Origin: an uncultured Flavobacteriaceae bacterium
GTDB lineage: Bacteria > Bacteroidota > Bacteroidia > Flavobacteriales > Flavobacteriaceae
Reading direction: 5' to 3'
NCBI GenBank assembly: GCA_947494565.1
Contig: CANLVG010000001.1
Coordinates: 1 to 64,000 of the forward strand
DNA length: 64,000 nucleotides
Program-made: the position numbers and the translations under genes
Part shown: positions 1-64,000 of the stretch, one piece after another
Numbering within the stretch: the first letter of the stretch is position 1
Layout: each line of letters begins with the position of its first letter
The notes under the pieces: model-generated
Seen by the model: the letters and a program-made list of their open reading frames with translations, nothing else
Told to the model about the DNA's origin: nothing
The model's database searches: none

Positions 1-561
1 GGACCTTTCTCCTTCGACGTCGACGGTACCCCCGATATGGTATCCGGTCTTTCCCTTGAGGGCGAGCGCATGGGCAGTAACAGTACGTTCGTGATCACTG
101 ACGACCAGGGCAAGATATTGGGTCTTCCCCCGACGCTCGAAGCGGTCGAGGGCGTTGATTTCGACGGTGCCGGTGCGGGCACGTGCCTGATCTGGTACCT
201 TCGTTACGAGGACGGCCTTGTGGGCGCTGAGATGGGCCTTAACGCGAACGACCTTATGGGCTGTTTCGACCTTTCCAACTATGTGGAGGTTGTGCGCAAC
301 GATCCAACAAGTGGTAAAACATCGGTTAGTTTGTTTCCCAATCCATCTACGGATAAACTGAATATATCAGTAGGATCCAAAGACGTGAAAAACGTGAGCG
401 TTTCACTTTTTGACTTTGGCGGTACCGATATCACCGACAAAATGAGACGTAATAGTGAGGAAGGTCTATCGTTTGACGTAAATGGCATTCCTGCAGGTAT
501 CTACTTGGTAAGGGTCAATGACGGCCGAACCGTAACTACCAAAAAAGTCATTATTAGATAG
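1..561 (+). CDS. C-terminal part of a large modular secreted protein with type IX secretion sorting domain (partial)
   Basis: The reading frame is open from the first base, so the start lies outside the window. The visible 186 residues have two parts. Residues 1-97 are one module of the kind repeated in very long flavobacterial surface proteins, with the phrases DDQGKILGLPP, DFDGAGAGTCLIWYL and GCFDLSN. The last 80 residues are a type A sorting domain for the type IX secretion system: a FPNPSTDKLNI motif, a GIPAGIYLVRV motif and a basic end. The protein is therefore probably exported and attached to the surface or released. Base use changes sharply near position 300: the module is G+C-rich with many GCG, GAC and CTT codons, whereas the sorting domain is ordinary for the window. 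The role of the module is unknown to me. Confidence 0.85.
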   Translation, partial: GPFSFDVDGTPDMVSGLSLEGERMGSNSTFVITDDQGKILGLPPTLEAVEGVDFDGAGAGTCLIWYLRYEDGLVGAEMGLNANDLMGCFDLSNYVEVVRNDPTSGKTSVSLFPNPSTDKLNISVGSKDVKNVSVSLFDFGGTDITDKMRRNSEEGLSFDVNGIPAGIYLVRVNDGRTVTTKKVIIR

Positions 562-590
562 GTTTTAATTCCATGTTGTTTAGTAAAAGT

Positions 591-619
591 CCTCGGAATT
601 CGTTCCGGGGATTTTTTTT
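591..619 (+). terminator. Rho-independent terminator
   Basis: An 8-bp stem (591-598 with 603-610, one G-T pair) closes a TTCG tetraloop and is followed by eight T residues. It lies 30 bases after the stop of the secreted protein, which it should terminate. Confidence 0.85.
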
Positions 620-758
620 GTTAAGAAAAACTTAGGGGATATAACAAGAATATCCCTAACCGTTTCTAAAAGTTTACTTTTTCGTGAAACCCGCACAACC
701 TCCTAATTAGTTCTTTGCACAAGACAATTACAATAAGTTAAAAACTAAAAAAAAAGTA

Positions 759-2663
759 ATGAAAAGAATGAACAAGTTTGCCTATACCGTATTGGCATTT
801 TTAACACTAACTATTATATCATCTTGTGATGATGATGAACAAGACCTTATTGTTCAAGAACAACAAGAGGAAGAACAAGAACCGGAACAACCTATGACCG
901 ATAATAGTCAATCGGTCGTAATCAATGAGATAAAGTATCTCGGGGAGGATACCATTGAAATTCTGAACAACGGAAATGATACAGTGGACCTTAACGACTA
1001 CTGGTTGTGTCTCGGACCGGGACAGTATGTGCAGCTGAGCACCTTGACTCCTGTTAGTGGGTCTTTGGAATTGGCTTCAGGAGATTATGTAGTGGTCAAT
1101 TCTACGCTTCCTGATGCCCAGGGAGGCCTAGGTCTTTACAATTCCGATGCATTTACCAATGCCGATGCTTTGGTGGATTTTGTGCAATGGGGCGCAGCCG
1201 GAAGTGCACGGGAAAACATAGCGGTTGCCGCGAATCAATGGAGTGCTGGGGATTTCATTCCCCTAGTGGCGAATGAAGAGAGTTCTATAGCTTATGACGG
1301 CGAGGGCAATGGGTCAACAGATTGGGCCGAGACGGCTACGGTAACATTTGGTGCCGTTAATGTGGTCACCGAACCGGAAACTATCTCGTTGACTTCCTTC
1401 AACATAACGATTACCAACGTAGTGAATTATTTGGATGCACAAATTTTTAATACCCCTGACGGCGCTTCAGAGCCCGGTCCGGTAACTGTAGCTGGTGGGG
1501 CATACTCCGTGGATTTTCAAGCTGTACCAGGAACAAAACTGAATTTTGCGACGATGCAGGTGGTTTCCAATGATTGGTTCTATGGGCCAACCGGAGCTGG
1601 AGTGGCTTTATTTGAAAACGGTATTCCGGTAACCGGAGATATCACGGATCAAATCTATCTATGGGATTCTGGCACTGAAGAGGAAGATGAGGCCACCTTT
1701 ACGTCAGAACCTGGTGGAGCCGAGGCCGGTGAACCTGATGATGATATTACTGTTCGTATGGTAACTACGGATGTGACCGATATGGTCAAAGTCACTTTGG
1801 CTTATGATGAGCCTACAAGAACATTTACCTTGAACATTAAGAACATTCAAGGCGCCATGGCTACAGATCCTGTTATACTTTCTCCAGGTATCGTTGTACT
1901 TCATGCATTGGCCAATCCTTTGTTTGATGCGGGGCAGCCAGAAAGACAACTCGGATTGGCCAAGATCGCGGTACAAGGAAATCCGGCGGACTTATTCGAA
2001 TGGTTCACTGAAAAGGGGTCGACAGGAGCACCTTTACGTTTGTCATCAAGCTACAGTGTTTTCTCACCCGGAATCGTTTATGCCTTTGGCGATGCCAGTG
2101 ACCCTGTATTTACTCAAGGAGAGGCGGCCGTCGCTGGCAGTGGATTGGAAGAACTTGCCGAGGATGGCAACAATGGGGTGATGTTCGATTATGTTACCAG
2201 TCAGCTCAATTTACCTGCTGCGAAGAGCAATGAAGCGGCCCCTATCGGTCCTGGTGAGAGCCTGACCTTTACTTTGAATGACGTGCCAGAAGGGTATAAA
2301 CTTGGTTTCAATACGATGTTCGTCTTTACCAATGATTGGTTCTTGGCCTATAATAATTCAGGATTCCCACTGTGGGATGAGAACGGTTCCCCCAACAGCG
2401 GTACCGAGGCAACTTTGAAAACATATTTGTACGATTCAGGAACTGAAGTAGACCAAATGGTGGGCTTTGGTGCTGATCAAGCGCCATGGCAAGTCGGTCC
2501 GAATACGGGTGCTGCTGATGGTAATACGGCTGTCCGTAGGGTATCGGAAATCGAGGATGTCCAATTTGGAAAAGGCCTTATTTCTTCACCGGCCGGTGTT
2601 GTTGGAATCGAAGATCCAAGAGGAGGCTATAATGTGGTCAAGGTAACCGTGACGCCCAACTAA
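759..2663 (+). CDS. Lipoprotein with lamin-tail-like domain and two spondin-type domains
   Basis: The N-terminus is a lipoprotein signal: basic start, hydrophobic stretch, then SSC with the lipidated Cys at about residue 23, followed by an Asp/Glu/Gln-rich spacer. Residues 50-160 look like a lamin-tail domain (VINEIKY, IEILNNG, DLNDYWL). Residues about 210-370 look like a spondin N domain (ITITNVVNYLDAQIF, LNFATMQVVSNDWFYGP, LWDSGTEEDE-like, VKVTL), and residues about 430-634 repeat the pattern in shorter form (FSPGIVY, LGFNTMFVFTNDWFLAY, YLYDSGTE). Spondin domains in Bacteroidota are surface-exposed and have been linked to adhesion. No catalytic residues are apparent. The gene has its own terminator on each side, so it is probably monocistronic. 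The lamin-tail assignment is weaker than the spondin one. Confidence 0.8.
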   Translation: MKRMNKFAYTVLAFLTLTIISSCDDDEQDLIVQEQQEEEQEPEQPMTDNSQSVVINEIKYLGEDTIEILNNGNDTVDLNDYWLCLGPGQYVQLSTLTPVSGSLELASGDYVVVNSTLPDAQGGLGLYNSDAFTNADALVDFVQWGAAGSARENIAVAANQWSAGDFIPLVANEESSIAYDGEGNGSTDWAETATVTFGAVNVVTEPETISLTSFNITITNVVNYLDAQIFNTPDGASEPGPVTVAGGAYSVDFQAVPGTKLNFATMQVVSNDWFYGPTGAGVALFENGIPVTGDITDQIYLWDSGTEEEDEATFTSEPGGAEAGEPDDDITVRMVTTDVTDMVKVTLAYDEPTRTFTLNIKNIQGAMATDPVILSPGIVVLHALANPLFDAGQPERQLGLAKIAVQGNPADLFEWFTEKGSTGAPLRLSSSYSVFSPGIVYAFGDASDPVFTQGEAAVAGSGLEELAEDGNNGVMFDYVTSQLNLPAAKSNEAAPIGPGESLTFTLNDVPEGYKLGFNTMFVFTNDWFLAYNNSGFPLWDENGSPNSGTEATLKTYLYDSGTEVDQMVGFGADQAPWQVGPNTGAADGNTAVRRVSEIEDVQFGKGLISSPAGVVGIEDPRGGYNVVKVTVTPN

Positions 2664-2685
2664 AGAATTTTGTGTTTGTTTGTTT

Positions 2686-2722
2686 AAAAAGGCCTTGGAA
2701 AAGTTTCCAAGGCCTTTTTTTT
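2686..2722. terminator. Bidirectional terminator between convergent genes
   Basis: A perfect 10-bp stem (2691-2700 with 2705-2714) has a 4-base loop. It is followed by eight T residues on the plus strand and preceded by A residues, giving a T run on the minus strand. It serves the spondin lipoprotein and the convergent small membrane protein. Confidence 0.88.
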
Positions 2723-2742
2723 GCCATAACATCAATATGTTG

Positions 2743-3222
2743 TTATTCCCATGAATCGATATGGTTCATATCGTCAAAATTATAATCTCCGACTCTATCT
2801 TTTCGATACTTGAAGGCTAATAATGTAAGACCAATAAGTAAGAAGTGTAAAAGGAGTATCAAAATGCCTACCGGTAAAAAGGCTCCCGGTAATAGATGAA
2901 ACTCATAATCGCCATAGGTAGAGAGCACATGAAGACTTTCAAATGCCTTATAGATGTATACGATAAGTATGACATAAAGTGCATACTCCAAATTTCGCAT
3001 TTGGGGATCGGTCATTTCATCTTCCTTGATCTTAAACCAAAGTACATAAAGAAAAACCAGATGTATGAGGGTCAGAATGGGAAAAATATAATTATCCAGT
3101 TTGAAAAAATAGAATTTCCCTGTGTAAGGGCCATAAAAGTTAAAGATTACCAGCGTCAATAGTACGATCGCAGATAGAATATAACTCCTTTTTAACGTAA
3201 ATAGTTGTAAAATGGGTTTCAT
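2743..3222 (-). CDS. Small multi-pass membrane protein of unknown function
   Basis: A 159-residue protein with four predicted membrane segments (about residues 15-33, 44-64, 80-97 and 116-137) joined by short loops. A basic N-terminus and an acidic, polar C-terminus suggest both ends face the cytoplasm. I recognise no family or catalytic motif. The gene is convergent with the spondin lipoprotein and shares its terminator. About 180 bases of non-coding DNA separate it from the next minus-strand gene, which also encodes a small four-helix membrane protein but is not visibly homologous. Confidence 0.65.
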   Translation of the reverse strand: MKPILQLFTLKRSYILSAIVLLTLVIFNFYGPYTGKFYFFKLDNYIFPILTLIHLVFLYVLWFKIKEDEMTDPQMRNLEYALYVILIVYIYKAFESLHVLSTYGDYEFHLLPGAFLPVGILILLLHFLLIGLTLLAFKYRKDRVGDYNFDDMNHIDSWE

Positions 3223-3402
3223 AATAAGTAGGTTTCTGGCGTTTGGGCACCAGGTCTGCTATTTTAAAACGACCACCTACTTCGTTTATTTAAAATATTC
3301 GATGAAGCGCCAGTAATGTTGGGTAACCTTAAATAATAGTGGTGAGGTACGCCTTTGAACGACATGAAATGATACGCTCCGAAACAATGAAATCAACTGG
3401 AA

Positions 3403-3840
3403 TTAGGTAATCCACCTGCGATCTGCCGCGATTTTCGAAAAGATATAGAGAAGCGCCCCTATGATAATTACAGCAATCGGTAAAATGGTACCCTGTACCA
3501 TATCGAAAACCTCTGTAGCATTGGTCATGAAGAAGTAATAGCAGGTGCGTGCTATTAGAGCTACCAGCGAAAGTAGGAACAGGGGAGTGGCCCATTTTTT
3601 TCGCACGAGAAGACCGATACAACCCAAAGCCCCGCCGAAAACGGCCAAAGCATACGCAGCGGTCAACCAAACCGGTTGGGTTTCGAAAATGGCCCTTTGC
3701 GCATCGCTCAAGGCCGCCCTCATTTCATCTTTCATATAAGCCTCGATCAAATAGAAGTAGACGCCTATAAGATTCCACAAGAGGCCCAGAACAGCCAGTA
3801 CCCAAAACCAAATGGTGGGTTTGATTCTTGATTGGTTCAT
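3403..3840 (-). CDS. Small four-helix membrane protein, conserved type in flavobacteria
   Basis: A 145-residue protein with four membrane segments at about residues 8-28, 60-80, 86-105 and 115-135. The N-terminal motif (WFWVLAVLGLLWNLIGV) followed by a charged segment rich in Asp, Glu and Lys (KDEMRAALSDAQRA) matches a hypothetical protein type I have often seen in flavobacterial genomes, but no function is known to me. The 133-base gap to the divergent truA-like gene should hold promoters for both. Confidence 0.65.
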   Translation of the reverse strand: MNQSRIKPTIWFWVLAVLGLLWNLIGVYFYLIEAYMKDEMRAALSDAQRAIFETQPVWLTAAYALAVFGGALGCIGLLVRKKWATPLFLLSLVALIARTCYYFFMTNATEVFDMVQGTILPIAVIIIGALLYIFSKIAADRRWIT

Positions 3841-3973
3841 TGTTTAGGTGGTTTATGGTTTACTGATGAAATTACAAAAAAAATGTTATGGTTGTTGAGA
3901 TTTGACATTTTCTTGAGGTAAGGGTTTTCATATTCTGGTCGATGACCTACTTTTAAGTGCAAAGCAGTCAATT

Positions 3974-4762
3974 ATGCAAAAAGAACGATTCTGTTACTTG
4001 ATAAGGGTTCAATATTTGGGATTTCGTTATAGTGGATGGCAAAAACAGCCTAATCAAAAGACCATTGAACAAATGATATTGAAAACACTTCGGTTTGTCT
4101 TGCCCGATAACAAAACAAAGGTTTTGGCGGCAGGCCGTACCGATGCTAAAGTTTCGGCCCTGGAAGCCGCTTTTGAACTTTTTATTGACGGCCCCTTGGC
4201 GGACAACCGCCTGTTCTTGGAGGAATTCAATAAAAATCTACCTCCCGATATTCGGGCTTTACATATCAATGAGGTGTCGCAAGAATTTAATATCATTCAA
4301 CATAGTAAGCGCAAAGAGTACGTGTACTTATTTTCTTTTGGTATAAAAAACCACCCGTTCTGCGCTCCTTTTTTGGCGAACATTATCGAATCTCTTGATA
4401 TTCAGATCATGAAAGAGGGAGCCCGCGTGTTCGAAGGGGAACATGATTTTTCAGCATACACGTCTCGCATGCAGGAAAACTCCAAATTTCTAAGAAAGAT
4501 AGAACGTTGTGTTATTCAAAATAATACCCTTTTGTCCGCAAACTTCTTTCCGGAAACGAGCTATGCGCTACACATCACCGCTACGGGATTTATGCGCTAT
4601 CAAGTCCGTATGATTATGGGGGCACTAATTGAATTGGGGAAGGGAAAGCTAACAGTACAAGAAATCGAGGCATCCCTTAAGGGTTCGCACGTGACACCAA
4701 TGACTTACGTCGCTCCGGGTTCCGGATTGTTGTTAAATAAATTGGAATTCAAAGAAAACTAA
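3974..4762 (+). CDS. truA: TruA-family tRNA pseudouridine synthase, divergent member
   Basis: TruA enzymes isomerise uridines 38-40 of the tRNA anticodon arm. The protein shows the family landmarks in order: an N-terminal LxRVQYLGFRYSGWQ strand, the catalytic Asp57 in GRTD, a HDFSAYTS motif near residue 157 and a FMRYQVRMIMGALIELG helix near residue 210. The catalytic motif continues AKVSA where the usual family motif has xGVHA, and the region after it is unusual, so this may be a second, specialised paralogue rather than the canonical enzyme. Length (262) is normal for the family. A 41-base gap separates it from corA on the same strand. Confidence 0.8.
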   Translation: MQKERFCYLIRVQYLGFRYSGWQKQPNQKTIEQMILKTLRFVLPDNKTKVLAAGRTDAKVSALEAAFELFIDGPLADNRLFLEEFNKNLPPDIRALHINEVSQEFNIIQHSKRKEYVYLFSFGIKNHPFCAPFLANIIESLDIQIMKEGARVFEGEHDFSAYTSRMQENSKFLRKIERCVIQNNTLLSANFFPETSYALHITATGFMRYQVRMIMGALIELGKGKLTVQEIEASLKGSHVTPMTYVAPGSGLLLNKLEFKEN

Positions 4763-4803
4763 GCTGTGAAGTTCATTATCTTTAAATTACTTCCTAAACA
4801 ACT

Positions 4804-5889
4804 ATGAAAAGAAATCCAAAGAGACACGAAAAGCCAAAGGTATCACGTGCCAAAAGAAAGATAGGAAAGGCTCCAGGAACCATTACCTATCTAGGACGAC
4901 GCGAGAAAACTGAAAGTAATGTCCATGTGTTTGATTATTCTTCTGAAGACGTCCGTGAAGAATATCCCAAGACCATAGGGGAAATTTTATCTTATAAAAA
5001 TAGTAAATCTACCTCTTGGATCGATGTTGTGGGTATCAGTGATGAGGCGTTTATTGAGGAGTTGGGGAAGAAGTTCGGTCTGAATCCGTTGTTGCTTGAA
5101 GACGCTATTAATCCGCAGCAAAGGCCCAAGATAGATGAATATGAATCTTATATTTTTGGTGTTTTTAAGATGGTATACATCTCAGATACCAATGAGTTGG
5201 TCAATGAGCATGTTGCATTTGTTCTTTTTGAACACTGTGTTTTGGTCTTTCAGGAAGAAAAAGAAGATGTTTTTAACGGAGTAAGAAATCGATTGAACAG
5301 GGCATTGGGCCGAATTCGTGAAAGAAAAAGTGATTACTTGTTCTTTGCGCTGTTGGATGCCGTAATCGATAACTATTTTGTTGTATTGGAAAGTATAAGT
5401 GCCAGAATGGAGGCCCTGGAAGCAGAGGTCTATGACAACCCCGATGCAGAAATGGCACATAAGATCCAACAACTGAAGAAGGACATTCTGAAAATCAGGC
5501 GACATATTTTTCCGGTAAAGGAATTGGTGGGGCGATTGATCGATAGCGAGAGCCATTTGATTTCAAAGGATACCAAACCATTTCTTCGGGATGCATTGGA
5601 CCATAGCGTTGAAATCAACGAGACTTTACAGGTATACCGCGAAATGTCAATGAGCTTAATGGAGATGTATATGAGCAATATGAGCAATAAAATGAATGAG
5701 GTCATGAAAGTGCTTACGATCATGGCATCGATTTTTATCCCGCTGACCTTTATTGCAGGGGTGTACGGAATGAATTTTAGAAACATGCCCGAGTTAGAGT
5801 CGGAGAACGGTTACTTTATTGTGTTGGGCGCCATGCTCCTCCTCTTTATTGCGATGTTGATGTACTTTAAAAAGAAGCGCTGGCTTTAG
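4804..5889 (+). CDS. corA: CorA-family magnesium/cobalt transport protein
   Basis: A 361-residue CorA channel subunit, expected to form a homopentamer in the inner membrane and admit Mg2+ (or Co2+). A large cytosolic alpha/beta and long-helix domain occupies residues 1-295. Two transmembrane helices close the protein, and the signature GMN lies at residues 322-324 between them, in YGMNF. The C-terminus is basic (KKKRW), as is typical. The N-terminal 25 residues are very basic and probably unstructured. It follows truA by 41 bases and may share its transcript. Confidence 0.93.
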   Translation: MKRNPKRHEKPKVSRAKRKIGKAPGTITYLGRREKTESNVHVFDYSSEDVREEYPKTIGEILSYKNSKSTSWIDVVGISDEAFIEELGKKFGLNPLLLEDAINPQQRPKIDEYESYIFGVFKMVYISDTNELVNEHVAFVLFEHCVLVFQEEKEDVFNGVRNRLNRALGRIRERKSDYLFFALLDAVIDNYFVVLESISARMEALEAEVYDNPDAEMAHKIQQLKKDILKIRRHIFPVKELVGRLIDSESHLISKDTKPFLRDALDHSVEINETLQVYREMSMSLMEMYMSNMSNKMNEVMKVLTIMASIFIPLTFIAGVYGMNFRNMPELESENGYFIVLGAMLLLFIAMLMYFKKKRWL

Positions 5890-6067
5890 CTCTCATCATT
5901 TTAAAACTTCAGAAGTCAATTGAAGTCTTTTGAAACCTCTGACTACTGTCGGTTTGTTTTTGCCTAAAGGAAGTTGAAAAAGAGATCGATGATGCTCTAG
6001 ATGACGATTAAGGTCCCAAAGTACTGGAGTGATGTAATTTTTGTACATTGTTTGAAAACCAAGCCAT

Positions 6068-6943
6068 ATGCCATATTGGGCGTACATTTGTTTACTGATT
6101 CTGGCGATTTATGTAGTCATTAGCGTTTTGCTTTTTTTTCTGCAGGACTATTTTATGTTCAAGCCTGAAAAACTACCGGAGAATTTTCATTTCCACTACG
6201 ATAATCAAGAAATTGAAGAATATAATGTGGAAACAAGAGATGGAGCCGTCATCAATGGGTTGCGGTTTAAAACGCAAGAGCCCAAAGGCGTGGTCTTTTA
6301 CCTAAAAGGAAATTCAAAAAGCATCAAAGGTTGGGGAAAATTCGCCGTGGACTTTACACGACATGGATACGATGTGGTCATGGTCGACTACAGGGGTTTT
6401 GGTAAAAGCACTGGAAAACGAACACAAAAAGCGGTCAAGCGCGACCTTCAGGTAATCTATAATAAAATCAAGGAAAATGTATCTGAAAAATATATCATCC
6501 TCTATGGGAGATCGTTGGGTTCAGGTTTCGCGACAAAACTTGCTTCGATGAACCACCCGAGAATGTTGATCCTCGATGCTCCTTATTATAGTCTAAGTAA
6601 AGTTGCCAAACGCTACTTGCCCTTTATGCCACTGTCAGTCTTGATCAAATTTCCAATGCCAACCTATAAGTGGTTGCAATACGTACAATGCCCCGTTCAT
6701 ATTATCCATGGCACAGACGATAAGTTGATTCCTTTTAAGACAAGCGTCAAACTCTCTAAAATACAGCCTAAACGCACCACTTTACATTCCATAATCGGTG
6801 GGGGGCATAAAAATTTGAACACCTTTGAATCATATCATAAGATACTGGAGGAAATCATGACGTCGAGGCCCAAAGAAGTCAATTTGAAGGGGTCGAGCAT
6901 AGATGTACAACATGACTCAAAAAAAGCGAATGCGAAGGCTTAA
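6068..6943 (+). CDS. Membrane-anchored alpha/beta hydrolase, first of an overlapping pair
   Basis: One N-terminal membrane helix (residues 5-25) precedes an alpha/beta hydrolase fold. The nucleophile elbow is GRSLGSG, the acid is in HGTDDKLIP and the histidine in GGGHKNL, so the triad looks complete. The HGN oxyanion-type motif of the neighbouring paralogue (YFHGNSGN) is changed here to YLKGNSKS, which may alter substrate handling. The class is often annotated as BEM46- or FrsA-like, and substrates are unknown. The 3' end overlaps the start of the next hydrolase gene by 41 bases, which points to a tandem duplication and coupled translation. No lid domain is obvious. Confidence 0.82.
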   Translation: MPYWAYICLLILAIYVVISVLLFFLQDYFMFKPEKLPENFHFHYDNQEIEEYNVETRDGAVINGLRFKTQEPKGVVFYLKGNSKSIKGWGKFAVDFTRHGYDVVMVDYRGFGKSTGKRTQKAVKRDLQVIYNKIKENVSEKYIILYGRSLGSGFATKLASMNHPRMLILDAPYYSLSKVAKRYLPFMPLSVLIKFPMPTYKWLQYVQCPVHIIHGTDDKLIPFKTSVKLSKIQPKRTTLHSIIGGGHKNLNTFESYHKILEEIMTSRPKEVNLKGSSIDVQHDSKKANAKA

Positions 6944-7730
6944 GAAAATCGGTATCGTACTTGCGGTGCTTTATGTATTGGTAACACTCTCGGCTTACTA
7001 CTTTCAAGAACACCTGATTTTCTTTCCGCAGAAAATGCCCTTGAACCATACCTATGATTTTTGTCAAAACTTCGAAGAGTTCAATTTAACGGCCAAAGAC
7101 GGTGCCCAACTCAATGCGGTTCATATAAAGCGCGATAGTGCTAGGGGAGTAGTGCTTTATTTTCATGGGAATTCAGGTAACATCTCCCACTTGAACCATG
7201 TCGCCAATTTGCTGGATAGAAAAGGGTATGACGCTATTTTGGTAGATTACAGAACCTACGGGAAAAGTACCGGGGAGTTAAGTGAGCAAGGCATGAAAGA
7301 AGATGCCCAATTATTTTATGATTATGCGTTGACCCAATATAATGAAGAAGCGCTTATTCTTTATGGACGATCGTTCGGTACTGGAATCGCTTCAGGTTTG
7401 GCTGCGGACAATCGTCCCAAAAAGTTGGTACTTGAATCTCCTTTTTACAGCGCCGTTTCTTTAGGAAAACATAGATTTCCGATACTACCGGTAAGTTGGT
7501 TGTCCCAATTTAGGTTTCCGTCCAATGAATACTTGTTGAAAGTGAATTGTCCTATTTACATTTTCCATGGCACCGAAGATCGCGTGATTCCCTATGAATT
7601 TGCCGAGAAACTATATGCTGAAATTCCTGACTCCGCAGAGAAGCATTTCTATCGCATTGAGGGGGCAGGGCATAATTATCTACAAGACTTTGACGTCTTC
7701 AAAAAAGGAATGATCGAAGTTTTCGAATGA
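6903..7730 (+). CDS. Membrane-anchored alpha/beta hydrolase, second of an overlapping pair
   Basis: A 275-residue paralogue of the preceding hydrolase, alignable over nearly the whole length. It has one membrane helix (about residues 16-35), YFHGNSGN oxyanion region, GRSFGTG nucleophile elbow, HGTEDRVIP acid site and GAGHNYL histidine. All canonical alpha/beta hydrolase elements are kept. The start at 6903 lies inside the upstream gene, and an in-frame ATG at 6912 is an alternative. The gene ends 5 bases before the convergent cysM stop, leaving no room for a separate terminator. Confidence 0.82.
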   Translation: MYNMTQKKRMRRLKKIGIVLAVLYVLVTLSAYYFQEHLIFFPQKMPLNHTYDFCQNFEEFNLTAKDGAQLNAVHIKRDSARGVVLYFHGNSGNISHLNHVANLLDRKGYDAILVDYRTYGKSTGELSEQGMKEDAQLFYDYALTQYNEEALILYGRSFGTGIASGLAADNRPKKLVLESPFYSAVSLGKHRFPILPVSWLSQFRFPSNEYLLKVNCPIYIFHGTEDRVIPYEFAEKLYAEIPDSAEKHFYRIEGAGHNYLQDFDVFKKGMIEVFE

Positions 7731-7735
7731 GGAAT

Positions 7736-8620
7736 TTATTTAAATAGTCCTGAGGACAGGTAACGGTCCCCACGGTCGCAGACTATCGATACGATAGTGC
7801 CACTCTGTAAGGTGTTCGCAAGACGAAGTGCTGCTGTTGCTGCCCCTCCGCTGCTTACGCCGGAAAAAATCCCTTCTTCCTTAGCGAGCCTTCCGGCCAT
7901 AAGTTCCGCTTCCTCTTGAGTGACCTCTAACACCTGATCTACTTTTGTAGCATCAAAGATCTTGGGTAGGTATTCTTCGGGCCATTTTCGAATTCCGGGT
8001 ATTTTCGCTCCCTCCTTGGGTTGTACGCCCACAATTTGAATGTTCTTATCCTGTTCTTTTAGGTAAGTCGAGGTACCCATAATTGTTCCTGTTGTACCCA
8101 TGGCCGATACAAAATGTGTGACATAGCCTTCGGTATCCCTCCATATTTCAGGTCCTGTACTTTGGTAATGTGCCTGCCAGTTATCTTCATTGGCAAACTG
8201 GTTGATCATCACGAAGCCTTCGCTTTTCACTTTCTCCTCGGCATAATCGCGTGCACCTTCTATACCTCTGTCTGCTGGGGTAAGCGTAACTTTAGCTCCA
8301 TAGGCCCTCATGGTCTGTACCCGTTCGACGGTCGAGTTTTCGGGCATGACCAATTCGATGTTTAACCCATAAATTCCGGCTATTAATGCCAAGGCGATCC
8401 CGGTATTTCCGCTGGTAGCCTCGATCAAATGTGAATCCTTGGTAAACGTACCGCGTTCCAAGCCACGCTTTATCATAGTATAGGCCGCCCGATCTTTTAC
8501 ACTTCCACCAGGATTATGACCTTCCAGTTTAAAGAGCAGTCGTACATTGGGATTTGTATTTAAAACACGTGATTCTACGAGAGGTGTGTTGCCGATAAAA
8601 TCTAGGATACTAGGAGACAT
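7736..8620 (-). CDS. cysM: Cysteine synthase B (O-acetylserine sulfhydrylase)
   Basis: A pyridoxal-phosphate enzyme that makes cysteine from O-acetylserine and sulfide or thiosulfate. The PLP lysine is Lys42 in GGSVKDRAA. Further family motifs are the substrate loop [10 protein letters not shown], the phosphate-binding GTTGTIMG and GVSSGGA near the C-terminus. Length (294) and the insertion-free N-terminus fit CysM more than CysK. Its start overlaps the end of the serine acetyltransferase gene by 11 bases, so the two are translationally coupled and supply consecutive steps. Confidence 0.93.
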
Positions 8621-9404
8621 GTGAAATGGGTTTGATTTTAATTTCGGGGGTGTGGAAAACGGTCGAATTCGGTGGTACGGATTTCGTCAACCATGCATTT
8701 CCGCCAATAATGGTATTTTCCCCGATTACGGTGTCACCGCCCAAAATGGTAGCATTGGCGTAAATAGTGACATTGTTTTCTATGGTGGGATGCCGTTTGG
8801 TCTTTTGAAGGTTTTTAGCAACAAAGAGACCTCCCAACGTGACCCCTTGATAAATTTTCACATGATTTTTAATGACGGCCGTTTCGCCAATCACTACACC
8901 TGTACCATGGTCAATATGAAATGAGTCTCCGATTTGTGCCCCAGGGTTGATATCGACCCCCGTTTGTCGGTGCGCGTATTCTGTCATCAATCGTGGTACC
9001 AAGGGAAATCCCTCTACATACAATTCATGTGCTAACCTATATATTGCGATGGCATAAAATCCGGGGTAGGCCATATACACTTCCTCTATGGAGAGGGAGG
9101 CCGGATCGCAATTGACAGTGGCTTCTGCATCACGGTTCAGTTTTTTCAAAATACCTGGAAGTTTGAGTACGTAGTTCTCCCAAAGTTTTTTACAAGGTTT
9201 TTCGGTATCCCAGCAGGCCAAGTCCACCAAGGTGTCAAACTCGGTTTCCAATTTGTTCAGATTGTCCTCCACTTCTGTTTCAATATCAAATAGGGTGTAG
9301 AAAAGCAGATTGGTAAAGACCTCTGTGCGTTCTTTCAACTGATATCTGAGATTGGGCTGCTTTTTGTGTTGGATGATTTGTTCGACAACGTTCTTTTTAT
9401 CCAT
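8610..9404 (-). CDS. cysE: Serine O-acetyltransferase
   Basis: This enzyme acetylates L-serine with acetyl-CoA to give O-acetylserine, the substrate of the downstream CysM. The N-terminal 110 residues form the helical domain. Residues about 140-255 are a left-handed beta helix of hexapeptide repeats, with the diagnostic [16 protein letters not shown] and YQGVTLGG. The last residues (KIKPISH) correspond to the flexible tail that in other CysE proteins docks into cysteine synthase, although that complex normally forms with CysK. Promoter and operon organisation indicate cysE-cysM transcription from near 9430. Confidence 0.92.
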
Positions 9405-9423
9405 GAAAACCGTATTGAAACAT

Positions 9424-9431
9424 CAAAAATA
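9424..9431 (-). promoter_or_regulatory. Candidate -7 element for cysE-cysM
   Basis: On the minus strand the bases read TATTTTTG, matching the Bacteroidota consensus TAnnTTTG, 20 bases before the cysE start. I do not see a clear TTTG at the -33 position, so the call rests on one element. Confidence 0.35.
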
Positions 9432-9541
9432 CTTTTTTACCTAATAGTCTATAGATTTAAAAGGTTAAGTTTAGCTTAAAATGTAATCAGACCTCTAAAA
9501 CCAAATTTTCAAGTATCTTAGGTGAACAAAAACTAGGTCGC

Positions 9542-10228
9542 ATGTCAACACCGGCAATTACAAAAGAAGTAATTCAATTTCTTGATCGCTTAAAGAAGAA
9601 TAACAATAGGGAATGGTTTGCGGCCCATAAAAAGGAGTTTAAGTCAATTGAATTAGACGTTAAGCAGTTTTACGGTCAATTGATGGATGAACTCAATACG
9701 CATGATGAAATAGAGAAGTTAAAGATGTTTCGCATTTACCGTGATGTCCGATTTTCAAAGGATAAATCCCCCTACCAACATCATTTCGCCGGCTCTTTTT
9801 CCCGTTCGGGAGCTCGTCTTCGGGGCGGCTATTATTTGCGTATCAGACCTGGAGGGGAGAGTTTTATGGCCTGCGGTTTTTGGCAACCGGAAAAAGAGGA
9901 CCTGTACCGTATTCGTAAAGAATTGGAATTGGATGCCACCGAATTTAGAAGCGTAATCAATGAAAAAAGGTTTAAGAGTGCCTGGGGTGAATTACAAGGA
10001 GAGGAACTGAAGACCGCCCCAAAAGGTTTTGACAAAGAACACGAAGATATTGATCTACTCCGTAAAAAAGGCTATATTTTCACACATGAGTTTTCGGATA
10101 AAGAGGTGGTATCTCCTAGTTTCTTTACTGAAGTAAGCGAGAGATTTCAAGTTATCCGGCCATTTTTTGATTTGATGAGCGACATTCTCACTACCAATTT
10201 AAACGGAGAATCATTGTTAGGGAAGTAA
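9542..10228 (+). CDS. DUF2461 family protein
   Basis: A 228-residue soluble protein of the DUF2461 (TIGR02453) family. Visible family landmarks are FLxxLKKNNNREWFAAHK at the N-terminus, MFRIYRDVRFSKDKSPYQHHFAGSF in the middle, the glycine-rich GGYYLRIRPGGESFMACGFW and the C-terminal KGYIFTHEF. No biochemical function is established that I know of. The gene stands alone on its strand between divergent cysE and the ATP-grasp pair, with 51 bases before the latter, so it could lead that transcript. Confidence 0.85.
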   Translation: MSTPAITKEVIQFLDRLKKNNNREWFAAHKKEFKSIELDVKQFYGQLMDELNTHDEIEKLKMFRIYRDVRFSKDKSPYQHHFAGSFSRSGARLRGGYYLRIRPGGESFMACGFWQPEKEDLYRIRKELELDATEFRSVINEKRFKSAWGELQGEELKTAPKGFDKEHEDIDLLRKKGYIFTHEFSDKEVVSPSFFTEVSERFQVIRPFFDLMSDILTTNLNGESLLGK

Positions 10229-10279
10229 GGGTCGAAAATAGCCCGAAATGAAGCATAGATCACTTTCTGAGAAGGTTTA

Positions 10280-11419
10280 ATGAAAAAAGAAAACAACAGA
10301 TGCGCCATCTTAATACCTGATGGTGAGTCGCACTTCTTAAATTATGTAATCAATTGTTTGTCAACGATTCCTAGAGCGTTGGTTTACGTAATGACTTCAA
10401 AAAACGATGTGGCCATCAAGTTTTCCCGTTTTGTACACCACCTCACATTTTATGAAATAACATCTGATGAACATTGGATTTCATGCATTAATTCGGAAGT
10501 AGACCGGCACGATATCGACGTGATATTGCCCGTTTTTGAAACAGGTATACGAACACTTTCGGCATTAAGGCAAGACCTGACCCATCCAAATAAGTTGGGA
10601 TTGTTACCGACAACACACTATTTTGACATTGCTATTAACAAGTGGTCACTGTCGAAGCATTTGACGCAACACCAAATACCACACCCATTGACTCTTCATG
10701 TCGTTTCCGGCACAGGTGACGAGATTCAAGGCGCTGAACAATTGACGTTTCCAGTGCTCCTAAAGCCACTTGAAGGTACTGGAGGAGGAGTGGGGATACG
10801 AAAATTCGGGGATTTAGGGTCTTTGAACTCCCATGTGAACAACTTGTCAGAGGAACGTGAATTCATTGTGCAAAACTGCTTTGACGGTATTGATTTTTGT
10901 AGCAATGTGCTATGCGAAAATGGAAGTATACTGGCTCATACGATTCAAAAACATATTGTGCACGGCACCAAGGATTTCGCGCCGCAGTTGGGGTTGCAAT
11001 ACGTCGAGAACGAGGAAATCAATGCCATTACCGAACGTCTGATGAAGTCATTAAATTGGTCGGGAGTGGCCAACATCGATATGAGGTATGACAGCACTAC
11101 CGGAATATACCACATCATTGAAGTGAACCCGAGGTTCTGGGGTTCGGTCGAGGGGTCTATGTTAGCAGGAATAAACTTCCCACAGCTCTATATCAATACT
11201 GTTTTAGGGCGTGAAATAGGACCTACGACCTATAGACACCAAGAATTCTTTAATTTAAAAGGAGTATTGGCCCGAATCAAAAAGCAACCGAGTTTCCTAT
11301 TCCGATGGAGATGGCTTTGGAATGAAACACCGGTAAAATTCGTTCTTTGGGATTTTAAATTCTATGCTGTTCGTATTTTTAGGAAGCTATTCTCAATACT
11401 GCGTAAAAAGTTTTTTTAA
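10280..11419 (+). CDS. ATP-grasp family ligase, first of a tandem pair
   Basis: A 379-residue protein in the CarB-like/ATP-grasp carboxylate-amine ligase group, which activates a carboxylate as acyl phosphate and joins it to an amine or thiol. The N-terminal pre-grasp domain (AILIPDGESHFLNYVIN) is followed by the ATP-binding strand FPVLLKPLEGTGGGVGI near residue 160. The Mg2+-binding segment GVANIDMRYD...YHIIEVNPRFWGS lies near residues 265-295, with the expected Glu and Asn (EVNPR). The C-terminal 60 residues are basic and hydrophobic and may touch the membrane. Substrates are unknown. A homologue follows after 22 bases, and the enzymes encoded opposite (oxygenase, aminomutase) suggest peptide or amino-acid conjugate synthesis. 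Confidence 0.85.
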   Translation: MKKENNRCAILIPDGESHFLNYVINCLSTIPRALVYVMTSKNDVAIKFSRFVHHLTFYEITSDEHWISCINSEVDRHDIDVILPVFETGIRTLSALRQDLTHPNKLGLLPTTHYFDIAINKWSLSKHLTQHQIPHPLTLHVVSGTGDEIQGAEQLTFPVLLKPLEGTGGGVGIRKFGDLGSLNSHVNNLSEEREFIVQNCFDGIDFCSNVLCENGSILAHTIQKHIVHGTKDFAPQLGLQYVENEEINAITERLMKSLNWSGVANIDMRYDSTTGIYHIIEVNPRFWGSVEGSMLAGINFPQLYINTVLGREIGPTTYRHQEFFNLKGVLARIKKQPSFLFRWRWLWNETPVKFVLWDFKFYAVRIFRKLFSILRKKFF

Positions 11420-11441
11420 TGGAACAGTCTAAAGCACATCA

Positions 11442-12563
11442 TTGGTAAAAAAGAAAACCGCTATACTGATACCCGATGCCGAGAACTATCTTCTCATTCA
11501 TGTCTTAAATTGTCTTGCGCAAATAGATACGGTCACCATTTATGCTATGACGGTAAAGCACAATTGGGCAACTTACTCACGTCATATCAAAAAAAACACT
11601 GTTTTTTCCGAGGCCAGTAATGGCCTTAAAAGAATTGAAAGTATCAATGCAGAACTCCTAAAACATGACATCGATATTATCATGCCCATTCATGATGCTT
11701 GTATCAAAGACTTGATCATATATCGAGAGCATCTTATAAATCATGAAAAAATCATTGTTTTGCCCTCTTACGATGTGTATCAAATCGTCACGAACAAAGG
11801 CAAGTTCAGTGCACATCTTGAGACGTATGGAATACCTGCTCCTAAAAGTGGGGTATTGAAAACGGAATCGTTACAAGAGTATAAAAGATTTGGGCTAAGT
11901 TTTCCATTCATTATCAAACCGGCATCAAATTCCCATGGGGGCCTCGGTGTGGTATTGATCGATTCTGAAATGGCCCTTCAAAGCTATAGGGACACCTATC
12001 GGGAATTTGACGAATTCGTAGTTCAAGAATATATTGAGGGAGATGATTGGGGTTGCAGTGTACTATGTGTAGCTGGTGAACTTAAAGCATACAGCTTACA
12101 GCGAACGACGATTCATGAAAAAAAACCATTTTCTCCGGCCATAGGAGTCGAGTTGGTCCATGATACGAGACCTCTTGAGATGGTAAAGCAATTACTTCGG
12201 TCACTCAGTTGGAATGGAGTCGCACATATTGATATGCGTTATAATCTTGCTACAAATAGTTTTGTTATCATTGAGATGAATGCTAGATATTGGGCTTCGA
12301 TAGAGGCCAGTATGGTCGGGGGCATCAACTTTCCCTATTTGCACTTATTGGTTTCAATGGGTAAGGATTTTCCCTTACCGACCTACCGTTCAATTGAATA
12401 TCTGAAACTGAAAGGAGTACTCTACAGATTGAAAAAGGACAGATGGTCAGTGTTCGATTTTAGGTTTTTGAGGTCGAATACGGAACTAGGAGCGGTATGT
12501 CGAGACGTTATGCCCAGTCTGTTCCGAATGTTTAGCTCGATAAAAAAACAATTAAAGGGCTAA
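11442..12563 (+). CDS. ATP-grasp family ligase, second of a tandem pair (TTG start)
   Basis: A 373-residue paralogue of the preceding ligase, alignable end to end: AILIPDAENYLLIHVLN at the N-terminus, FPFIIKPASNSHGGLGVV for ATP binding, GVAHIDMRYN and IIEMNARYWAS for metal binding. The start is a TTG at 11442. An in-frame stop lies just upstream at 11430, and the next ATG would remove the conserved N-terminal strand shared with the paralogue. The metal-site motif is EMNAR where the first copy has EVNPR. The pair diverge enough to have different substrates. The gene ends 34 bases before the convergent radical SAM gene. Confidence 0.83.
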   Translation: MVKKKTAILIPDAENYLLIHVLNCLAQIDTVTIYAMTVKHNWATYSRHIKKNTVFSEASNGLKRIESINAELLKHDIDIIMPIHDACIKDLIIYREHLINHEKIIVLPSYDVYQIVTNKGKFSAHLETYGIPAPKSGVLKTESLQEYKRFGLSFPFIIKPASNSHGGLGVVLIDSEMALQSYRDTYREFDEFVVQEYIEGDDWGCSVLCVAGELKAYSLQRTTIHEKKPFSPAIGVELVHDTRPLEMVKQLLRSLSWNGVAHIDMRYNLATNSFVIIEMNARYWASIEASMVGGINFPYLHLLVSMGKDFPLPTYRSIEYLKLKGVLYRLKKDRWSVFDFRFLRSNTELGAVCRDVMPSLFRMFSSIKKQLKG

Positions 12564-12597
12564 ACTCCCAATTTTTAAATAGCGTTTTTCAGAAGTG

Positions 12598-13689
12598 CTA
12601 GGACACCTCGGTCTTTGGCAAATAATCGTCGAACCAATAGGCCTTACTATTGGATGGGAAAACCAACAGTTCTTCATTTTCGGAACTATTGGCCCAATTG
12701 TGTTTCTTAAAGTAAATCTTGTTTCCGGTCTTGGCAATAACCTCTATTTTGCCGTCTGTATACGACATCACAAAACGGGCTGTTTTCGCCAAACCGGAAT
12801 TTCTCGATCGCGCTTTTATAAAAATTGCATAGGCCTCTTCTACTGGTACGGCATAAGTAAAGTTTCCTGCGGTCGGCCTACAACTAAATACATAATAGGG
12901 CAATACCCCCGCAAACGATAAGTCTGAAAAAAGTTGGGTCATGGTTTCGACATTATCATTGACTCCCCTGATAATCGGCGTTTGATTCACTGTAATTACA
13001 CCGCAAGTCTGGATCGCCTGAATGGCGTGTAAAGCCTCTGAGGTCATCTCCCTGGGATGATTGAAGTGCAACATAAAGTACACTTTTTTATGCAATGAGT
13101 AATCCGATAAATAGTCAAGGAGCACCTTATTTTCAGAAATCTTTAGAGGGTCAAAACCCAACATTTTTGTGCCGAACCGAATGACTTTGACGTGTTGAAT
13201 GGTTTTTAATCTGTCAAGGATATCCATAATACGTCTATTGCTTAACATGAGTGGATCTCCGCCCGTCAGCAATACGTTGTCTATGCCCTTATGTTTCTGA
13301 ATATAGGCTATGCCTGCGGATACATCTTTTTTGACTTCATCATTTTCATCTTTGAAAAGCCGCTTTCTAAAACAAAACCGGCAGTAGGCACCACATACTT
13401 CATTGCATAAGAGCAAGGCCGTGTTGGGATACTTGTGTTCTAGTCCCTCTACAGGTTGATACCGAATCTCGTCCGATGCATCAAGCGTACCCCAATTGAT
13501 GAGTTCGTCGGCATCGGGAATGACCACTCGCCGGAGCGGATCATTGGGGTCTGTCCAGTCGATTAGCGCATTGTAATAGCTATTGGTCCGAAATTTGAAC
13601 TGCTCACTTACTTTTGAAAAGATCTGCTTTTCATTAGAATCCAGTTCCTTCATTTTATGAACATCGCTGATGTACTTGGTCTTTCCCAT
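12598..13689 (-). CDS. KamA-family radical SAM protein (lysine 2,3-aminomutase-like)
   Basis: Radical SAM, PLP-dependent aminomutases of this family move an amino group from C2 to C3 of an amino acid. The [4Fe-4S] ligands are Cys99, Cys103 and Cys106 in CGAYCRFCF. The segment LLTGGDPLML is the usual SAM-binding glycine motif, and a DGKIEV segment near residue 325 is where related proteins carry the PLP lysine. At 363 residues it is shorter than classical lysine 2,3-aminomutase (about 415) and nearer the EpmB size class, but I see no epmA or efp beside it. It is last in a three-gene minus-strand group behind an Fe(II) oxygenase. Substrate is inferred, not shown. Confidence 0.85.
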   Translation of the reverse strand: MGKTKYISDVHKMKELDSNEKQIFSKVSEQFKFRTNSYYNALIDWTDPNDPLRRVVIPDADELINWGTLDASDEIRYQPVEGLEHKYPNTALLLCNEVCGAYCRFCFRKRLFKDENDEVKKDVSAGIAYIQKHKGIDNVLLTGGDPLMLSNRRIMDILDRLKTIQHVKVIRFGTKMLGFDPLKISENKVLLDYLSDYSLHKKVYFMLHFNHPREMTSEALHAIQAIQTCGVITVNQTPIIRGVNDNVETMTQLFSDLSFAGVLPYYVFSCRPTAGNFTYAVPVEEAYAIFIKARSRNSGLAKTARFVMSYTDGKIEVIAKTGNKIYFKKHNWANSSENEELLVFPSNSKAYWFDDYLPKTEVS

Positions 13690-13739
13690 GCTAATGTAGC
13701 TTGAATAGTTTTAGGAAACGATGGGGTCGTTCGATTCTC

Positions 13740-14492
13740 TTAGGTTAATAGAAATCGTAGCAATTTTCGAGTGCTATCATTATAACTTGCGCGAGCATGC
13801 ACTACCTTGTGATTGTTCCATAGCAATAACCCTTTTTTTGGAATGCTCCATACCTGTTTGTTCTTCTCGAAGTAATCAAGAAACTTTTTCACGAACAATT
13901 GAAAATCCTGATTTTTTATACTTTTCAAGAAATCCCCTTTTTTTTCGGAATGGATATTCGCATTTACATCGCCATAGTAAAATAAATTATGACTAAATCG
14001 AAAGATATAGGATCCATTTGTACTTTGGGTCAATACCGGAAACGCCTTGTGTCGGATGGGTGCATTCTGTAAATCCGTATTTGCCTTGAAGTCAATTTGA
14101 ATTGATGATAGCATTTCCAATTCACCCTGGCTAAGGTTCTTTATAAAACGTTCCGTGTGGCACGTATAAGTTTGTCCTCCCTCGCAATCTGATGGTTTTA
14201 TGGCATAAAGCACTTGTATTTTTGGGGGAATATCGTAATACGGATACTCGGAATGCGGACCGATCTCGTTCATGCTTTTCGAATAACGAAACTCTTCATA
14301 CCCCGCATTGTATTCCACAAGGTGTTCTTGCCCGGCTTCTTGAATGAACAGCTCGCCCAACTCTTTCAATAGTGGACGAACTTTTTCAAGATCGATGTTT
14401 TCGATCAGACAATGCCCCTTAGCCGCTAACTCCCTTAAAATGAAATCTTTTCCAAGCTTTCCGTTTTTTTTCAAATCCACTTCATGTTTCAT
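13740..14492 (-). CDS. TauD/TfdA-type Fe(II)/2-oxoglutarate-dependent oxygenase
   Basis: A 250-residue oxygenase of the TauD or clavaminate-synthase-like group. The iron facial triad is visible: HSE in GPHSEYPYY near residue 80 (acid Glu instead of Asp, which is common in the clavaminate branch) and the distal His in NNHKVVHARASY near residue 230, followed by the Arg of RKLLRF that should bind 2-oxoglutarate. Such enzymes hydroxylate amino acids or peptide-linked residues. It lies 50 bases upstream of the KamA-type gene and 27 bases downstream of a 135-aa gene in the same direction, which suggests that the three products act on a common substrate. Confidence 0.82.
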   Translation of the reverse strand: MKHEVDLKKNGKLGKDFILRELAAKGHCLIENIDLEKVRPLLKELGELFIQEAGQEHLVEYNAGYEEFRYSKSMNEIGPHSEYPYYDIPPKIQVLYAIKPSDCEGGQTYTCHTERFIKNLSQGELEMLSSIQIDFKANTDLQNAPIRHKAFPVLTQSTNGSYIFRFSHNLFYYGDVNANIHSEKKGDFLKSIKNQDFQLFVKKFLDYFEKNKQVWSIPKKGLLLWNNHKVVHARASYNDSTRKLLRFLLT

Positions 14493-14519
14493 TTCTGGTC
14501 AAACCGTTAGGTATCGCTT

Positions 14520-14927
14520 TTAAGCCACCACTGTTTTCTCAAAGTATTGTATCTGATCTTGAATTCTTTTGATTACCATGGCCATCATGCGCTTGTTCAA
14601 AGCAGATGAATGCGCAATGTACCGCTCATATTCCTCTACCGAGAAATGGCCGATAATCATTCCTTTGAGCGAATTCCTGAATTTCAAATCCTTTTGAATG
14701 GCATGTGTGATATATGCCATACGGTCCTCAAGGGGGAGTTCATAAAATCGATTTTTTCTTTTTACGATATAGTTTTGAAAAACATCGAGTAAAAGTTGGT
14801 TTTGAAGTTTGATGATGGGCCGGAGCGTTTGGTTTTGAAACCGTTCCTCAACACTCATCTCTTCAGTGACCTTCGCGGCAAGTAACTGGGGACGAATTTT
14901 CAAAAGACTGTGGGATCGTTCGTTCAT
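14520..14927 (-). CDS. Conserved hypothetical protein, 135 residues, first gene of the oxygenase-aminomutase operon
   Basis: A soluble, mostly helical, basic protein without signal peptide or membrane segment. The central block NRFYELPLEDRMAYITHAIQKD and the block FRNSLKGMIIGHFSVEEYERYI are distinctive and resemble a small flavobacterial protein that I recall only under uninformative names. The helical content and the RFQNQTLRPIIKLQN segment could suit a carrier or adaptor role, but this is a guess. It is followed after 27 bases by the oxygenase gene. Confidence 0.6.
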   Translation of the reverse strand: MNERSHSLLKIRPQLLAAKVTEEMSVEERFQNQTLRPIIKLQNQLLLDVFQNYIVKRKNRFYELPLEDRMAYITHAIQKDLKFRNSLKGMIIGHFSVEEYERYIAHSSALNKRMMAMVIKRIQDQIQYFEKTVVA

Positions 14928-15147
14928 AATCTTCTTTTTTATAAAGGTAGGAATTCCGTTTTGTGCGATTTTCGTCCTATTTTATAGTTTTTCACTAGTT
15001 TATGAACATAGAAATGGAAACTGCACTTACCATTCTGTAAGGCATCATGGTATTCGTTTTTGCGAGGTACTGGGTTAGGCTAAATTTCCCATGGACGCTT
15101 TAAGGGCATTTGAAGCTTTATCCGTATTTTTAGACAAACATTGAGAT

Positions 15148-16044
15148 ATGAAATTCGGAAGAGTAGAACAACCCGAGAACATTGATTTTACGATTCCTAA
15201 AGACCATCCGGATACTCCAGTAGTACTTTCGAAAACAAAAAAGGAATCCCCTTTGAGCATCTATGTGGGCTGTGCTAAATGGAACCGTCAAGATTTGAAG
15301 AATTTCTATCCCAGAGGCACCAAAGACGAACTGGCGTATTATGCCACCCAGTTTAACTGTATTGAGCTCAACGCGACCTTTTATCGTATTTTTCCTGCGG
15401 AAACCTACCAAAAATGGTATGATAAGACCCCTGATGATTTCAAGTTCTTTCCGAAAATTGTTCAAAACGTAAGCCATCTCAGGCGACTGAATGATCAAGC
15501 CTATCCCGTTTTGGACGAATACCTCAATGTTACCTCAAATTTGAAGGATAAATTAGGGACTATTTTTCTTCAAATGCATAACAATTTCGGACCGAAGAAC
15601 TGGGATAGGGTAGTCCGATTCGTGGAGTACTGGCCGAAGGAGTTTCAATTGGCTATGGAATTTCGTCATACGGATTGGTTCAATGACGAAAAGGTGGCTC
15701 AAGAACTATATCACTTATTACAAGAGAATAGTATTGCAAATACCCTTGTCGATACGGCAGGCAGACGTGATTTGATGCATATGAGGTTGACCAACAATGA
15801 AGCGTTTATTCGCTATGTGGGCGCAAACCATCCTACGGATTATGATCGTATCGAGGATTGGGTCTTGAAATTGGAAGATTGGATCGGAAAAGGCCTAAAA
15901 AACATTCATTTCTTCGTACATCAAAATATGGAATTGGAATCTCCTTTATTATCGGTCCGTTTTATTACCGAATTGAACAAAAAGCTTGGGTGTGATCTCA
16001 AAATTCCTAAAACGCTTCACGATTCTGGACCTTCCTTGTTTTAG
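15148..16044 (+). CDS. DUF72 domain-containing protein
   Basis: A 298-residue protein of the DUF72 (YecE-like) family, predicted TIM-barrel fold. Family phrases visible are IYVGCAKWNRQDLKNFYP, FNCIELNATFYRIFPAETYQKWYDKTPDDFKFFPKI-type segment, LGTIFLQMHNNFGP, LAMEFRHTDWF and HMRLTNNEAFIRYVG. Biochemical role is unknown. There are 40 bases between its stop and the thioesterase start, and a separate promoter lies in that gap, so the two need not be cotranscribed. Confidence 0.87.
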   Translation: MKFGRVEQPENIDFTIPKDHPDTPVVLSKTKKESPLSIYVGCAKWNRQDLKNFYPRGTKDELAYYATQFNCIELNATFYRIFPAETYQKWYDKTPDDFKFFPKIVQNVSHLRRLNDQAYPVLDEYLNVTSNLKDKLGTIFLQMHNNFGPKNWDRVVRFVEYWPKEFQLAMEFRHTDWFNDEKVAQELYHLLQENSIANTLVDTAGRRDLMHMRLTNNEAFIRYVGANHPTDYDRIEDWVLKLEDWIGKGLKNIHFFVHQNMELESPLLSVRFITELNKKLGCDLKIPKTLHDSGPSLF

Positions 16045-16059
16045 TCTGTTTTTCTTCTC

Positions 16060-16067
16060 TAATTTTG
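16060..16067 (+). promoter_or_regulatory. Candidate Bacteroidota promoter for the thioesterase gene
   Basis: TAATTTTG (consensus TAnnTTTG) lies 17 bases before the ATG at 16085, with a TTG at 16036-16038, 21 bases further upstream, in the position of the -33 element. Confidence 0.5.
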
Positions 16068-16084
16068 TGGTTAAAACGTAGCGT

Positions 16085-16480
16085 ATGAGATTCCACACAC
16101 GAAAATGGGTCAAACCAGAAGATTTAAATGCGAACGAGACGCTATTCGGGGGCAAGGTGCTGGCCTGGGTCGATGAAGAAGCCGCATTGTACAGTATCAT
16201 TCAATTGGAAAACAAACGGGTAGTGACCAAGTATATGTCGGAAATCAACTTTATGAGTACTGCCGTTCAGGGGGATATTGTTGAAATCGGTATTGAAGTC
16301 GTCAAGTTCGGGAAAACCTCATTGAACCTGAATTGTGAGGTTCGCAATAAAATGACCCATGAAACCATCGTCACGGTGGACAATATCATCATGGTCAATC
16401 TAGACGAAGATGGTAAGCCCAGACCTCATGGCAAAACCAAAGTGGAATATGTAAAGGATCGGTTGGCGAAGGATAACTGA
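16085..16480 (+). CDS. Hotdog-fold acyl-CoA thioesterase
   Basis: A 131-residue single hotdog domain of the YciA/acyl-CoA hydrolase type, which cleaves acyl-CoA to free acid and CoA. The active-site segment LNANETLFGGKVLAWVDEEAALYS carries the Asp of the GxxxxWxDE pattern. The VVTKYMSEINFMSTAVQGDIVEIGIEV strand pair is typical, and the C-terminus GKPRPHG matches the family. It would act as a dimer or trimer of dimers in the cytosol. Its stop is one base from that of the convergent dipeptidase gene. Confidence 0.88.
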   Translation: MRFHTRKWVKPEDLNANETLFGGKVLAWVDEEAALYSIIQLENKRVVTKYMSEINFMSTAVQGDIVEIGIEVVKFGKTSLNLNCEVRNKMTHETIVTVDNIIMVNLDEDGKPRPHGKTKVEYVKDRLAKDN

Positions 16481-16481
16481 T

Positions 16482-17762
16482 CTACATACTTGCTGCAACC
16501 GCCTGTACATCATCAAGGACACGTAAGAGATTGCCACCCCAAAGTTGTTCGATTTCCGCTTCGGTATAGCCTCGTTTGACCAATTCCAAGGTCACGTTAA
16601 ATGTTTCCGAAGCGTCTGACCAACCTTCGATACCACCACCGCCATCAAAATCGGAGCTGATACCTACATGGTCTATTCCGATCAACTCGACCATATAATC
16701 AATGTGGTCTACAAAATCCGTAACAGCTACCGCTGGTGGTAGGTCGCTCATACGTTTGGTTTTTTCGCTGACAATACCTCTGACCTGCATGTATTGGGCG
16801 ATATACGCATCCCGTTCTTCAGTAGGTAGGGCCATTACTTCTTTTCTCGAAATCGAAGCCATGCCCAAAGAGTCCATCACTAGTTTTTCTATTTCCTTAA
16901 CTTTCTCATTACGAGCCTCGTACTTCTCTGTATTTAAATAAGATTTAAAAGCTACCGTTTGCACAACACCACCGTTTTCCTTGAGCATCTTCAGTTGCTC
17001 ATCATCCAAATTTCTACTATGGTCACATAGTGCTCGGGCGGAAGAATGGGAAGCGATTATCGGAGCTTTAGAGAGGGCGATCATTTGATTAAAAGCTTCT
17101 TTAGAGGGATGAGAAACATCAATCATGATGCCAAGTCTATTCATCTCTTTTACAGCTTCTTTGCCCATCTCACTTAAACCATTATGTAACCATAAACTAT
17201 CGGCCTCGCCCGTGTTGGAATCGGAAAATTGACTGTGTCCGTTATGCGCTAAGGAGATGTATCGCGCTCCTAACTGGTGGTACTTTTCGAAATTGCTCAT
17301 ATCCTCGCCGATCGGATAGGCGTTTTCAACACCGATCATCGCGACCTTTTTGCCAGCGGCATCTATTCTTCGTACGTCATCTGAAGTCAAGGCAAGCTCG
17401 ATTTTATCAGGGGCTATCTCTTCGCATAACTTGTGAATCGCATCGAATTTGGCCATTGCATTTGCCTCTGCCTTGGCATATCCATCCGCGGTCAAGGTGT
17501 CCTGACCCGTGTAAACGATCAACCAAGCCACGTCCAGACCTCCCTCTTCCATTTTCGGTAAATTGATTTGGGTATCCAGCCGCTGGGTGTAGTTGATGCT
17601 GTCAGTAAAATTCTTCACATTGATGTCATCATGGGTATCGATAGTGATGACTTTTTCATGAATTTTTAGTGCGCGTTCTTCGAGGCTCAACTCTGTTTTT
17701 TGCTGGGTCTCCCCACAACTTATGAACATTAGGGCACCCGCAAAAAGAGGAAGATATTTCAT
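16482..17762 (-). CDS. Membrane dipeptidase, peptidase family M19, lipoprotein
   Basis: A renal-dipeptidase-type binuclear zinc enzyme exported as a lipoprotein: signal with FISCGET, lipidated Cys at residue 16. The zinc-site elements are THDD near residue 43, the bridging Glu in GVENAYPIG, SHSSARALCDHSRN near residue 240 and GISSDFDGGGGI near residue 370. M19 enzymes hydrolyse dipeptides, including those with a D-residue at the second position, so a role in peptide scavenging or murein turnover in the periplasm is plausible. Length 426 is usual for bacterial members. The gene is monocistronic by position. Confidence 0.92.
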   Translation of the reverse strand: MKYLPLFAGALMFISCGETQQKTELSLEERALKIHEKVITIDTHDDINVKNFTDSINYTQRLDTQINLPKMEEGGLDVAWLIVYTGQDTLTADGYAKAEANAMAKFDAIHKLCEEIAPDKIELALTSDDVRRIDAAGKKVAMIGVENAYPIGEDMSNFEKYHQLGARYISLAHNGHSQFSDSNTGEADSLWLHNGLSEMGKEAVKEMNRLGIMIDVSHPSKEAFNQMIALSKAPIIASHSSARALCDHSRNLDDEQLKMLKENGGVVQTVAFKSYLNTEKYEARNEKVKEIEKLVMDSLGMASISRKEVMALPTEERDAYIAQYMQVRGIVSEKTKRMSDLPPAVAVTDFVDHIDYMVELIGIDHVGISSDFDGGGGIEGWSDASETFNVTLELVKRGYTEAEIEQLWGGNLLRVLDDVQAVAASM

Positions 17763-17968
17763 AGGACGATTTCTTTATACCTACAAATTAAGCCATTTGA
17801 CAACACATATGGAAGCCTAGATAACATTTAATTGGTCACCCCATCATATTTGATGATTTTTACGCGTATCCATGTGCAGTTAAATGTGATGGGTAGAAGA
17901 AGCGAATAGAAAAAGAATTGTAGTCTTTATCCTTCGTTTTAATAATTAACCAAAAACGTCCTCCCAAA

Positions 17969-19747
17969 TTGAAAGCGAAAGACCTACTTTCCCAACTATC
18001 CGCCATGGAGCAATCGCTCTCTGAATTTTCTTTCGAAGAATTGAACGCCAAAGAGGCGGCCCAACTCAAAAAAACCTTCGAAACGTTCAAAAAAAGGCTC
18101 GAATCCAGAATTTTTCATCCAACCGCCTTACCGGAAGATTCCGATGATCTTGCCGAAGAGATGCCCGTTGAGCAGAAGAAAGGCACGAAACCTCTTGATC
18201 CGACCATGTTGATAGCTCGGGTGAGTCATGAAATACGAACACCATTGAACGGTATTATCGGGTTCACCGATCTCTTGAAAGAAGATAGCGAATTGAATTC
18301 TGGGCAATTAGAACAAGTAAATGCCATTCAAAAAGCATCATTCTCGTTGATGGAAATCATTAACGAGCTATTGGAGTATTCAAAGCTCTCGTCGGGACTT
18401 GAAGCTGTTGAAATGGTTCATTTCAATTTCAGGAACCTTATCGGAGACGTTGCCTACCTATGTGAGACTTTGGTTTCCGTGAAGAACGTGAACATCAATG
18501 TGGCTATTGATGAAGCCATACCCATGACACTTTTGGGAGATCCTTCTAAACTCAGTCAAGTACTCTTAAATCTCATGGGTAACGCCATAAAATTTGTAGA
18601 AAAAGGTAAAATAGATCTCAGTATTACAGCTGGTAGACCCCAGGATGATAGGACGATTTTAACGTTCACCATTGCAGATACCGGAATCGGCATCTCCAAG
18701 GAAAATCTAGAACGAATTTTCGATTCCTTCCGACAGGCAGAGGTAAATACACACCTAAAATATGGCGGGTCAGGCTTGGGCCTGAGTATTGTAAAGCAAA
18801 TCATAGAGCTCCTCGGGGGACATATACAAGTGAGCAGCGAACTAGGCGTAGGAACCACCTTTGAATTCTCGATGCCCTTCAAATTAGGGGATGATGCACA
18901 AATAACAGGCCCCAAAGAGGTTGACGCACAGGCCAATGATCAAAAGGATCTGGTAAAAGGCATGCCCATTCTTATATTCGAAGACAACCCATTAAATCAA
19001 AGGCTGATCGAGCAACGGCTCAATGCTTGGGGATGCAAGCCCTTTATCACTGATAATGCCCAATATGGACTTCATATACTGGCGAATCATAAAATAGATT
19101 TGGTCTTTATGGATCTAAAAATGCCGGGAATGAACGGTTTTGAGATAACCGAACTCATTCGAAGTTTCGAAAAGCCCGATGCCCGCCCCATTCCGATCGT
19201 GGCACTAAGTGCAGACTTCTCAAAACTTGATAAAGAAGCCTGCCTGAAAAGTGGTATGGATGGTTTCATTCTAAAACCGTATACACCCAATGAGCTGTTA
19301 GAGACACTTTTAACATATAAAAACGATGGGAATGTCACTTTTTCCATCGCATCACGATCGATAGACCCAGAGGTTACCGAGCATGAAAACGGGAAGTTGG
19401 ACCTCACAGGACTTTGGGATGATTGTATGGGACAAAAAGAATTGATGCAAGAATTGGTACGCCTATACAAATCCAATGTATTGGAGTTTATCGGTAAGGT
19501 ACGGATGCACCTGCATGAGGAAGATAGTGAATTGATTGCCTTTGCGGCCCATAAAATCAAGCCAGGTCTGAAAATGTTGAAGTCCAAGGGGCTACTTGAT
19601 ATTGTTGAGCAGATTCAGAAATCCTGTGCTGCGGATGCTGATGTAAAGCACCTTAAATTCTTGTATGAAAGTTTTATCAATGCGTATCCTAAAGTGGAAC
19701 ATGCCATTGACGAGGCGCTGAATGAACTGATAAAATCTGAAGGATAG
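17969..19747 (+). CDS. Cytosolic hybrid histidine kinase with receiver and HPt domains
   Basis: Domains in order: a short helical N-terminus (1-75) with no recognisable sensor and no membrane segment, HisKA with phosphoacceptor His87 in SHEIRTPLNG, HATPase with the N box (GNAIKF), DTGIGIS and GGSGLGLSIV, a receiver domain near residues 330-450 (FEDNPLN, phospho-Asp in FMDLKMP, LKPYTP), and an HPt domain near residues 500-560 with His in AAHKIKPGLKML. A complete His-Asp-His relay thus sits on one soluble protein. The start is a TTG at 17969, and an ATG at 18005 is an alternative. The stop codon abuts the start of the next gene, a lone receiver that is the likely final acceptor. Confidence 0.9.
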   Translation: MKAKDLLSQLSAMEQSLSEFSFEELNAKEAAQLKKTFETFKKRLESRIFHPTALPEDSDDLAEEMPVEQKKGTKPLDPTMLIARVSHEIRTPLNGIIGFTDLLKEDSELNSGQLEQVNAIQKASFSLMEIINELLEYSKLSSGLEAVEMVHFNFRNLIGDVAYLCETLVSVKNVNINVAIDEAIPMTLLGDPSKLSQVLLNLMGNAIKFVEKGKIDLSITAGRPQDDRTILTFTIADTGIGISKENLERIFDSFRQAEVNTHLKYGGSGLGLSIVKQIIELLGGHIQVSSELGVGTTFEFSMPFKLGDDAQITGPKEVDAQANDQKDLVKGMPILIFEDNPLNQRLIEQRLNAWGCKPFITDNAQYGLHILANHKIDLVFMDLKMPGMNGFEITELIRSFEKPDARPIPIVALSADFSKLDKEACLKSGMDGFILKPYTPNELLETLLTYKNDGNVTFSIASRSIDPEVTEHENGKLDLTGLWDDCMGQKELMQELVRLYKSNVLEFIGKVRMHLHEEDSELIAFAAHKIKPGLKMLKSKGLLDIVEQIQKSCAADADVKHLKFLYESFINAYPKVEHAIDEALNELIKSEG

Positions 19748-20119
19748 ATGGAGAAGAAAAAATTATTGCTCGCGGAAGATGACGAACTTTTGGCCTCTCT
19801 ATTAAATTTTAGGCTTCAAAAAGGAGGGTATGAGGTGATACTGAGTACTAACGGTCGTGAAGTAAAAGAATATTTGAATACGACTATTCCAGATATGATC
19901 ATTAGCGATATCATGATGCCCTATTTCTCAGGGATAGAGCTCATCGATTACGTACGCAATGAAATGCAGTCCAAAGTACCCATCATCATCATATCATCCG
20001 CTGGTAATGAAGAAAATGTATTAACCGCCTTCGAATTGGGGGCAAATGATTTTTTGGCAAAACCTGTAAGCCCCTCCGAGCTAATGGTTCGGATAGAAAG
20101 GCAATTGAGGATAAGATAA
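19748..20119 (+). CDS. Single-domain response regulator
   Basis: A 123-residue CheY-like receiver with no output domain. The acidic pocket is in LLAEDDELL, the phospho-Asp in ISDIMMP near residue 52, the switch Ser in IIISSAG and the conserved Lys in LAKPVSP. It starts directly after the stop of the hybrid kinase and ends one base before the HEAT-protein start, so the three are almost certainly made from one transcript. It must signal by protein contact; the HEAT protein or the glycosyltransferase are the natural candidates. Confidence 0.92.
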   Translation: MEKKKLLLAEDDELLASLLNFRLQKGGYEVILSTNGREVKEYLNTTIPDMIISDIMMPYFSGIELIDYVRNEMQSKVPIIIISSAGNEENVLTAFELGANDFLAKPVSPSELMVRIERQLRIR

Positions 20120-20120
20120 T

Positions 20121-23100
20121 TTGCATATACCGAGTCTGACATATAAAACCAATCTACTGATAACCGCCCCAAAAATCGATACCGATTTTTTGTGGGATTT
20201 GGCGACGCTATTCGTCATTCTGGCGGTCTTGTATTTGATCGGGGTGTTCTTTTATAACTACAAGATTTCGGCTACTGCAAAAAAGGTAGGTGACCGGAAA
20301 CGTGAGTTGTCACCGATGGTCAGCGAGTTCCTGTTTTTGGAGGAAGATGCAACAAAGGACGAAAAGTCAAATTACATCTCATTGAAAATCGAGATTAGAG
20401 AGCTATTAAAGGACCCCTTCAATCGTCGCGTACTTTCGGAAATACTGCTCGACCTAAGGCGGGATGTTTCCGGAGAGGCACAGCAATCGCTTTTTGCACT
20501 GTACCAGGATCTCGGACTTGACAAAGACGCCTTTTCCAAGCTGAAAAGTTGGCGCTGGCAGGTAATTTCCAAAGGAATTTTAGAACTGACACAAATGGAG
20601 GTTGCCGAATCATACAGCTTTGTGACCAAATTCATCAACGACAAGAGATCGACGATTCGAAAACAAGCTGAGATCGCTACCGTGACGTTACGCCACGAGG
20701 GCATCAATTACTTCTTAGATACTACACGTTACAAAATATCGGAATGGCAACAACTCAAGTTGTTGGATGTACTGCGAAACCAAAAGGACTTTCGTCCGCC
20801 TAGATTTAAGTCATGGCTGACATCAAACAACAAATATGTAGTGCTATTTGCCTTGAGATTGATCAAGTTCTACAATCAAAATGATGCAGGAGACTCATTG
20901 ATAGAGTTGGTCAAGCATAAGAACAACCAAATAAAGGAAGAGGCCATTGCCTGTATCAAGGAATTCAATATTACGGAGGCACTTGATACCTTAAAACTAG
21001 TGTTCTGGAATTGTTCGGTGGATATAAAGATTGCCATTCTTGGAGCGGTTGGTGAAATTGGGACTACCGGCGATTTGGAGTTTTTAGAGCTCATAGACAA
21101 AAAGGAACTGAACTTTTCGGTCAAGAGCAAAGCGATCAGCAGCATCAATGCCATAGCCCCTGAAACGATTATGCCTTCAAAAGGTATTCAAGATGCCTCA
21201 CATTACGGTATTCCAAAAGACCTGAGCCAGAAGGCAGTGGAAAAATATGCGGAAAAGCATGAGGACATCTCCCATGACAAAGCGGATGTCTTGGAAAACA
21301 ACCCGATCGAAGGTGAACTAGAGGAGGTTCAAGCAATTCACATTACACCTGAAGTCGATGTACCGCCAACGCCAGAAAGCGAAACGGAAGTAGCGCTAAA
21401 AGAGGAAAATAATGACGAAGAAATAGAAAATAAGATGGACTTATCGGATGAAATGGATGCAAAGACCGGGATGAACGTTCCCGATGTACTGCACATCGAA
21501 GTTAGGGCGGAAGAAGTGACGGGCTCTGGACAAAAAGAAACCCAACTAGAACCTACACCTATGGAATGGAGTGCGAACCATTTAGACTTCTTGCCTATTG
21601 TTACCGAAGAAACGGAAACAGCGTTACCTACTGCCTTTACAACAAGTAGCGATCAGACTTCGATTCCAACGAACGACTCGCTTTTCGAGATAAAGGTCGT
21701 TTACGAAGAGTGTTTGCCTGAGGCCCATACAGAATCTGAGGAAAGAGCTTCCTTTTATGATGAATTCGATATGGCCGAACTTGCGTTTTTGCCCATTGTA
21801 GTCGAAAATGAATTGGATGATCAAGAGGTACCTAGCGAGAAGATGGATACGGGTATGGAAAAAAACGAGATACGTTCCATTGAAGTACAGTATGATCATA
21901 TAGTCTCCAATACGTCTGAAGAAATAACCGCTTTGGAAAGTGATAGTGAGGTCGTTAAAATACCATCAGCACCTATTAGGGTACCAGAAGATGGTACAGG
22001 GGTAAATCAAGAAATCGAGCTTCATGCTGATTACGGGCAGTATAGCAGTGACGAAATACGGAATATGGACATTGTCTTCGAACAGGTATCCGAAGTCTCC
22101 GGAAAAACGGACTTATGGGATATCGAAGTGGTCCATACCCATGAATTTTCGGAAAATAAGTCCAAACCGGTAGAAGAAGCTGATGACATTGAACTTCCTG
22201 TTGAGAACGAGCGGATGTTACAAGAAATCCTAGATGACTTATTTGTAACGAAAGACTTGTCTGTTGAGAACGAGACGGAGAACGAACACGAAAACGTGCA
22301 AGACGAAGAGCCCATGATGAATCCGGACTGGGATTTAGACGAGGACGAACTACATTTTATTCCGGTTTTCTTTGAAAAAAAGGAAAGTGAGGATCCATCC
22401 TTTATTCGAATAGAAACGAGCAATGAGACCCCAGCGGTAGAAGAAAGCAGTATTCCAAAGGCATCTATACCGAAGGCCATTTTCGGTGATATCGAGTTTG
22501 AGGCCAGTACGCGCCAATTATTGAATGACTTGGAAGAAATGGGTGACGAGCGCGAAATACCTTTTTTAAAGGAACTCTTGACCCATGAAAAGTATGACGC
22601 ATTCAAGGATCGAATCAATGAATTGATCGATTTATTCAATCATAGTAAGGACAAGGCGGAAGAACAGGTAGACCATCCGCTACAACCCTTTAGTGTATTT
22701 CAAGATTTGTTCAGAACCTGTGATACCGAAGCAAAGCTGATTCTTCTCAATGAGGTGGTCGCAGTGGGCGATGAAAAGGAAATTCACTTTTTGGAAGCCT
22801 TGACTCAAGATGAATCCCCCGAAATACGAAAAAAGGCACTTTCCGTATTGAAAAAGCTCAAAAAGAAATTGAATTGGAAAGATCAAAAGACCAGCCCAGC
22901 GCGGCCAACGGATGAGGTATCTGAAGGACATATGAATCTTTCCGAGATGTCGGAAGTTGAGGATAAAGCACAAGATAGCGACCCTAATGACATCTTCGAT
23001 TTGAACTTCGATTTCCCTAAGCCCTCCACTGAGGATGATAGCGAAAAAAAAAAAGATGATGAAATCGAGCAAGGTTCCTTTCTGGGGCAGATATGCCAAT

Positions 23101-23135
23101 TATCTACTAAAATCATGGAGAAGTTAAATGGATAG
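20121..23135 (+). CDS. Membrane-anchored HEAT-repeat protein with long acidic linker (TTG start)
   Basis: A 1004-residue protein. One membrane helix at about residues 24-45 is followed by an array of HEAT-like helical repeats to about residue 350 (for example KNNQIKEEAIACIKEF, SVDIKIAILGAVGEIG). Then comes an acidic, low-complexity region of about 430 residues, and a second short HEAT block near residues 790-925 (LKELLTHEKYD, KEIHFLEALTQD, EIRKKALSVLKKLKKK). The linker holds short repeated hydrophobic motifs (see findings). TTG at 20121 is the likely start because the next Met lies beyond the membrane helix. It overlaps the GT2 start by 8 bases. It is probably a cytosolic-facing scaffold joining the receiver to the synthase. 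Confidence 0.8.
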   Translation: MHIPSLTYKTNLLITAPKIDTDFLWDLATLFVILAVLYLIGVFFYNYKISATAKKVGDRKRELSPMVSEFLFLEEDATKDEKSNYISLKIEIRELLKDPFNRRVLSEILLDLRRDVSGEAQQSLFALYQDLGLDKDAFSKLKSWRWQVISKGILELTQMEVAESYSFVTKFINDKRSTIRKQAEIATVTLRHEGINYFLDTTRYKISEWQQLKLLDVLRNQKDFRPPRFKSWLTSNNKYVVLFALRLIKFYNQNDAGDSLIELVKHKNNQIKEEAIACIKEFNITEALDTLKLVFWNCSVDIKIAILGAVGEIGTTGDLEFLELIDKKELNFSVKSKAISSINAIAPETIMPSKGIQDASHYGIPKDLSQKAVEKYAEKHEDISHDKADVLENNPIEGELEEVQAIHITPEVDVPPTPESETEVALKEENNDEEIENKMDLSDEMDAKTGMNVPDVLHIEVRAEEVTGSGQKETQLEPTPMEWSANHLDFLPIVTEETETALPTAFTTSSDQTSIPTNDSLFEIKVVYEECLPEAHTESEERASFYDEFDMAELAFLPIVVENELDDQEVPSEKMDTGMEKNEIRSIEVQYDHIVSNTSEEITALESDSEVVKIPSAPIRVPEDGTGVNQEIELHADYGQYSSDEIRNMDIVFEQVSEVSGKTDLWDIEVVHTHEFSENKSKPVEEADDIELPVENERMLQEILDDLFVTKDLSVENETENEHENVQDEEPMMNPDWDLDEDELHFIPVFFEKKESEDPSFIRIETSNETPAVEESSIPKASIPKAIFGDIEFEASTRQLLNDLEEMGDEREIPFLKELLTHEKYDAFKDRINELIDLFNHSKDKAEEQVDHPLQPFSVFQDLFRTCDTEAKLILLNEVVAVGDEKEIHFLEALTQDESPEIRKKALSVLKKLKKKLNWKDQKTSPARPTDEVSEGHMNLSEMSEVEDKAQDSDPNDIFDLNFDFPKPSTEDDSEKKKDDEIEQGSFLGQICQLSTKIMEKLNG

Positions 23136-24558
23136 TACGGTTTGGAGTATCATACTGGAATACATAAACATGGTCTTTTTCATGTTTACGGTGGTGCTGT
23201 TCACCATGTTCAGCGTCATGGGGTACCTCTCAACCCGTAATTCCATCCATTATCGACATAAAAATAGTTTCAATGATCTTTCAAAGGTGATGGCATCACC
23301 CTTGGCACCTAGTATAACCATTATCGCCCCAGCTTATAATGAGGGGTTGACCATTGTCGATAACATTCGGTCGTTGCTGTCATTACGCTACGTGAACTAT
23401 GAAGTGATGGTGGTCAATGACGGCAGTAAAGATGATACTTTGCAGAAGATGATCGATGCCTATGACCTTGAGAAAATCGAACGGGAAATCGATCCCAATT
23501 GGAAGTCGAAACCCATTCGCGGTATTTACAAAAGTAAACACCGTTCTTTTTCCAAATTGACGGTTATCGACAAGGAGAACGGCGGAAAGTCGGATGCCCT
23601 GAACACGGGCATGTTTCTATCGGAGAATAGGTATGTGGGCTGTATCGATGTGGATTGTCTGTTACTGCCTGACGCTCTATTGCATGTGGTCAAGTCATTC
23701 TATAGGCGCTCGGAGAAACGGGTCATTGCCGTCGGTGGAGTGATTCGGGTGGCCAATTCCTGTATTATCGAAGGAGGTAAACTTGAGGAAATACGCTTGC
23801 CTAAAAACTGGTTGGCGCGTTTTCAGCTTTTGGAATATACCCGTTCCTTTATTTTAGGAAGGATGGCATGGGGCCGTATCGATAGTTTGCTCATCATTTC
23901 AGGGGCTTTTGGTTTCTTTGACCGCGAGATTGCCCTTGCCGTAGGCGGCTATGATACCAATACGGTGGGTGAGGACATGGAAATCGTATTCCGAATGCGC
24001 CGGTACATGCATGACCGTCGTGAACCGTATACCATTGAATATATTCCTGATCCCTTATGTTGGACCGAAGTACCCGAAGACCTTAAAATACTTGTCAATC
24101 AACGTGACCGTTGGGCCCGTGGAAACCTGGAGACCCTAAACACCCATAAGGACATGTTCTTCAATTCCAAATACGGCCGTCTAGGATTATTGAGCTATCC
24201 CTATTGGTTTTTCTACGAATGGTTGGCACCGCTTTTGGAGTTTTTCGGCTTCTTTACCATCATCCTTTTCGGTTACTTGGGCATATTGAATTGGGAGTTT
24301 TTCGTCGCGATCACTGCGACGGTATACCTGTACTCGATCATGTTTTCGTTTTATGCCATTCTGTGGGATGTATACTCGTACAATGAATATAAAAAAGTCA
24401 AGGATATCTTGATATTGATGCTTTGTGCCATTATCGAGCCTTTCACTTTTCATCCGATAGTGGTATGGGCTGCCATCCGAGGTAACTATAAGAAACTATT
24501 TAAAATAAAATCTGGCTGGGGTTCCCAGGTCCGAAAAGGATTCGCGAAAGCCACCTAA
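23128..24558 (+). CDS. Processive family 2 glycosyltransferase, membrane synthase
   Basis: A 476-residue inner-membrane glycosyltransferase of the type that makes and extrudes polysaccharide (PgaC, hyaluronan synthase and cellulose synthase relatives). An N-terminal membrane helix (about 10-31) precedes a GT-A domain with VVNDGSKDDT, the DVD motif in GCIDVDCLL, the catalytic-base ED in TVGEDMEIVFRMRR and the QRDRW motif. Three or four C-terminal helices follow (about 355-460). The D, DxD, D and QxxRW set is complete, so the enzyme should be active. It sits between the HEAT scaffold and a periplasmic LtaS-like enzyme. The sugar cannot be told from the sequence. Confidence 0.9.
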   Translation: MDSTVWSIILEYINMVFFMFTVVLFTMFSVMGYLSTRNSIHYRHKNSFNDLSKVMASPLAPSITIIAPAYNEGLTIVDNIRSLLSLRYVNYEVMVVNDGSKDDTLQKMIDAYDLEKIEREIDPNWKSKPIRGIYKSKHRSFSKLTVIDKENGGKSDALNTGMFLSENRYVGCIDVDCLLLPDALLHVVKSFYRRSEKRVIAVGGVIRVANSCIIEGGKLEEIRLPKNWLARFQLLEYTRSFILGRMAWGRIDSLLIISGAFGFFDREIALAVGGYDTNTVGEDMEIVFRMRRYMHDRREPYTIEYIPDPLCWTEVPEDLKILVNQRDRWARGNLETLNTHKDMFFNSKYGRLGLLSYPYWFFYEWLAPLLEFFGFFTIILFGYLGILNWEFFVAITATVYLYSIMFSFYAILWDVYSYNEYKKVKDILILMLCAIIEPFTFHPIVVWAAIRGNYKKLFKIKSGWGSQVRKGFAKAT

Positions 24559-24568
24559 CCAATGACAC

Positions 24569-26917
24569 ATGAATACGAGTAAACTCGATAGATATACCTT
24601 AAAGCAATATACCAGATTGATCATCTCCTTCTTTGGTTGTCTCATTGTGCTATCTACGTACCAGTATACAACACTCTATTTTAAAGGAGTGGTCGATATC
24701 ATTTTCGGAGGCAGTTTCTTCATCGCCCTTTTTCATCAGTTGGGCTTCGCCTCCCTTGTCGGGGTCATCCTCGTTTTTCCTTTTAATTTTTGGGAAAAGT
24801 TCAGACCTACCTGGGGGTTCAACCTCATTTTTGGCGTGCTGATCCTTTTGTTGATCATCGAGGCCATGCTAATCAGTTACTATTGTACTGCCTTGGTTCC
24901 TTTGGGTTCCGATTTACTGGGGTATAGCTTTGCCGATATCAAAACTACCATATCGAATTCGGGTGGAATGTCGGTCTCGCTCGTCATCGGTGTTCTCGTC
25001 ATTGCCGGAATGTTCTTCGGTCTCTACAAGGTCACTTCGCAGTACTATCACTTCATCAGTAAGATGTATCCCTTTACCATCATTCTTTTCAGTCTCTTTA
25101 TTACGACCCTTTTTATCGATGGAAAGCCCATTAATCAGAACAAAAGCCAATATCTGGCCATCAACCTTTATAGCTCGTCAACGGAAGATACGTCGTACAA
25201 TTCCGATGTAGAATACCCTTTGATCAAACGCCCACAAATAGAAAATGTACTGGGCGATTATTTCGAGCTTCAGGAGGAGAAACCCAATATCGTATTTATT
25301 ATGGTCGAAGGTCTGGGACGTGACTTTGTTGGAGAGGGTGCCGAGTTCGGTGGTTTTACCCCCTTCTTGGATGATCTGACCACCAAATCGCTCTACTGGG
25401 AAAACTGCCTTAGCAACACCGGAAGAACCTTCGGGGTAATCCCTTCCTTATTGGGATCCTTGCCCTTTGGAAAAAGTGGATTTATGGAACTTGAAAAATA
25501 CCCGAACAAGTTGACCCTCTTCAGTATTCTAAAGAACAACGGGTACCACACCTCCTTCTATCAGGGTACGAACAGTTCATTCGACAATGTGGATCGCTTT
25601 TTGAAAAGTGAAAATGTTGATTTTGTACTGGACAAATCGGGTTTTGGGAATAAATATAAGATGCAGGCGGAAGATGCCGCCGGTTCCTCGTGGGGATATC
25701 CGGACAAGGAACTCTTTAAAAAGAGCATGAGTCTTCCTAGGGAAGAAGAACAGCCTCGCATGGAAGTGTATATGACGATCAGCACGCACGAACCTTTCAT
25801 TCCGCCCCAACAGGAAGCCTATGAGAAAAAGGTAAAGCAAATTTTATCCAAGAGCGATCACCAAGGCAAGACGAAGAACGTCATTGAAAAGAACGACAAT
25901 GTATTTGCAACCCTGTTGTATACCGATGATGCCTTAAAAGAGGTATTCGAGGCGTATAAAAAACAGCCCAACTATGACAATACCATATTCATCGTCACTG
26001 GAGATCACCGCTTGATACCGATTCCGCAACGAAACAGCATCAGCCGTTTTCATGTGCCATTGATCGTCTACAGCCCCATGCTCAAGAAAACGAAAAAAAT
26101 CAGCGCAGTCTCTTCGCACTTTGATGTGGTGCCTACATTATTGTCATTGCTGAATGCGAATTACGAACTGCAAATGCCCAAACGCGTGGCGTGGATGGGA
26201 CGATCTCTGGACATGCAATCGGAGTTCAGATCCGTCAAGGATATTCCACTAATGCGGAATAAAAATGAACTTAAAGAATATATCAGCGGAGAAACCGTTT
26301 ATTCCGATGGATCGGTCTATAGTTTAGATGAAGACATGAATTTAAGCGCCTCCTTTGGGGGGTCTAAAGCGGAGAAAAAGCTGACCTCATTTAAAGCCAT
26401 GAATGCGTACGTGACAACAAACGACAAAATCATACCGGATAGTCTCGCCATCTTTTCCAAGCAGCAAGAGGAGGCCTTCAGTGAAGCTGATATCGTGTGG
26501 TTGAACAGTGTGTATAGTGTACAAAATTCCGACAAGGGCTATTTCATCGCTAGAGATCTGGCTTTTGACAAAGAATATGATCGGTCTTTATTGCTGTGCC
26601 GATACATTTTATCGGAGGTACCCAGTCATATCGATACCAAAATTTTAACCGGTCGTATCAATGTGTGGAGGGGTAACTATGCCAAATCAATTGAAATACT
26701 AAAGGAATGTATCAAGATGAACCCCAATTATATCGATTCCTATTCGGCTTTGTTCGATGTGTACTATTGGTCGGAACAAACGGAGGAAGCTTTGAAGTTG
26801 ATACAGCAAGCGGAAGAGAACAGCTCAAGTGTACATGAGATCAAGGATAAAATAGAACGGGCCAAAGCGCAGCATCGCAAAAAGCGGCAGACGGCATCAA
26901 CCCATTTTCAAGATTAA
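24569..26917 (+). CDS. LTA-synthase/sulfatase-superfamily membrane enzyme with C-terminal helical repeats
   Basis: Five N-terminal membrane helices (to about residue 190) lead into an extracytoplasmic alkaline-phosphatase-fold domain. Metal and nucleophile elements match the LtaS group: NIVFIMVEGLG (metal Glu), a Thr in SNTGRTFGVIPSLLGS (nucleophile), FIVTGDHRLIP (metal Asp-His) and a late His in VSSHFDVVPT. A TPR-like segment at residues 670-760 (DKEYDRSLLLCRYIL, GNYAKSIEILKECI, EQTEEALKLI) is an unusual C-terminal addition. LtaS-type enzymes move phosphoglycerol or phosphoethanolamine groups, so this one may decorate the polymer made by the adjacent GT2. The gene shares TAATG with the next start. 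Confidence 0.85.
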   Translation: MNTSKLDRYTLKQYTRLIISFFGCLIVLSTYQYTTLYFKGVVDIIFGGSFFIALFHQLGFASLVGVILVFPFNFWEKFRPTWGFNLIFGVLILLLIIEAMLISYYCTALVPLGSDLLGYSFADIKTTISNSGGMSVSLVIGVLVIAGMFFGLYKVTSQYYHFISKMYPFTIILFSLFITTLFIDGKPINQNKSQYLAINLYSSSTEDTSYNSDVEYPLIKRPQIENVLGDYFELQEEKPNIVFIMVEGLGRDFVGEGAEFGGFTPFLDDLTTKSLYWENCLSNTGRTFGVIPSLLGSLPFGKSGFMELEKYPNKLTLFSILKNNGYHTSFYQGTNSSFDNVDRFLKSENVDFVLDKSGFGNKYKMQAEDAAGSSWGYPDKELFKKSMSLPREEEQPRMEVYMTISTHEPFIPPQQEAYEKKVKQILSKSDHQGKTKNVIEKNDNVFATLLYTDDALKEVFEAYKKQPNYDNTIFIVTGDHRLIPIPQRNSISRFHVPLIVYSPMLKKTKKISAVSSHFDVVPTLLSLLNANYELQMPKRVAWMGRSLDMQSEFRSVKDIPLMRNKNELKEYISGETVYSDGSVYSLDEDMNLSASFGGSKAEKKLTSFKAMNAYVTTNDKIIPDSLAIFSKQQEEAFSEADIVWLNSVYSVQNSDKGYFIARDLAFDKEYDRSLLLCRYILSEVPSHIDTKILTGRINVWRGNYAKSIEILKECIKMNPNYIDSYSALFDVYYWSEQTEEALKLIQQAEENSSSVHEIKDKIERAKAQHRKKRQTASTHFQD

Positions 26918-28272
26918 TGCATCATAAATACCTATATCGTATCATCATCGTTCTTTTATGGAGCGTCACTACTTGGGGGCAGGATCTGGCTTACAATGAA
27001 AAGCCCACGTCGTATGCCAGTGCGCATAACCTGGCATATGAAGGCAAGTATGGTCAAGCGCGAAAAATGGCCTTACAAGTATTGGAAAAAGATCCGGCCG
27101 ATGTGAAGGCGAGTGCCTTAGTGGCGCGGACCTATAGTTGGTCCGGTGATTACGAAAAGGCCCGTAGGGAGTTCAACCGACTCACGTCAGGTGAAAAGAA
27201 CAATCGGGATCTTTGGATTTTGGCTATAAAGAACGAGCTCTATGCCAAGAACAATGCCACGGCGCTCGGTTTGACCCATAAGGCCTTACAGTATATTCAG
27301 AATGACCCCGAACTCATGCGCCTACGGGAAATGGCCCATAAGCGTCTTGAACAGACCGAATATCCCGAAAAGAGTTGGGTCGATAATGAAAGTACGGTGA
27401 AGCGAAAAAGTAATGCAAAGGCGTCCAAGAAGAAGAAAAAAGAGCAGGTAACCACCAAACCATCAAAAGAGAAGGAAGAGACCCCCAAAAAGGAAAAAGA
27501 GGAATCTCCGGAAAAAGAAGAAAAAGCGGAGAAGAAGGTTTTGAATAACAGGATTGCCGTACGAAACTCCTTCACCGTCTTCGACCGGCGTAATGATCCC
27601 ATGGTTTTCTCAACGATAGAGTTCAAAAGACAAACCTTGGCCGGTAGCCTTTTACCAAGAATCAACTATAGTAATAGAAATGGGGAGCACGGGGTGCAAT
27701 ACGATATCGATTTTTATCCGAAATTCTCCAAACGCTTTTATGCCTATCTGAATTACGGCTATTCCAACGCCTCCATTTACCCGAACCATAAGGTTGGGGG
27801 AGACCTATATGTCAACCTTCCGGGCGCCATGGAGTTTTCCGCTGGCGGACGTTACATCAGCTTGGATACCCGTGATATTACTATGATCACCAATTCGATC
27901 GGGCACTACCGGGGCAATTATTACTTTTCCCTGCGATCGAACCTGGTGCCGCGCGAAGATCAACCTACACAATTCTCTGGGAACCTATTGGTCCGTAAGT
28001 ATTTAAGGGATGCCTTCAACTTTTTTAGTCTGAATGTCGGTATGGGCTATTCCCCTGAAATACGTCAACTTCTATCCGGCGACGAACTATTGGCGGAAAC
28101 CCTTTTGTATATCGAATCACAGCGGATGAGCTTCCAGTATCAGTTCACTTCCAAGAAGAGTCCGAATATTTATAGCGCTAGTTTAGGGGTCTCACGTCAA
28201 GAACTGTCGTTCGAATCAGGTAGCTTCATGTGGTCCGTATCGGCCGGATTGGCGTATCAAGTCAAATTTTAA
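26917..28272 (+). CDS. YaiO-family outer-membrane beta-barrel protein with TPR domain
   Basis: A signal peptide ending near WGQ (residue 21) is followed by TPR-like helices at residues 30-145 (GKYGQARKMALQVLEKDPAD, GDYEKARREFNRL). Next comes a Lys/Glu-rich linker at about 160-208. A C-terminal beta barrel of about 240 residues with alternating aromatic strands ends in the Phe of QVKF, as outer-membrane barrels do. The TPR plus barrel plan parallels the PgaA, BcsC and AlgK/AlgE exporters of synthase-dependent polysaccharides. With the upstream GT2 and LtaS-like enzyme it gives a path from cytosol to surface. The start overlaps the preceding stop by one base. Confidence 0.85.
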   Translation: MHHKYLYRIIIVLLWSVTTWGQDLAYNEKPTSYASAHNLAYEGKYGQARKMALQVLEKDPADVKASALVARTYSWSGDYEKARREFNRLTSGEKNNRDLWILAIKNELYAKNNATALGLTHKALQYIQNDPELMRLREMAHKRLEQTEYPEKSWVDNESTVKRKSNAKASKKKKKEQVTTKPSKEKEETPKKEKEESPEKEEKAEKKVLNNRIAVRNSFTVFDRRNDPMVFSTIEFKRQTLAGSLLPRINYSNRNGEHGVQYDIDFYPKFSKRFYAYLNYGYSNASIYPNHKVGGDLYVNLPGAMEFSAGGRYISLDTRDITMITNSIGHYRGNYYFSLRSNLVPREDQPTQFSGNLLVRKYLRDAFNFFSLNVGMGYSPEIRQLLSGDELLAETLLYIESQRMSFQYQFTSKKSPNIYSASLGVSRQELSFESGSFMWSVSAGLAYQVKF

Positions 28273-28387
28273 CTCCGTTAAAAGCATAGAAGATCGATGA
28301 ACTGCATCGCTTCAAATTAAGGGGATGGACGATGGTATCGGACATTGCCGATTTCACAACAAAAAAAAGCCAATACACCACAATTAA

Positions 28388-28418
28388 TTGTTTTCACCCA
28401 ACGTTATAAATATGTTTA
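28388..28418 (+). promoter_or_regulatory. Candidate promoter for the tiny tandem genes
   Basis: TTGTTTT at 28388 and TATGTTTA at 28411 are 18-19 bases apart and resemble the Bacteroidota -33 and -7 elements with one mismatch. The first small gene starts about 53 bases downstream. Confidence 0.3.
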
Positions 28419-28470
28419 CACTGTAAGAAAAACGAACCCAAATCAATATAAACCGTAAAACCCGAATCAA

Positions 28471-28569
28471 ATGCTTTACGACACCTATGGAGAGGAATAC
28501 CTAACCTTTCTACAAGAATTAAACGAAATCTTAAGTGTAAACGAATTGGCCGAGTTAGACTATATGTAG
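28471..28569 (+). CDS. Tiny acidic protein, 32 residues, first of a tandem paralogous pair
   Basis: A 32-codon frame, ATG to TAG. Its core YLTFLQELNEILSVNELAEL matches the neighbouring 33-residue frame at Y, F, LNEILS, E and L. The conserved LNEILS and the spacing of hydrophobic residues suggest one amphipathic helix. Conservation between two adjacent frames is the main sign that both are translated. No signal peptide or membrane segment. Function unknown; a precursor peptide, a small regulator of the adjacent sigma factor or polysaccharide cluster, or a toxin are all open. Confidence 0.55.
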   Translation: MLYDTYGEEYLTFLQELNEILSVNELAELDYM

Positions 28570-28604
28570 TCTAAAATGGTGTCTCATTTCTAAAACCTAC
28601 TATT

Positions 28605-28706
28605 ATGTCAAAACAAAACCCAGACAATGCAGCGTACATGAACTTCATCGAAAGTTTAAACGAAATTCTATCCGATGTAGAGATCAACCGATTGAGTTTT
28701 TCCTAA
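28605..28706 (+). CDS. Tiny acidic protein, 33 residues, second of a tandem paralogous pair
   Basis: A 33-codon frame 35 bases after the first small gene. Core YMNFIESLNEILSDVEINRL aligns without gaps to its neighbour. The first ten residues differ (MSKQNPDNAA), so the two copies share the helical part only. A strong terminator follows 24 bases after the stop, consistent with a short transcript carrying just these two genes. No function recognised. Confidence 0.57.
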   Translation: MSKQNPDNAAYMNFIESLNEILSDVEINRLSFS

Positions 28707-28730
28707 ATCGAATAAAAGAAATGTAACAAA

Positions 28731-28759
28731 AACGCCATGATTCAAATCATGGCGTTTTT
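28731..28759. terminator. Bidirectional terminator between the tiny genes and rpoD
   Basis: A perfect 11-bp stem (28731-28741 with 28746-28756) with a 4-base loop is flanked by T residues on the plus strand and by A residues before it, giving a T run on the minus strand. It ends the tiny-gene transcript and lies 22 bases past the rpoD stop. Confidence 0.85.
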
Positions 28760-28781
28760 GCTTTAAGTGCTATCGTAACGA

Positions 28782-29645
28782 TTATCCTAAATAGGTTTTC
28801 AAGAGTTTACTTCTTGAGTTATGACGCAGTTTGCGAATTGCTTTTTCGCGAATCTGACGCACCCGCTCTCGGGTCAAGTCGAATGTTTGTCCGATCTCGG
28901 CCAAGGTCATTGACTGTTGGTCACCGATACCATAATAAAGTTTCACTACATCGGCTTCCCTAGGGGATAAGGTTTCCAGTGCCCGATTGATTTCGGTATT
29001 GAGCGATTGTTGCATCAATATCTTGTCTGGTTTTGGCGATTCGCCCGCACGGAGTACATCGTAAAGATTTGAGTCTTCTCCCTCTCGTAAAGGCGCATCC
29101 ATAGAGACGTGGCGTCCAGAATTTTTCATGGACTGCTTCACCTCACTTACGGTCATTTCCAATTCCTTGGCGATTTCTTCCGCAGAAGGTGGACGTTCAT
29201 GGGCCTGTTCCAAATAGGAGAAGGTCTTCTTGATTTTATTGATCGACCCGATTTTGTTCAAAGGAAGACGCACAACACGCGATTGCTCCGCTAATGCTTG
29301 GAGAATGGATTGTCTAATCCACCACACAGCGTATGAAATGAATTTGAAACCTCTTGTCTCATCAAATCGTTTGGCAGCCTTTACGAGGCCCAGATTGCCT
29401 TCATTTATTAAATCCGGTAATTTTAATCCTTGGTTTTGGTATTGTTTGGCGACTGAAACCACGAATCTCAGGTTAGCCGTGGTTAATTTTTCGAGAGCCC
29501 TTTGATCTCCTTCACGAATGCGCTGGGCTAGTTCTACTTCCTCACTCGCGGTAATCAAATCGATTTTGCTGATATCTTGCAAGTACTTATCCAGTGATTT
29601 CGATTCTCGGTTAGTTACTTGCTTGATAATCTTAAGTTGCCTCAT
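28782..29645 (-). CDS. rpoD: Primary RNA polymerase sigma factor (sigma A/RpoD)
   Basis: A 287-residue group 1 sigma-70 factor in the short form of Bacteroidota, without region 1.1. Region 1.2 is [27 protein letters not shown]-like, region 2 has [38 protein letters not shown] and the -10 recognition segment [16 protein letters not shown]. Region 3 has [12 protein letters not shown], and region 4.2 has the helix-turn-helix [28 protein letters not shown]. It recognises the TAnnTTTG promoters listed here. A matching element lies in its own upstream region, which suggests autoregulation. Confidence 0.97.
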
Positions 29646-29706
29646 ATATGAATTTGGTTTTCGAAGTTGTACAAGTTCTTATGATACATTTTTATTGCGT
29701 CTTTTC

Positions 29707-29714
29707 CAAAGGTA
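29707..29714 (-). promoter_or_regulatory. Candidate -7 element of the rpoD promoter
   Basis: TACCTTTG on the minus strand matches TAnnTTTG exactly, 62 bases upstream of the rpoD start. The -33 region has no clear TTTG. Confidence 0.45.
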
Positions 29715-29792
29715 TTTTGATATTCTTATACAGAATTTATGAGGATGTTAACTATAAGTATACTTCCCGTGGGTATTTCCACTTTCAAACAG

Positions 29793-29800
29793 TATTTTTG
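29793..29800 (+). promoter_or_regulatory. Candidate -7 element for the DUF6155 gene
   Basis: TATTTTTG matches TAnnTTTG, 17 bases before the ATG at 29818. It is divergent from the rpoD element about 80 bases away. Confidence 0.45.
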
Positions 29801-29817
29801 CCATCCAAGGCATTACC

Positions 29818-30327
29818 ATGAGCAAAAGAGCGCTTCAGAAGTACATCGGCGATTTGAAAAAAAGAGAATTAGAGGCCCAGATCGTGGATCTCTATCAACG
29901 TTTTCCCGTGGTGAAAGAGTATTACGATTTCGTGTTCAATCCGAAGGAAGACAAGTTGGTACAGCAGGCGAAAACCAAAATCAGTAATGAATATTTCCCG
30001 ATCAAACGCAGAAGGCCCAAAGCAAGAAGGTCGGTCGCCCAGAAATTCATCAAGCATTTTATAAAATTAGGGGTCGAGCCACATTTGGTAGCCGACGTGA
30101 TGTTATATAATTTGGAGATCGCCCAAGCTTTTGTCCTTGAACGTAACGTTCCCGATGCTTTTTATAAAAGCATGTTGAACTCTTTTAAAGAGGTGATACA
30201 GTTCTGTTCGGTCAACGGACTGGTATATGATTTCAGGGATCGAATCCTAAAAACCTATCAATTCACACAGGATAACGAATGGCTGCACAAAGAAGAGTTT
30301 TCCAGAGCACTGGATATTTTGGATTGA
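29818..30327 (+). CDS. DUF6155 family protein
   Basis: A 169-residue basic, helical, cytosolic protein. The N-terminus MSKRALQKYIGDLKKRELEAQI and the block VKEYYDFVFNPKEDKLVQQAKTKI are the features by which I assign it to DUF6155, a family found mainly in Bacteroidota. A KRRRPKARRS patch at about residues 62-72 could contact nucleic acid, but no fold or activity is known to me. It precedes ghrA by 38 bases on the same strand. Confidence 0.78.
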   Translation: MSKRALQKYIGDLKKRELEAQIVDLYQRFPVVKEYYDFVFNPKEDKLVQQAKTKISNEYFPIKRRRPKARRSVAQKFIKHFIKLGVEPHLVADVMLYNLEIAQAFVLERNVPDAFYKSMLNSFKEVIQFCSVNGLVYDFRDRILKTYQFTQDNEWLHKEEFSRALDILD

Positions 30328-30365
30328 AACACGATAAGAAGGTATCTCGCAATTAACAAAACACG

Positions 30366-31295
30366 ATGAGTATAGTAATCATTAGACAAGACGATAAAAT
30401 AGAATTGTGGAAGGAAGCCCTCAGGGCACAAGACCCTAAAATTGAAGTATACGGTTATCTAGAACCTCATGACAAGGCAGCAGTCGAGGTCGCGTTGGTA
30501 TGGAAACATCCGAAAGGAACACTGACCGATTACCCCAATTTGAAGTATATCGCATCGAGTGGGGCAGGAGTGGACTTTCTATTTGAAGACGAGTCCCTTC
30601 CCGAAGACCTGCCCATTACCAGAGTTGTCGATACGATGTTGGCCAGTGATATGTCCGAATACGTGATCGCGACTATTTTTAGTTATTTGAAGCATTTACA
30701 AACCTACAGAGTGGATCAGTTCCATAAGGTGTGGAGCCCGAAGCCTTATTATCGAATTACGGATTTTACTGTAGGTGTTATGGGCCTAGGTGCCTTGGGA
30801 AAAGTGCTGGCCGATGATCTGGTGCGAATAGGATTTAAAACGCAAGGGTGGGCCCGTTCTGAAAAGCAAATTGCTGGAGCGGTCACCTTTGCGGGAGAAC
30901 ATACATTCGATGAGTTTCTGGCCACAAGCCAAATCTTGGTATGCCTATTGCCCTTGACCGATGAAACCACTGGAATACTGAATACCGAACTATTTAACAG
31001 ATTGCCCAAAGGGGCTTATGTGATCAATGCGGCGCGTGGCGGACATATGGTGGATGCCGATTTGATCGCGGCGGTGGATAACAATCACCTTTCCGGGGCG
31101 ACCTTAGATGTTTTTCATCAAGAACCGTTGCCCGAGACCCACCCTTTTTGGGCTCATGAAAAAATCAATATTACACCACATTATGCAAGCGTTTCGGATA
31201 CCACTTCGGTAGTGCCACAAATTTTGGAAAACTACTACCGAAGTCAAAAAGGCGCGCCTTTATTGCACTTGGTGTCTAAAACGAAGGGGTACTAA
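30366..31295 (+). CDS. ghrA: Glyoxylate/hydroxypyruvate reductase A-type D-2-hydroxyacid dehydrogenase
   Basis: A 309-residue NAD(P)H-dependent enzyme that reduces glyoxylate or hydroxypyruvate to glycolate or glycerate. The cofactor motif is VGVMGLGALGKVLADDL near residue 140. Catalytic residues fall in AARGGHMVDADLI (Arg), LDVFHQEPLP (Glu) and NITPHYAS (His). The SSGAGVD motif near residue 62 is the substrate loop. The shortened N-terminal domain is typical of the GhrA branch and not of SerA. Cytosolic. Confidence 0.9.
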   Translation: MSIVIIRQDDKIELWKEALRAQDPKIEVYGYLEPHDKAAVEVALVWKHPKGTLTDYPNLKYIASSGAGVDFLFEDESLPEDLPITRVVDTMLASDMSEYVIATIFSYLKHLQTYRVDQFHKVWSPKPYYRITDFTVGVMGLGALGKVLADDLVRIGFKTQGWARSEKQIAGAVTFAGEHTFDEFLATSQILVCLLPLTDETTGILNTELFNRLPKGAYVINAARGGHMVDADLIAAVDNNHLSGATLDVFHQEPLPETHPFWAHEKINITPHYASVSDTTSVVPQILENYYRSQKGAPLLHLVSKTKGY

Positions 31296-31362
31296 GTTCG
31301 TTTGCACAAAATTTTAAAATTCATTTTTCGAAGTATTGTTTCGCTCAAGTACAAAAATCAGT

Positions 31363-31370
31363 TAATTTTG
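31363..31370 (+). promoter_or_regulatory. Candidate -7 element for the helicase gene
   Basis: TAATTTTG matches TAnnTTTG, 53 bases before the TTG start at 31424. A TTG at 31336 is somewhat distant for a -33 element. Confidence 0.45.
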
Positions 31371-31423
31371 CAAAATTAGCTTTTTAACAACTTTTCGGAC
31401 GACCTATAAAATTTATCTACTGC

Positions 31424-32935
31424 TTGGAGCTACAAAAGAACACTAAGGAAAAGACACTCTACGATTACCAACTGGAAGATTTGACGACCATCTTCAAATA
31501 CCTTGATGAATCCGATGATACCTCCAATATTCTTTACCAATTGCCTACGGGTGGTGGTAAAACCGTTGTTTTTTCGGAAATAGCGAAACGATATACCGAA
31601 AGAACCGGCAAAAAAGTAGTCGTGCTTACACATCGTATCGAATTGAGCGTTCAGACCTCAAGAATGCTCACTGGTTTTGGCGTGCACAACAAGATCATCA
31701 ATAGTGAGGTCAAAGAATTGAAAGACCAAGATGAGTACAAGTGTTTCGTGGCGATGGTGGAGACCTTGAACAATCGTCTTCAAGAGGAGAAAGTAGAGAT
31801 CAATAACATCGGCCTGGTCATCATTGACGAGGCGCACTACAATTCCTTTCGTAAACTCTTTAAGTATTTTGAAAAGTCGACTATTCTCGGTGTTACCGCT
31901 ACTCCCTTGAGCTCGAACATCAAGCTTCCCATGAAGGATAATTATCAAAAGCTGATCGTGGGAGAGTCCATAGGCTCATTGATCAAGAAAAATTTTCTTG
32001 CAAAGGCCAATATGTATAATTACGATGTGAGCCTTCAAAGCTTGAAGTTGGGCATCAGTGGTGATTACACTGTAAAATCATCCGATGAGTTATATAGCAA
32101 TCAGAGTATGCTCGGTAAGTTGACGACCGCATATACCGAAATTGCGAAGGGCAAAAAAACCTTGATCTTCAATAACGGGATCAATACCTCAAGATATGTA
32201 TACGAAACCTTTAAAAAGGCAGGCTACAATATCAGACACTTGGATAATAAAAATACCGCTTCGGAACGGCGTGAAATATTGGAGTGGTTTTCCGAGACCC
32301 CTGATGCCATTCTGACCTCTGTCAGTATATTGACCACGGGTTTTGACGAACCCACTGTTGAGGTGATTATTTTGAACCGGGCTACGCGATCATTGACCCT
32401 TTATTTTCAAATGATCGGACGTGGTTCAAGGGTGTTACCGCACAAAAAGGAGTTCAGTGTGGTCGATTTAGGGAATAATATCGCTCGATTCGGTCTATGG
32501 GATGCTCCGGTAGATTGGCAGGAAATCTTTCATTTTCCCGATTTCTATTTGGAGAACATCAAGAATGACGAAGAAATCGAACGGGAGTTCGTCTATGAAA
32601 TGCCAGCGGCCCTTCGTGAGCAATTCGCAAAATCAACGAATATCGAGTTCGATATCAAAGAGGAATATAAAAAGGTATTCGCCCAAGGCCTCAAATCAAA
32701 GACGGTCTTGGAGAACAGTATCGAGCAGCATGCGGTGATTTGTGTTGAGAATGCCGAGGATGTATTCGATGCCCGTATCCTTGCCAAGCAATTGAAGGAA
32801 GAGATCGCCTTTCGTGTGCGGCAGTATTCGTATTGCATCATGAACAATACAAAGAACTATAAGGAGTGGTTAGAAGAGGATTACGAGCGCAAGCTCCGAT
32901 CGGCCATTTCCAGAAAGTTCGCTGCGAAAATGTAA
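31424..32935 (+). CDS. Superfamily 2 DEAD/DEAH-box helicase (TTG start)
   Basis: A 503-residue ATPase of the SSL2/type III restriction helicase-like group. Motif I is LPTGGGKTVV, motif Ia VVLTHRIEL, motif II VIIDEAHYNSF and motif III GVTATPL. Motifs IV-VI follow in the second RecA domain (KKTLIFNNGI, LTTGFDEP, YFQMIGRGSR). The C-terminal 100 residues are a helical extension without a known domain. It probably unwinds or translocates on DNA or RNA in the cytosol, in repair or RNA metabolism. Start is TTG at 31424, chosen because it is the first start before DYQLEDL, the Q-motif-like region. No nuclease or methylase is adjacent. Confidence 0.87.
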   Translation: MELQKNTKEKTLYDYQLEDLTTIFKYLDESDDTSNILYQLPTGGGKTVVFSEIAKRYTERTGKKVVVLTHRIELSVQTSRMLTGFGVHNKIINSEVKELKDQDEYKCFVAMVETLNNRLQEEKVEINNIGLVIIDEAHYNSFRKLFKYFEKSTILGVTATPLSSNIKLPMKDNYQKLIVGESIGSLIKKNFLAKANMYNYDVSLQSLKLGISGDYTVKSSDELYSNQSMLGKLTTAYTEIAKGKKTLIFNNGINTSRYVYETFKKAGYNIRHLDNKNTASERREILEWFSETPDAILTSVSILTTGFDEPTVEVIILNRATRSLTLYFQMIGRGSRVLPHKKEFSVVDLGNNIARFGLWDAPVDWQEIFHFPDFYLENIKNDEEIEREFVYEMPAALREQFAKSTNIEFDIKEEYKKVFAQGLKSKTVLENSIEQHAVICVENAEDVFDARILAKQLKEEIAFRVRQYSYCIMNNTKNYKEWLEEDYERKLRSAISRKFAAKM

Positions 32936-33042
32936 CCGGGTATTTCAATACGGTACTAACGTCTTGCGATTTTGATCATCGAATTCGTTCTGTTGTCCGT
33001 AGGGAAGATCGCAAAGAACTAACCCCCTGTTTTTCATCTGTT

Positions 33043-34293
33043 ATGCACTCAAAAAAACTGCTTGTAATCGGTTACACCTGGCCTGAGCCCAAGGCTACTG
33101 CTGCGGGGAAACGGATGGAGCAGCTGCTAAAGTTCTTTCTGCAATTCGAGTACCACATTACCTTTTCAAGTACGGCCTCTGCATCGGATTTATCGCTGGA
33201 TTTAAAGGCACTCGGCATTGAGCGGGTTCCTATTCAACTCAACGATTCGCGTTTTGATGGTTTCATTTCGGAATTAAAGCCCCATATCGTTTTGTTCGAT
33301 CGCTTTTTGACCGAGGAACAGTTTGGTTGGCGGGTGGCCGAATATGCCCCTGACGCCCTAAGGATATTGGATACAGAAGATCTGCATTCCTTGCGTCACG
33401 CTCGAGAGAAAGCGTTTAAAGCGAAGGTGCCGTGTACGAAGGATTTTTGGCTGCAAACCGAATATTGTAAACGCGAACTGGCTAGTATCTTCCGATCGGA
33501 TCTGTCGTTGATCATTTCGACCTATGAGATGCAATTGCTGCTGGAGACCGAGGGGATGACCGATTCCATGTTGTTGTACCTACCATTTATGATTGCTCCA
33601 TTGTCCGAGATGGAACTCCAAAATTGGAAGCCCTTTGAGGCCCGAACCGATTTCATCTGCATCGGTAACGGGAAACATGCGCCCAACAGGGATGCTGTTA
33701 TTTGGTTAAAAGAGACATTATGGCCGCTAATTCGAAAACAACTTCCAGACACCAGTTTGCATATCTATGGGGCCTATCTACCGGAGCATATCCAACAGTT
33801 TCACACTAAAAAAGAAGGGTTTTTGGTCCACGGCTGGGTCGAGGATTTGCAAACCGTAATGGGAAGTGCCAAAGTAAACCTAGCGCCCCTTCGCTTTGGT
33901 GCGGGACTCAAAGGAAAGCTTTTGGATGCCATGCACCATGGTACGCCCAGTGTCACCACAGCAGTTGGGGCAGAAGGGATATATGACCCCTTAGCCTTAC
34001 CGGAAACCGTGGTAGAAGATGCCACTGCCTTTTCTAAAATGGCCGTTGGGCTGTATCGCCATCAGGAACATTGGCACGAAGCACAAGTATTGGGAATCCA
34101 TACCCTCAAGACACGTTTTGATAGGGAAGTACATCGTGTATCCCTCCAGAATAGAATCCAAATCCTTCAATCGAATCTGCAATCGCACCGGACGCAGAAT
34201 GTTATCGGGCAACTGTTGCTCCATCAGACCTTGGCCGCGACGAAATATATGTCAAAGTGGATCGAAGAAAAGAACAAACCGCGCCCGATCTAG
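33043..34293 (+). CDS. Glycosyltransferase family 4-like protein
   Basis: A 416-residue protein of two Rossmann-like halves (GT-B). The N-terminal half begins KKLLVIGYTWPEPKATAAGKRM, the typical glycine-rich entry. The C-terminal half contains ICIGNGKHAPNRDAVIWL, LHIYGAYLPE, VHGWVEDLQ and FGAGLKGKLLDAMHHGTPSVTTAVGAEG, the donor-binding region of this family. The frame is open further upstream, but ATG 33043 is chosen because conserved sequence starts there and it avoids overlap with the helicase. Acceptor unknown. Its stop overlaps the convergent peptidase stop within a shared CTAG. Confidence 0.82.
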   Translation: MHSKKLLVIGYTWPEPKATAAGKRMEQLLKFFLQFEYHITFSSTASASDLSLDLKALGIERVPIQLNDSRFDGFISELKPHIVLFDRFLTEEQFGWRVAEYAPDALRILDTEDLHSLRHAREKAFKAKVPCTKDFWLQTEYCKRELASIFRSDLSLIISTYEMQLLLETEGMTDSMLLYLPFMIAPLSEMELQNWKPFEARTDFICIGNGKHAPNRDAVIWLKETLWPLIRKQLPDTSLHIYGAYLPEHIQQFHTKKEGFLVHGWVEDLQTVMGSAKVNLAPLRFGAGLKGKLLDAMHHGTPSVTTAVGAEGIYDPLALPETVVEDATAFSKMAVGLYRHQEHWHEAQVLGIHTLKTRFDREVHRVSLQNRIQILQSNLQSHRTQNVIGQLLLHQTLAATKYMSKWIEEKNKPRPI

Positions 34294-35423
34294 TCCTTAT
34301 CCGGCGTCAGGGCCTTGTATTTTTTCATTACGGCAAGCACTGTATCAATAGGTAAGGCCTTCACCTCATGCCCATCGCGACCTTTCATGTCTTTTGCAGC
34401 AAAAAGAGAATTTAAAATAGCCTCTTCCGTGGCCTCGATGGTCGCTAAAAATAGGGGGGACATGGCACCGTTTCTGAGTTCTTTGTGGGCTATAAGGCTG
34501 GAGTCTGACCGATAGGGAATCCGGTTTTCCGCAGCCGTGGATGCCGCTATGACATAATCCCCGCTGCCATTGGAGGCAATACCCCCGGTTTTGGCGAGTC
34601 CCATCATGGCCCGCTTCGCCATGCGTTCTAGATTTCGTGCGCTTAAAGGGGCATCCGTTAGCACCACGATCATACAAGACCCATCCACATCGTAGGTATA
34701 CTGTCGCGGATAATTGTCCAACTCCTTGGCAATAGGCACGCCATTCAGTTCAAAGATCCCTCCAAAATTGGTCTGCACCAAAACCCCGACGGTATAGCCG
34801 CCATGGGCTTCCGGTAGTACCCGTGAGGAAGTGCCGATTCCCCCTTTATAGTTAAAACAGATTGTACCGGTACCTGCGCCGACATTTCCTTCCGCCACAG
34901 CACCTTTTGTCGCATTTTTGATGGCATCCAATACATGGGACTCCTTCACATGCCGCCCTCTGATATCGTTCAGCCAACCATCATTGGTTTCGCCTACTAC
35001 CGAATTGACCGATCGCACATCTTTGTTGTCTTCTTGTGCAAGGGTGTAGGTAATCAGGGCATTTGAAGCCGCTGGGACATTTAAGGTATTGGTCAAGATG
35101 ATGGGTGTCTCTATATTTCCCAGTTCCTTTACTTGACTATAGCCTGCCAGTTTTCCAAAACCATTGCCCAAATAAATGGCCGCGGGTACTTTCTGCTGAA
35201 AGATATTCCCTGAATGAGGTAAGATGGCGGTTACGCCTGTTCTGACGTCATCGCCTGAAATAAGGGTGGTGTGCCCTACTTTCACGCCCTCAACGTCCGT
35301 AAGGCTGTTTAAGGAGCCGGTTTTGAGTACACCGATTTCAATACCGTGGTCGCGCAGTCTCATGGTCTGTGCCGTTAGTTGTGTGGTCATACCTATGCAA
35401 ATGAGTAGTGTGAGTTTATACAT
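34290..35423 (-). CDS. Secreted P1-family peptidase (DmpA/BapA-like aminopeptidase)
   Basis: A 377-residue N-terminal-nucleophile hydrolase with a signal peptide (residues 1-19, ending QTM). Family marks are SLTDVEGVKVGHTTLI near residue 40, LGNGFGKLAGY, GNVGAGTGTICFNYKGGIGTSSR near residue 205 and GGYTVGVLVQTNFG. The GIGTSSR segment should contain the autocleavage site that creates the nucleophile. Such enzymes release N-terminal L- or D-amino acids or beta-amino acids from peptides. The gene lies 9 bases after an M24 peptidase gene, so the two form a secreted peptidase operon. The beta-aminopeptidase activity of some relatives is of interest given the aminomutase elsewhere in the window. 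Confidence 0.9.
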   Translation of the reverse strand: MYKLTLLICIGMTTQLTAQTMRLRDHGIEIGVLKTGSLNSLTDVEGVKVGHTTLISGDDVRTGVTAILPHSGNIFQQKVPAAIYLGNGFGKLAGYSQVKELGNIETPIILTNTLNVPAASNALITYTLAQEDNKDVRSVNSVVGETNDGWLNDIRGRHVKESHVLDAIKNATKGAVAEGNVGAGTGTICFNYKGGIGTSSRVLPEAHGGYTVGVLVQTNFGGIFELNGVPIAKELDNYPRQYTYDVDGSCMIVVLTDAPLSARNLERMAKRAMMGLAKTGGIASNGSGDYVIAASTAAENRIPYRSDSSLIAHKELRNGAMSPLFLATIEATEEAILNSLFAAKDMKGRDGHEVKALPIDTVLAVMKKYKALTPDKD

Positions 35424-35432
35424 GCGTGAATC

Positions 35433-36731
35433 CTATTTGATGACCAATACCCTTGGGTTTATAGGATATAACCATTCGATTCCACGTTCCGTAATGATGG
35501 CATCGTCTTCCAAAGGCACCCGTAATTTTTTACCGCCCCATTCGGGTATTTTCGTGTAGGCGAACAATTCAATGGAAATCAGGTTCGAAGGTTTGAGTTC
35601 ATACCCCAATCGAACGGGATTGAAAAAGGCGATGGATGGCCCGATACCATGTCCCCAGTTGCCCACCGAATGGCACCCGATAATAACATCGGTTTTGTCC
35701 AGAGCGGTGAATTTGTTAAACCCCTTCATTTGGTTGAATCCCGCTTGGGTCAGGGCAGCATAGATGGCATCTTCCGCCTTTTGAGCTGTTACACCTGGTT
35801 TGATGGTCTTTTTGATGACATCGCGTACTTTGACCCCTTGATCAAAGGCATTTTGAATTCCGGCCGGTACTTCGGTTTCTCCTTCCTTGAGTACATAGGC
35901 CACCCGTTTCATGTCGGTGAACATATTCATCAGCCCTACGCCCCAATCAAGCATCAACACATCCCCGCGCTGAATGATCCGGTCGCTAGAAGTGGCTTCA
36001 ACCCCATCAGGACCTGTAATATACACCGAAGGCATTCCGAAAGAGGAGCCCAGATTGTGTTTGAACTGTTGCTCTTTCATAAACCAAGCGACATCTTCTA
36101 GGGTAGTGACCCCAGGCGTAATGACCTCGTTTGAAAACGCTTTTTCGGCGATGGTATAGGAGAAGTCGCCCGCCTCGGCATAGATGGCAATTTCACTGGC
36201 TACGCGTCGTGATCGAAAATCGGAGACTAATTTTTCGGCCGAAACAAAACGTTCGGCGTATTTCTCGCCTAAGGTCTCCGAAAGCTCCAGATAGGCGGAG
36301 TGGGTGAGTCCGTCGGCACCCCCAAAGTTTTTGGAGATGTTGAGACCGATAGTTTTAGGGTCGCGTTGCTGTACATAGGTTTTCAACTCGTCAGCGGAAC
36401 CAAAATAATCATAGGTGCCCCCTTCTTTAAGCAAATAACCTCCAACACCTAGCGCTGCTCTTTCGATGCGTTCCTCACCCGTATCCGTAAACACGTAGTA
36501 AGCGTTTTGGCCGACATAACCTTCGCCCATATCGGTGTAGAGCGGGTCGAGGTTGCCTTCGCGATTGGTCACGATCCACATCTCGATTTGATTTTCGCGC
36601 ATGGCTTCCGGGAGTACCAGATCGAATTTGTCTTGACGGACCTGATTGAGTTTACGCCAGCGGCGCATGGCTTCTTGACTAAAAGCTTGTATACAGATGA
36701 AGAAGAGGAAGAGGAAGGCGATTTTTTTCAT
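35433..36731 (-). CDS. Secreted M24-family metallopeptidase (Xaa-Pro aminopeptidase-like)
   Basis: A 432-residue pita-bread-fold enzyme with a signal peptide (cleavage after FSQ, residue 18). Binuclear metal ligands are visible in order: Asp in LMLDWGVG, Asp in MFTDMKR, His in GHGIGPS, Glu in ISIELFAY and Glu in TERGIEWL. The N-terminal creatinase-like domain occupies residues 20-190. It should remove residues next to proline from exported peptides or otherwise act on them in the periplasm or outside. It is the first gene of the operon that continues with the P1 peptidase. Confidence 0.9.
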   Translation of the reverse strand: MKKIAFLFLFFICIQAFSQEAMRRWRKLNQVRQDKFDLVLPEAMRENQIEMWIVTNREGNLDPLYTDMGEGYVGQNAYYVFTDTGEERIERAALGVGGYLLKEGGTYDYFGSADELKTYVQQRDPKTIGLNISKNFGGADGLTHSAYLELSETLGEKYAERFVSAEKLVSDFRSRRVASEIAIYAEAGDFSYTIAEKAFSNEVITPGVTTLEDVAWFMKEQQFKHNLGSSFGMPSVYITGPDGVEATSSDRIIQRGDVLMLDWGVGLMNMFTDMKRVAYVLKEGETEVPAGIQNAFDQGVKVRDVIKKTIKPGVTAQKAEDAIYAALTQAGFNQMKGFNKFTALDKTDVIIGCHSVGNWGHGIGPSIAFFNPVRLGYELKPSNLISIELFAYTKIPEWGGKKLRVPLEDDAIITERGIEWLYPINPRVLVIK

Positions 36732-36875
36732 GGTGGCTCATTTTAGTGCGACTAAAAATAGCGAATAAAATCATGTGTAGCTAGTGGTTTTCTTAAGGGT
36801 ATGTTGGGATTGGGTTTGCGTCTCCATAGGCAATAGATAAGTGGTATTTTCGTTTTATACTTCTAAATCAGATGT

Positions 36876-37727
36876 ATGAAAAAGCTCCTATGGATACCCC
36901 TTTGTGCCGGAATACTACTCTCTTGTTCCACCGATAAAGTGGATGCGCTGGAAGACGCCCTCGTGGATCCTGTCGACGATACCGTAGCAGACCCCGTGGA
37001 GGATGCCGTGGATGGTTCCACCGATGATCCGGTGGTCGAAAGCAATGACGACTATTTTATCGATCGCTTTGATACCGAAGGTGCCTTGGTCGATTATGTG
37101 ACCAATAACGCCTCGTCAGTACCCAATGTGGCCAGTGTTTCTGGTAGATACAAAGCGACCCTAGACGATAATGCCAATAATATCACCCTGCATTTTAATA
37201 TGGACCAAGGTCGAATTGACGCCAAACTTGTCGAATTCCCCTTTGAATTCATTGCCCGAAATATCGGAATAGGCACCCTCGACGATTCCCAAACGGCACC
37301 GGTACCGAATAACGGGCCGTATTTATTTAGTGGGGTACAGGTACATGTCACCGATTTTAACTCCATCAACTCCTCCCATGTAGTGGTCGGCCACCGCGGA
37401 AATACGGGCTATACTATTGAAGGTAAAAACACCGTTGATGGCGATTCCAGTGTCAATGATATTGGCGCCAATACCGTACCGGAAGGGCGGGGGGATATCC
37501 GTATTGTAGGCAATACCGACAGAACACTTACCGTATACTGGCAAACCCCGAACCTGGACTTTGAAACTACCGATGACAATTGGAGGTTGTACAACGACAC
37601 AGGCAATCTACCGGGTATAGCCCCAAACTATGACAGCGAGGTCTATATCGGTCTGATTACCTATGCCTTTGGTCAAAACGGGGTGCCTTTTGTAGGGACT
37701 TGTGATGCGATTGAGATTTGGGATTGA
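36876..37727 (+). CDS. Lipoprotein with acidic spacer and unknown C-terminal domain
   Basis: A 283-residue lipoprotein: signal ends LLSCST with Cys at residue 17. Residues 20-60 are a spacer of repeated Asp-Pro-Val and Glu-Asp-Ala units (DALVDPVDD, VADPVEDAVD, TDDPVV), which may extend the protein from the membrane. The remaining 220 residues are rich in Asn, Thr and Asp and look all-beta. They end YIGLITYAFGQNGVPFVGTCDAIEIWD, a pattern like the last strands of a concanavalin-type jelly roll. No catalytic signature. It may bind carbohydrate, but that is only a fold-level guess. Monocistronic. Confidence 0.65.
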   Translation: MKKLLWIPLCAGILLSCSTDKVDALEDALVDPVDDTVADPVEDAVDGSTDDPVVESNDDYFIDRFDTEGALVDYVTNNASSVPNVASVSGRYKATLDDNANNITLHFNMDQGRIDAKLVEFPFEFIARNIGIGTLDDSQTAPVPNNGPYLFSGVQVHVTDFNSINSSHVVVGHRGNTGYTIEGKNTVDGDSSVNDIGANTVPEGRGDIRIVGNTDRTLTVYWQTPNLDFETTDDNWRLYNDTGNLPGIAPNYDSEVYIGLITYAFGQNGVPFVGTCDAIEIWD

Positions 37728-37749
37728 AAATATGTAGCTAGAGCCACGC

Positions 37750-37940
37750 GTTACAGATGAGCGCTAGTGGAAAGCGCCTCCAGGACGTTTCGTTTATCGT
37801 TTGAGCTATGAACAGTACGGGGGCAAAGTAGCGTTTGCTTTCCGCTAAGCACATAGCAAAATCTTTTGGTTTTGTTTTTTCTTTGTCCCGCTAAAAGCAA
37901 AATCCCAAAGATTTTGCAGACATCATAAAAATACACAAAC
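37750..37940. repeat. Non-coding repeat-like element with nested inverted repeats
   Basis: Between the lipoprotein and the acetyltransferase lies DNA with two nested inverted repeats. A 14-base arm at 37856-37869 pairs with 37904-37917 with one mismatch, and GGAAAGC near 37771 pairs with GCTTTCC near 37836. Both strands have short open frames with poor coding character. The style recalls dispersed intergenic elements in flavobacterial genomes. Copies elsewhere cannot be checked here. Confidence 0.45.
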
Positions 37941-37996
37941 CTTTGGGTTAAGCACCAATCCAGTATTGTTTATAGGTTGTGTTGTAAGCTGGCTTT

Positions 37997-38692
37997 TTAT
38001 TCAGCTTGTTTTTTACGATACAACCACCAGTTCATATTCCTAGTTAACTTGTATCCTAATTTGTCATAAAGAGAAATTGCTAAGTTTCCTTTGTTTGTAT
38101 GTAAGACAGGTGTTTTATTTTCTTTTAAAATTTCTTTTGTATTGTAGGCGATTAATTGTTTTGCTAGTCCTTTTCCGGTATAATTAGGATGGGTAACAAC
38201 AGCACTAACTTCAATAAAAAGATTAGTTTGCATTCGTTGACCAGCTATTGAAACTAATTTACCGTTCTTAAAAATACCATAGTATTTACCCATTTCAAAG
38301 GTTCTTTTTTTGTAGTAACCAGGCATAACCAACCAAATTAAATCATAAATCTCATGAATATATGTCCTATCTAATAACACAATTTTTTCTGTTATTTGAA
38401 TGTCAGTTAGCTTATTTAGAACCATTTGACAACCATCAATTTTTTTTTCTAAGAAAACTTTGGTGTCATCTACTATTGGTGTTTGATTCTCTGAAACAAA
38501 GAAGAATTCATCCGAAGTTTTTAAATATTCATTTGAAGCTTTTGCTGTCTTTGTTTCATCAAAAAAAGAACCAAAAGTGCAAATATCTGGGTTGTAAAAT
38601 TGTACTCCATTAAATTCAATAACAAATTTTTTATGAGTTTCCTTTAAGGAATGCCAAACGGGGTTTTTTAATTGATGTTCTAAATCTATCAT
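37997..38692 (-). CDS. GNAT-family N-acetyltransferase in an AT-rich cassette
   Basis: A 231-residue protein whose C-terminal half is a GNAT acetyltransferase fold. FIEVSAVVTHPNYTGKGLAKQLIAYNTKEIL near residue 165 is the acetyl-CoA pyrophosphate loop, followed by LHTNKGNLAISLYDKLGYKLTR, the last strands of the fold. The substrate is unknown. Codons are strongly AT-rich (many AAA, TTT, ATT) compared with neighbours, and the gene is bracketed by inverted 9-base repeats and a hairpin region, which suggests recent acquisition. No operon partner. Confidence 0.82.
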   Translation of the reverse strand: MIDLEHQLKNPVWHSLKETHKKFVIEFNGVQFYNPDICTFGSFFDETKTAKASNEYLKTSDEFFFVSENQTPIVDDTKVFLEKKIDGCQMVLNKLTDIQITEKIVLLDRTYIHEIYDLIWLVMPGYYKKRTFEMGKYYGIFKNGKLVSIAGQRMQTNLFIEVSAVVTHPNYTGKGLAKQLIAYNTKEILKENKTPVLHTNKGNLAISLYDKLGYKLTRNMNWWLYRKKQAE

Positions 38693-38746
38693 TATGATGA
38701 ATGAAATTGAGTTTAAATATGAAAAGTCTTTGGCGAATTCAAGCTT

Positions 38747-38822
38747 GCTTACAACGAAAAGCTAACAGGAGTTTTAATTCCTATTAGCGGTTGCGCAACG
38801 CAAGTTCAAAGATTAATCTTAC
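38747..38822. repeat. Hairpin-forming boundary region of the acetyltransferase cassette
   Basis: GCTTACAAC at 38747-38755 is the exact reverse complement of GTTGTAAGC at 37981-37989, on the other side of the acetyltransferase gene. Just inside lies an imperfect hairpin (GCTAACAGGA with TCCTATTAGC around 38761-38788), and CTTGC near 38745 mirrors GCAAG near 38800. The plan resembles a folded recombination site but does not match the integron attC core. Confidence 0.4.
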
Positions 38823-38874
38823 AATTTCAAGTAGTCATCACATGTATCTATCAGACTTTATTAACAAATCGGTG

Positions 38875-38908
38875 TTTGATGGCATACGATGAATTTCTGT
38901 TACTTTTG
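38875..38908 (+). promoter_or_regulatory. Candidate menB promoter
   Basis: TTTG at 38875-38878 and TACTTTTG at 38901-38908 (consensus TAnnTTTG) are 22 bases apart, and the menB ATG follows 18 bases after the second element. Both elements match their consensus exactly. Confidence 0.5.
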
Positions 38909-38926
38909 TAATCGTAAAATACATCT

Positions 38927-39769
38927 ATGAAAACACCCGCTTGGAAAACCGCCAAAACCTACGTAGACATTACCTATCAAAAAAGTGATGGGGTGGCCCG
39001 TATCGCCTTTAATCGTCCCAATGTGCGCAATGCCTTTCGCCCAAAGACCACCAGTGAGCTCTATGACGCTTTTTATGATGCGCAAGAAGATACCTCGATC
39101 GGGGTGGTTTTGCTCTCTGCGGAAGGGCCCTCGACCAAAGATGGGGTCTATGCCTTTTGTAGTGGGGGAGACCAAAAGGCTCGTGGTGACCAGGGCTATG
39201 TGGGCGAAGATGGCTACCATCGGTTGAATATATTGGAAGTACAGCGCTTGATCCGGTTTATGCCCAAAGTGGTCATTGCCGTCGTACCCGGTTGGGCCGT
39301 GGGGGGCGGACATAGCCTACATGTCGTTTGTGATATGACCTTGGCCAGTAAAGAACATGCGATTTTTAAACAGACCGATGCAGATGTCACCAGTTTTGAT
39401 GGGGGATACGGATCGGCCTACCTCGCCAAAATGGTGGGACAGAAAAAAGCCCGGGAGATCTTCTTTTTAGGGCGTAATTATTCCGCGCAAGAGGCGTATG
39501 ACATGGGTATGGTGAATGCCGTAGTCCCGCATGACGAATTGGAGGCGACCGCCTACCAGTGGGCACAGGAGGTACTGGAGAAATCGCCGACTTCCATCAA
39601 GATGCTCAAATTCGCGATGAACCTCACCGATGATGGTATGGTCGGGCAGCAAGTATTTGCCGGAGAAGCCACCCGTTTGGCCTATGGTACCGAAGAAGCC
39701 AAAGAAGGGCGCAATGCCTTTCTAGAAAAGCGCAAACCCAACTTCGGGAAAAATAACTGGATTCCGTAA
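38927..39769 (+). CDS. menB: 1,4-Dihydroxy-2-naphthoyl-CoA synthase
   Basis: A 280-residue crotonase-fold enzyme that closes the second ring of menaquinone by converting O-succinylbenzoyl-CoA. Diagnostic stretches are IAFNRPNVRNAFRPKT, FCSGGDQKARGDQGYVG (oxyanion loop), GWAVGGGHSLHVVCDMTLAS, the Asp of TSFDGGYGSAYLA and the C-terminal AYGTEEAKEGRNAFLEKRKP. Length and motifs are full-size. No other men genes are in the window, so menB is unlinked here. Menaquinone is the usual quinone in this group. Confidence 0.96.
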   Translation: MKTPAWKTAKTYVDITYQKSDGVARIAFNRPNVRNAFRPKTTSELYDAFYDAQEDTSIGVVLLSAEGPSTKDGVYAFCSGGDQKARGDQGYVGEDGYHRLNILEVQRLIRFMPKVVIAVVPGWAVGGGHSLHVVCDMTLASKEHAIFKQTDADVTSFDGGYGSAYLAKMVGQKKAREIFFLGRNYSAQEAYDMGMVNAVVPHDELEATAYQWAQEVLEKSPTSIKMLKFAMNLTDDGMVGQQVFAGEATRLAYGTEEAKEGRNAFLEKRKPNFGKNNWIP

Positions 39770-40423
39770 ACGACAACGGCCTACCATTCAGGGAATGAAT
39801 ACGCTGTACATACAAACGCAAACTTCAAATACAAGTACAAATTCCGCCGGAATGTCACGTTGAGCGCAGTCGAAACGCTTAAGGGGTATCATAGCTAGTT
39901 CCAAAGATGTATCCTAAATAATATTGTCGTTTTTCAGGTTTTTTTACCATGTAGGGGAAGGAGCTTTTTTCTTAATTGGTCCTTACGGTTGAATTTGAAG
40001 TTTGTCCTTGCGTTGGTATTTGATAGTGACCTAGGGTAAGTAGTTGTCCTTGAATTTGTATTTGGAATTGGAGTTTGTAGTTGTATACGAACTTGTAGAA
40101 ACCAAAAAGAGTCCGATTTTTACAACCGGACTCTTTTATCGAGAACACTATATGAAAATGAAAAAATTTACTTAATTATTACAGTGTAAACTTACTGCCC
40201 TACTGCCTTTTCTCTAAATTATTGTTGTGAAACAGGCAATAGTTGTGGTGACGAGGCTATTTTTTGATAGTTGAGCGTTCGCCCAACCCCTAAAAAAGAC
40301 GTGTTTTGAAGCAGTTATTTCCCTAAAATCCGGTGTATTCGATACTAGAACAGCCCTTATAGGGCGCTTTTTTCCTATCGATGGATACCATAGTGAGGTG
40401 GGGTCGAGGGATTTCCGCAGTCG
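39770..40423. other. Repeat-rich intergenic region without a gene
   Basis: No supported gene. The region holds an imperfect long inverted repeat: an arm near 39805-39843 (AACTTCAAATACAAGTACAAA-type sequence) and its approximate complement near 40048-40095. It also holds the element TGTCACGTTGAGCGCAGTC at 39853-39871, a sequence I recognise as a common dispersed intergenic motif in flavobacteria, and a hairpin at 40105-40137. A 7-codon frame at 40152 (MKMKKFT) is too short to support. Confidence 0.5.
40105..40137. terminator. Hairpin terminator
   Basis: An 11-bp perfect stem (40105-40115 with 40127-40137) encloses an 11-base loop. On the minus strand it is followed by a T run, so it could end transcription coming from the serine hydrolase, whose stop is about 290 bases away. 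Confidence 0.6.
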
Positions 40424-41752
40424 TTATTGGATTGCTGCAACGACCTCGCTTAAAAAGCCGTTGGCATCAAAATCGGGTTCTTCCCCCAATCCTGTGCGTA
40501 CGATTACGAGATTTTTGGAGGGAATCACGAATACATATTGCCCCTGAAATCCGTTGGCCGAGTACAGATCACGGGGTACATCGGGATACTTCCCTTGCGC
40601 GTTCAACCACCAGTGGGCCCCGTAAGTGCCATTGGAATGCGCCGTGGGTCGGGTGATATAATCGATCCAGTTCGGGTCAAAGAGTTGTTCCCCGTTCCAA
40701 TTGCCTTTATTGAGGTGCAGGATTCCGAATTTGGCCCAATCTCGGGTAGTGGCCCAGCCATAGGAAGAACCCACAAAATTGCCGTTCATATCGGTTTCGA
40801 TCAACATGGAGTGCATTCCCGTTTTATCGATAAGAGCTGCATAGGGGAAATCGAGATAGTCTTGGGTCGTCTTGAACTGTTCTTTAAGAATACCCGATAG
40901 CCAATTGGAGGTGCCTGAGGAGTAGTTCCAGATTTCCGTGGGATCGGCAATCACTGGCTGCTGTGGTTGCTTCACAGTCATGTCCGCATCGAGAAACAAC
41001 ATCTCCGTGACATCCGAAATACTGGTGTAATCCTCATTCCAGGCCAACCCACTTTGCATACGGAGCAAATGGTTCAAGGTGATCTTCGACTTCGTGGCCT
41101 CGTCTTTTAGGGGGTGAAAATCCTGTACGCTGAGCTTGCCCTGATACTCCAAAATGCCATATAAGGTTGCCAAAATGCTTTTGGTCATCGACCATCCCAG
41201 AATAGGGGTGTCCGCCGAAAAACCATCCCCATATCTTTCAGCAATAAGCTGTCCCTTGTATGCCACTAGGACGGTACGGGTCTTTTGTAGGTCGTAATTT
41301 TCGAAAGCGCCTTCGATGGCGTTCTTCAATTGGTCGTAGTTCACATTTGGGAAAACCGTATCATACATCCCATGATTTCCGTACGGGAAGGGCAATTCGT
41401 TTTGAAGCTTTGTACGTCTGGGTTTCAATGCGCTTTTCGAGGGGTCGAAATCGTCATTGATCAGCACACAGCCCAATCCTTCCCGGCAAATGGTTTGACG
41501 TTCCATAAGTCCGAAGACCTTCGCAAAGGCGGTTTTTTGGTTGGGGTCATAGTGTTCATCGGCGAGTTTGACCAAGGGCACATTATTGTCATGGGTCGTT
41601 ATCGATTGCGCCGTTCGTTCCGCCACAAACATACTGGAGGCGAGGTTTTTAGAGGCATAGCCCGAAATGATGTTCAATTTGGAATAGTTGTACCAGATGA
41701 CCGCACCGACCACCACCAGCAGTACAAGCAGAATTCGTTTGATTGTCTTCAA
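40424..41752 (-). CDS. Serine hydrolase of the beta-lactamase class C/PBP family, membrane-anchored
   Basis: A 442-residue protein with an N-terminal membrane helix (about residues 5-23) and a penicillin-binding-protein-like transpeptidase fold. The nucleophile is the Ser of the SxxK motif in WSMTKSI. The second motif is YSS in WNYSSGTSNW, and the third element is likely GAHWW near residue 400, where classical enzymes have KTG. Such proteins are usually esterases or D-amino peptidases and not true beta-lactamases. It is divergent from the pirin gene with 54 bases between the starts. Confidence 0.87.
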   Translation of the reverse strand: MKTIKRILLVLLVVVGAVIWYNYSKLNIISGYASKNLASSMFVAERTAQSITTHDNNVPLVKLADEHYDPNQKTAFAKVFGLMERQTICREGLGCVLINDDFDPSKSALKPRRTKLQNELPFPYGNHGMYDTVFPNVNYDQLKNAIEGAFENYDLQKTRTVLVAYKGQLIAERYGDGFSADTPILGWSMTKSILATLYGILEYQGKLSVQDFHPLKDEATKSKITLNHLLRMQSGLAWNEDYTSISDVTEMLFLDADMTVKQPQQPVIADPTEIWNYSSGTSNWLSGILKEQFKTTQDYLDFPYAALIDKTGMHSMLIETDMNGNFVGSSYGWATTRDWAKFGILHLNKGNWNGEQLFDPNWIDYITRPTAHSNGTYGAHWWLNAQGKYPDVPRDLYSANGFQGQYVFVIPSKNLVIVRTGLGEEPDFDANGFLSEVVAAIQ

Positions 41753-41774
41753 GAGGAAAGGGGTTTTATATTTG
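41738..41774 (+). promoter_or_regulatory. Candidate pirin promoter
   Basis: TTTG at 41738-41741 (with a further TTG at 41743-41745) and TATATTTG at 41767-41774, which matches TAnnTTTG. The ATG is at 41807. The upstream element overlaps the first codons of the divergent hydrolase. Confidence 0.5.
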
Positions 41775-41806
41775 TTGTAAATTTAAGCCAATTAACTTGT
41801 TATCGT

Positions 41807-42682
41807 ATGTCGAATATCGGAATGATTATTGAAGAACGAAGTCGAGACATTGGCGACTTCTTGGTAGGGCGGTTGATTCCTTTCCGAAAAAAGCGGATGA
41901 TCGGTCCGTTTATCTTTATCGACCATATGGGACCTACCACGGTGGGGCCGAAGCGTTACATGGACGTCGATCAGCACCCCCATATCGGATTGTCGACCTT
42001 GACCTATCTGTTGGAAGGAGAGATCCTACATGAAGATAGTTTGGGTACGAAACAACGTATTCGGCCGGGTTCGGTCAACTGGATGGTCGCCGGAAAAGGA
42101 GTCTCCCATTCCGAACGAACACCCGAAGCGTTACGCAATGGTTCGGTATTTACAATGCACGGTTATCAAATATGGGTGGCGTTGCCCAAGACCTTGGAAG
42201 ATAGTATGCCCGAATTTCATCACATTCCGGCCGAAGCACTACCGCGATGGACCGAAGGTACTGCGGATTTTACCTTGGTGGCAGGGCAGGGGTACGGTCA
42301 TGAATCCCCGGTACCGGTGCACTCCCCGTTATTTATGCTGGAAATCAAGAATACCGAGGAGTTTCAGCTGAACACCAAAGACCATTTGAAAGGTGAAATC
42401 GGTATTTGTATCGTTAAAGGTGCTATTGAAGCCTGCGGGGAAACCGTAACCGAGGGGAATATCATAGTTTCCAAAGTAGAAGATACCTGTAACACCCTGT
42501 TGCAACCCAATTCACATATTTTGCTCTTTGGAGGAGAACCTTTTGAGGAACAACGACATATCTATTGGAATTTTGTCTCTTCCGACAAGGAGAAAATAGA
42601 ACAGGCCAAAACCGACTGGGAAGCGAAAACGTTTCCCATGATGTCAAACGATGCTTCCTATGTGCCTTTACCCGGAAAATAA
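41807..42682 (+). CDS. Pirin family protein
   Basis: A 291-residue bicupin. The N-terminal cupin has the metal-binding set HMGPT..., DQHPHIGLSTLTYLLEGEILHEDS (His-x-His and Glu) and GVSHSERTPE (His). The C-terminal cupin is degenerate, as in other pirins. Members bind iron, and some oxidise quercetin; others are regulators. The frame is open back to 41330, but conserved sequence begins at MSNIGMIIEERSRDIGDFLVGR and the promoter lies at 41767, so ATG 41807 is chosen. The next gene starts 12 bases after the stop. Confidence 0.9.
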   Translation: MSNIGMIIEERSRDIGDFLVGRLIPFRKKRMIGPFIFIDHMGPTTVGPKRYMDVDQHPHIGLSTLTYLLEGEILHEDSLGTKQRIRPGSVNWMVAGKGVSHSERTPEALRNGSVFTMHGYQIWVALPKTLEDSMPEFHHIPAEALPRWTEGTADFTLVAGQGYGHESPVPVHSPLFMLEIKNTEEFQLNTKDHLKGEIGICIVKGAIEACGETVTEGNIIVSKVEDTCNTLLQPNSHILLFGGEPFEEQRHIYWNFVSSDKEKIEQAKTDWEAKTFPMMSNDASYVPLPGK

Positions 42683-42694
42683 CCCTAACAGTCC

Positions 42695-44227
42695 ATGTTC
42701 CAAACCACTCCGAAAACCTTTTTTTTAGGCATCACGATGCTCCTATTCTTGAACTCCTGTACGGAATCAGAGGAGCAGCGTCAGGTGCGGCTGTATACGA
42801 ATTATTGTGCCAGTTGCCATCTGGCTCCTGATCTAAATGCCCTACCCAAACACCTATGGAAAAGTAAGGTATTGCCCGAAATGGGTGCCAGACTGGGCAT
42901 TCGTGATCCTGAAAACCATCCGTATAGAAACTTGCCCTTTGCTGAACAGGCTGCGGTGATCAAAACAGGAATTTATCCTGAACGGCCCATGATCACGCCA
43001 GAGGATTGGGAATTGCTGCAAGCGTATATGCTAACTACGGCACCGGAGACCATGCCCAAGGATACCGTTGCCAAGAGCAGTAACCCTTTGACACAATTTG
43101 CCGTGACACCCATGGTTTTGGATAGTAGCAAAGGAAGTTTGATTACGTATTTGAAGCTTGATACACTGAAGAACAGCATCATTACCGGAACGGTCCGTGG
43201 ACGATTGACCGAATTTGGTCTGGAAAACCAAAAAAGTACCCCCATAGCTCGGTTCAATGGACCGATCAGCGATTTTACGGAAGTAAATGGCATAAGCTAT
43301 ACGACAATAATGGGCCGTTTATTACCCTCTGAGGTGGCCTCGGGACAAATCCTAAAAAAAGAGGGCGAGCAAACCGCATCAATTGGTGGATTGCTCCATC
43401 GTCCTGTACATACCTTGGTCGTTGATCTCGATGGGGATGGAACCGATGAAGTCGTGGTAAGCGAATTTGGAGATCTGAAGGGAAAACTTTCCCTCTTGGT
43501 ATCGGATGAACGAGGCAGTTTCAAAAAGCAAATCCTGTTGGATCAACCCGGTACTTTACGTGTAGTGCCTAAGGATATGGATGGGGATGGTAAGCTCGAT
43601 TTGGTAGCCCTAACCTCGCAAGGGGATGAGAGCATTACGATTTTATACCAAAAAGAGGATTTGAAATTTAGGGCGGAGAAAGCGATTCGCTTTAGTTCCA
43701 TTTACGGCAGTAGTTGGTTTGAATTGATTGATTATGAGGGCGACGGAGATATGGATATTGTGACGGTACATGGTGACAATGCCGACGAAACCTACATTCA
43801 AAAACCCTATCACGGCATGCGGTTGCATATCAATAATGGCGCAAATGTCTTTGAAGAAAAGTACTTCTACCCCATGAATGGGGTGACCCGGGTGATTTCA
43901 AGGGATTTTGATGCTGACGGGGATTTTGACATGGCGTTGTTATCGACCTTTCCCGATTATGAAGCGTATCCGGAGTACGTCTTTGTATATTTAGAGAATA
44001 CAAATGCCGCGGCATTTGAATTTCAACCGTTTACCCTGGCCAACATCAATAGGGGAAAATGGTTTTTGATGGATTCGGGCGATATCGATAAAGATGGTGA
44101 TGAAGATCTTATCTTAAGTGCCTTTACCTATGGATTTAGCACCGCACCGGAAGAACTGACCCAAAAATGGGAGGAGAGCACGGTCGATCTTCTCGTTCTT
44201 GAGAACCAATTAAACACTGACGAATGA
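42695..44227 (+). CDS. Lipoprotein with N-terminal cytochrome c-type heme motif and FG-GAP/VCBS repeats
   Basis: A 510-residue exported protein. The lipobox gives Cys22 (FLNSC). Residues 34-110 look like a small cytochrome c domain with a CASCH heme-binding motif at 38-42 and a candidate distal Met in ERPMITPEDW. The rest is a beta-propeller of FG-GAP repeats with at least five Asp-rich calcium loops (DLDGDGTDE, DMDGDGKLD, YEGDGDMD, DFDADGDFD, DIDKDGDED). The combination suggests a redox-active surface or periplasmic protein. The stop overlaps the next start by 4 bases (ATGA), so it is coupled to the 3D-domain gene. Confidence 0.85.
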   Translation: MFQTTPKTFFLGITMLLFLNSCTESEEQRQVRLYTNYCASCHLAPDLNALPKHLWKSKVLPEMGARLGIRDPENHPYRNLPFAEQAAVIKTGIYPERPMITPEDWELLQAYMLTTAPETMPKDTVAKSSNPLTQFAVTPMVLDSSKGSLITYLKLDTLKNSIITGTVRGRLTEFGLENQKSTPIARFNGPISDFTEVNGISYTTIMGRLLPSEVASGQILKKEGEQTASIGGLLHRPVHTLVVDLDGDGTDEVVVSEFGDLKGKLSLLVSDERGSFKKQILLDQPGTLRVVPKDMDGDGKLDLVALTSQGDESITILYQKEDLKFRAEKAIRFSSIYGSSWFELIDYEGDGDMDIVTVHGDNADETYIQKPYHGMRLHINNGANVFEEKYFYPMNGVTRVISRDFDADGDFDMALLSTFPDYEAYPEYVFVYLENTNAAAFEFQPFTLANINRGKWFLMDSGDIDKDGDEDLILSAFTYGFSTAPEELTQKWEESTVDLLVLENQLNTDE

Positions 44228-44634
44228 ACAGTTTAGGATACGTCTTACTTTTTCTGGTGTTGCTACAGGCGTGCAAGGCCGAAGAAGAATATGTATGGAA
44301 ATCGTTGGAGGTCAAAGCCTCCGCTTATAATTCCGTGCCAAGTCAAACGGATTCCGATCCCTTTATCGGGGCTTGGGGAGATACCTTGTCGACACGGGAG
44401 AAGAGTATTGCCGTTTCACGGGATTTGATCCCGCTTGGATTGACCCATGATACCAAGGTGATGATCGAGGGATTACCCGGAGTATATTTGGTAAAGGATA
44501 AAATGGCGGCCCGCTGGAAACGAAAAATCGACATCTATATGGGTGAAAAAGTGGAGAAGGCAAAAAAGTGGGGCGTTAAGAAACTAAGTATTGCCTATGC
44601 CGTTAAAAGGGATAGTACAACAATTGAAAAGTAG
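44224..44634 (+). CDS. 3D-domain (double-psi beta-barrel) lipoprotein
   Basis: A 136-residue lipoprotein (Cys near residue 17 in LLQACKAEE). The C-terminal 90 residues match the 3D (Asp-Asp-Asp) domain, related to the catalytic core of MltA-type lytic transglycosylases and RlpA: KASAYNSVPSQTDSDP, IPLGLTHDTKVMIEG, VKDKMAARWKRKIDIYMG and WGVKKLSIAY. The Asp in DPFIGAWGD, DKM and IDIYMG are the three that name the domain. A role in glycan-strand cleavage or binding at the cell wall is likely. It lies between the cytochrome/FG-GAP gene and an amidase. Confidence 0.83.
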   Translation: MNSLGYVLLFLVLLQACKAEEEYVWKSLEVKASAYNSVPSQTDSDPFIGAWGDTLSTREKSIAVSRDLIPLGLTHDTKVMIEGLPGVYLVKDKMAARWKRKIDIYMGEKVEKAKKWGVKKLSIAYAVKRDSTTIEK

Positions 44635-44642
44635 CAGTCGAG

Positions 44643-45296
44643 ATGAAACATTGGATCAGTATCATGAGTAGTATCCTAGTATTGGTTTCTTGTGGACAAG
44701 TCCCTGATATTGTCGACAAGCCCATCATTTTTGATGCGATGCGGAAAGAATTGACTTTGGAATACCTTTCCGATCGGTACGGACTAGAGCAAGAGGAACC
44801 TACCATCACCCCTAAAATGATCGTGTTGCACTGGACGGTCATTCCGACCTTTGACGAATCCTTCGAGTTTTTTAAAGGACCGATTTTGGCCAGCTCCCGA
44901 GAGGATATCAATGGCGCGGGACAATTGAACGTCTCTTCGCAATTTATGGTCGACCGCGATGGTACCATTTATCGATTGCTACCGGAAACCGTGATGGCAC
45001 GGCATGTCATCGGATTAAATCATTGTGCTATTGGGATCGAGAATATTGGAGGTACGGAAGATCTGCCCTTGACCGAAGCCCAAGTACAATCGAACATTGC
45101 GTTGGTAAAATACTTGTCCGAGACCTATGAGATCGAGTACCTGATCGGTCATTATGAATATACGCGTTTTGAGAATCATCCACTTTGGTTGGAAAAAGAT
45201 GACGGCTATCGTACCGAGAAGACGGATCCAGGACATGATTTTATGAAAAAAGTACGTGAAGCAACGCAAAACTTGAATTTTAAGCCCATTCCATGA
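44643..45296 (+). CDS. N-acetylmuramoyl-L-alanine amidase (amidase_2 fold), exported
   Basis: A 217-residue zinc amidase with a lipoprotein-like signal (VSCGQ, Cys at residue 17). Zinc ligands are His in IVLHWT near residue 61, His in MARHVIG near residue 120 and the late Asp/His in KTDPGHDF near residue 201. The core NVSSQFMVDRDGTIYRL and HCAIGIENIGG are typical. The enzyme should cut between muramic acid and the stem peptide. It ends in an ATGA overlap with the M14 peptidase gene. Together with the 3D protein upstream it makes a murein-degrading set. Confidence 0.9.
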   Translation: MKHWISIMSSILVLVSCGQVPDIVDKPIIFDAMRKELTLEYLSDRYGLEQEEPTITPKMIVLHWTVIPTFDESFEFFKGPILASSREDINGAGQLNVSSQFMVDRDGTIYRLLPETVMARHVIGLNHCAIGIENIGGTEDLPLTEAQVQSNIALVKYLSETYEIEYLIGHYEYTRFENHPLWLEKDDGYRTEKTDPGHDFMKKVREATQNLNFKPIP

Positions 45297-46759
45297 ATCT
45301 GAAAATTTTACCAGTATTGCTCCTATCCCTAGTTTATACAGGGTCGAGCCAAGCTCAAGACATTACATCGCAATTGTATGAAACCTATGATACCTATCGC
45401 GAAACTACCTTGGATAAGCGCCGTATCAAGCATCATCAGTTGCAGCCGTTGTTACGATCATTGAAAGCAACTCCGGGTTTTCAGGTCAATCAGGTGGGCA
45501 GCTCGATTGAAGGACGGCCCTTGTCTTTGATCAGTATTGGAACAGGTGAAACGGATGTTTTTCTCTGGTCGCAAATGCATGGTAACGAACCCACGGCCAC
45601 ACAGTCCATTTTCGATATCTGTAATTTTTTGAAGAGTACCGATTTCCAAATGGAGAAAAAAGCGATCCTTGATAATCTGACCGTACATTTTCTGCCCATG
45701 TTGAATCCCGATGGAGCAGAACGCTTTCAGCGGAGAAACCTTTTAGGTGTAGACATCAACCGCGATGCGGTACGATTGCAGTCACCGGAAAGCCGCACCT
45801 TGAAACGGGTCAGAGACAGTCTGGATGCTGATTTTGGGTTCAATCTACATGATCAAAGCACCTATTATAACGCCGAGCGCACAGAAAAACCCGCTACTAT
45901 TTCGTATTTGGCACCGGCTTACAATTATGAAAAGGACGTCAATGAGCAGCGTGGTGATGCCATGAAAATCATTGTTTTCATGAACAACATCATCCAAAAA
46001 TACGCCCCGGGACAAGTGGGACGGTACAATGATGACTTTGAACCACGAGCTTTTGGCGATAACATCCAAAAATGGGGAACCAGTACCATTTTGATAGAAT
46101 CGGGGGGATTCGCCGATGACGTGGAAAAACAAGAGATACGAAAGTTGAACTATGTTTCTATTCTATCTGCGATTTACACGATCGCAAAAGGAAATTACAA
46201 AGATATCCCGCTTGCGGACTATGAGAAGATTCCCGAGAACGACCGAAAACTGTTCGACCTGAAAATCATAAATGCGACCTATCCGTTATTGGGGAAAAAC
46301 TACGTCCTTGATATTGGAATGAATCGTCTTGAAGTCGATAAAGAGGGAAACAATGACTTTTGGTACAGTAGCCGAATCATCGATCAAGGGGATCTTTCGA
46401 CCTATTACGGTTATGAAACCTTTGATGCCTCAGCCTATACCATAAAGGCCGGACGAGCCGCCCCGACGCTGCTGTCCGACCCCGGTCAATTGACCGAAAA
46501 GAAAGTGATGGAATTGTTACGCCAGGGGTATACCTATGTGCGTTCTGAAGGCATTCCTTCTGACTGGCTTGATTTTCAACTGCCCATACATCTTATTTCG
46601 AAAAAGTATGAACTTCCTGATTTTGCTATCGAAGTAGGGGTCAACCCAACCTTTATCCTAGAGGAGAATGGGGTCAATCGCTACGCCGTGATCAATGGTT
46701 TCTTAATCGATTTGGAATCCGGAAGCGGAACCTTTCGGAATGCCATGATCTACAGATAA
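45293..46759 (+). CDS. Secreted M14-family zinc carboxypeptidase
   Basis: A 488-residue protein with a signal peptide (ending SQAQ near residue 22). M14 metal ligands are His and Glu in MHGNEPTATQ near residue 92 and the distal His in FNLHDQST near residue 186. The substrate-binding segment is LPMLNPDGAERFQRRNLLGVDINRD, with the Asn-Arg pair of the family, and the catalytic Glu is likely in ILIESGGF. The C-terminal 190 residues form a beta-rich extension without a known name. In context (amidase, 3D domain) it may trim murein peptides, but general peptide digestion is also possible. Confidence 0.88.
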   Translation: MNLKILPVLLLSLVYTGSSQAQDITSQLYETYDTYRETTLDKRRIKHHQLQPLLRSLKATPGFQVNQVGSSIEGRPLSLISIGTGETDVFLWSQMHGNEPTATQSIFDICNFLKSTDFQMEKKAILDNLTVHFLPMLNPDGAERFQRRNLLGVDINRDAVRLQSPESRTLKRVRDSLDADFGFNLHDQSTYYNAERTEKPATISYLAPAYNYEKDVNEQRGDAMKIIVFMNNIIQKYAPGQVGRYNDDFEPRAFGDNIQKWGTSTILIESGGFADDVEKQEIRKLNYVSILSAIYTIAKGNYKDIPLADYEKIPENDRKLFDLKIINATYPLLGKNYVLDIGMNRLEVDKEGNNDFWYSSRIIDQGDLSTYYGYETFDASAYTIKAGRAAPTLLSDPGQLTEKKVMELLRQGYTYVRSEGIPSDWLDFQLPIHLISKKYELPDFAIEVGVNPTFILEENGVNRYAVINGFLIDLESGSGTFRNAMIYR

Positions 46760-46811
46760 GTACATCGTAGGAGCAAAACAGAATCCACATCTCCGAGATG
46801 ATAGCTATTCG

Positions 46812-46838
46812 AATGCCCCGCCGATGAGGCAGGGCATT
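46812..46838. terminator. Hairpin between convergent genes
   Basis: AATGCCC at 46812-46818 pairs with GGGCATT at 46832-46838, with further pairing inside (GCC with GGC). The T run is weak on either strand, so termination is possible but not certain. It separates the M14 peptidase from the convergent 55-aa gene. Confidence 0.45.
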
Positions 46839-46842
46839 GCTA

Positions 46843-47010
46843 TTAAAAGTTAAAAGTTGCGCTAACGTATGACATGTTCATTAGCATAAAGGTCAACAAG
46901 CTCAAGGCCGTAATGATGATACCTGAAAAAAGGAAGAGAATCGCATATTTATACGGATTCGTCAAATAGCCTATTGCACTTTCATTGATAATATTGTTGA
47001 TTGCTTTCAT
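46843..47010 (-). CDS. Small single-pass membrane protein, 55 residues, downstream partner copy
   Basis: A 55-residue protein starting MKAINNIINESAIGYLTNP, with one membrane helix at about residues 23-45 and a short polar end. It has the same length and layout as the 55-residue protein at 54738-54905, with matching positions in the N-terminal MxxxNxxIxxS pattern and in FLFS at the start of the helix. A TAnnTTTG element lies 37 bases upstream, so it probably has its own promoter. It follows the macroglobulin-plug gene in the same direction. Function unknown. Confidence 0.62.
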   Translation of the reverse strand: MKAINNIINESAIGYLTNPYKYAILFLFSGIIITALSLLTFMLMNMSYVSATFNF

Positions 47011-47046
47011 AATTTCTAAAGTTTAATTTAGATTCGATTACAAGAC

Positions 47047-47054
47047 CAAAATTA
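47047..47054 (-). promoter_or_regulatory. Candidate -7 element for the downstream 55-aa gene
   Basis: TAATTTTG on the minus strand matches TAnnTTTG, 37 bases upstream of the ATG at 47010. The -33 position reads GTTTCC, a poor match. Confidence 0.42.
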
Positions 47055-47129
47055 CATTGGAAATCGAGTGGAAACTTCACTAGTAGAGGTGAAATGAGAC
47101 TCCCTGAAAACAGGGGTAAGGTCTAAAAT

Positions 47130-50100
47130 CTACTCCGATATCGTCAAAATGCTCCCTTTTATCCAGTGCTTAAATTCATCTCCATAATACAAATAGGCAT
47201 TACTTGCAGGAGCTGTGTAGTTTCCGGCAACTTCTGCTTTTAGGTCCAAATTGATAGTTTTTGTTTCGTTTGGCCCCATTTCGCGCCAGTACAATACCAG
47301 ATAATTGTCAAATACCTCATAATATGCGAATTCCTTTTTTTCCAAGAGCTCCTTCAACTGCCAAGGTTGGGCAGATGCTCCAGATGGTATTCCAATTATT
47401 GCGGTTGTCATTGGCAATCCGTTTGGTTCCTTGTTCTTGACCGATATTTTCATTCTAACAACATCGCCTACGCGATATGATTTTGGTACGATTTCTGTTT
47501 TTAAGGCTATCTTACAGTTTGACGAAGAGTCGGGCAAATCACTGTCCCATCTAATATTCATATCATACGGAAAACTCACTTCGGGATTATTGAACTTGAT
47601 GTGGAGGGTTTGAGTGCCTTCCCCAATATACTTTTCTAAGCTATCTATTCGAATTTTACCGTTTGAACTTGTATTCAGATAGGTTCGTACCAGCTTTCCG
47701 TTCAATTGAAGTTCAACGATATTGTCTTTGCCGATGATCTTTCGCTTCTGAAATTTTGTATAAGTAATAAGTGCTTTTAAAGACATTGCGGTTGACTGGG
47801 TAGAACCAAACCTTCCATACGCTCGACTACGCACTAAGTGCTTAATGCCTTTTTGAATCAGCAACTCATTCGTTTCAAAATCGCGCATCAACGCCAACAA
47901 GGTAAAAGCCAAGGTTTCGAGTTTCTTTGCATTTCCGTATGAACGGGTAATGGTATTCTTGACCGGAAGTTTTCCGAAGCCATGATTCTGAATATTCAAT
48001 TTTAAATAGGACATTAGATTTTCGTAATCCGATGTTTTCTTCAGGTTATGACTTGTAAGTGCCGTGATGGCCAGTTTATAGGTGTCCAAGCTATCCAAGG
48101 CATTGAAATAGGCAGTCCGATACTCCTTCTCTATGTCTACTTTTGTATCCGTTTCCGAAATGGCATAGACGATATATGCGTTATTCACATCTGTTGGTGC
48201 ACTTGAGAAGCCATATTTTCCTGTGTTTTGAAGAAAACCTCCTTTTCCGTCTCTTCGACCTTGCAGCCATTTGACAGTTCTATGGATCATTTTTTGGTCA
48301 ACACCGTCGTACACCGTGGCCATTTCCTTGAACTGCATGAGTCCATAGGCCGTCAAAGCCTCATGTGGCGGGGTGTCGCCATACCATTCGAATCCGTTTT
48401 CCTCAGTTTCATACGCAGCCATCTTTTGATAGCCCTCAGCTATAAACTTTTGCGCCTTTCTTTCTATTCGTCGTTTATTCTTACCTGTTTCCCTTAAATA
48501 TTTAAGAATCAGAATATTCGGATAAGTCGTTGATGAAACTTGCTCAAAACAACCATAGGGTTGTCTGATCATTGAAGTAATGCCACTAGTGACATCACCT
48601 ACTATATCAGTGTACAAATTAAATTCGGCGGAAAGTGAATTTGGAACGACTCGCCCTACATTAAATTTGAAGTTTTGGCTCTCAGTCCCTGATATTGAGG
48701 TTTCAACGGGAAAATATGGGCTAACCACGGTGACCTCTTTATGGACGACATCTTGATAGGCTTTCGATTTTACGGCTACCCTAATCCGTATATCGCTCCC
48801 TTTGGTTTTAGCCAGTACACGAATACTTTTCATTAAAGTAGTCCCTGCTTCAATGGTAACCATTTTATCGATCTTCTCGATTAGTTCAATATTTTTGGGT
48901 AGATGAACCTCTAAGGTGGAAAATAAGGTTTGATCAGATTCGTTGTTAATGGTCAATGGTAACTCAATAATATCACCGATGCTCATGTAGTTTGGCATTT
49001 TGAAATCAACAGTGAGCATCCTTTTGGTATTGTAGTTCTTTTCGCTTCTACCTAAAAGTCCGTTAGATCCGACTCCTTCAGCGGTAATATTAAATGAGGT
49101 TACAGCATCTGAATTATAGAATTCAAAATTTGCCTCACCCTGTGCATTGGTCTGTACTACGGGATTCCAATAAATGGTAGGTCTGAAATCAGTTCGTTCT
49201 TCCGGAAGCTCCTGCCCCTCGTAAATAGGAATATAGAATTTTGCCGGGGTGTCAAACGAATTTCCACGGTTTCCATAGAAACTTCTCGCCGTATAATTCT
49301 TTAGTTTTTTGTTGTTCAACTTTTTCTTGGAATGGTATGAATAAGAACTCTTCTTTGTGGAAATCAATACCACTCCGTTACTTGCCCGTGAACCATATAG
49401 GGTTGTGGCGGCAAGGTCTTTTAACACTGAAATACTGTTTATTTGATTCGGATTGATATCCATTTGTCCCTGAAGCTCTCGAGGAATTCCATCGACGATG
49501 ATCAACGGTTGGTTGTTTCCTGACATAGTGGACATACCTCGAATATTTATTTTGGTCTCAGCTCCTGGTACGCCTGAGGTTTGAGTGATATGCACCCCAG
49601 CTGCTCTGCCTTGTAATAGGGTCGCCATATTTTCTTGCGGTTGCCAATCGTCTGTTTCAACTATACTAACGCTGCCTGTAATATCCTTTCTAAGGGAGGC
49701 ACCATACGCAGTAACAATTACCTCATCGAGGGCTGAGGCATCTTCTTTCAGGGACAAACTGGCTTTGGCCTCGTTCTTTATGGGTTTTGTATTGGGTCTA
49801 TTCACGCCAAAGAAGCCTTCAGGAGCATCTGGGTTTGGGATTCCGCTTTTACTTTCAGCTGTACTTGACAAGCCTCTATTACGGCTTTTTTCACGAATAT
49901 AGAGTGGTTTATTGTCGTCAGTATAAGCAACCAAAGTAAATCGATTACTACCGGAAAGTTTAAAAGCGAACTTACCCTCGTCATCAGTGTCTAAAGTCAA
50001 TACGCGACCATTGTAGTTGTCGAATAGCAATAAATGTGCTCTTGTCGGGTTTTCGGCTGTGTCCACGACCACCCCGTGTTGGATGGATAGTTGTTCGGGT

Positions 50101-51719
50101 TGATACGTGGCATTGAATAACGTGACCTTATTTCTTTTGATATACTGACGCCACCCGTGGGTCAGCATGACATAATCAAGAGCCTTTTTGGACTTAGGCT
50201 CATTGGTATCAAAATAGAAAGTCGGTTTATGTATTTTTCCTCGAAGTTCCGAGGAGAGTAACAAGTATGACAAAATATGGTCTTGCTTGTCATCTGCAAA
50301 TGAGAGCAGTTTATTATCGGTAACCGCGATAGAGACATTCGATGATACTGGTTTTCCATTCTGGTCTTTTGTTTTAAGCCTTATTGCTACTTTTTCACGA
50401 GTATCAAAGGTTTCCTTTTCTATTTGGATGTCAATATTTAACTGTTTTTCATGATTTATGAAAACCAAGCGTTCTGCCAAAATATATTCCGATGCATCCA
50501 AAATGGAGAACTTCGTAATACCCATTGGGAATTCGGAAGTGTTTACCCTAACAGTATTGTTGTTAGGGGGAATGGCGGTTCGATACAGTTCTCCACTACT
50601 ATTCGAAACTTTTACCTGTAGCTTTTCCTCTATGTTAGAAAAGACAGCAAGGGCAATTGTGTTTTTCTTTTCGACTATAGAGAACTTCACACCATTTTGG
50701 GCAACCTCAGGAAGCTTGATTTTTCGTTCTGATGTAATAGGCGCCGTTATTTGGGCAAAATATGTTTGACCCAGTGTAGGTTCGAATTCAAAACCACCCA
50801 TGCCATCATGGTAGCTTTCGAAGTTTGAAATATGGTTTCCGGTTTCATCAACTATTCTTCCGGAAATATCGGCGGGTTTACCAAATTCATTAAGTGATTT
50901 GAAGGCAATGGTATTGCTCGTGCCAGCAATCAATTGGCCGCTTTCCGGAAAAAATTGTACATCTAAATTGTCTAAAAGTATAGGGACACTTCTTGAAATC
51001 GATTCCGTGGATCCGTTGTGCGGAATTAAAATATTGACAAGAACATCCGTGCTTTGAAGATCATCAGGTAGCGTAAATATTGGCTTTAATTTTCCTTTCT
51101 CATCGGTTTTCAATTTCTGCATCACATAACTTTTGCCAGATACCATCACAGCCATGCTGACCTCTTTTCCTGATAATGGGTTGTTTTTCAAGTCTTTTAC
51201 CTCAAAGTCCGCCCTTACTTGAGAAGCGCTTCCGTACCCTTCTTTTTCAAATTTCAACTGCATTAGCAGATTCGGCTGTACTATTTTTTGCACGGTAATC
51301 TCTTTGGTGAAAAAGTGATCTTTCCCATAATTACGCATCCAATTCGTATACATTTTCAAGGTGTAGATACCCCCGACCCAATTCTTGTCAATCTTAAAAT
51401 TGCCGTAGGAGTATCCATTGCGAACAGGTATTCGCAACGTTTTTATCACCGACCCTTTCGGGGATATAAAATCGGCATACATCATTTCGCTCATCGCTGA
51501 AATAGTGTTGCTCTTGTTTACAACATAGGCTTTAAACCATACGGTTTCATCTGGAAAATATAATGGTCTATCGGTCTGAGTGTATATCTTTTCGACCAAA
51601 TCAAGTTTGGGCTTGTCTCGGTTGAAGGAAACCAATACGAGACTTATAATAAGAAGTGTCGCTATTTTTCTGAGCGTATGTATGATGCTGCGCATGGGTT
51701 TAGATTTTAAATTTGACAT
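47130..51719 (-). CDS. Alpha-2-macroglobulin-like protein with an embedded SusC-type TonB plug domain and thioester motif
   Basis: A 1529-residue exported protein. Domains: signal anchor (about 10-30), MG2 domain near 45-145 (YTQTDRPLYFPDETVWFKAY), further MG-like beta domains, a carboxypeptidase-regulatory-like unit near 560-610, and a SusC-type plug at about 665-790 (EVIVTAYGA, LQGRAAGVHI, INIRGMSTMSG, PLIIVDGIP, ISVLKDLAATTLYGSRASNGVVLISTKK-like). An A2M domain near 850-950 follows, then an alpha/alpha thioester domain with Cys1057 to Gln1060 in PYGCFEQ, and a C-terminal receptor-like beta domain. The start overlaps the end of the barrel gene by 20 bases; ATG 51695 is an alternative without overlap. 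The plug is normally part of the barrel protein, so its presence here is the main oddity. Confidence 0.87.
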   Translation of the reverse strand: MSNLKSKPMRSIIHTLRKIATLLIISLVLVSFNRDKPKLDLVEKIYTQTDRPLYFPDETVWFKAYVVNKSNTISAMSEMMYADFISPKGSVIKTLRIPVRNGYSYGNFKIDKNWVGGIYTLKMYTNWMRNYGKDHFFTKEITVQKIVQPNLLMQLKFEKEGYGSASQVRADFEVKDLKNNPLSGKEVSMAVMVSGKSYVMQKLKTDEKGKLKPIFTLPDDLQSTDVLVNILIPHNGSTESISRSVPILLDNLDVQFFPESGQLIAGTSNTIAFKSLNEFGKPADISGRIVDETGNHISNFESYHDGMGGFEFEPTLGQTYFAQITAPITSERKIKLPEVAQNGVKFSIVEKKNTIALAVFSNIEEKLQVKVSNSSGELYRTAIPPNNNTVRVNTSEFPMGITKFSILDASEYILAERLVFINHEKQLNIDIQIEKETFDTREKVAIRLKTKDQNGKPVSSNVSIAVTDNKLLSFADDKQDHILSYLLLSSELRGKIHKPTFYFDTNEPKSKKALDYVMLTHGWRQYIKRNKVTLFNATYQPEQLSIQHGVVVDTAENPTRAHLLLFDNYNGRVLTLDTDDEGKFAFKLSGSNRFTLVAYTDDNKPLYIREKSRNRGLSSTAESKSGIPNPDAPEGFFGVNRPNTKPIKNEAKASLSLKEDASALDEVIVTAYGASLRKDITGSVSIVETDDWQPQENMATLLQGRAAGVHITQTSGVPGAETKINIRGMSTMSGNNQPLIIVDGIPRELQGQMDINPNQINSISVLKDLAATTLYGSRASNGVVLISTKKSSYSYHSKKKLNNKKLKNYTARSFYGNRGNSFDTPAKFYIPIYEGQELPEERTDFRPTIYWNPVVQTNAQGEANFEFYNSDAVTSFNITAEGVGSNGLLGRSEKNYNTKRMLTVDFKMPNYMSIGDIIELPLTINNESDQTLFSTLEVHLPKNIELIEKIDKMVTIEAGTTLMKSIRVLAKTKGSDIRIRVAVKSKAYQDVVHKEVTVVSPYFPVETSISGTESQNFKFNVGRVVPNSLSAEFNLYTDIVGDVTSGITSMIRQPYGCFEQVSSTTYPNILILKYLRETGKNKRRIERKAQKFIAEGYQKMAAYETEENGFEWYGDTPPHEALTAYGLMQFKEMATVYDGVDQKMIHRTVKWLQGRRDGKGGFLQNTGKYGFSSAPTDVNNAYIVYAISETDTKVDIEKEYRTAYFNALDSLDTYKLAITALTSHNLKKTSDYENLMSYLKLNIQNHGFGKLPVKNTITRSYGNAKKLETLAFTLLALMRDFETNELLIQKGIKHLVRSRAYGRFGSTQSTAMSLKALITYTKFQKRKIIGKDNIVELQLNGKLVRTYLNTSSNGKIRIDSLEKYIGEGTQTLHIKFNNPEVSFPYDMNIRWDSDLPDSSSNCKIALKTEIVPKSYRVGDVVRMKISVKNKEPNGLPMTTAIIGIPSGASAQPWQLKELLEKKEFAYYEVFDNYLVLYWREMGPNETKTINLDLKAEVAGNYTAPASNAYLYYGDEFKHWIKGSILTISE

Positions 51720-54540
51720 TTAATCCGACCTCGCTTAGGATAGGATTATTGAAGTAGTTGAGGCCTTGACTTGAGGTCTGATCAAAAAGGGCTCCATAAG
51801 GTGTAGCACCCCTAAACTTTGAAATCGTCATCAGGTTGGTACCATAGATACTAAAGCGTAGCTCACGGAAAAAAGGATTTTGTTTCGGGCTATTAACGGT
51901 ATACGAAAAGTTCAAGGATTTTAGGTTAAAATAGCTCCCATCAACAATGGCCTCCTCCGCAACCCCTTCAAAACCATAGCGTACAAATCGATTTCCCGCT
52001 AGTCCGTTTTCAGGATTAGCAAAATCTACCGGAATGGTATTGGGTTCACCTTGCTCGTTGACACCTTGAAAGACAAAACCCGTAACCATTCTTTCTGAAG
52101 CCGATTGCTCTGAGGTGCCCAGATAATTCAGTACGATTTGGGTTCCGTTCCATACATCGCCACCTTTTTGATAATCGAGGACAAAATCAAGGGTAAATTC
52201 TTTCCATTTTATGGTATTTGAAAAGCCTAGATTAAAATCTGGAATGGGGTCACCAATGATTCCTAACTCAGAATCTACCAATGGAAACCCTTCTGAATCA
52301 ATGATGATAGCGTTCTGCGAATCCCTACGAAAACGGGACCCCACCAAAACACCTGCCGATTCTCCCTTTATCAAGTTTTTTGAAATCGATGAGAACCCGG
52401 CAATAGGAATCCTATTTTTTGGGAGCAATAGGTCTAAAACCGTAGTGCGGTAGGTTGAGAAAACTAATTTTGGAGTTATGCTAAAGCCTGAATTCTCTTC
52501 GTACAAGGTGGTGTCGAATGTCCATTCAACACCTGAATTTTGAATATCAGCTACGTTTTGAAGTGTATACTCGCCAGCCGTCCAAACAGGGAATACGCTG
52601 CCTTCGATAGTATTTGAATAGTACACCGTATTTAAATTCCAGCGGTGGTCGAAGAGGTCAAAACCGAAATCAAAATCGATTTCATAACTTTTTTTCGCTT
52701 CCAAGCTTACTAAGTCCGACGCGAAAAGGTCATTGTTGGCAGTATACTCCAAGCTTTCTTCCGGGAGTAGTCGTAAACTATTGTGACTTTGGTTGTTATA
52801 AAAGAGGTTGAGATAGTTGATGTCATAACCAACACTTGCTGAAAGATCTAGTTTTTGTATAAAACTCGAATGCCAGTTGCTGGCGAACCTATATTTTAAC
52901 AGTAAGGTGGGAAGAAACCACTTGCTGTTTTGTTTGGTCGAGGTAAAAGCATTGTTTATGAACGATGCTTTGGCCTTGTTCCCAAAAAAATCAATATCAA
53001 ATCGAGTAAACCAGCGAAATAAGGCTCGACTTATATTTCGGTTAAGACCAAATGTGTTCTGTGGGTTGTCAAAAGTCGCTTCATCAAATCCGGTGCGTTC
53101 GACCAAGGCGTACCGCAGATTCTCATTGGAATAGGAAAAAGAAGAGATTAAATTAAAATCATCTCCGTAGGAGTCCCAATCGATACTAATATTGGCATCA
53201 AAAATATCCTCTTCAAGGATTTTATCGCTACTATATCCTTCCAGGAAACCTACTGTATTTTTGAAAAGCCCGAATTTTTGATCGTTCTTACTAAGGGTAT
53301 AGCCAAGTTTGGTGTTGAGTTTAACTTCGTCTCCAAGGTTTAGTTCGTTGTTTAAAATACCGATCCACACCTCATTATCAAGTCGATTTCTGTTACTGTT
53401 CAATAACCATTGGGGGTTGTTCAAGTTTGATACGCTGAAACTACGTTGCATACCGTTAGAAAGGGTACTTGATTGGTTGTTTTCAAAAGATGGCGGAGTG
53501 CCTAAAGCGCTGAATAAGAGGTTGTTTTGAAAACCATTAATATTAGGTTGGTTTTCTCTTGATGTAAGGTATTTCACTTGTGCATTCCATTCCAAGGTAT
53601 GGTACCCTCGCTCGTTGTTAAAGCTTATGGTAAATTCATCTAGGTTGCTACGTTCCACCCCGTACAAATCTTTCCCTCTTTTGTTCAAATAGTCAAAACC
53701 ATAAAAACTATTTGCCGTAGAAATATTAAAAAACAAGTTGTTTGAAGTTTTAAGAACCGCTTGAAAAGGACTATTATCATAGGCAATAGCGGTATTGCCG
53801 TTGCCGGTTCCGACCGGTATTAAACTCCCATTTTGATCAAAAGGATTTGCACTACCGTCAAATTCTAAAACCGATAGTTCCGGACCATATGAGAAAGGAA
53901 GATCAGCTATCGGGTCGAAATAGGTTGTCATACCGTTAAGGGGTGCCCCTTGGGCAAATATTTTCTGCAGGGCCGGTAAATTTCGGTCTTGTACAAAGCG
54001 CATCCCCAATAACGAAGACGCGCCGACTTCAAAATAAACATCCGAATCGAAATAGGTGACCTTGACTAGGTCTTTGTTGACCGATATATCCTTAATTCTT
54101 GAGGTATTGAGATATTGACCGGAATTGTACGTTTTTGGACTTTCTTCTATGCTCGGTATGATCAGAAACGAGGGTAGGTTTTTTCGAACCGAAGATTGGT
54201 ATGTTGTATCCAATATGGTTTTCACGGGAATCTTTCGAACTACTGTAGCAATTTGTTCCTCTCCGAACATGGATGCAGTCACCAAGACTTCTCGGGTCTG
54301 TGAACCGATATAACTCACTACCAAGATATCGCCTACTTCGCATTTAATTCGATAATCGCCATCAAAATCAGTTTGCGTACCTGTGCTTTTCCCTTTGATA
54401 ACGATATTGACCCCAGGTAGCGGTAATCCGTCAGCATCCTCGATAGTACCTGAGACGAATCCAATTTGCGCAAAGGCAATAATTCCTGAAAATAAAAATA
54501 GCGTAAAAAAGAAACGACGGAAAAATAGTTGGTGTTTCAT
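51700..54540 (-). CDS. SusC/RagA-like outer-membrane barrel with regulatory domain but no recognisable plug
   Basis: A 946-residue outer-membrane protein. A signal peptide ends near FAQ (residue 25). A carboxypeptidase-D-regulatory-like domain covers 28-100 (VSGTIEDADGLPLPGVNIVIKG, VSYIG). In SusC proteins a plug of about 120 residues with the motifs LQGRAAGV, IRG, VDG and VLKDA...YGSRA follows, but none of these is present. The region 100-185 is short and unlike a plug, and barrel-type sequence begins by about 200 (SYGPELSVLEFDG, LIPVGTGNGNTAIAY). Barrel strands run to the C-terminal GLNVKFKI. No SusD gene is adjacent. The plug appears to be provided by the overlapping downstream gene. Confidence 0.85.
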   Translation of the reverse strand: MKHQLFFRRFFFTLFLFSGIIAFAQIGFVSGTIEDADGLPLPGVNIVIKGKSTGTQTDFDGDYRIKCEVGDILVVSYIGSQTREVLVTASMFGEEQIATVVRKIPVKTILDTTYQSSVRKNLPSFLIIPSIEESPKTYNSGQYLNTSRIKDISVNKDLVKVTYFDSDVYFEVGASSLLGMRFVQDRNLPALQKIFAQGAPLNGMTTYFDPIADLPFSYGPELSVLEFDGSANPFDQNGSLIPVGTGNGNTAIAYDNSPFQAVLKTSNNLFFNISTANSFYGFDYLNKRGKDLYGVERSNLDEFTISFNNERGYHTLEWNAQVKYLTSRENQPNINGFQNNLLFSALGTPPSFENNQSSTLSNGMQRSFSVSNLNNPQWLLNSNRNRLDNEVWIGILNNELNLGDEVKLNTKLGYTLSKNDQKFGLFKNTVGFLEGYSSDKILEEDIFDANISIDWDSYGDDFNLISSFSYSNENLRYALVERTGFDEATFDNPQNTFGLNRNISRALFRWFTRFDIDFFGNKAKASFINNAFTSTKQNSKWFLPTLLLKYRFASNWHSSFIQKLDLSASVGYDINYLNLFYNNQSHNSLRLLPEESLEYTANNDLFASDLVSLEAKKSYEIDFDFGFDLFDHRWNLNTVYYSNTIEGSVFPVWTAGEYTLQNVADIQNSGVEWTFDTTLYEENSGFSITPKLVFSTYRTTVLDLLLPKNRIPIAGFSSISKNLIKGESAGVLVGSRFRRDSQNAIIIDSEGFPLVDSELGIIGDPIPDFNLGFSNTIKWKEFTLDFVLDYQKGGDVWNGTQIVLNYLGTSEQSASERMVTGFVFQGVNEQGEPNTIPVDFANPENGLAGNRFVRYGFEGVAEEAIVDGSYFNLKSLNFSYTVNSPKQNPFFRELRFSIYGTNLMTISKFRGATPYGALFDQTSSQGLNYFNNPILSEVGLNVKFKI

Positions 54541-54663
54541 AATGTTGGTTGTTATTATGGAACGAAACTACAGTCAGTCGGTGTGAAAAAAAATGAGGAT
54601 TGAGCGAACGGGGTGTTTAAATTAGGCAACTGGCCCTCAATGCGTGATCCTTAGAAGAAACAA

Positions 54664-54719
54664 ACAAAAAAACCGCCATGAAGGGAGTTAGGTGTTCTCG
54701 ATTCCCTTCAAGGCGGTTT
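54664..54719 (-). terminator. Terminator of the upstream 55-aa gene
   Basis: AAACCGCC at 54670-54677 pairs with GGCGGTTT at 54712-54719, with a second stem (GAAGGGA with TCCCTTC) inside. On the minus strand a run of seven T residues follows. It separates the 55-aa gene from the barrel gene. Confidence 0.8.
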
Positions 54720-54737
54720 AGAATATAGTACTTTGTA

Positions 54738-54905
54738 TTAATACCCGAACCGAATGTTCATCTCTGGCCCATAAATAAATAATAGGACCAACATCGTCAT
54801 TAACAATGTAAATATGGTCGAGAATAAGAAAATTGACGTTGCCTTAAACCATTTAGGCATTCCGTTCAATGAAGAGTTCTGAATAACAGCGTTGAGTACA
54901 TCCAT
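54738..54905 (-). CDS. Small single-pass membrane protein, 55 residues, upstream partner copy
   Basis: A 55-residue protein starting MDVLNAVIQNSSLNGMPKW, with one membrane helix at about residues 24-44 and a polar end (GPEMNIRFGY). Length, helix position and the N-terminal pattern agree with the protein at 46843-47010. It has a strong terminator 18 bases downstream, hence an independent transcript, and precedes the barrel gene in the same direction. Function unknown; possibilities include a membrane partner of the receptor system or a small stress peptide. Confidence 0.62.
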   Translation of the reverse strand: MDVLNAVIQNSSLNGMPKWFKATSIFLFSTIFTLLMTMLVLLFIYGPEMNIRFGY

Positions 54906-55143
54906 AATTTGTGTTCTTTGGTACCTGTGTTCTGACAGATACGATTATACATTTTCATAGTCTAGGATGTAGGTCGTAATATGAATTGGGATTCCGTAAA
55001 GAAACAATGATTCCCCTGAAAACCCTAATTCGAATTGTATTAATTGGATAAAGTGCCTGAAAAAACGATGATCAGATGTACGGTACACTTTCTAGGTTAC
55101 TGCTATTCTAAAAAATGGTAATTTTCATGACAATTGGAACACT
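54906..55143. other. Intergenic region
   Basis: A non-coding stretch between the divergent 55-aa gene and the GDPD-like gene. It should hold both promoters, but I see no exact TAnnTTTG element and no strong structure in it. Confidence 0.4.
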
Positions 55144-55890
55144 ATGAGAATCTTGATAGTTATAGCTGCTTTGGTCTGCACCCATACGCTTGGGGCGCAA
55201 GCCATAAATCAGGTCAAGGTACATTCACATAATGATTACCAACAAGCACATCCCTTTAAGGAAGCCTACCAAAGCGGGGCGTATTCCATAGAGGTCGATA
55301 TTTTTTTGAAGCGCGATACGCTTTTCGTCACACACGATGAGGCAGATATCGCAATGGGCGCCCCAGATTTGGAAACACGTTATCTTCGACCCATTCAATC
55401 AGAGTTTAAGAAGGGCACCCTACGGGAGATACAACTATTGATAGATATAAAGTCCGTAAGCAAGCCAACGCTTCTACGATTGACCGAAATACTCCAAAAC
55501 TACCACGCATTGATACAGTCCAAAAAGGTAAAATGGGTTATTTCAGGAAATCGCCCTCCGCCAGCCGCGTACGTGACCTATCCGGATTACCTCTTTTTCG
55601 ATTATCAAAGTTTGGACGATTTAGAAGACCCCAAATTCTGGGACAGGGTGGCTTTGATCAGCCTACCGTTTTACAACTATTCGAAATGGGACGGAAAAAG
55701 CGAACTGCCCGCGACCGAACGTCAAAAGATTTCCAAGATTATCAAAAAGGCACATGAATTCAAGAAGCCCTTTCGCTTTTGGGCTACCCCGGATACCATA
55801 ATCGCTTGGGAAACCTTCGCGCAAATGGGCCTGGATTTTATCAATACCGACCAGCCTTCGGCTTGCATGATGACACTACATCCGAAATAA
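55144..55890 (+). CDS. Secreted glycerophosphodiester phosphodiesterase-like protein
   Basis: A 248-residue exported protein (signal ends near LGAQA, residue 19) with the TIM-barrel phosphodiesterase fold shared by GDPD and PI-PLC families. Catalytic-type elements are VHSHNDYQQ near residue 28, SIEVDIFLKRDTLFVTHDE near residue 50 and LLIDIKS near residue 100. The usual GDPD HRG is replaced by HND, as in a bacterial subgroup often named as PI-PLC/GDPD-like. The C-terminal FRFWATPDTIIAWETFAQMGLDFINTDQP is typical. Substrate not known. It is convergent with the VWA gene. Confidence 0.82.
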   Translation: MRILIVIAALVCTHTLGAQAINQVKVHSHNDYQQAHPFKEAYQSGAYSIEVDIFLKRDTLFVTHDEADIAMGAPDLETRYLRPIQSEFKKGTLREIQLLIDIKSVSKPTLLRLTEILQNYHALIQSKKVKWVISGNRPPPAAYVTYPDYLFFDYQSLDDLEDPKFWDRVALISLPFYNYSKWDGKSELPATERQKISKIIKKAHEFKKPFRFWATPDTIIAWETFAQMGLDFINTDQPSACMMTLHPK

Positions 55891-55915
55891 AAAGGGCGCC
55901 CGTTCAAGGCGCCCT
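55888..55915 (-). terminator. Terminator of the VWA lipoprotein gene
   Basis: An 8-bp perfect stem (55893-55900 with 55908-55915) with a 7-base loop. On the minus strand it is followed by TTTTTATTT, so it ends the VWA gene. The plus-strand side lacks a T run but the hairpin may also help to stop the GDPD-like transcript. Confidence 0.78.
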
Positions 55916-55939
55916 GCAATTATCGTATCATTTGATTTT

Positions 55940-57028
55940 TTACTCGCAACCACCTGTGAAACCAGTGGCATCGAACTTCGTCTGCACGGCGCCTTCCCGA
56001 CTGCCGGTCTGTACACTGATGGCCAAGTTGTTTTCACCGCCTCGTTTCGGACTGCAATATTCGAACAAGTAAAAACTGTTCGCGCGTTCACGCACTTTGA
56101 TGGAAATATCGTTGAAAGTCGTTTCCAACTCTTCTTTGTTGGTCGCAAAAACGCTGCCGGTCTTTCCGATATCGCTGAGCACCTGGGTGTCGATTTCACC
56201 ACCAAGACCGATAGTGAAAAACGAAATGTTCTGGTTAGCGTCATCAACTTTCTGTTGGGCCGCTGCTTGGCTGAATCGAGCCGCTTGATCGGTACCATCC
56301 GTAAAGATAACTACTGAGGCCGCTCCAATCTTATCCCCTTGAATGCTGGCCGTTAGCAGCTCATTGGCAATATCCGCAGATTTAATGACCGCACCGTATA
56401 AATCCGTTGAGGGGTCATTGCTGATATCCTCGGTAATTCCGTTGATAGCCGCGGTCAATTCCTCTTTCGATGAAGTCAAGTCGTTTAATAGGTGTAGTTC
56501 ATCTTCCCCATCGAACCAATAAATAGCCATTTTGAAAGATTCCTCTTGGGTTGTGGGCATCACATTATCCACAAAACTAAGACTCGCTTCCTTTAATTCC
56601 GTAAGACTACTGCTTAACACACTATTACTTAAATCTAGCACCAATAGTGCATTGTTATTGAACACTTGGGCGTTTGAGGAGATACGAGCTGCGGATTCGG
56701 ACGTCGAAATCGTATTGAAACATTCGTCATTGATTCCCTGTTCGTAAATGGTAAATTGATCCGCTTCGAGTCCGGCTACAGGTTGTCCATCGGTGTCGGA
56801 TACTTTGAACAGAATAGAGACCTTTCCGGGTAGGGTCGTGAATTGTTCTTGTATGGAAAGTACCAAGTCACCCTCGCCTAGGCCCAAGCACTCATCTACC
56901 TCTTTACCCTTGCCGAGTCCCTCGCCTCCGGTATTCAGTCCAAAAAAGACATCGTCGTCGGCATTACCGCAAGAAATGATAAAAGAAATCGCAAAAAAGA
57001 GTACAATACGTTTGGTGAAGGTTTTCAT
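55940..57028 (-). CDS. VWA-domain lipoprotein
   Basis: A 362-residue lipoprotein. ATG 57028 is chosen because it gives a normal signal (MKTFTKRIVLFFAISFIISC, Cys at 20); an ATG seven codons upstream at 57049 is less likely. A Gly-rich spacer follows, then a beta domain (residues 50-110) and a von Willebrand factor A domain (about 125-320). The metal-ion-dependent adhesion site is complete enough to bind metal: DLSNS in LVLDLSNSVLS, a Thr in DPSTDLYGA and an Asp in IFTDGTD. Such domains mediate protein contacts at the surface. The C-terminus has two Cys residues. Likely monocistronic. Confidence 0.83.
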   Translation of the reverse strand: MKTFTKRIVLFFAISFIISCGNADDDVFFGLNTGGEGLGKGKEVDECLGLGEGDLVLSIQEQFTTLPGKVSILFKVSDTDGQPVAGLEADQFTIYEQGINDECFNTISTSESAARISSNAQVFNNNALLVLDLSNSVLSSSLTELKEASLSFVDNVMPTTQEESFKMAIYWFDGEDELHLLNDLTSSKEELTAAINGITEDISNDPSTDLYGAVIKSADIANELLTASIQGDKIGAASVVIFTDGTDQAARFSQAAAQQKVDDANQNISFFTIGLGGEIDTQVLSDIGKTGSVFATNKEELETTFNDISIKVRERANSFYLFEYCSPKRGGENNLAISVQTGSREGAVQTKFDATGFTGGCE

Positions 57029-57161
57029 TTTCAAAATTATTGGGTTCAACCATCAGAACGGATAAATGACATTTAAATTATGACAGATTTGAAGTTTTTA
57101 TGTTAAACATTGTTAAGGTTTTCGTAGTTTTCCGTTTCATTCAGGATTGCGATACCAGACC

Positions 57162-59336
57162 ATGAAAAAACGTTTACTTGCCTTGATTCTGCTTCATGTA
57201 TACTGTAGTGTCAAGGCCCAAAAAAAGAATGAAAATTTCCGCTTGAACATTCGCAAAAGTACCGGGGTCATTACCATTGATGGAAAAGGAGACGATCCTG
57301 CCTGGAAAGACGCCGATGTGGCCAAAGACTTTTTTATGGTGCTTCCCATGGATGATGGCCCTGCACAAGAGCATTCCGAAATACGAATGGCCTACGATGA
57401 AAAGAACTTTTATCTGCTGGCCACGTTTTACCATAGTGGTGATGCCAAGTATACCGTTGAATCGCTGCGGAGGGACTTTTCCTTTGGAAAGAACGATAAT
57501 TTTCTCCTCTTTCTGGATCCTTTTAACAATCAGACGACCGGATTCTCCTTTGGTGCCAATGCCTATGGGGCGCAGTGGGACGGAACCATGTTCAATGGTA
57601 GTAGCATCGATCTGAACTGGGATAGCAAGTGGATCTCCAACAGCTCACACGATGAAGAAAAATGGGTATTCGAAATGGCGGTACCTTTTAAGTCTGTCAG
57701 ATACGAGGAAGGCGTAAAGGAGTGGGGGGTGAATTTTAGCCGGTTGGACCTAAAGTCAAGTGAAAAATCAAGTTGGACCCCTGTTCCCAGACAGTTTCCG
57801 ACCTCTTCCATGGCCTATAATGGTACCCTGGTATGGGAGGAAGCTCCCCCAAAGCCGCGAGTTAATTTTTCCGTGATTCCTTATGTGCTAGGGGAAGTAT
57901 CTCAGAACAAGGCCAATGACGAAGAACCGGAATACGAGCCGAAAATTGGAGGTGATGTCAAATTTAGCTTGACGCCCTCACTGAATCTTGATGTGACCGT
58001 AAATCCTGATTTTTCACAAGTTGAAGTGGATCGGCAGATTACCAATTTAGACCGTTTTGAACTCTTTTTTCCCGAAAGAAGACAATTCTTTCTCGAGAAC
58101 GGTGATTTGTTCGCCAACTTTGGGTATCCTACGATTCGCCCCTTCTTTTCAAGACGAATCGGCCTTGGAGTACCCATACAGGCCGGAGCACGGGTCAGTG
58201 GCAATATTACCGATTCTTGGCGTGTCGGGCTTATGGATATTCAAACCAGTAGTATTGCCGAAACTGGACTGCCCAGTCAAAATTTCGGAGTGCTTTCTTT
58301 ACAGAAAAAAGTATTTAGCCGTTCAAGTATCGGGGTGATGTTGGTCAACAAGCAGTCTTTTAATTACCAGAATGAAAGTGATACGTTGCGCACTGAATTC
58401 CCTGAATACAATCGTAATCTCGGTGTTGAATATAATTTGGCCTCTTCCAATAATCTATGGACGGGAAAAGCTTTTGTATTGAAATCATTCTCTCCAAACG
58501 ATGAAGGCAACGGCATCACTCAAGCCGCGAATCTGGAATATCAAAACCGAAAGTGGAGCTGGCGTATACAAGAAGAATGGGTCAGTGATGACTACAGGGC
58601 CGAGGTAGGTTTTGTGCCGCGAACCGGGTATGTAAACTTCAATGGATATCTAGGACATCTGTTCTTTCCAAAGGAGGGTAAGGTGGTTAGTCATGGACCG
58701 GTCTTGAATTCCTCCTTCTACTTTACCGAAAATTTGCGCCGCACCGATAATCTGAACTACATCTTGTACCAGGTGGACTTTAGAAATCGAAGCAGTTTGG
58801 ATTTTTTCGTATCCGATGATTATGTGGAACTTTTGGCGCCCTTTGACCCGACGCGGCTGGGCAAGGAAGAATTGGCTACCGGTACCACTCATCAATGGAA
58901 CGCATTCGGTTGGATGTTCGATTCAAAACCCCAAAACCTTTTCACCTACGGTCTCGATGCGCGTTTCGGAGGATATTATCAGGGAGGTAACCGCACAAGT
59001 TTGACGACCGAATTGGGGTATCGTTTTCAGCCCTATGTGAGCCTCAGTGCGAATTTGAACTATAACCATATCAAATTGCCCGCCCCATGGAATACGAACG
59101 AGTTCTGGCTTATTGGGAGTGAGGTGGATGTTACCTTTACCAACACGCTTTTTTTCGCCACACTTTTTCAATACAACGAACAATCACGTAACTTTAATCT
59201 GAATTCAAGATTTCAATGGCGCTACGCCCCAGCGTCGGACCTTTTTTTGGTCTATACAAACAATCAAATGATCGACCCCTTCATGCCGAAGGACTGGTCA
59301 TTGACATTGAAGTTTACCTACTGGTTCAACAAATAA
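57162..59336 (+). CDS. DUF5916 protein: CBM9-like domain plus outer-membrane barrel
   Basis: A 724-residue exported protein with a signal peptide ending near VKAQ. Residues 30-220 are a carbohydrate-binding family 9-like beta sandwich (ITIDGKGDDPAWKDADVAKDF, MAYDEKNFYLLATF, WVFEMAVPFKSVRY). The rest is the DUF5916 barrel, recognised by NPDFSQVEVDRQITNLDRFELFFPERRQFFLENGDLF and RPFFSRRIGL, and ends in aromatic strands (LTLKFTYWFNK). ATG 57162 is chosen over the in-frame TTG 57147. These proteins are common in Bacteroidota outer membranes; function is not established. The next gene begins 12 bases after the stop. Confidence 0.88.
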   Translation: MKKRLLALILLHVYCSVKAQKKNENFRLNIRKSTGVITIDGKGDDPAWKDADVAKDFFMVLPMDDGPAQEHSEIRMAYDEKNFYLLATFYHSGDAKYTVESLRRDFSFGKNDNFLLFLDPFNNQTTGFSFGANAYGAQWDGTMFNGSSIDLNWDSKWISNSSHDEEKWVFEMAVPFKSVRYEEGVKEWGVNFSRLDLKSSEKSSWTPVPRQFPTSSMAYNGTLVWEEAPPKPRVNFSVIPYVLGEVSQNKANDEEPEYEPKIGGDVKFSLTPSLNLDVTVNPDFSQVEVDRQITNLDRFELFFPERRQFFLENGDLFANFGYPTIRPFFSRRIGLGVPIQAGARVSGNITDSWRVGLMDIQTSSIAETGLPSQNFGVLSLQKKVFSRSSIGVMLVNKQSFNYQNESDTLRTEFPEYNRNLGVEYNLASSNNLWTGKAFVLKSFSPNDEGNGITQAANLEYQNRKWSWRIQEEWVSDDYRAEVGFVPRTGYVNFNGYLGHLFFPKEGKVVSHGPVLNSSFYFTENLRRTDNLNYILYQVDFRNRSSLDFFVSDDYVELLAPFDPTRLGKEELATGTTHQWNAFGWMFDSKPQNLFTYGLDARFGGYYQGGNRTSLTTELGYRFQPYVSLSANLNYNHIKLPAPWNTNEFWLIGSEVDVTFTNTLFFATLFQYNEQSRNFNLNSRFQWRYAPASDLFLVYTNNQMIDPFMPKDWSLTLKFTYWFNK

Positions 59337-59348
59337 TTCAAGTTTCAT

Positions 59349-59954
59349 ATGAAAAATGGAAAACCAAGTATCCCTATTCTGATTCTAGCTGCGGGGGAAT
59401 CGAAACGGATGGGAGAACGCGTAAAACAGTTATTGCCCTGGAAGAATACGACCCTATTGGAAAATGCCCTGGCCCAAGCGCGTGCATCACAGGTAGAAGA
59501 GGTCTTCGTAGTATTGGGTGCCAATGATGAATTCATCAAAAAACAAACACAGTTGCCGGACGATATTTGTATCTATAATGAAAACTGGAGCAATGGAATG
59601 GGAAGCTCGATCGTTGCGGGTCTGAAACATTTACTTTCTTTGCCTGTGGAGTACGATGGAATGCTTGTGATGTTGGCCGATCAGCCTTTGATCGATGCGG
59701 CCTATATAGACCAGGTTATCGATACCTGGGGAAAGGCAAGGGCGACCATAACCGCCACCGGGTATGAGAACGGATTAGGGGTGCCTGCCATGTTCGATAA
59801 GTGCCATTTTACCGAACTATTGAAACTGACGAAAGACTACGGCGCCCGTCACATTATCAATGATAGCAACATCAAAATCATCAATCCGCAAGGAAAGGAA
59901 ATGGATATCGATACCTGGCAAGACTACCAAAATATGATACAGCAACTCAATTGA
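59349..59954 (+). CDS. MocA-like nucleotidyltransferase
   Basis: A 201-residue member of the molybdenum-cofactor cytidylyltransferase group, which transfers CMP (or GMP in MobA) to a phosphorylated acceptor. The nucleotide-binding motif is LILAAGESKRMGERVKQLLPW. NWSNGMGSSIVAGL and the metal-binding LADQPLI follow, with LGVPAMFDK at the substrate side. No molybdoenzyme or moa/moe gene is in the window, so the acceptor is uncertain. It lies between DUF5916 and an amidohydrolase on the same strand. Confidence 0.85.
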   Translation: MKNGKPSIPILILAAGESKRMGERVKQLLPWKNTTLLENALAQARASQVEEVFVVLGANDEFIKKQTQLPDDICIYNENWSNGMGSSIVAGLKHLLSLPVEYDGMLVMLADQPLIDAAYIDQVIDTWGKARATITATGYENGLGVPAMFDKCHFTELLKLTKDYGARHIINDSNIKIINPQGKEMDIDTWQDYQNMIQQLN

Positions 59955-59979
59955 TCGGAAACCCCAAAAAATACAACCT

Positions 59980-61074
59980 ATGAAAATTACCACCGCACTT
60001 CCAATATTCGCTTTGACACTATGCTCCTGTAGCCTTTTTTATGCCCAAGAAATGGGCTTTGAAGAATACAATCCTAAATCTACCCTAGTGGTACCGGAGA
60101 ATCCTGTGTCTGCCGCAAAATTTCCTTTTATAGATGTGCACAGTCACCAACGTGATATGTCACCCGATGCACTCGCACGGCTTGTCAAGGATATGGATGA
60201 ATTGAACGAGGGGGTCATGGTCAACTTGAGCGGTGGCTCGGGCAACAGTCTCAATGAAAAAATCGAAAACATCAAAAACAACTACCCGAACCGTTTTGTG
60301 GTATTCGCCAATGTGGACTTCGACGGTGTCGGCAAAGCAGGTTGGTCCGAGAAGGCCGCGGCCCAATTGGAAACGGATATCAAAAATGGCGCTAGGGGAT
60401 TGAAAATCTTCAAAAGCCTAGGATTGCGGTATAAAGACGCCGAGGGCAAGCGTTTGGCCATTGACGACCCACGATTGGATCCGATTTGGGCCAAATGTGG
60501 AGAGATGGGCGTTCCTGTTTTGATTCATGCTGCAGACCCCAAATCATTCTGGGATCCTATGGACAGCGATAATGAACGCTGGTTAGAACTCAAAACACGG
60601 CCAAGACGAAAAAGATCGGCCACAGATCCAGCACCTTGGGAGCAGATCATAGCCGAACAGCATCGCATGTTCAAGAAACATCCGAAAACCCAATTTATCA
60701 ACGCTCACATGGGTTGGTATGCCAATAATCTTGGAAAACTGGGAGCACTTCTTGATGAAATTCCCAATATGAATGTGGGCATCGCAGCGGTCATCGCGGA
60801 ACTAGGCCGGCAGCCTAAAAATGCAAAGGCGTTTTTTATCAAATACCAAGATCGAATTCTCTTTGGCAAGGACAGCTGGAAACCAGAGGAGTTCCCAACC
60901 TATTTTAGGGTACTGGAGAGCAGTGATGAATATTTCCCGTACTATAAGAAATACCATGCGTTTTGGGCGATGTACGGCCTTGACTTACCCGATGAAGTAT
61001 TGCGGAAAGTCTACTACAAAAATGCCTTGAACCTCATTCCGGGATTGGACAAGAGCCTCTTTCCTAAAGAGTAG
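59980..61074 (+). CDS. Exported amidohydrolase-family protein
   Basis: A 364-residue metal-dependent hydrolase of the amidohydrolase_2 type with a signal peptide (SCSLFYAQ, cleavage near residue 23, or lipidation at the Cys in LCSCS). Metal-site elements are IDVHSHQ near residue 51, IHAADP near residue 180, INAHMGWYAN near residue 243 and the late Asp in LFGKDSW near residue 298. The C-terminal KVYYKNALNLIP is the usual last motif. Substrate unknown. It follows the MocA-like gene by 25 bases. Confidence 0.87.
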   Translation: MKITTALPIFALTLCSCSLFYAQEMGFEEYNPKSTLVVPENPVSAAKFPFIDVHSHQRDMSPDALARLVKDMDELNEGVMVNLSGGSGNSLNEKIENIKNNYPNRFVVFANVDFDGVGKAGWSEKAAAQLETDIKNGARGLKIFKSLGLRYKDAEGKRLAIDDPRLDPIWAKCGEMGVPVLIHAADPKSFWDPMDSDNERWLELKTRPRRKRSATDPAPWEQIIAEQHRMFKKHPKTQFINAHMGWYANNLGKLGALLDEIPNMNVGIAAVIAELGRQPKNAKAFFIKYQDRILFGKDSWKPEEFPTYFRVLESSDEYFPYYKKYHAFWAMYGLDLPDEVLRKVYYKNALNLIPGLDKSLFPKE

Positions 61075-61219
61075 CATCCTTGTTTTTCAGTGTTTTTTTT
61101 GGGATATCCTCACCGTAGTCCTGAAAAATACCACATGAATACTCCTTTTTGATTAGCGAAGATCCTTTCTTTGGCCGTTTCTTCGCCAAAGCTTCGATTT
61201 CCTTTGAAAGGTACTGCAT
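61064..61219 (-). CDS. Possible small basic protein, 51 residues
   Basis: A 51-codon frame with ATG at 61219 and TAG at 61064, overlapping the end of the convergent amidohydrolase by 11 bases. The sequence is rich in Lys (EALAKKRPKKGSSLIKKEY, DIPKKTLKNKD) and would be soluble. Codon use looks acceptable, and the rest of this 318-base gap has no other candidate gene. No homologous frame is present in the window, so support is weak. Confidence 0.35.
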   Translation of the reverse strand: MQYLSKEIEALAKKRPKKGSSLIKKEYSCGIFQDYGEDIPKKTLKNKDATL

Positions 61220-61392
61220 TGTAATGATTTGTCTTACCAATACAACGGTTCTTCACCGGATTTGTTGCTTGTCATTTTCGCTTGTTTCCTTCATAAATTG
61301 ACAAACCGCCTTCGACCGCATTCGATTTTTTTAAAATTGTTGTGATAATTTCAGGATATGGTATACTAATACAATAAACCAACAAAGGCTGA
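61220..61392. other. Intergenic region upstream of the ECF sigma gene
   Basis: AT-rich spacer that should contain the sigma gene promoter. I see no exact TAnnTTTG element; a run TTGTTGTGATAATTTCAGG near 61337 and TATACTAATAC near 61366 are the nearest promoter-like sequences, and recognition by the ECF factor itself is possible. Confidence 0.35.
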
Positions 61393-61881
61393 ATGCTAAA
61401 AGAGGAAGAATTTGTTCGTGTGATCAAACGGAACGAGGGTGTGATTTTTAAAATTACGACCATGTATTCCGACAATCGTGCCGATCAGCAAGATTTGTAT
61501 CAAGACGTGGTCTACCAACTGTGGAAATCCTTTGATTCCTTTCGCGCGGAATCAAAGATGAGTACGTGGATGTACCGGATTGCCTTGAACACGGCACTGA
61601 CCAAGCTTAGAAAAACAAAACGAATGGGCCATTCGGTATCGATCGACCAGGTCATCATGCGACAGACCGAAAATTATGATTCGGAATTCGAGGAAAAACT
61701 GAAAGTACTATATGCCCATATCAAGGAACTCAACGCGCTAGAGAAAGGGGTTGTGCTACTCCTTCTCGAAGGCAAAAAGTACGAGGAAATATCAGAGATT
61801 ACAGGACTGAGCCCAGGAAATGTAGGTACTCGAGTCTCACGAATCAAGCAAAAACTGAGAAAACAAATCCTAAAAAACTAG
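61393..61881 (+). CDS. ECF-type RNA polymerase sigma factor
   Basis: A 162-residue sigma factor with regions 2 and 4 only. Region 2 runs through NRADQQDLYQDVVYQLWKSFDSFRAESKMSTWMYRIALNTAL. Region 4 has LNALEKGVVLLLLEGKKYEEISEITGLSPGNVGTRVSRIKQKLRKQI with its helix-turn-helix. ECF factors respond to extracytoplasmic signals and are usually held by an anti-sigma partner. Here the next gene, 3 bases downstream, encodes a membrane protein that fits that position, although it lacks the usual anti-sigma motif. Confidence 0.92.
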   Translation: MLKEEEFVRVIKRNEGVIFKITTMYSDNRADQQDLYQDVVYQLWKSFDSFRAESKMSTWMYRIALNTALTKLRKTKRMGHSVSIDQVIMRQTENYDSEFEEKLKVLYAHIKELNALEKGVVLLLLEGKKYEEISEITGLSPGNVGTRVSRIKQKLRKQILKN

Positions 61882-61884
61882 CCC

Positions 61885-62484
61885 ATGGAAATTGAAGAAA
61901 TGCAGGTCCTATGGTCAGAGATGAGCCATCAATTGGAAGAGCAAAAAAAATTAACAAACGAAATCATTATGCAGATGACACAAGAACGCTATTCGAAAAA
62001 ATTTAAGACCCTTTCAGCCTACGAAACGATAGGAGCACTCCTTTGCTTTGCCACGGCCCTGTACATTTTATTGAATTTTCAAGAGTTAGGTACTTGGTAT
62101 TTAAAGGCTTGCGGTGCGTTCACATTGGGTTTTCTTACCGTATTTCCCATATTGATCCTTAGGGCGCTCCACCGTATTCAACGCTTGAATATTTTAGATA
62201 AGAACTATAAAGAGACCCTAATCGGTTATACCAAGGCGAAAACCTATTTGTTACGATTGCAGCAGGTCTCCATAGCTGCGAGCTTTTTTGTGATGTTCGC
62301 TGTGGCCGCCGTTTTTTCGAAACTATGGTCCAACAAGGATTTTTTCATGATAGACCGAGATCTATGGTCTTACGTGGTTATTGGCTTTGCCGTACTGTTT
62401 GTGGTATTCATTTCGCGATGGGGGTATCGCCATTACCGGCGGATCACCAACTCGGCAGAAGCCGTTTTAAGTGAATTGGAGTAG
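61885..62484 (+). CDS. Four-helix membrane protein, candidate anti-sigma factor
   Basis: A 199-residue protein. Residues 1-40 are a charged, probably coiled-coil cytosolic segment (EEMQVLWSEMSHQLEEQKKL). Four membrane helices follow at about 47-65, 74-95, 132-152 and 168-185. It starts 3 bases after the ECF sigma stop, so it is translationally coupled and the natural candidate to bind it through the N-terminal helix. It lacks the zinc anti-sigma HxxxCxxC motif. Alternative: a regulated membrane target of the sigma factor. Confidence 0.65.
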   Translation: MEIEEMQVLWSEMSHQLEEQKKLTNEIIMQMTQERYSKKFKTLSAYETIGALLCFATALYILLNFQELGTWYLKACGAFTLGFLTVFPILILRALHRIQRLNILDKNYKETLIGYTKAKTYLLRLQQVSIAASFFVMFAVAAVFSKLWSNKDFFMIDRDLWSYVVIGFAVLFVVFISRWGYRHYRRITNSAEAVLSELE

Positions 62485-62531
62485 ACAGAGCGCTCTGCTC
62501 TAAAATGAGTATTTTATCGTAAATTGTGGGT

Positions 62532-62945
62532 ATGGGCACAATAGGTTATTCAGGCACACCCTTAGCAAAAAAACTCGGTATCAAAGCGGGGTATACCGTG
62601 GTCTTGTTCAATGAGCCCAAGCATTATTTGGGGCTCTTTGCCGATATGCCCGAGGTGATGTACGTCGCAGGAAATGAACCGGAGTCCGTTGATTTTATCC
62701 ATTTGTTTTGTACGACCAAAGCGGATTTTGAGCGACAGTCGCTAGAAGTAAAGCCAGCTTTGAAAATGACCGGAATGTTATGGGTAAGCTGGCCTAAGGG
62801 CAGTTCAAAGATCGAAACCGATCTGGGGCGTGATTACATTCGGACGTACCTCTTGGACAATGGTTTGGTCGATGTTAAAGTCTGTGCTGTTGATAAAGAT
62901 TGGAGCGGACTGAAATTCATGTACCGCATTAAGGATCGAAAATAG
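62532..62945 (+). CDS. DUF3052 family protein
   Basis: A 137-residue cytosolic protein that I assign to DUF3052 from the N-terminal TIGYSGTPLAKKLGIKAG and the middle MLWVSWPKGSS. The N-terminal block SGTPLAKKLGIK is the family mark, and the C-terminal part is an alpha/beta segment (VDVKVCAVDKDWSGLKF). ATG 62532 is chosen; GTG 62526 is in frame just upstream. Function unknown. It stands 47 bases after the membrane protein gene and may belong to the same transcript. Confidence 0.78.
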   Translation: MGTIGYSGTPLAKKLGIKAGYTVVLFNEPKHYLGLFADMPEVMYVAGNEPESVDFIHLFCTTKADFERQSLEVKPALKMTGMLWVSWPKGSSKIETDLGRDYIRTYLLDNGLVDVKVCAVDKDWSGLKFMYRIKDRK

Positions 62946-63010
62946 GGTGTTGCGATTCACCCTATTAGTAAATTTGTATTTTTAAACCGTAATCCTTCAA
63001 CCGACCTTCG

Positions 63011-64000
63011 ATGACACCAGCTGCTTTTTATCGCCTTTTCTTGCTTTTTCTTTTTATAGCCTCTTGTAAAACAACAGAGGATAAAGAGGGTTCGATCGAA
63101 ATGGAGGGCCTCACTTCACCGGTGGAAATCCTGAGGGATAAGTGGGGCGTGAACCATATCTATGCAGGGAATCAACACGACCTATTCTTTACTCAGGGCT
63201 ACGCTGCGGCCAAAGACCGCCTTTTTCAATTTGAGATTTGGCGAAGACAGGCTACGGGGACCGTCGCGGAAATTTTAGGCCCTGACGAACTCCAACGGGA
63301 TATCGGAACCCGCTTATTTCAGTTTCGGGGCGATTTGGAAGAAGAATTGAATCACTACCATCCACAAGGCTCGGAAATCATCCATGCCTACACGGAAGGG
63401 GTCAACGCCTACATCTCCGAGATTTTGAAGACGCCCGAAAAACTTCCTTTGGAATTTAAGGTTTTGGACATCCAACCGGGAAAGTGGACTCCCGATGTCG
63501 TTATTTCAAGGCATCAGGGACTGAAAGGAAACGTCAATAGGGAGCTACAATACGGAATGGCCGTTGCAAGAATAGGAGAGGAGAAGGTCAAAGAACTCAT
63601 GTGGTTTCATCCCAACGATCCCAATATTACCTTGGACCCCAAAATAGATGCGAATTTGCTTTCCGAGGATATTTTGGCCGTCCATAAGGCGTATGCCACC
63701 GGGGTCACTTTTGAAGAACGGGATATCGACAAGGATTATTTAGATGATGGCAGCAACAATTGGGTGCTCACTGGGTCTAAAACCGCCAGTGGGGCGCCTA
63801 TGTTGGCCAATGATCCACACCGTCGCGTGGCCTTGCCCTCTTTACGATATAGTGTGCATTTAGTAGCCCCAGGATGGAATGTTATAGGTGGGGGCGAGCC
63901 GGAAATCCCAGGTGTGTCCATAGGTCATAACGAATATGGGGCATGGGGCCTCACCATATTCAGAACGGACGGCGAAGATCTTTATGTCTATGATTTGAAC
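63011..64000 (+). CDS. Penicillin acylase family protein, lipoprotein precursor (runs off the right edge)
   Basis: The 330 visible codons are open to the end of the window. A lipoprotein signal ends IASCKTT (Cys19). The alpha-chain region contains VEILRDKWGVNHIYAGNQHDLFFTQGY and KDRLFQFEIWRRQ, both typical. The N-terminal nucleophile of the beta chain is Ser248 in GSNNWVL, where autocleavage is expected between Gly and Ser, followed by NDPHRR and PEIPGVSIGHNEYGAWGLTI. The family hydrolyses amide bonds, including beta-lactam side chains and acyl-homoserine lactones. Roughly half of the protein should lie beyond the window. Confidence 0.92.
   Translation, partial: MTPAAFYRLFLLFLFIASCKTTEDKEGSIEMEGLTSPVEILRDKWGVNHIYAGNQHDLFFTQGYAAAKDRLFQFEIWRRQATGTVAEILGPDELQRDIGTRLFQFRGDLEEELNHYHPQGSEIIHAYTEGVNAYISEILKTPEKLPLEFKVLDIQPGKWTPDVVISRHQGLKGNVNRELQYGMAVARIGEEKVKELMWFHPNDPNITLDPKIDANLLSEDILAVHKAYATGVTFEERDIDKDYLDDGSNNWVLTGSKTASGAPMLANDPHRRVALPSLRYSVHLVAPGWNVIGGGEPEIPGVSIGHNEYGAWGLTIFRTDGEDLYVYDLN

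Follow-up and report, generated by a model that had tools for sequence, protein, structure and literature searches.

A SusC-type plug and TonB box carried by a thioester macroglobulin beside a plugless barrel: a putative split TonB-dependent transporter of Bacteroidota

In the TonB-dependent transporters known to us, gate and barrel belong to one polypeptide. The locus described here, from an uncultured Flavobacteriaceae bacterium, lies in a 64,000-nucleotide stretch of DNA (the whole of which we call the window) and raises the question of what closes a SusC-type barrel when its own chain has no plug and the next gene encodes a macroglobulin-fold protein that has one. Our reading, to which we give a probability of roughly 0.75, is that the pair encodes a split SusC-type TonB-dependent transporter whose gate and TonB handle are placed on a periplasmic thioester macroglobulin; that figure excludes any use of the thioester as a trap.

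The gene pair and its domains

Both open reading frames were confirmed on the minus strand (Table 1). The earlier sequence-only reading had them overlapping by 20 bases, which rests on the first ATG of the macroglobulin gene and is probably a start-codon artefact: a second in-frame ATG lies at 51695, 4 bases past the barrel stop, the macroglobulin starts in relatives align with it, and a 4-base gap is the commonest spacing in the pairs of relatives (27 of 76). We reject the overlap as a feature; with the ATG at 51695 the macroglobulin probably has 1521 residues and its gene does not overlap that of the barrel. A pseudogene or frameshift that split one SusC in two is rejected as well, as both frames are intact and kept in 88 distinct loci and the plug lies inside the macroglobulin. 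The closest named relative of the pair, among the best 80 of 511 relatives, is from Maribacter algarum (70% identity over the C-terminal half of the macroglobulin). Promoter and terminator scans were at chance level (23 promoter-like sequences with 22.2 expected, 10 terminator-like with 7.5 expected), and Rfam and tRNA scans of the window were empty.

Table 1. Features of the gene pair, with macroglobulin domains numbered on the 1529-residue version throughout, and positions of the f2 loci within their own sequences
Feature	Position	Strand	Basis
Plugless SusC-type barrel gene, 946 aa	51700..54540	-	Pfam CTD without Plug; TIGR04056 barrel part only; AlphaFold, Foldseek
CTD / N-terminal extension of barrel protein, residues 29-91	54268..54456	-	Pfam PF13715, E 5e-13
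Barrel proper, residues 149-946	51703..54096	-	Model secondary structure and pLDDT; PDB profile match
Macroglobulin-fold gene carrying plug, 1529 aa (likely start 51695, 1521 aa)	47130..51719	-	Pfam; start codon; 4-base gap
MG2, macroglobulin residues 44-127	51339..51590	-	Pfam PF01835, E 4e-10
Weak CTD-like domain preceding plug, residues 548-598	49926..50078	-	Pfam PF13620, E 4e-4, below cut-off
TonB-box-like motif DEVIV, macroglobulin residues 665-669	49713..49727	-	Sequence
Complete SusC-type plug, macroglobulin residues 678-783	49371..49688	-	Pfam PF07715, profile 3-107/107, E 2e-16
A2M / MG7, macroglobulin residues 848-933	48921..49178	-	Pfam PF00207, E 1.5e-11
Thioester domain (TED), macroglobulin residues 1036-1320	47760..48614	-	Pfam PF07678, E 1.4e-27
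Thioester motif CFEQ, macroglobulin residues 1057-1060 (GCFEQ 1056-1060)	48540..48551	-	Sequence
bMG10-like C-terminal domain, residues 1449-1515	47175..47375	-	Pfam PF17973, E 0.003, below cut-off
f2 locus L183	2360-5206
f2 locus L231	212-3278
f2 locus L232	9928-12911
f2 locus L233	52-4896
f2 locus L234	796-3839
f2 locus L237	10090-13002
f2 locus L238	903-3749
f2 locus L239	2565-4091
f2 locus L242	9780-11413

The 946-residue protein is, as had been read from the sequence, a CTD followed by a SusC barrel without a plug. Pfam found CTD domains and no Plug match at E ≤ 1, and the SusC/RagA family TIGR04056 matches residues 263-945 solely through its model positions 287-980, scoring 148 bits against a cut-off of 368. 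A complete plug at residues 100-200, which would have undone that reading, was found neither in the window protein, nor among the families listed (25 of 49) for the first 400 residues of 72 barrels, nor by a home-made plug profile run on the barrels of 91 intact pairs, and a plug hidden inside the barrel protein is rejected on these grounds. A TonB-box-like motif falls within the first 200 residues of one of the 72 barrels. The barrel folds confidently on its own in an AlphaFold model (mean pLDDT 89.2, 68 relatives), in which the predicted strands begin at residue 149, right after a low-confidence linker that stands where cis SusC proteins have their plug. Its best Foldseek match is the SusC BT2264 (5fq7, BT2261-2264; E 3e-43, TM 0.67), the first 22 matches being all SusC/RagA-type chains, and a PDB profile search aligned positions 156-943 with 5fq6_B 162-984 (E 1e-50). 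As a control, 20 SusC regions of the window genome were fetched; 19 gave an open reading frame, every one with CTD and plug in cis, and the remaining region (L191) gave none.

The 1529-residue protein carries MG2, A2M and TED domains together with a complete SusC plug, in agreement with the sequence-only reading, and the SusC signature TIGR04057 scores above its cut-off in it. Residues 647-792 match Bt1763 (5t3r_D 89-233, E 3e-29) and residues 653-790 match BT2264 (5fq6_B) 12-168, while the barrel family covers 5fq6_B 162-984; by these alignments the two chains jointly account for one solved SusC with almost no overlap. A TonB-box-like motif stands at the start of the plug in 63 of 72 relatives' macroglobulins, compared with 23 of 34 cis controls; passages of the work on the SusC Bt1763 (PMC7782687) give DEVVVTG as the TonB box tested there. 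The pair is like SusC/RagA systems (BT2264, Bt1763, RagA) in barrel sequence and fold, in the N-terminal CTD/NTE and in the sequences of plug and TonB box, but differs from them in that plug and TonB box are on another polypeptide, tethered at both ends to macroglobulin domains, and in that SusD is absent beside the window pair.

The macroglobulin domains and the TED with its CxEQ thioester motif are present as in bacterial type I α2-macroglobulins, and the motif GCFEQ is found in all 104 TED-bearing rows of our collection. Foldseek matches include human A2ML1, Salmonella A2M, ECAM and other macroglobulins. With E. coli YfhM/ECAM, a type I α2-macroglobulin, the protein shares MG2, MG7, TED with thioester motif and an MG10-like end, but it has a SusC plug before MG7 and an outer-membrane barrel as partner. 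A signal peptide is present and, unlike the E. coli and Salmonella macroglobulins, which are annotated as lipoproteins, 71 of 72 relatives lack a lipobox (one has a lipobox-like motif); the protein looks periplasmic.

In the AlphaFold model of residues 425-1529 (mean pLDDT 75.3), MG7, TED and MG10 are good, and the plug is of low confidence (pLDDT about 26-61 over residues 678-783). In isolation, the plugs of other transporters fold poorly, which the low value would fit, although a shallow alignment would give the same result. The slot before MG7 that the plug occupies holds a charged linker in the plug-free relative L137, and the Pfam bait-region profile has no match in the window macroglobulin. 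In another plug-free relative (L124, gene 1-4638), residues 732-809 fill the slot with two CTD stretches and a TonB C-terminal domain, so that the slot, as far as its sequence can tell, accepts different TonB-related modules.

Linkage of plug and barrel among relatives

Eight of 149 genomes from the window's family, its own included, have the C-terminal half of the macroglobulin (E ≤ 1e-20), and in all eight a plugless barrel lies directly upstream. A scan with one genome per species, of which the best 80 of 511 relatives were kept, gave a set that for this reason leans to close kin; the 104 TED-bearing rows comprise the window, the first relatives and loci fetched later. Among them are 91 intact plug-bearing genes with an upstream view (88 distinct), and directly upstream of all 91 is a same-strand barrel without a plug match, separated by 2-6 bases in 75 pairs. 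Two frame-broken macroglobulin genes (L101 and L121) also have both plug and barrel, which brings the distinct plug-bearing loci with an upstream plugless barrel to 90 of 90, whereas the four intact plug-free relatives with an upstream view (L133, L137, L139 and L182) have none. The pairing is conserved. Plug-free rows number 7 of 104, the other three being L124 and L129, whose upstream region is not in view, and the gene fragment L135; these three are omitted from the adjacency count, as are L093, L105, L111 and L112, which have the plug on contigs that end upstream. Loci fetched twice (L042/L064, L043/L066 and L047/L107) count once, the barrel of L132, cut by a contig end, is scored as present, and L133 is scored as plug-free despite a weak partial Plug match below cut-off.

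Named carriers among the best 80 of 511 relatives include Winogradskyella, Aquimarina, Psychroserpens, Tenacibaculum and Kordia, and further Dokdonia, Leeuwenhoekiella, Chitinophaga, Labilibacter and Roseivirga. In a phylum sample of 395 genomes the macroglobulin exceeded 500 bits in five, four with plug and barrel and one (G277) without either. A barrel-profile search of that sample, taking the best candidates per genome, gave 37 genomes: the four top matches are plugless and lie in the same four genomes as the plug-bearing macroglobulins, and the other 33 have 31 frames of 1023-1153 aa and two short ones (453 and 540 aa). Twenty-six of these 33 were fetched as loci, 21 with a plug and five truncated where the stretch ended. 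In genome G540 both kinds of macroglobulin occur, the plug-bearing copy directly following a plugless barrel and the plug-free copy being L124; five other plug-free copies come from genomes whose best barrel matches have frames above 1040 aa, the ordinary size of a SusC. Relatives were found in 1 of 98 genomes of the class of G277 (G277 itself) and in 16 of 296 of the order of G352, all 16 with the pair. Judged from these sequences, the plug of an outer-membrane pore is very probably carried, in many Bacteroidota, by the product of a neighbouring macroglobulin gene.

No SusD domain occurs in the 10 nearest neighbour proteins on both sides of the window pair, so that the absence of an adjacent SusD gene stands as first described; the domain scan covered these 10 neighbours, the flanks of relatives having been clustered only. 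SusD is the extracellular lid of SusC, and because the macroglobulin looks periplasmic, a literal replacement of SusD by it is unlikely. Genes for an M14 carboxypeptidase and an amidase adjoin the window pair, as they do in 8 of 72 loci, which belong to a single clade. Upstream of the barrel a VWA-domain protein (window 55940-57049) is kept in 8 of 72 loci, all of them near relatives of the window, and at L184 a 156-aa protein with two plug half-copies (3623-4093) is found directly upstream of the barrel-macroglobulin pair.

The carboxypeptidase and amidase bear on an idea tentatively raised in the sequence-only reading, capture and import of proteins or peptides: the pair would be a trans-plugged importer whose thioester macroglobulin is a periplasmic receiver that keeps polypeptides for digestion. 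That account has the trans plug in common with the split transporter that we favour and differs in the purpose of the trap. In its favour, the solved barrels closest to ours are BT2264 and other chains of SusC/RagA type, and RagA is by the title of 6slj a peptide importer; carboxypeptidase and amidase genes next to the pair (window and 8 of 72 loci) would suit it too. However, these peptidase neighbours are limited to one clade, no SusD or surface binding protein stands beside the window pair, and a covalent trap, being single-use, would be ill suited to bulk uptake. We consider this purpose unlikely.

A different arrangement is seen in loci of another family of the same order (f2, Table 1). 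Here genes for an ECF sigma factor (Pfam, 3 of 3 scanned) and for a protein that combines a single hydrophobic stretch with a TonB-box-like motif and a plug of its own lie upstream of the pair; Pfam Plug was found in 5 of 7 of these single-TM proteins scanned, most of which have VWA/YfbK domains. In our reading of the sequence this protein may be an anti-sigma factor, and a plug on an inner-membrane regulator beside a plugless barrel suggests sensing of the state of the barrel.

Exchange of plugs with ordinary SusC proteins

In a quick tree of the macroglobulin C-terminal half, the plug-free L182, L137/L139 and L124/L129 branch closest to the outgroup, and L133 and the fragment L135 are nested inside, which makes three state changes in all. 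This fits one gain of plug and barrel and later loss, the direction not being proven. L133 has lost the barrel and has a degenerate plug stretch that keeps 10 of 32 SusC-conserved residues and gives a weak Pfam match. The gain of the plug is compatible with a single event and two or three changes of state, so the 90 loci cannot count as independent, and a plug-state test on the tree found only 2 independent pairs, both concordant (p 0.5).

Barrels and plugs have different histories. In a comparison of 31 trans pairs with 34 cis SusC proteins the trans barrels form one clade (support 100), whereas the trans plugs are not monophyletic: forcing 27 of them together costs 88 log-likelihood units (AU p 3.5e-5, a test that omitted four long or odd trans plugs and one VWA plug). 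One case is Dokdonia pacifica: over 133 residues its trans plug shares 80% identity with that of an ordinary SusC encoded in the same genome, compared with 58-61% for its match to trans plugs from two further Dokdonia genomes. The similarity extends from the TonB box as far as the plug's end (71% over 154 alignment columns, gaps included), and the barrel is 26% identical to that of the same cis SusC. We read this as a TonB-box-plug cassette swapped in by recombination with a cis SusC. Such a swap could be tolerated only where a trans plug is functional in a barrel of SusC type, and the exchange therefore suggests that the trans plug has kept the behaviour of a working SusC plug. The window plug shows no such recent exchange, its best same-genome cis matches reaching at most 48% identity, compared with 62% to the Maribacter trans plug.

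The constraint on trans plugs resembles that on cis plugs. Per-column entropies of the two sets correlate (rho 0.79, 130 columns), and trans plugs keep a median of 26 (range 21-31) of the 32 SusC-conserved residues, compared with 30 (26-32) in cis. The sharpest loss is that of the terminal glycine, from 91% to 26%, at the point where the cis plug enters the first barrel strand. Given the adjacency (90 of 90 against 0 of 4), the plug exchange with cis SusC proteins and the absence of SusD beside the window pair, the macroglobulin very probably supplies the plug in trans, as the sequence-only reading had supposed, and with it the TonB box.

Plugs also occur apart from barrels in the window genome. 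Orphan plugs were found in a DUF4139 protein, an M56 peptidase with TonB_C repeats and two small proteins (L057 5117-7219, L058 2799-4805, L056 5376-6026 and L060 5759-6262). Four MG2 proteins, 778-802 aa long, break off where MG7 begins (L049 7052-9391, L050 6530-8938, L051 6881-9256 and L052 7784-10120); among the three scanned (L049, L050 and L052) Pfam Plug was found in L052 only. Like the long macroglobulin, these MG2-plus-plug proteins of about 780-800 aa have an MG2 half, a plug or plug-like stretch and an MG7 start in the same order, but they end before the TED and have no adjacent plugless barrel in the stretches examined. A further MG2 protein (L054, 588 aa) lies two genes from a 918-aa protein that resembles a TonB receptor by eye.

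Because barrel-less plugs of this kind (in the DUF4139 and M56/TonB_C proteins, the small proteins and the MG2 paralogue L052) occur in the same genome, a plug alone is no proof of plugging, and the macroglobulin plug might instead be a TonB-docking or protein-protein module held outside a barrel that is shut by its own loops or by another protein. As a control for the residue counts, seven other plug stretches keep 10-28 of the 32 SusC-conserved residues, a mixed result in which two orphan plugs keep 23 and 28, within the trans range. A partial distance test gave r 0.047 (p 0.23) for plug and barrel, hence no excess correlation, and MG2N (0.48) and MG7 (0.34) unexpectedly did correlate with the barrel; plug exchange would blur such a signal, an explanation made after the fact. 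These results and the low AlphaFold confidence of the plug speak for a module, as does the spread of orphan plugs over many non-barrel proteins. However, a module outside the barrel leaves the adjacency unexplained, and equally the loss by the barrel of exactly its plug and the exchange of whole TonB-box-plug cassettes, and we regard it as improbable.

Proposed working of the split transporter

On the observed anatomy, complementarity, linkage and conservation of the pair, and on the plug exchange with cis SusC proteins, we propose the following for the split transporter. The first gene would encode an outer-membrane barrel of the 22-strand class that lost its plug, and the second a periplasmic macroglobulin-fold protein with a SusC plug and TonB box ahead of MG7, in the position that in plug-free relatives is taken by a charged, bait-like linker or by other inserts. 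Since both ends of the plug of TonB-dependent transporters are on the periplasmic side, having a periplasmic domain attached at each end would not keep the plug from entering; very probably it sits in the neighbouring barrel, filling it from the periplasm. Opening is probably TonB-driven: TonB would pull the TonB box of the macroglobulin and draw the plug out, so that a wide pore opens just above the thioester domain.

It is debated for TonB-dependent transporters in general whether the plug comes out of the pore in its entirety. Passages of one structural study of SusC proteins describe a plug that can exit the barrel whole, leaving a pore of about 20-25 Å (PMC7782687), and a plug-carrying macroglobulin would stand exactly where such a breach occurs. 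A coupling of the plug to the thioester is more tentative. A pull on the plug-holding segment, or cleavage in it, could strain the hinge before MG7 and so arm or expose the thioester, and a protease or protein coming through would then be bound covalently at the pore mouth. In this guarded gate the importer's plug would double as the bait of the thioester macroglobulin, and withdrawal of the plug by TonB, or the severing of its linkers by a protease on its way in, would at once open the pore and fire the thioester, so that the entrant is covalently tagged or trapped. It would be a complement-like check on outer-membrane import; we offer it as speculation.

A split export or signalling pore, opened from the periplasm or reporting to a sigma factor with the macroglobulin as scaffold, would accommodate the ECF sigma gene and the gene for a TonB-box- and plug-bearing single-TM protein upstream of the f2 pairs, the TonB_C domain in the slot of plug-free L124 and the published use of a TonB-dependent transporter for secretion (PMC6434023). 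But neither of those two f2 genes has a counterpart beside the window pair, and a thioester motif in 104 of 104 rows is unexpected in a mere scaffold, so that we think it improbable.

A literature search, with subscription journals mostly outside its coverage, found no paper on a macroglobulin-borne plug or a naturally split SusC, and nothing pertinent on an arginine-glutamate cluster between plug and barrel. An analogue is SprA and Plug of the type IX secretion translocon, in which a large Bacteroidota barrel is likewise closed by a separate plug protein, although there the system is one of export; to our knowledge that Plug is unrelated to TonB plugs. Passages of PMC12611786 state that loss of plug and porV opens the SprA channel.

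For the split transporter proposed here, the natural division would make whole-plug exit testable, because plug and barrel can be expressed, mutated and timed apart. The natural exchange between cis and trans plugs suggests that SusC plugs are modular, and a bacterial thioester macroglobulin could be assigned both a definite location, the mouth of an outer-membrane pore, and a candidate partner.
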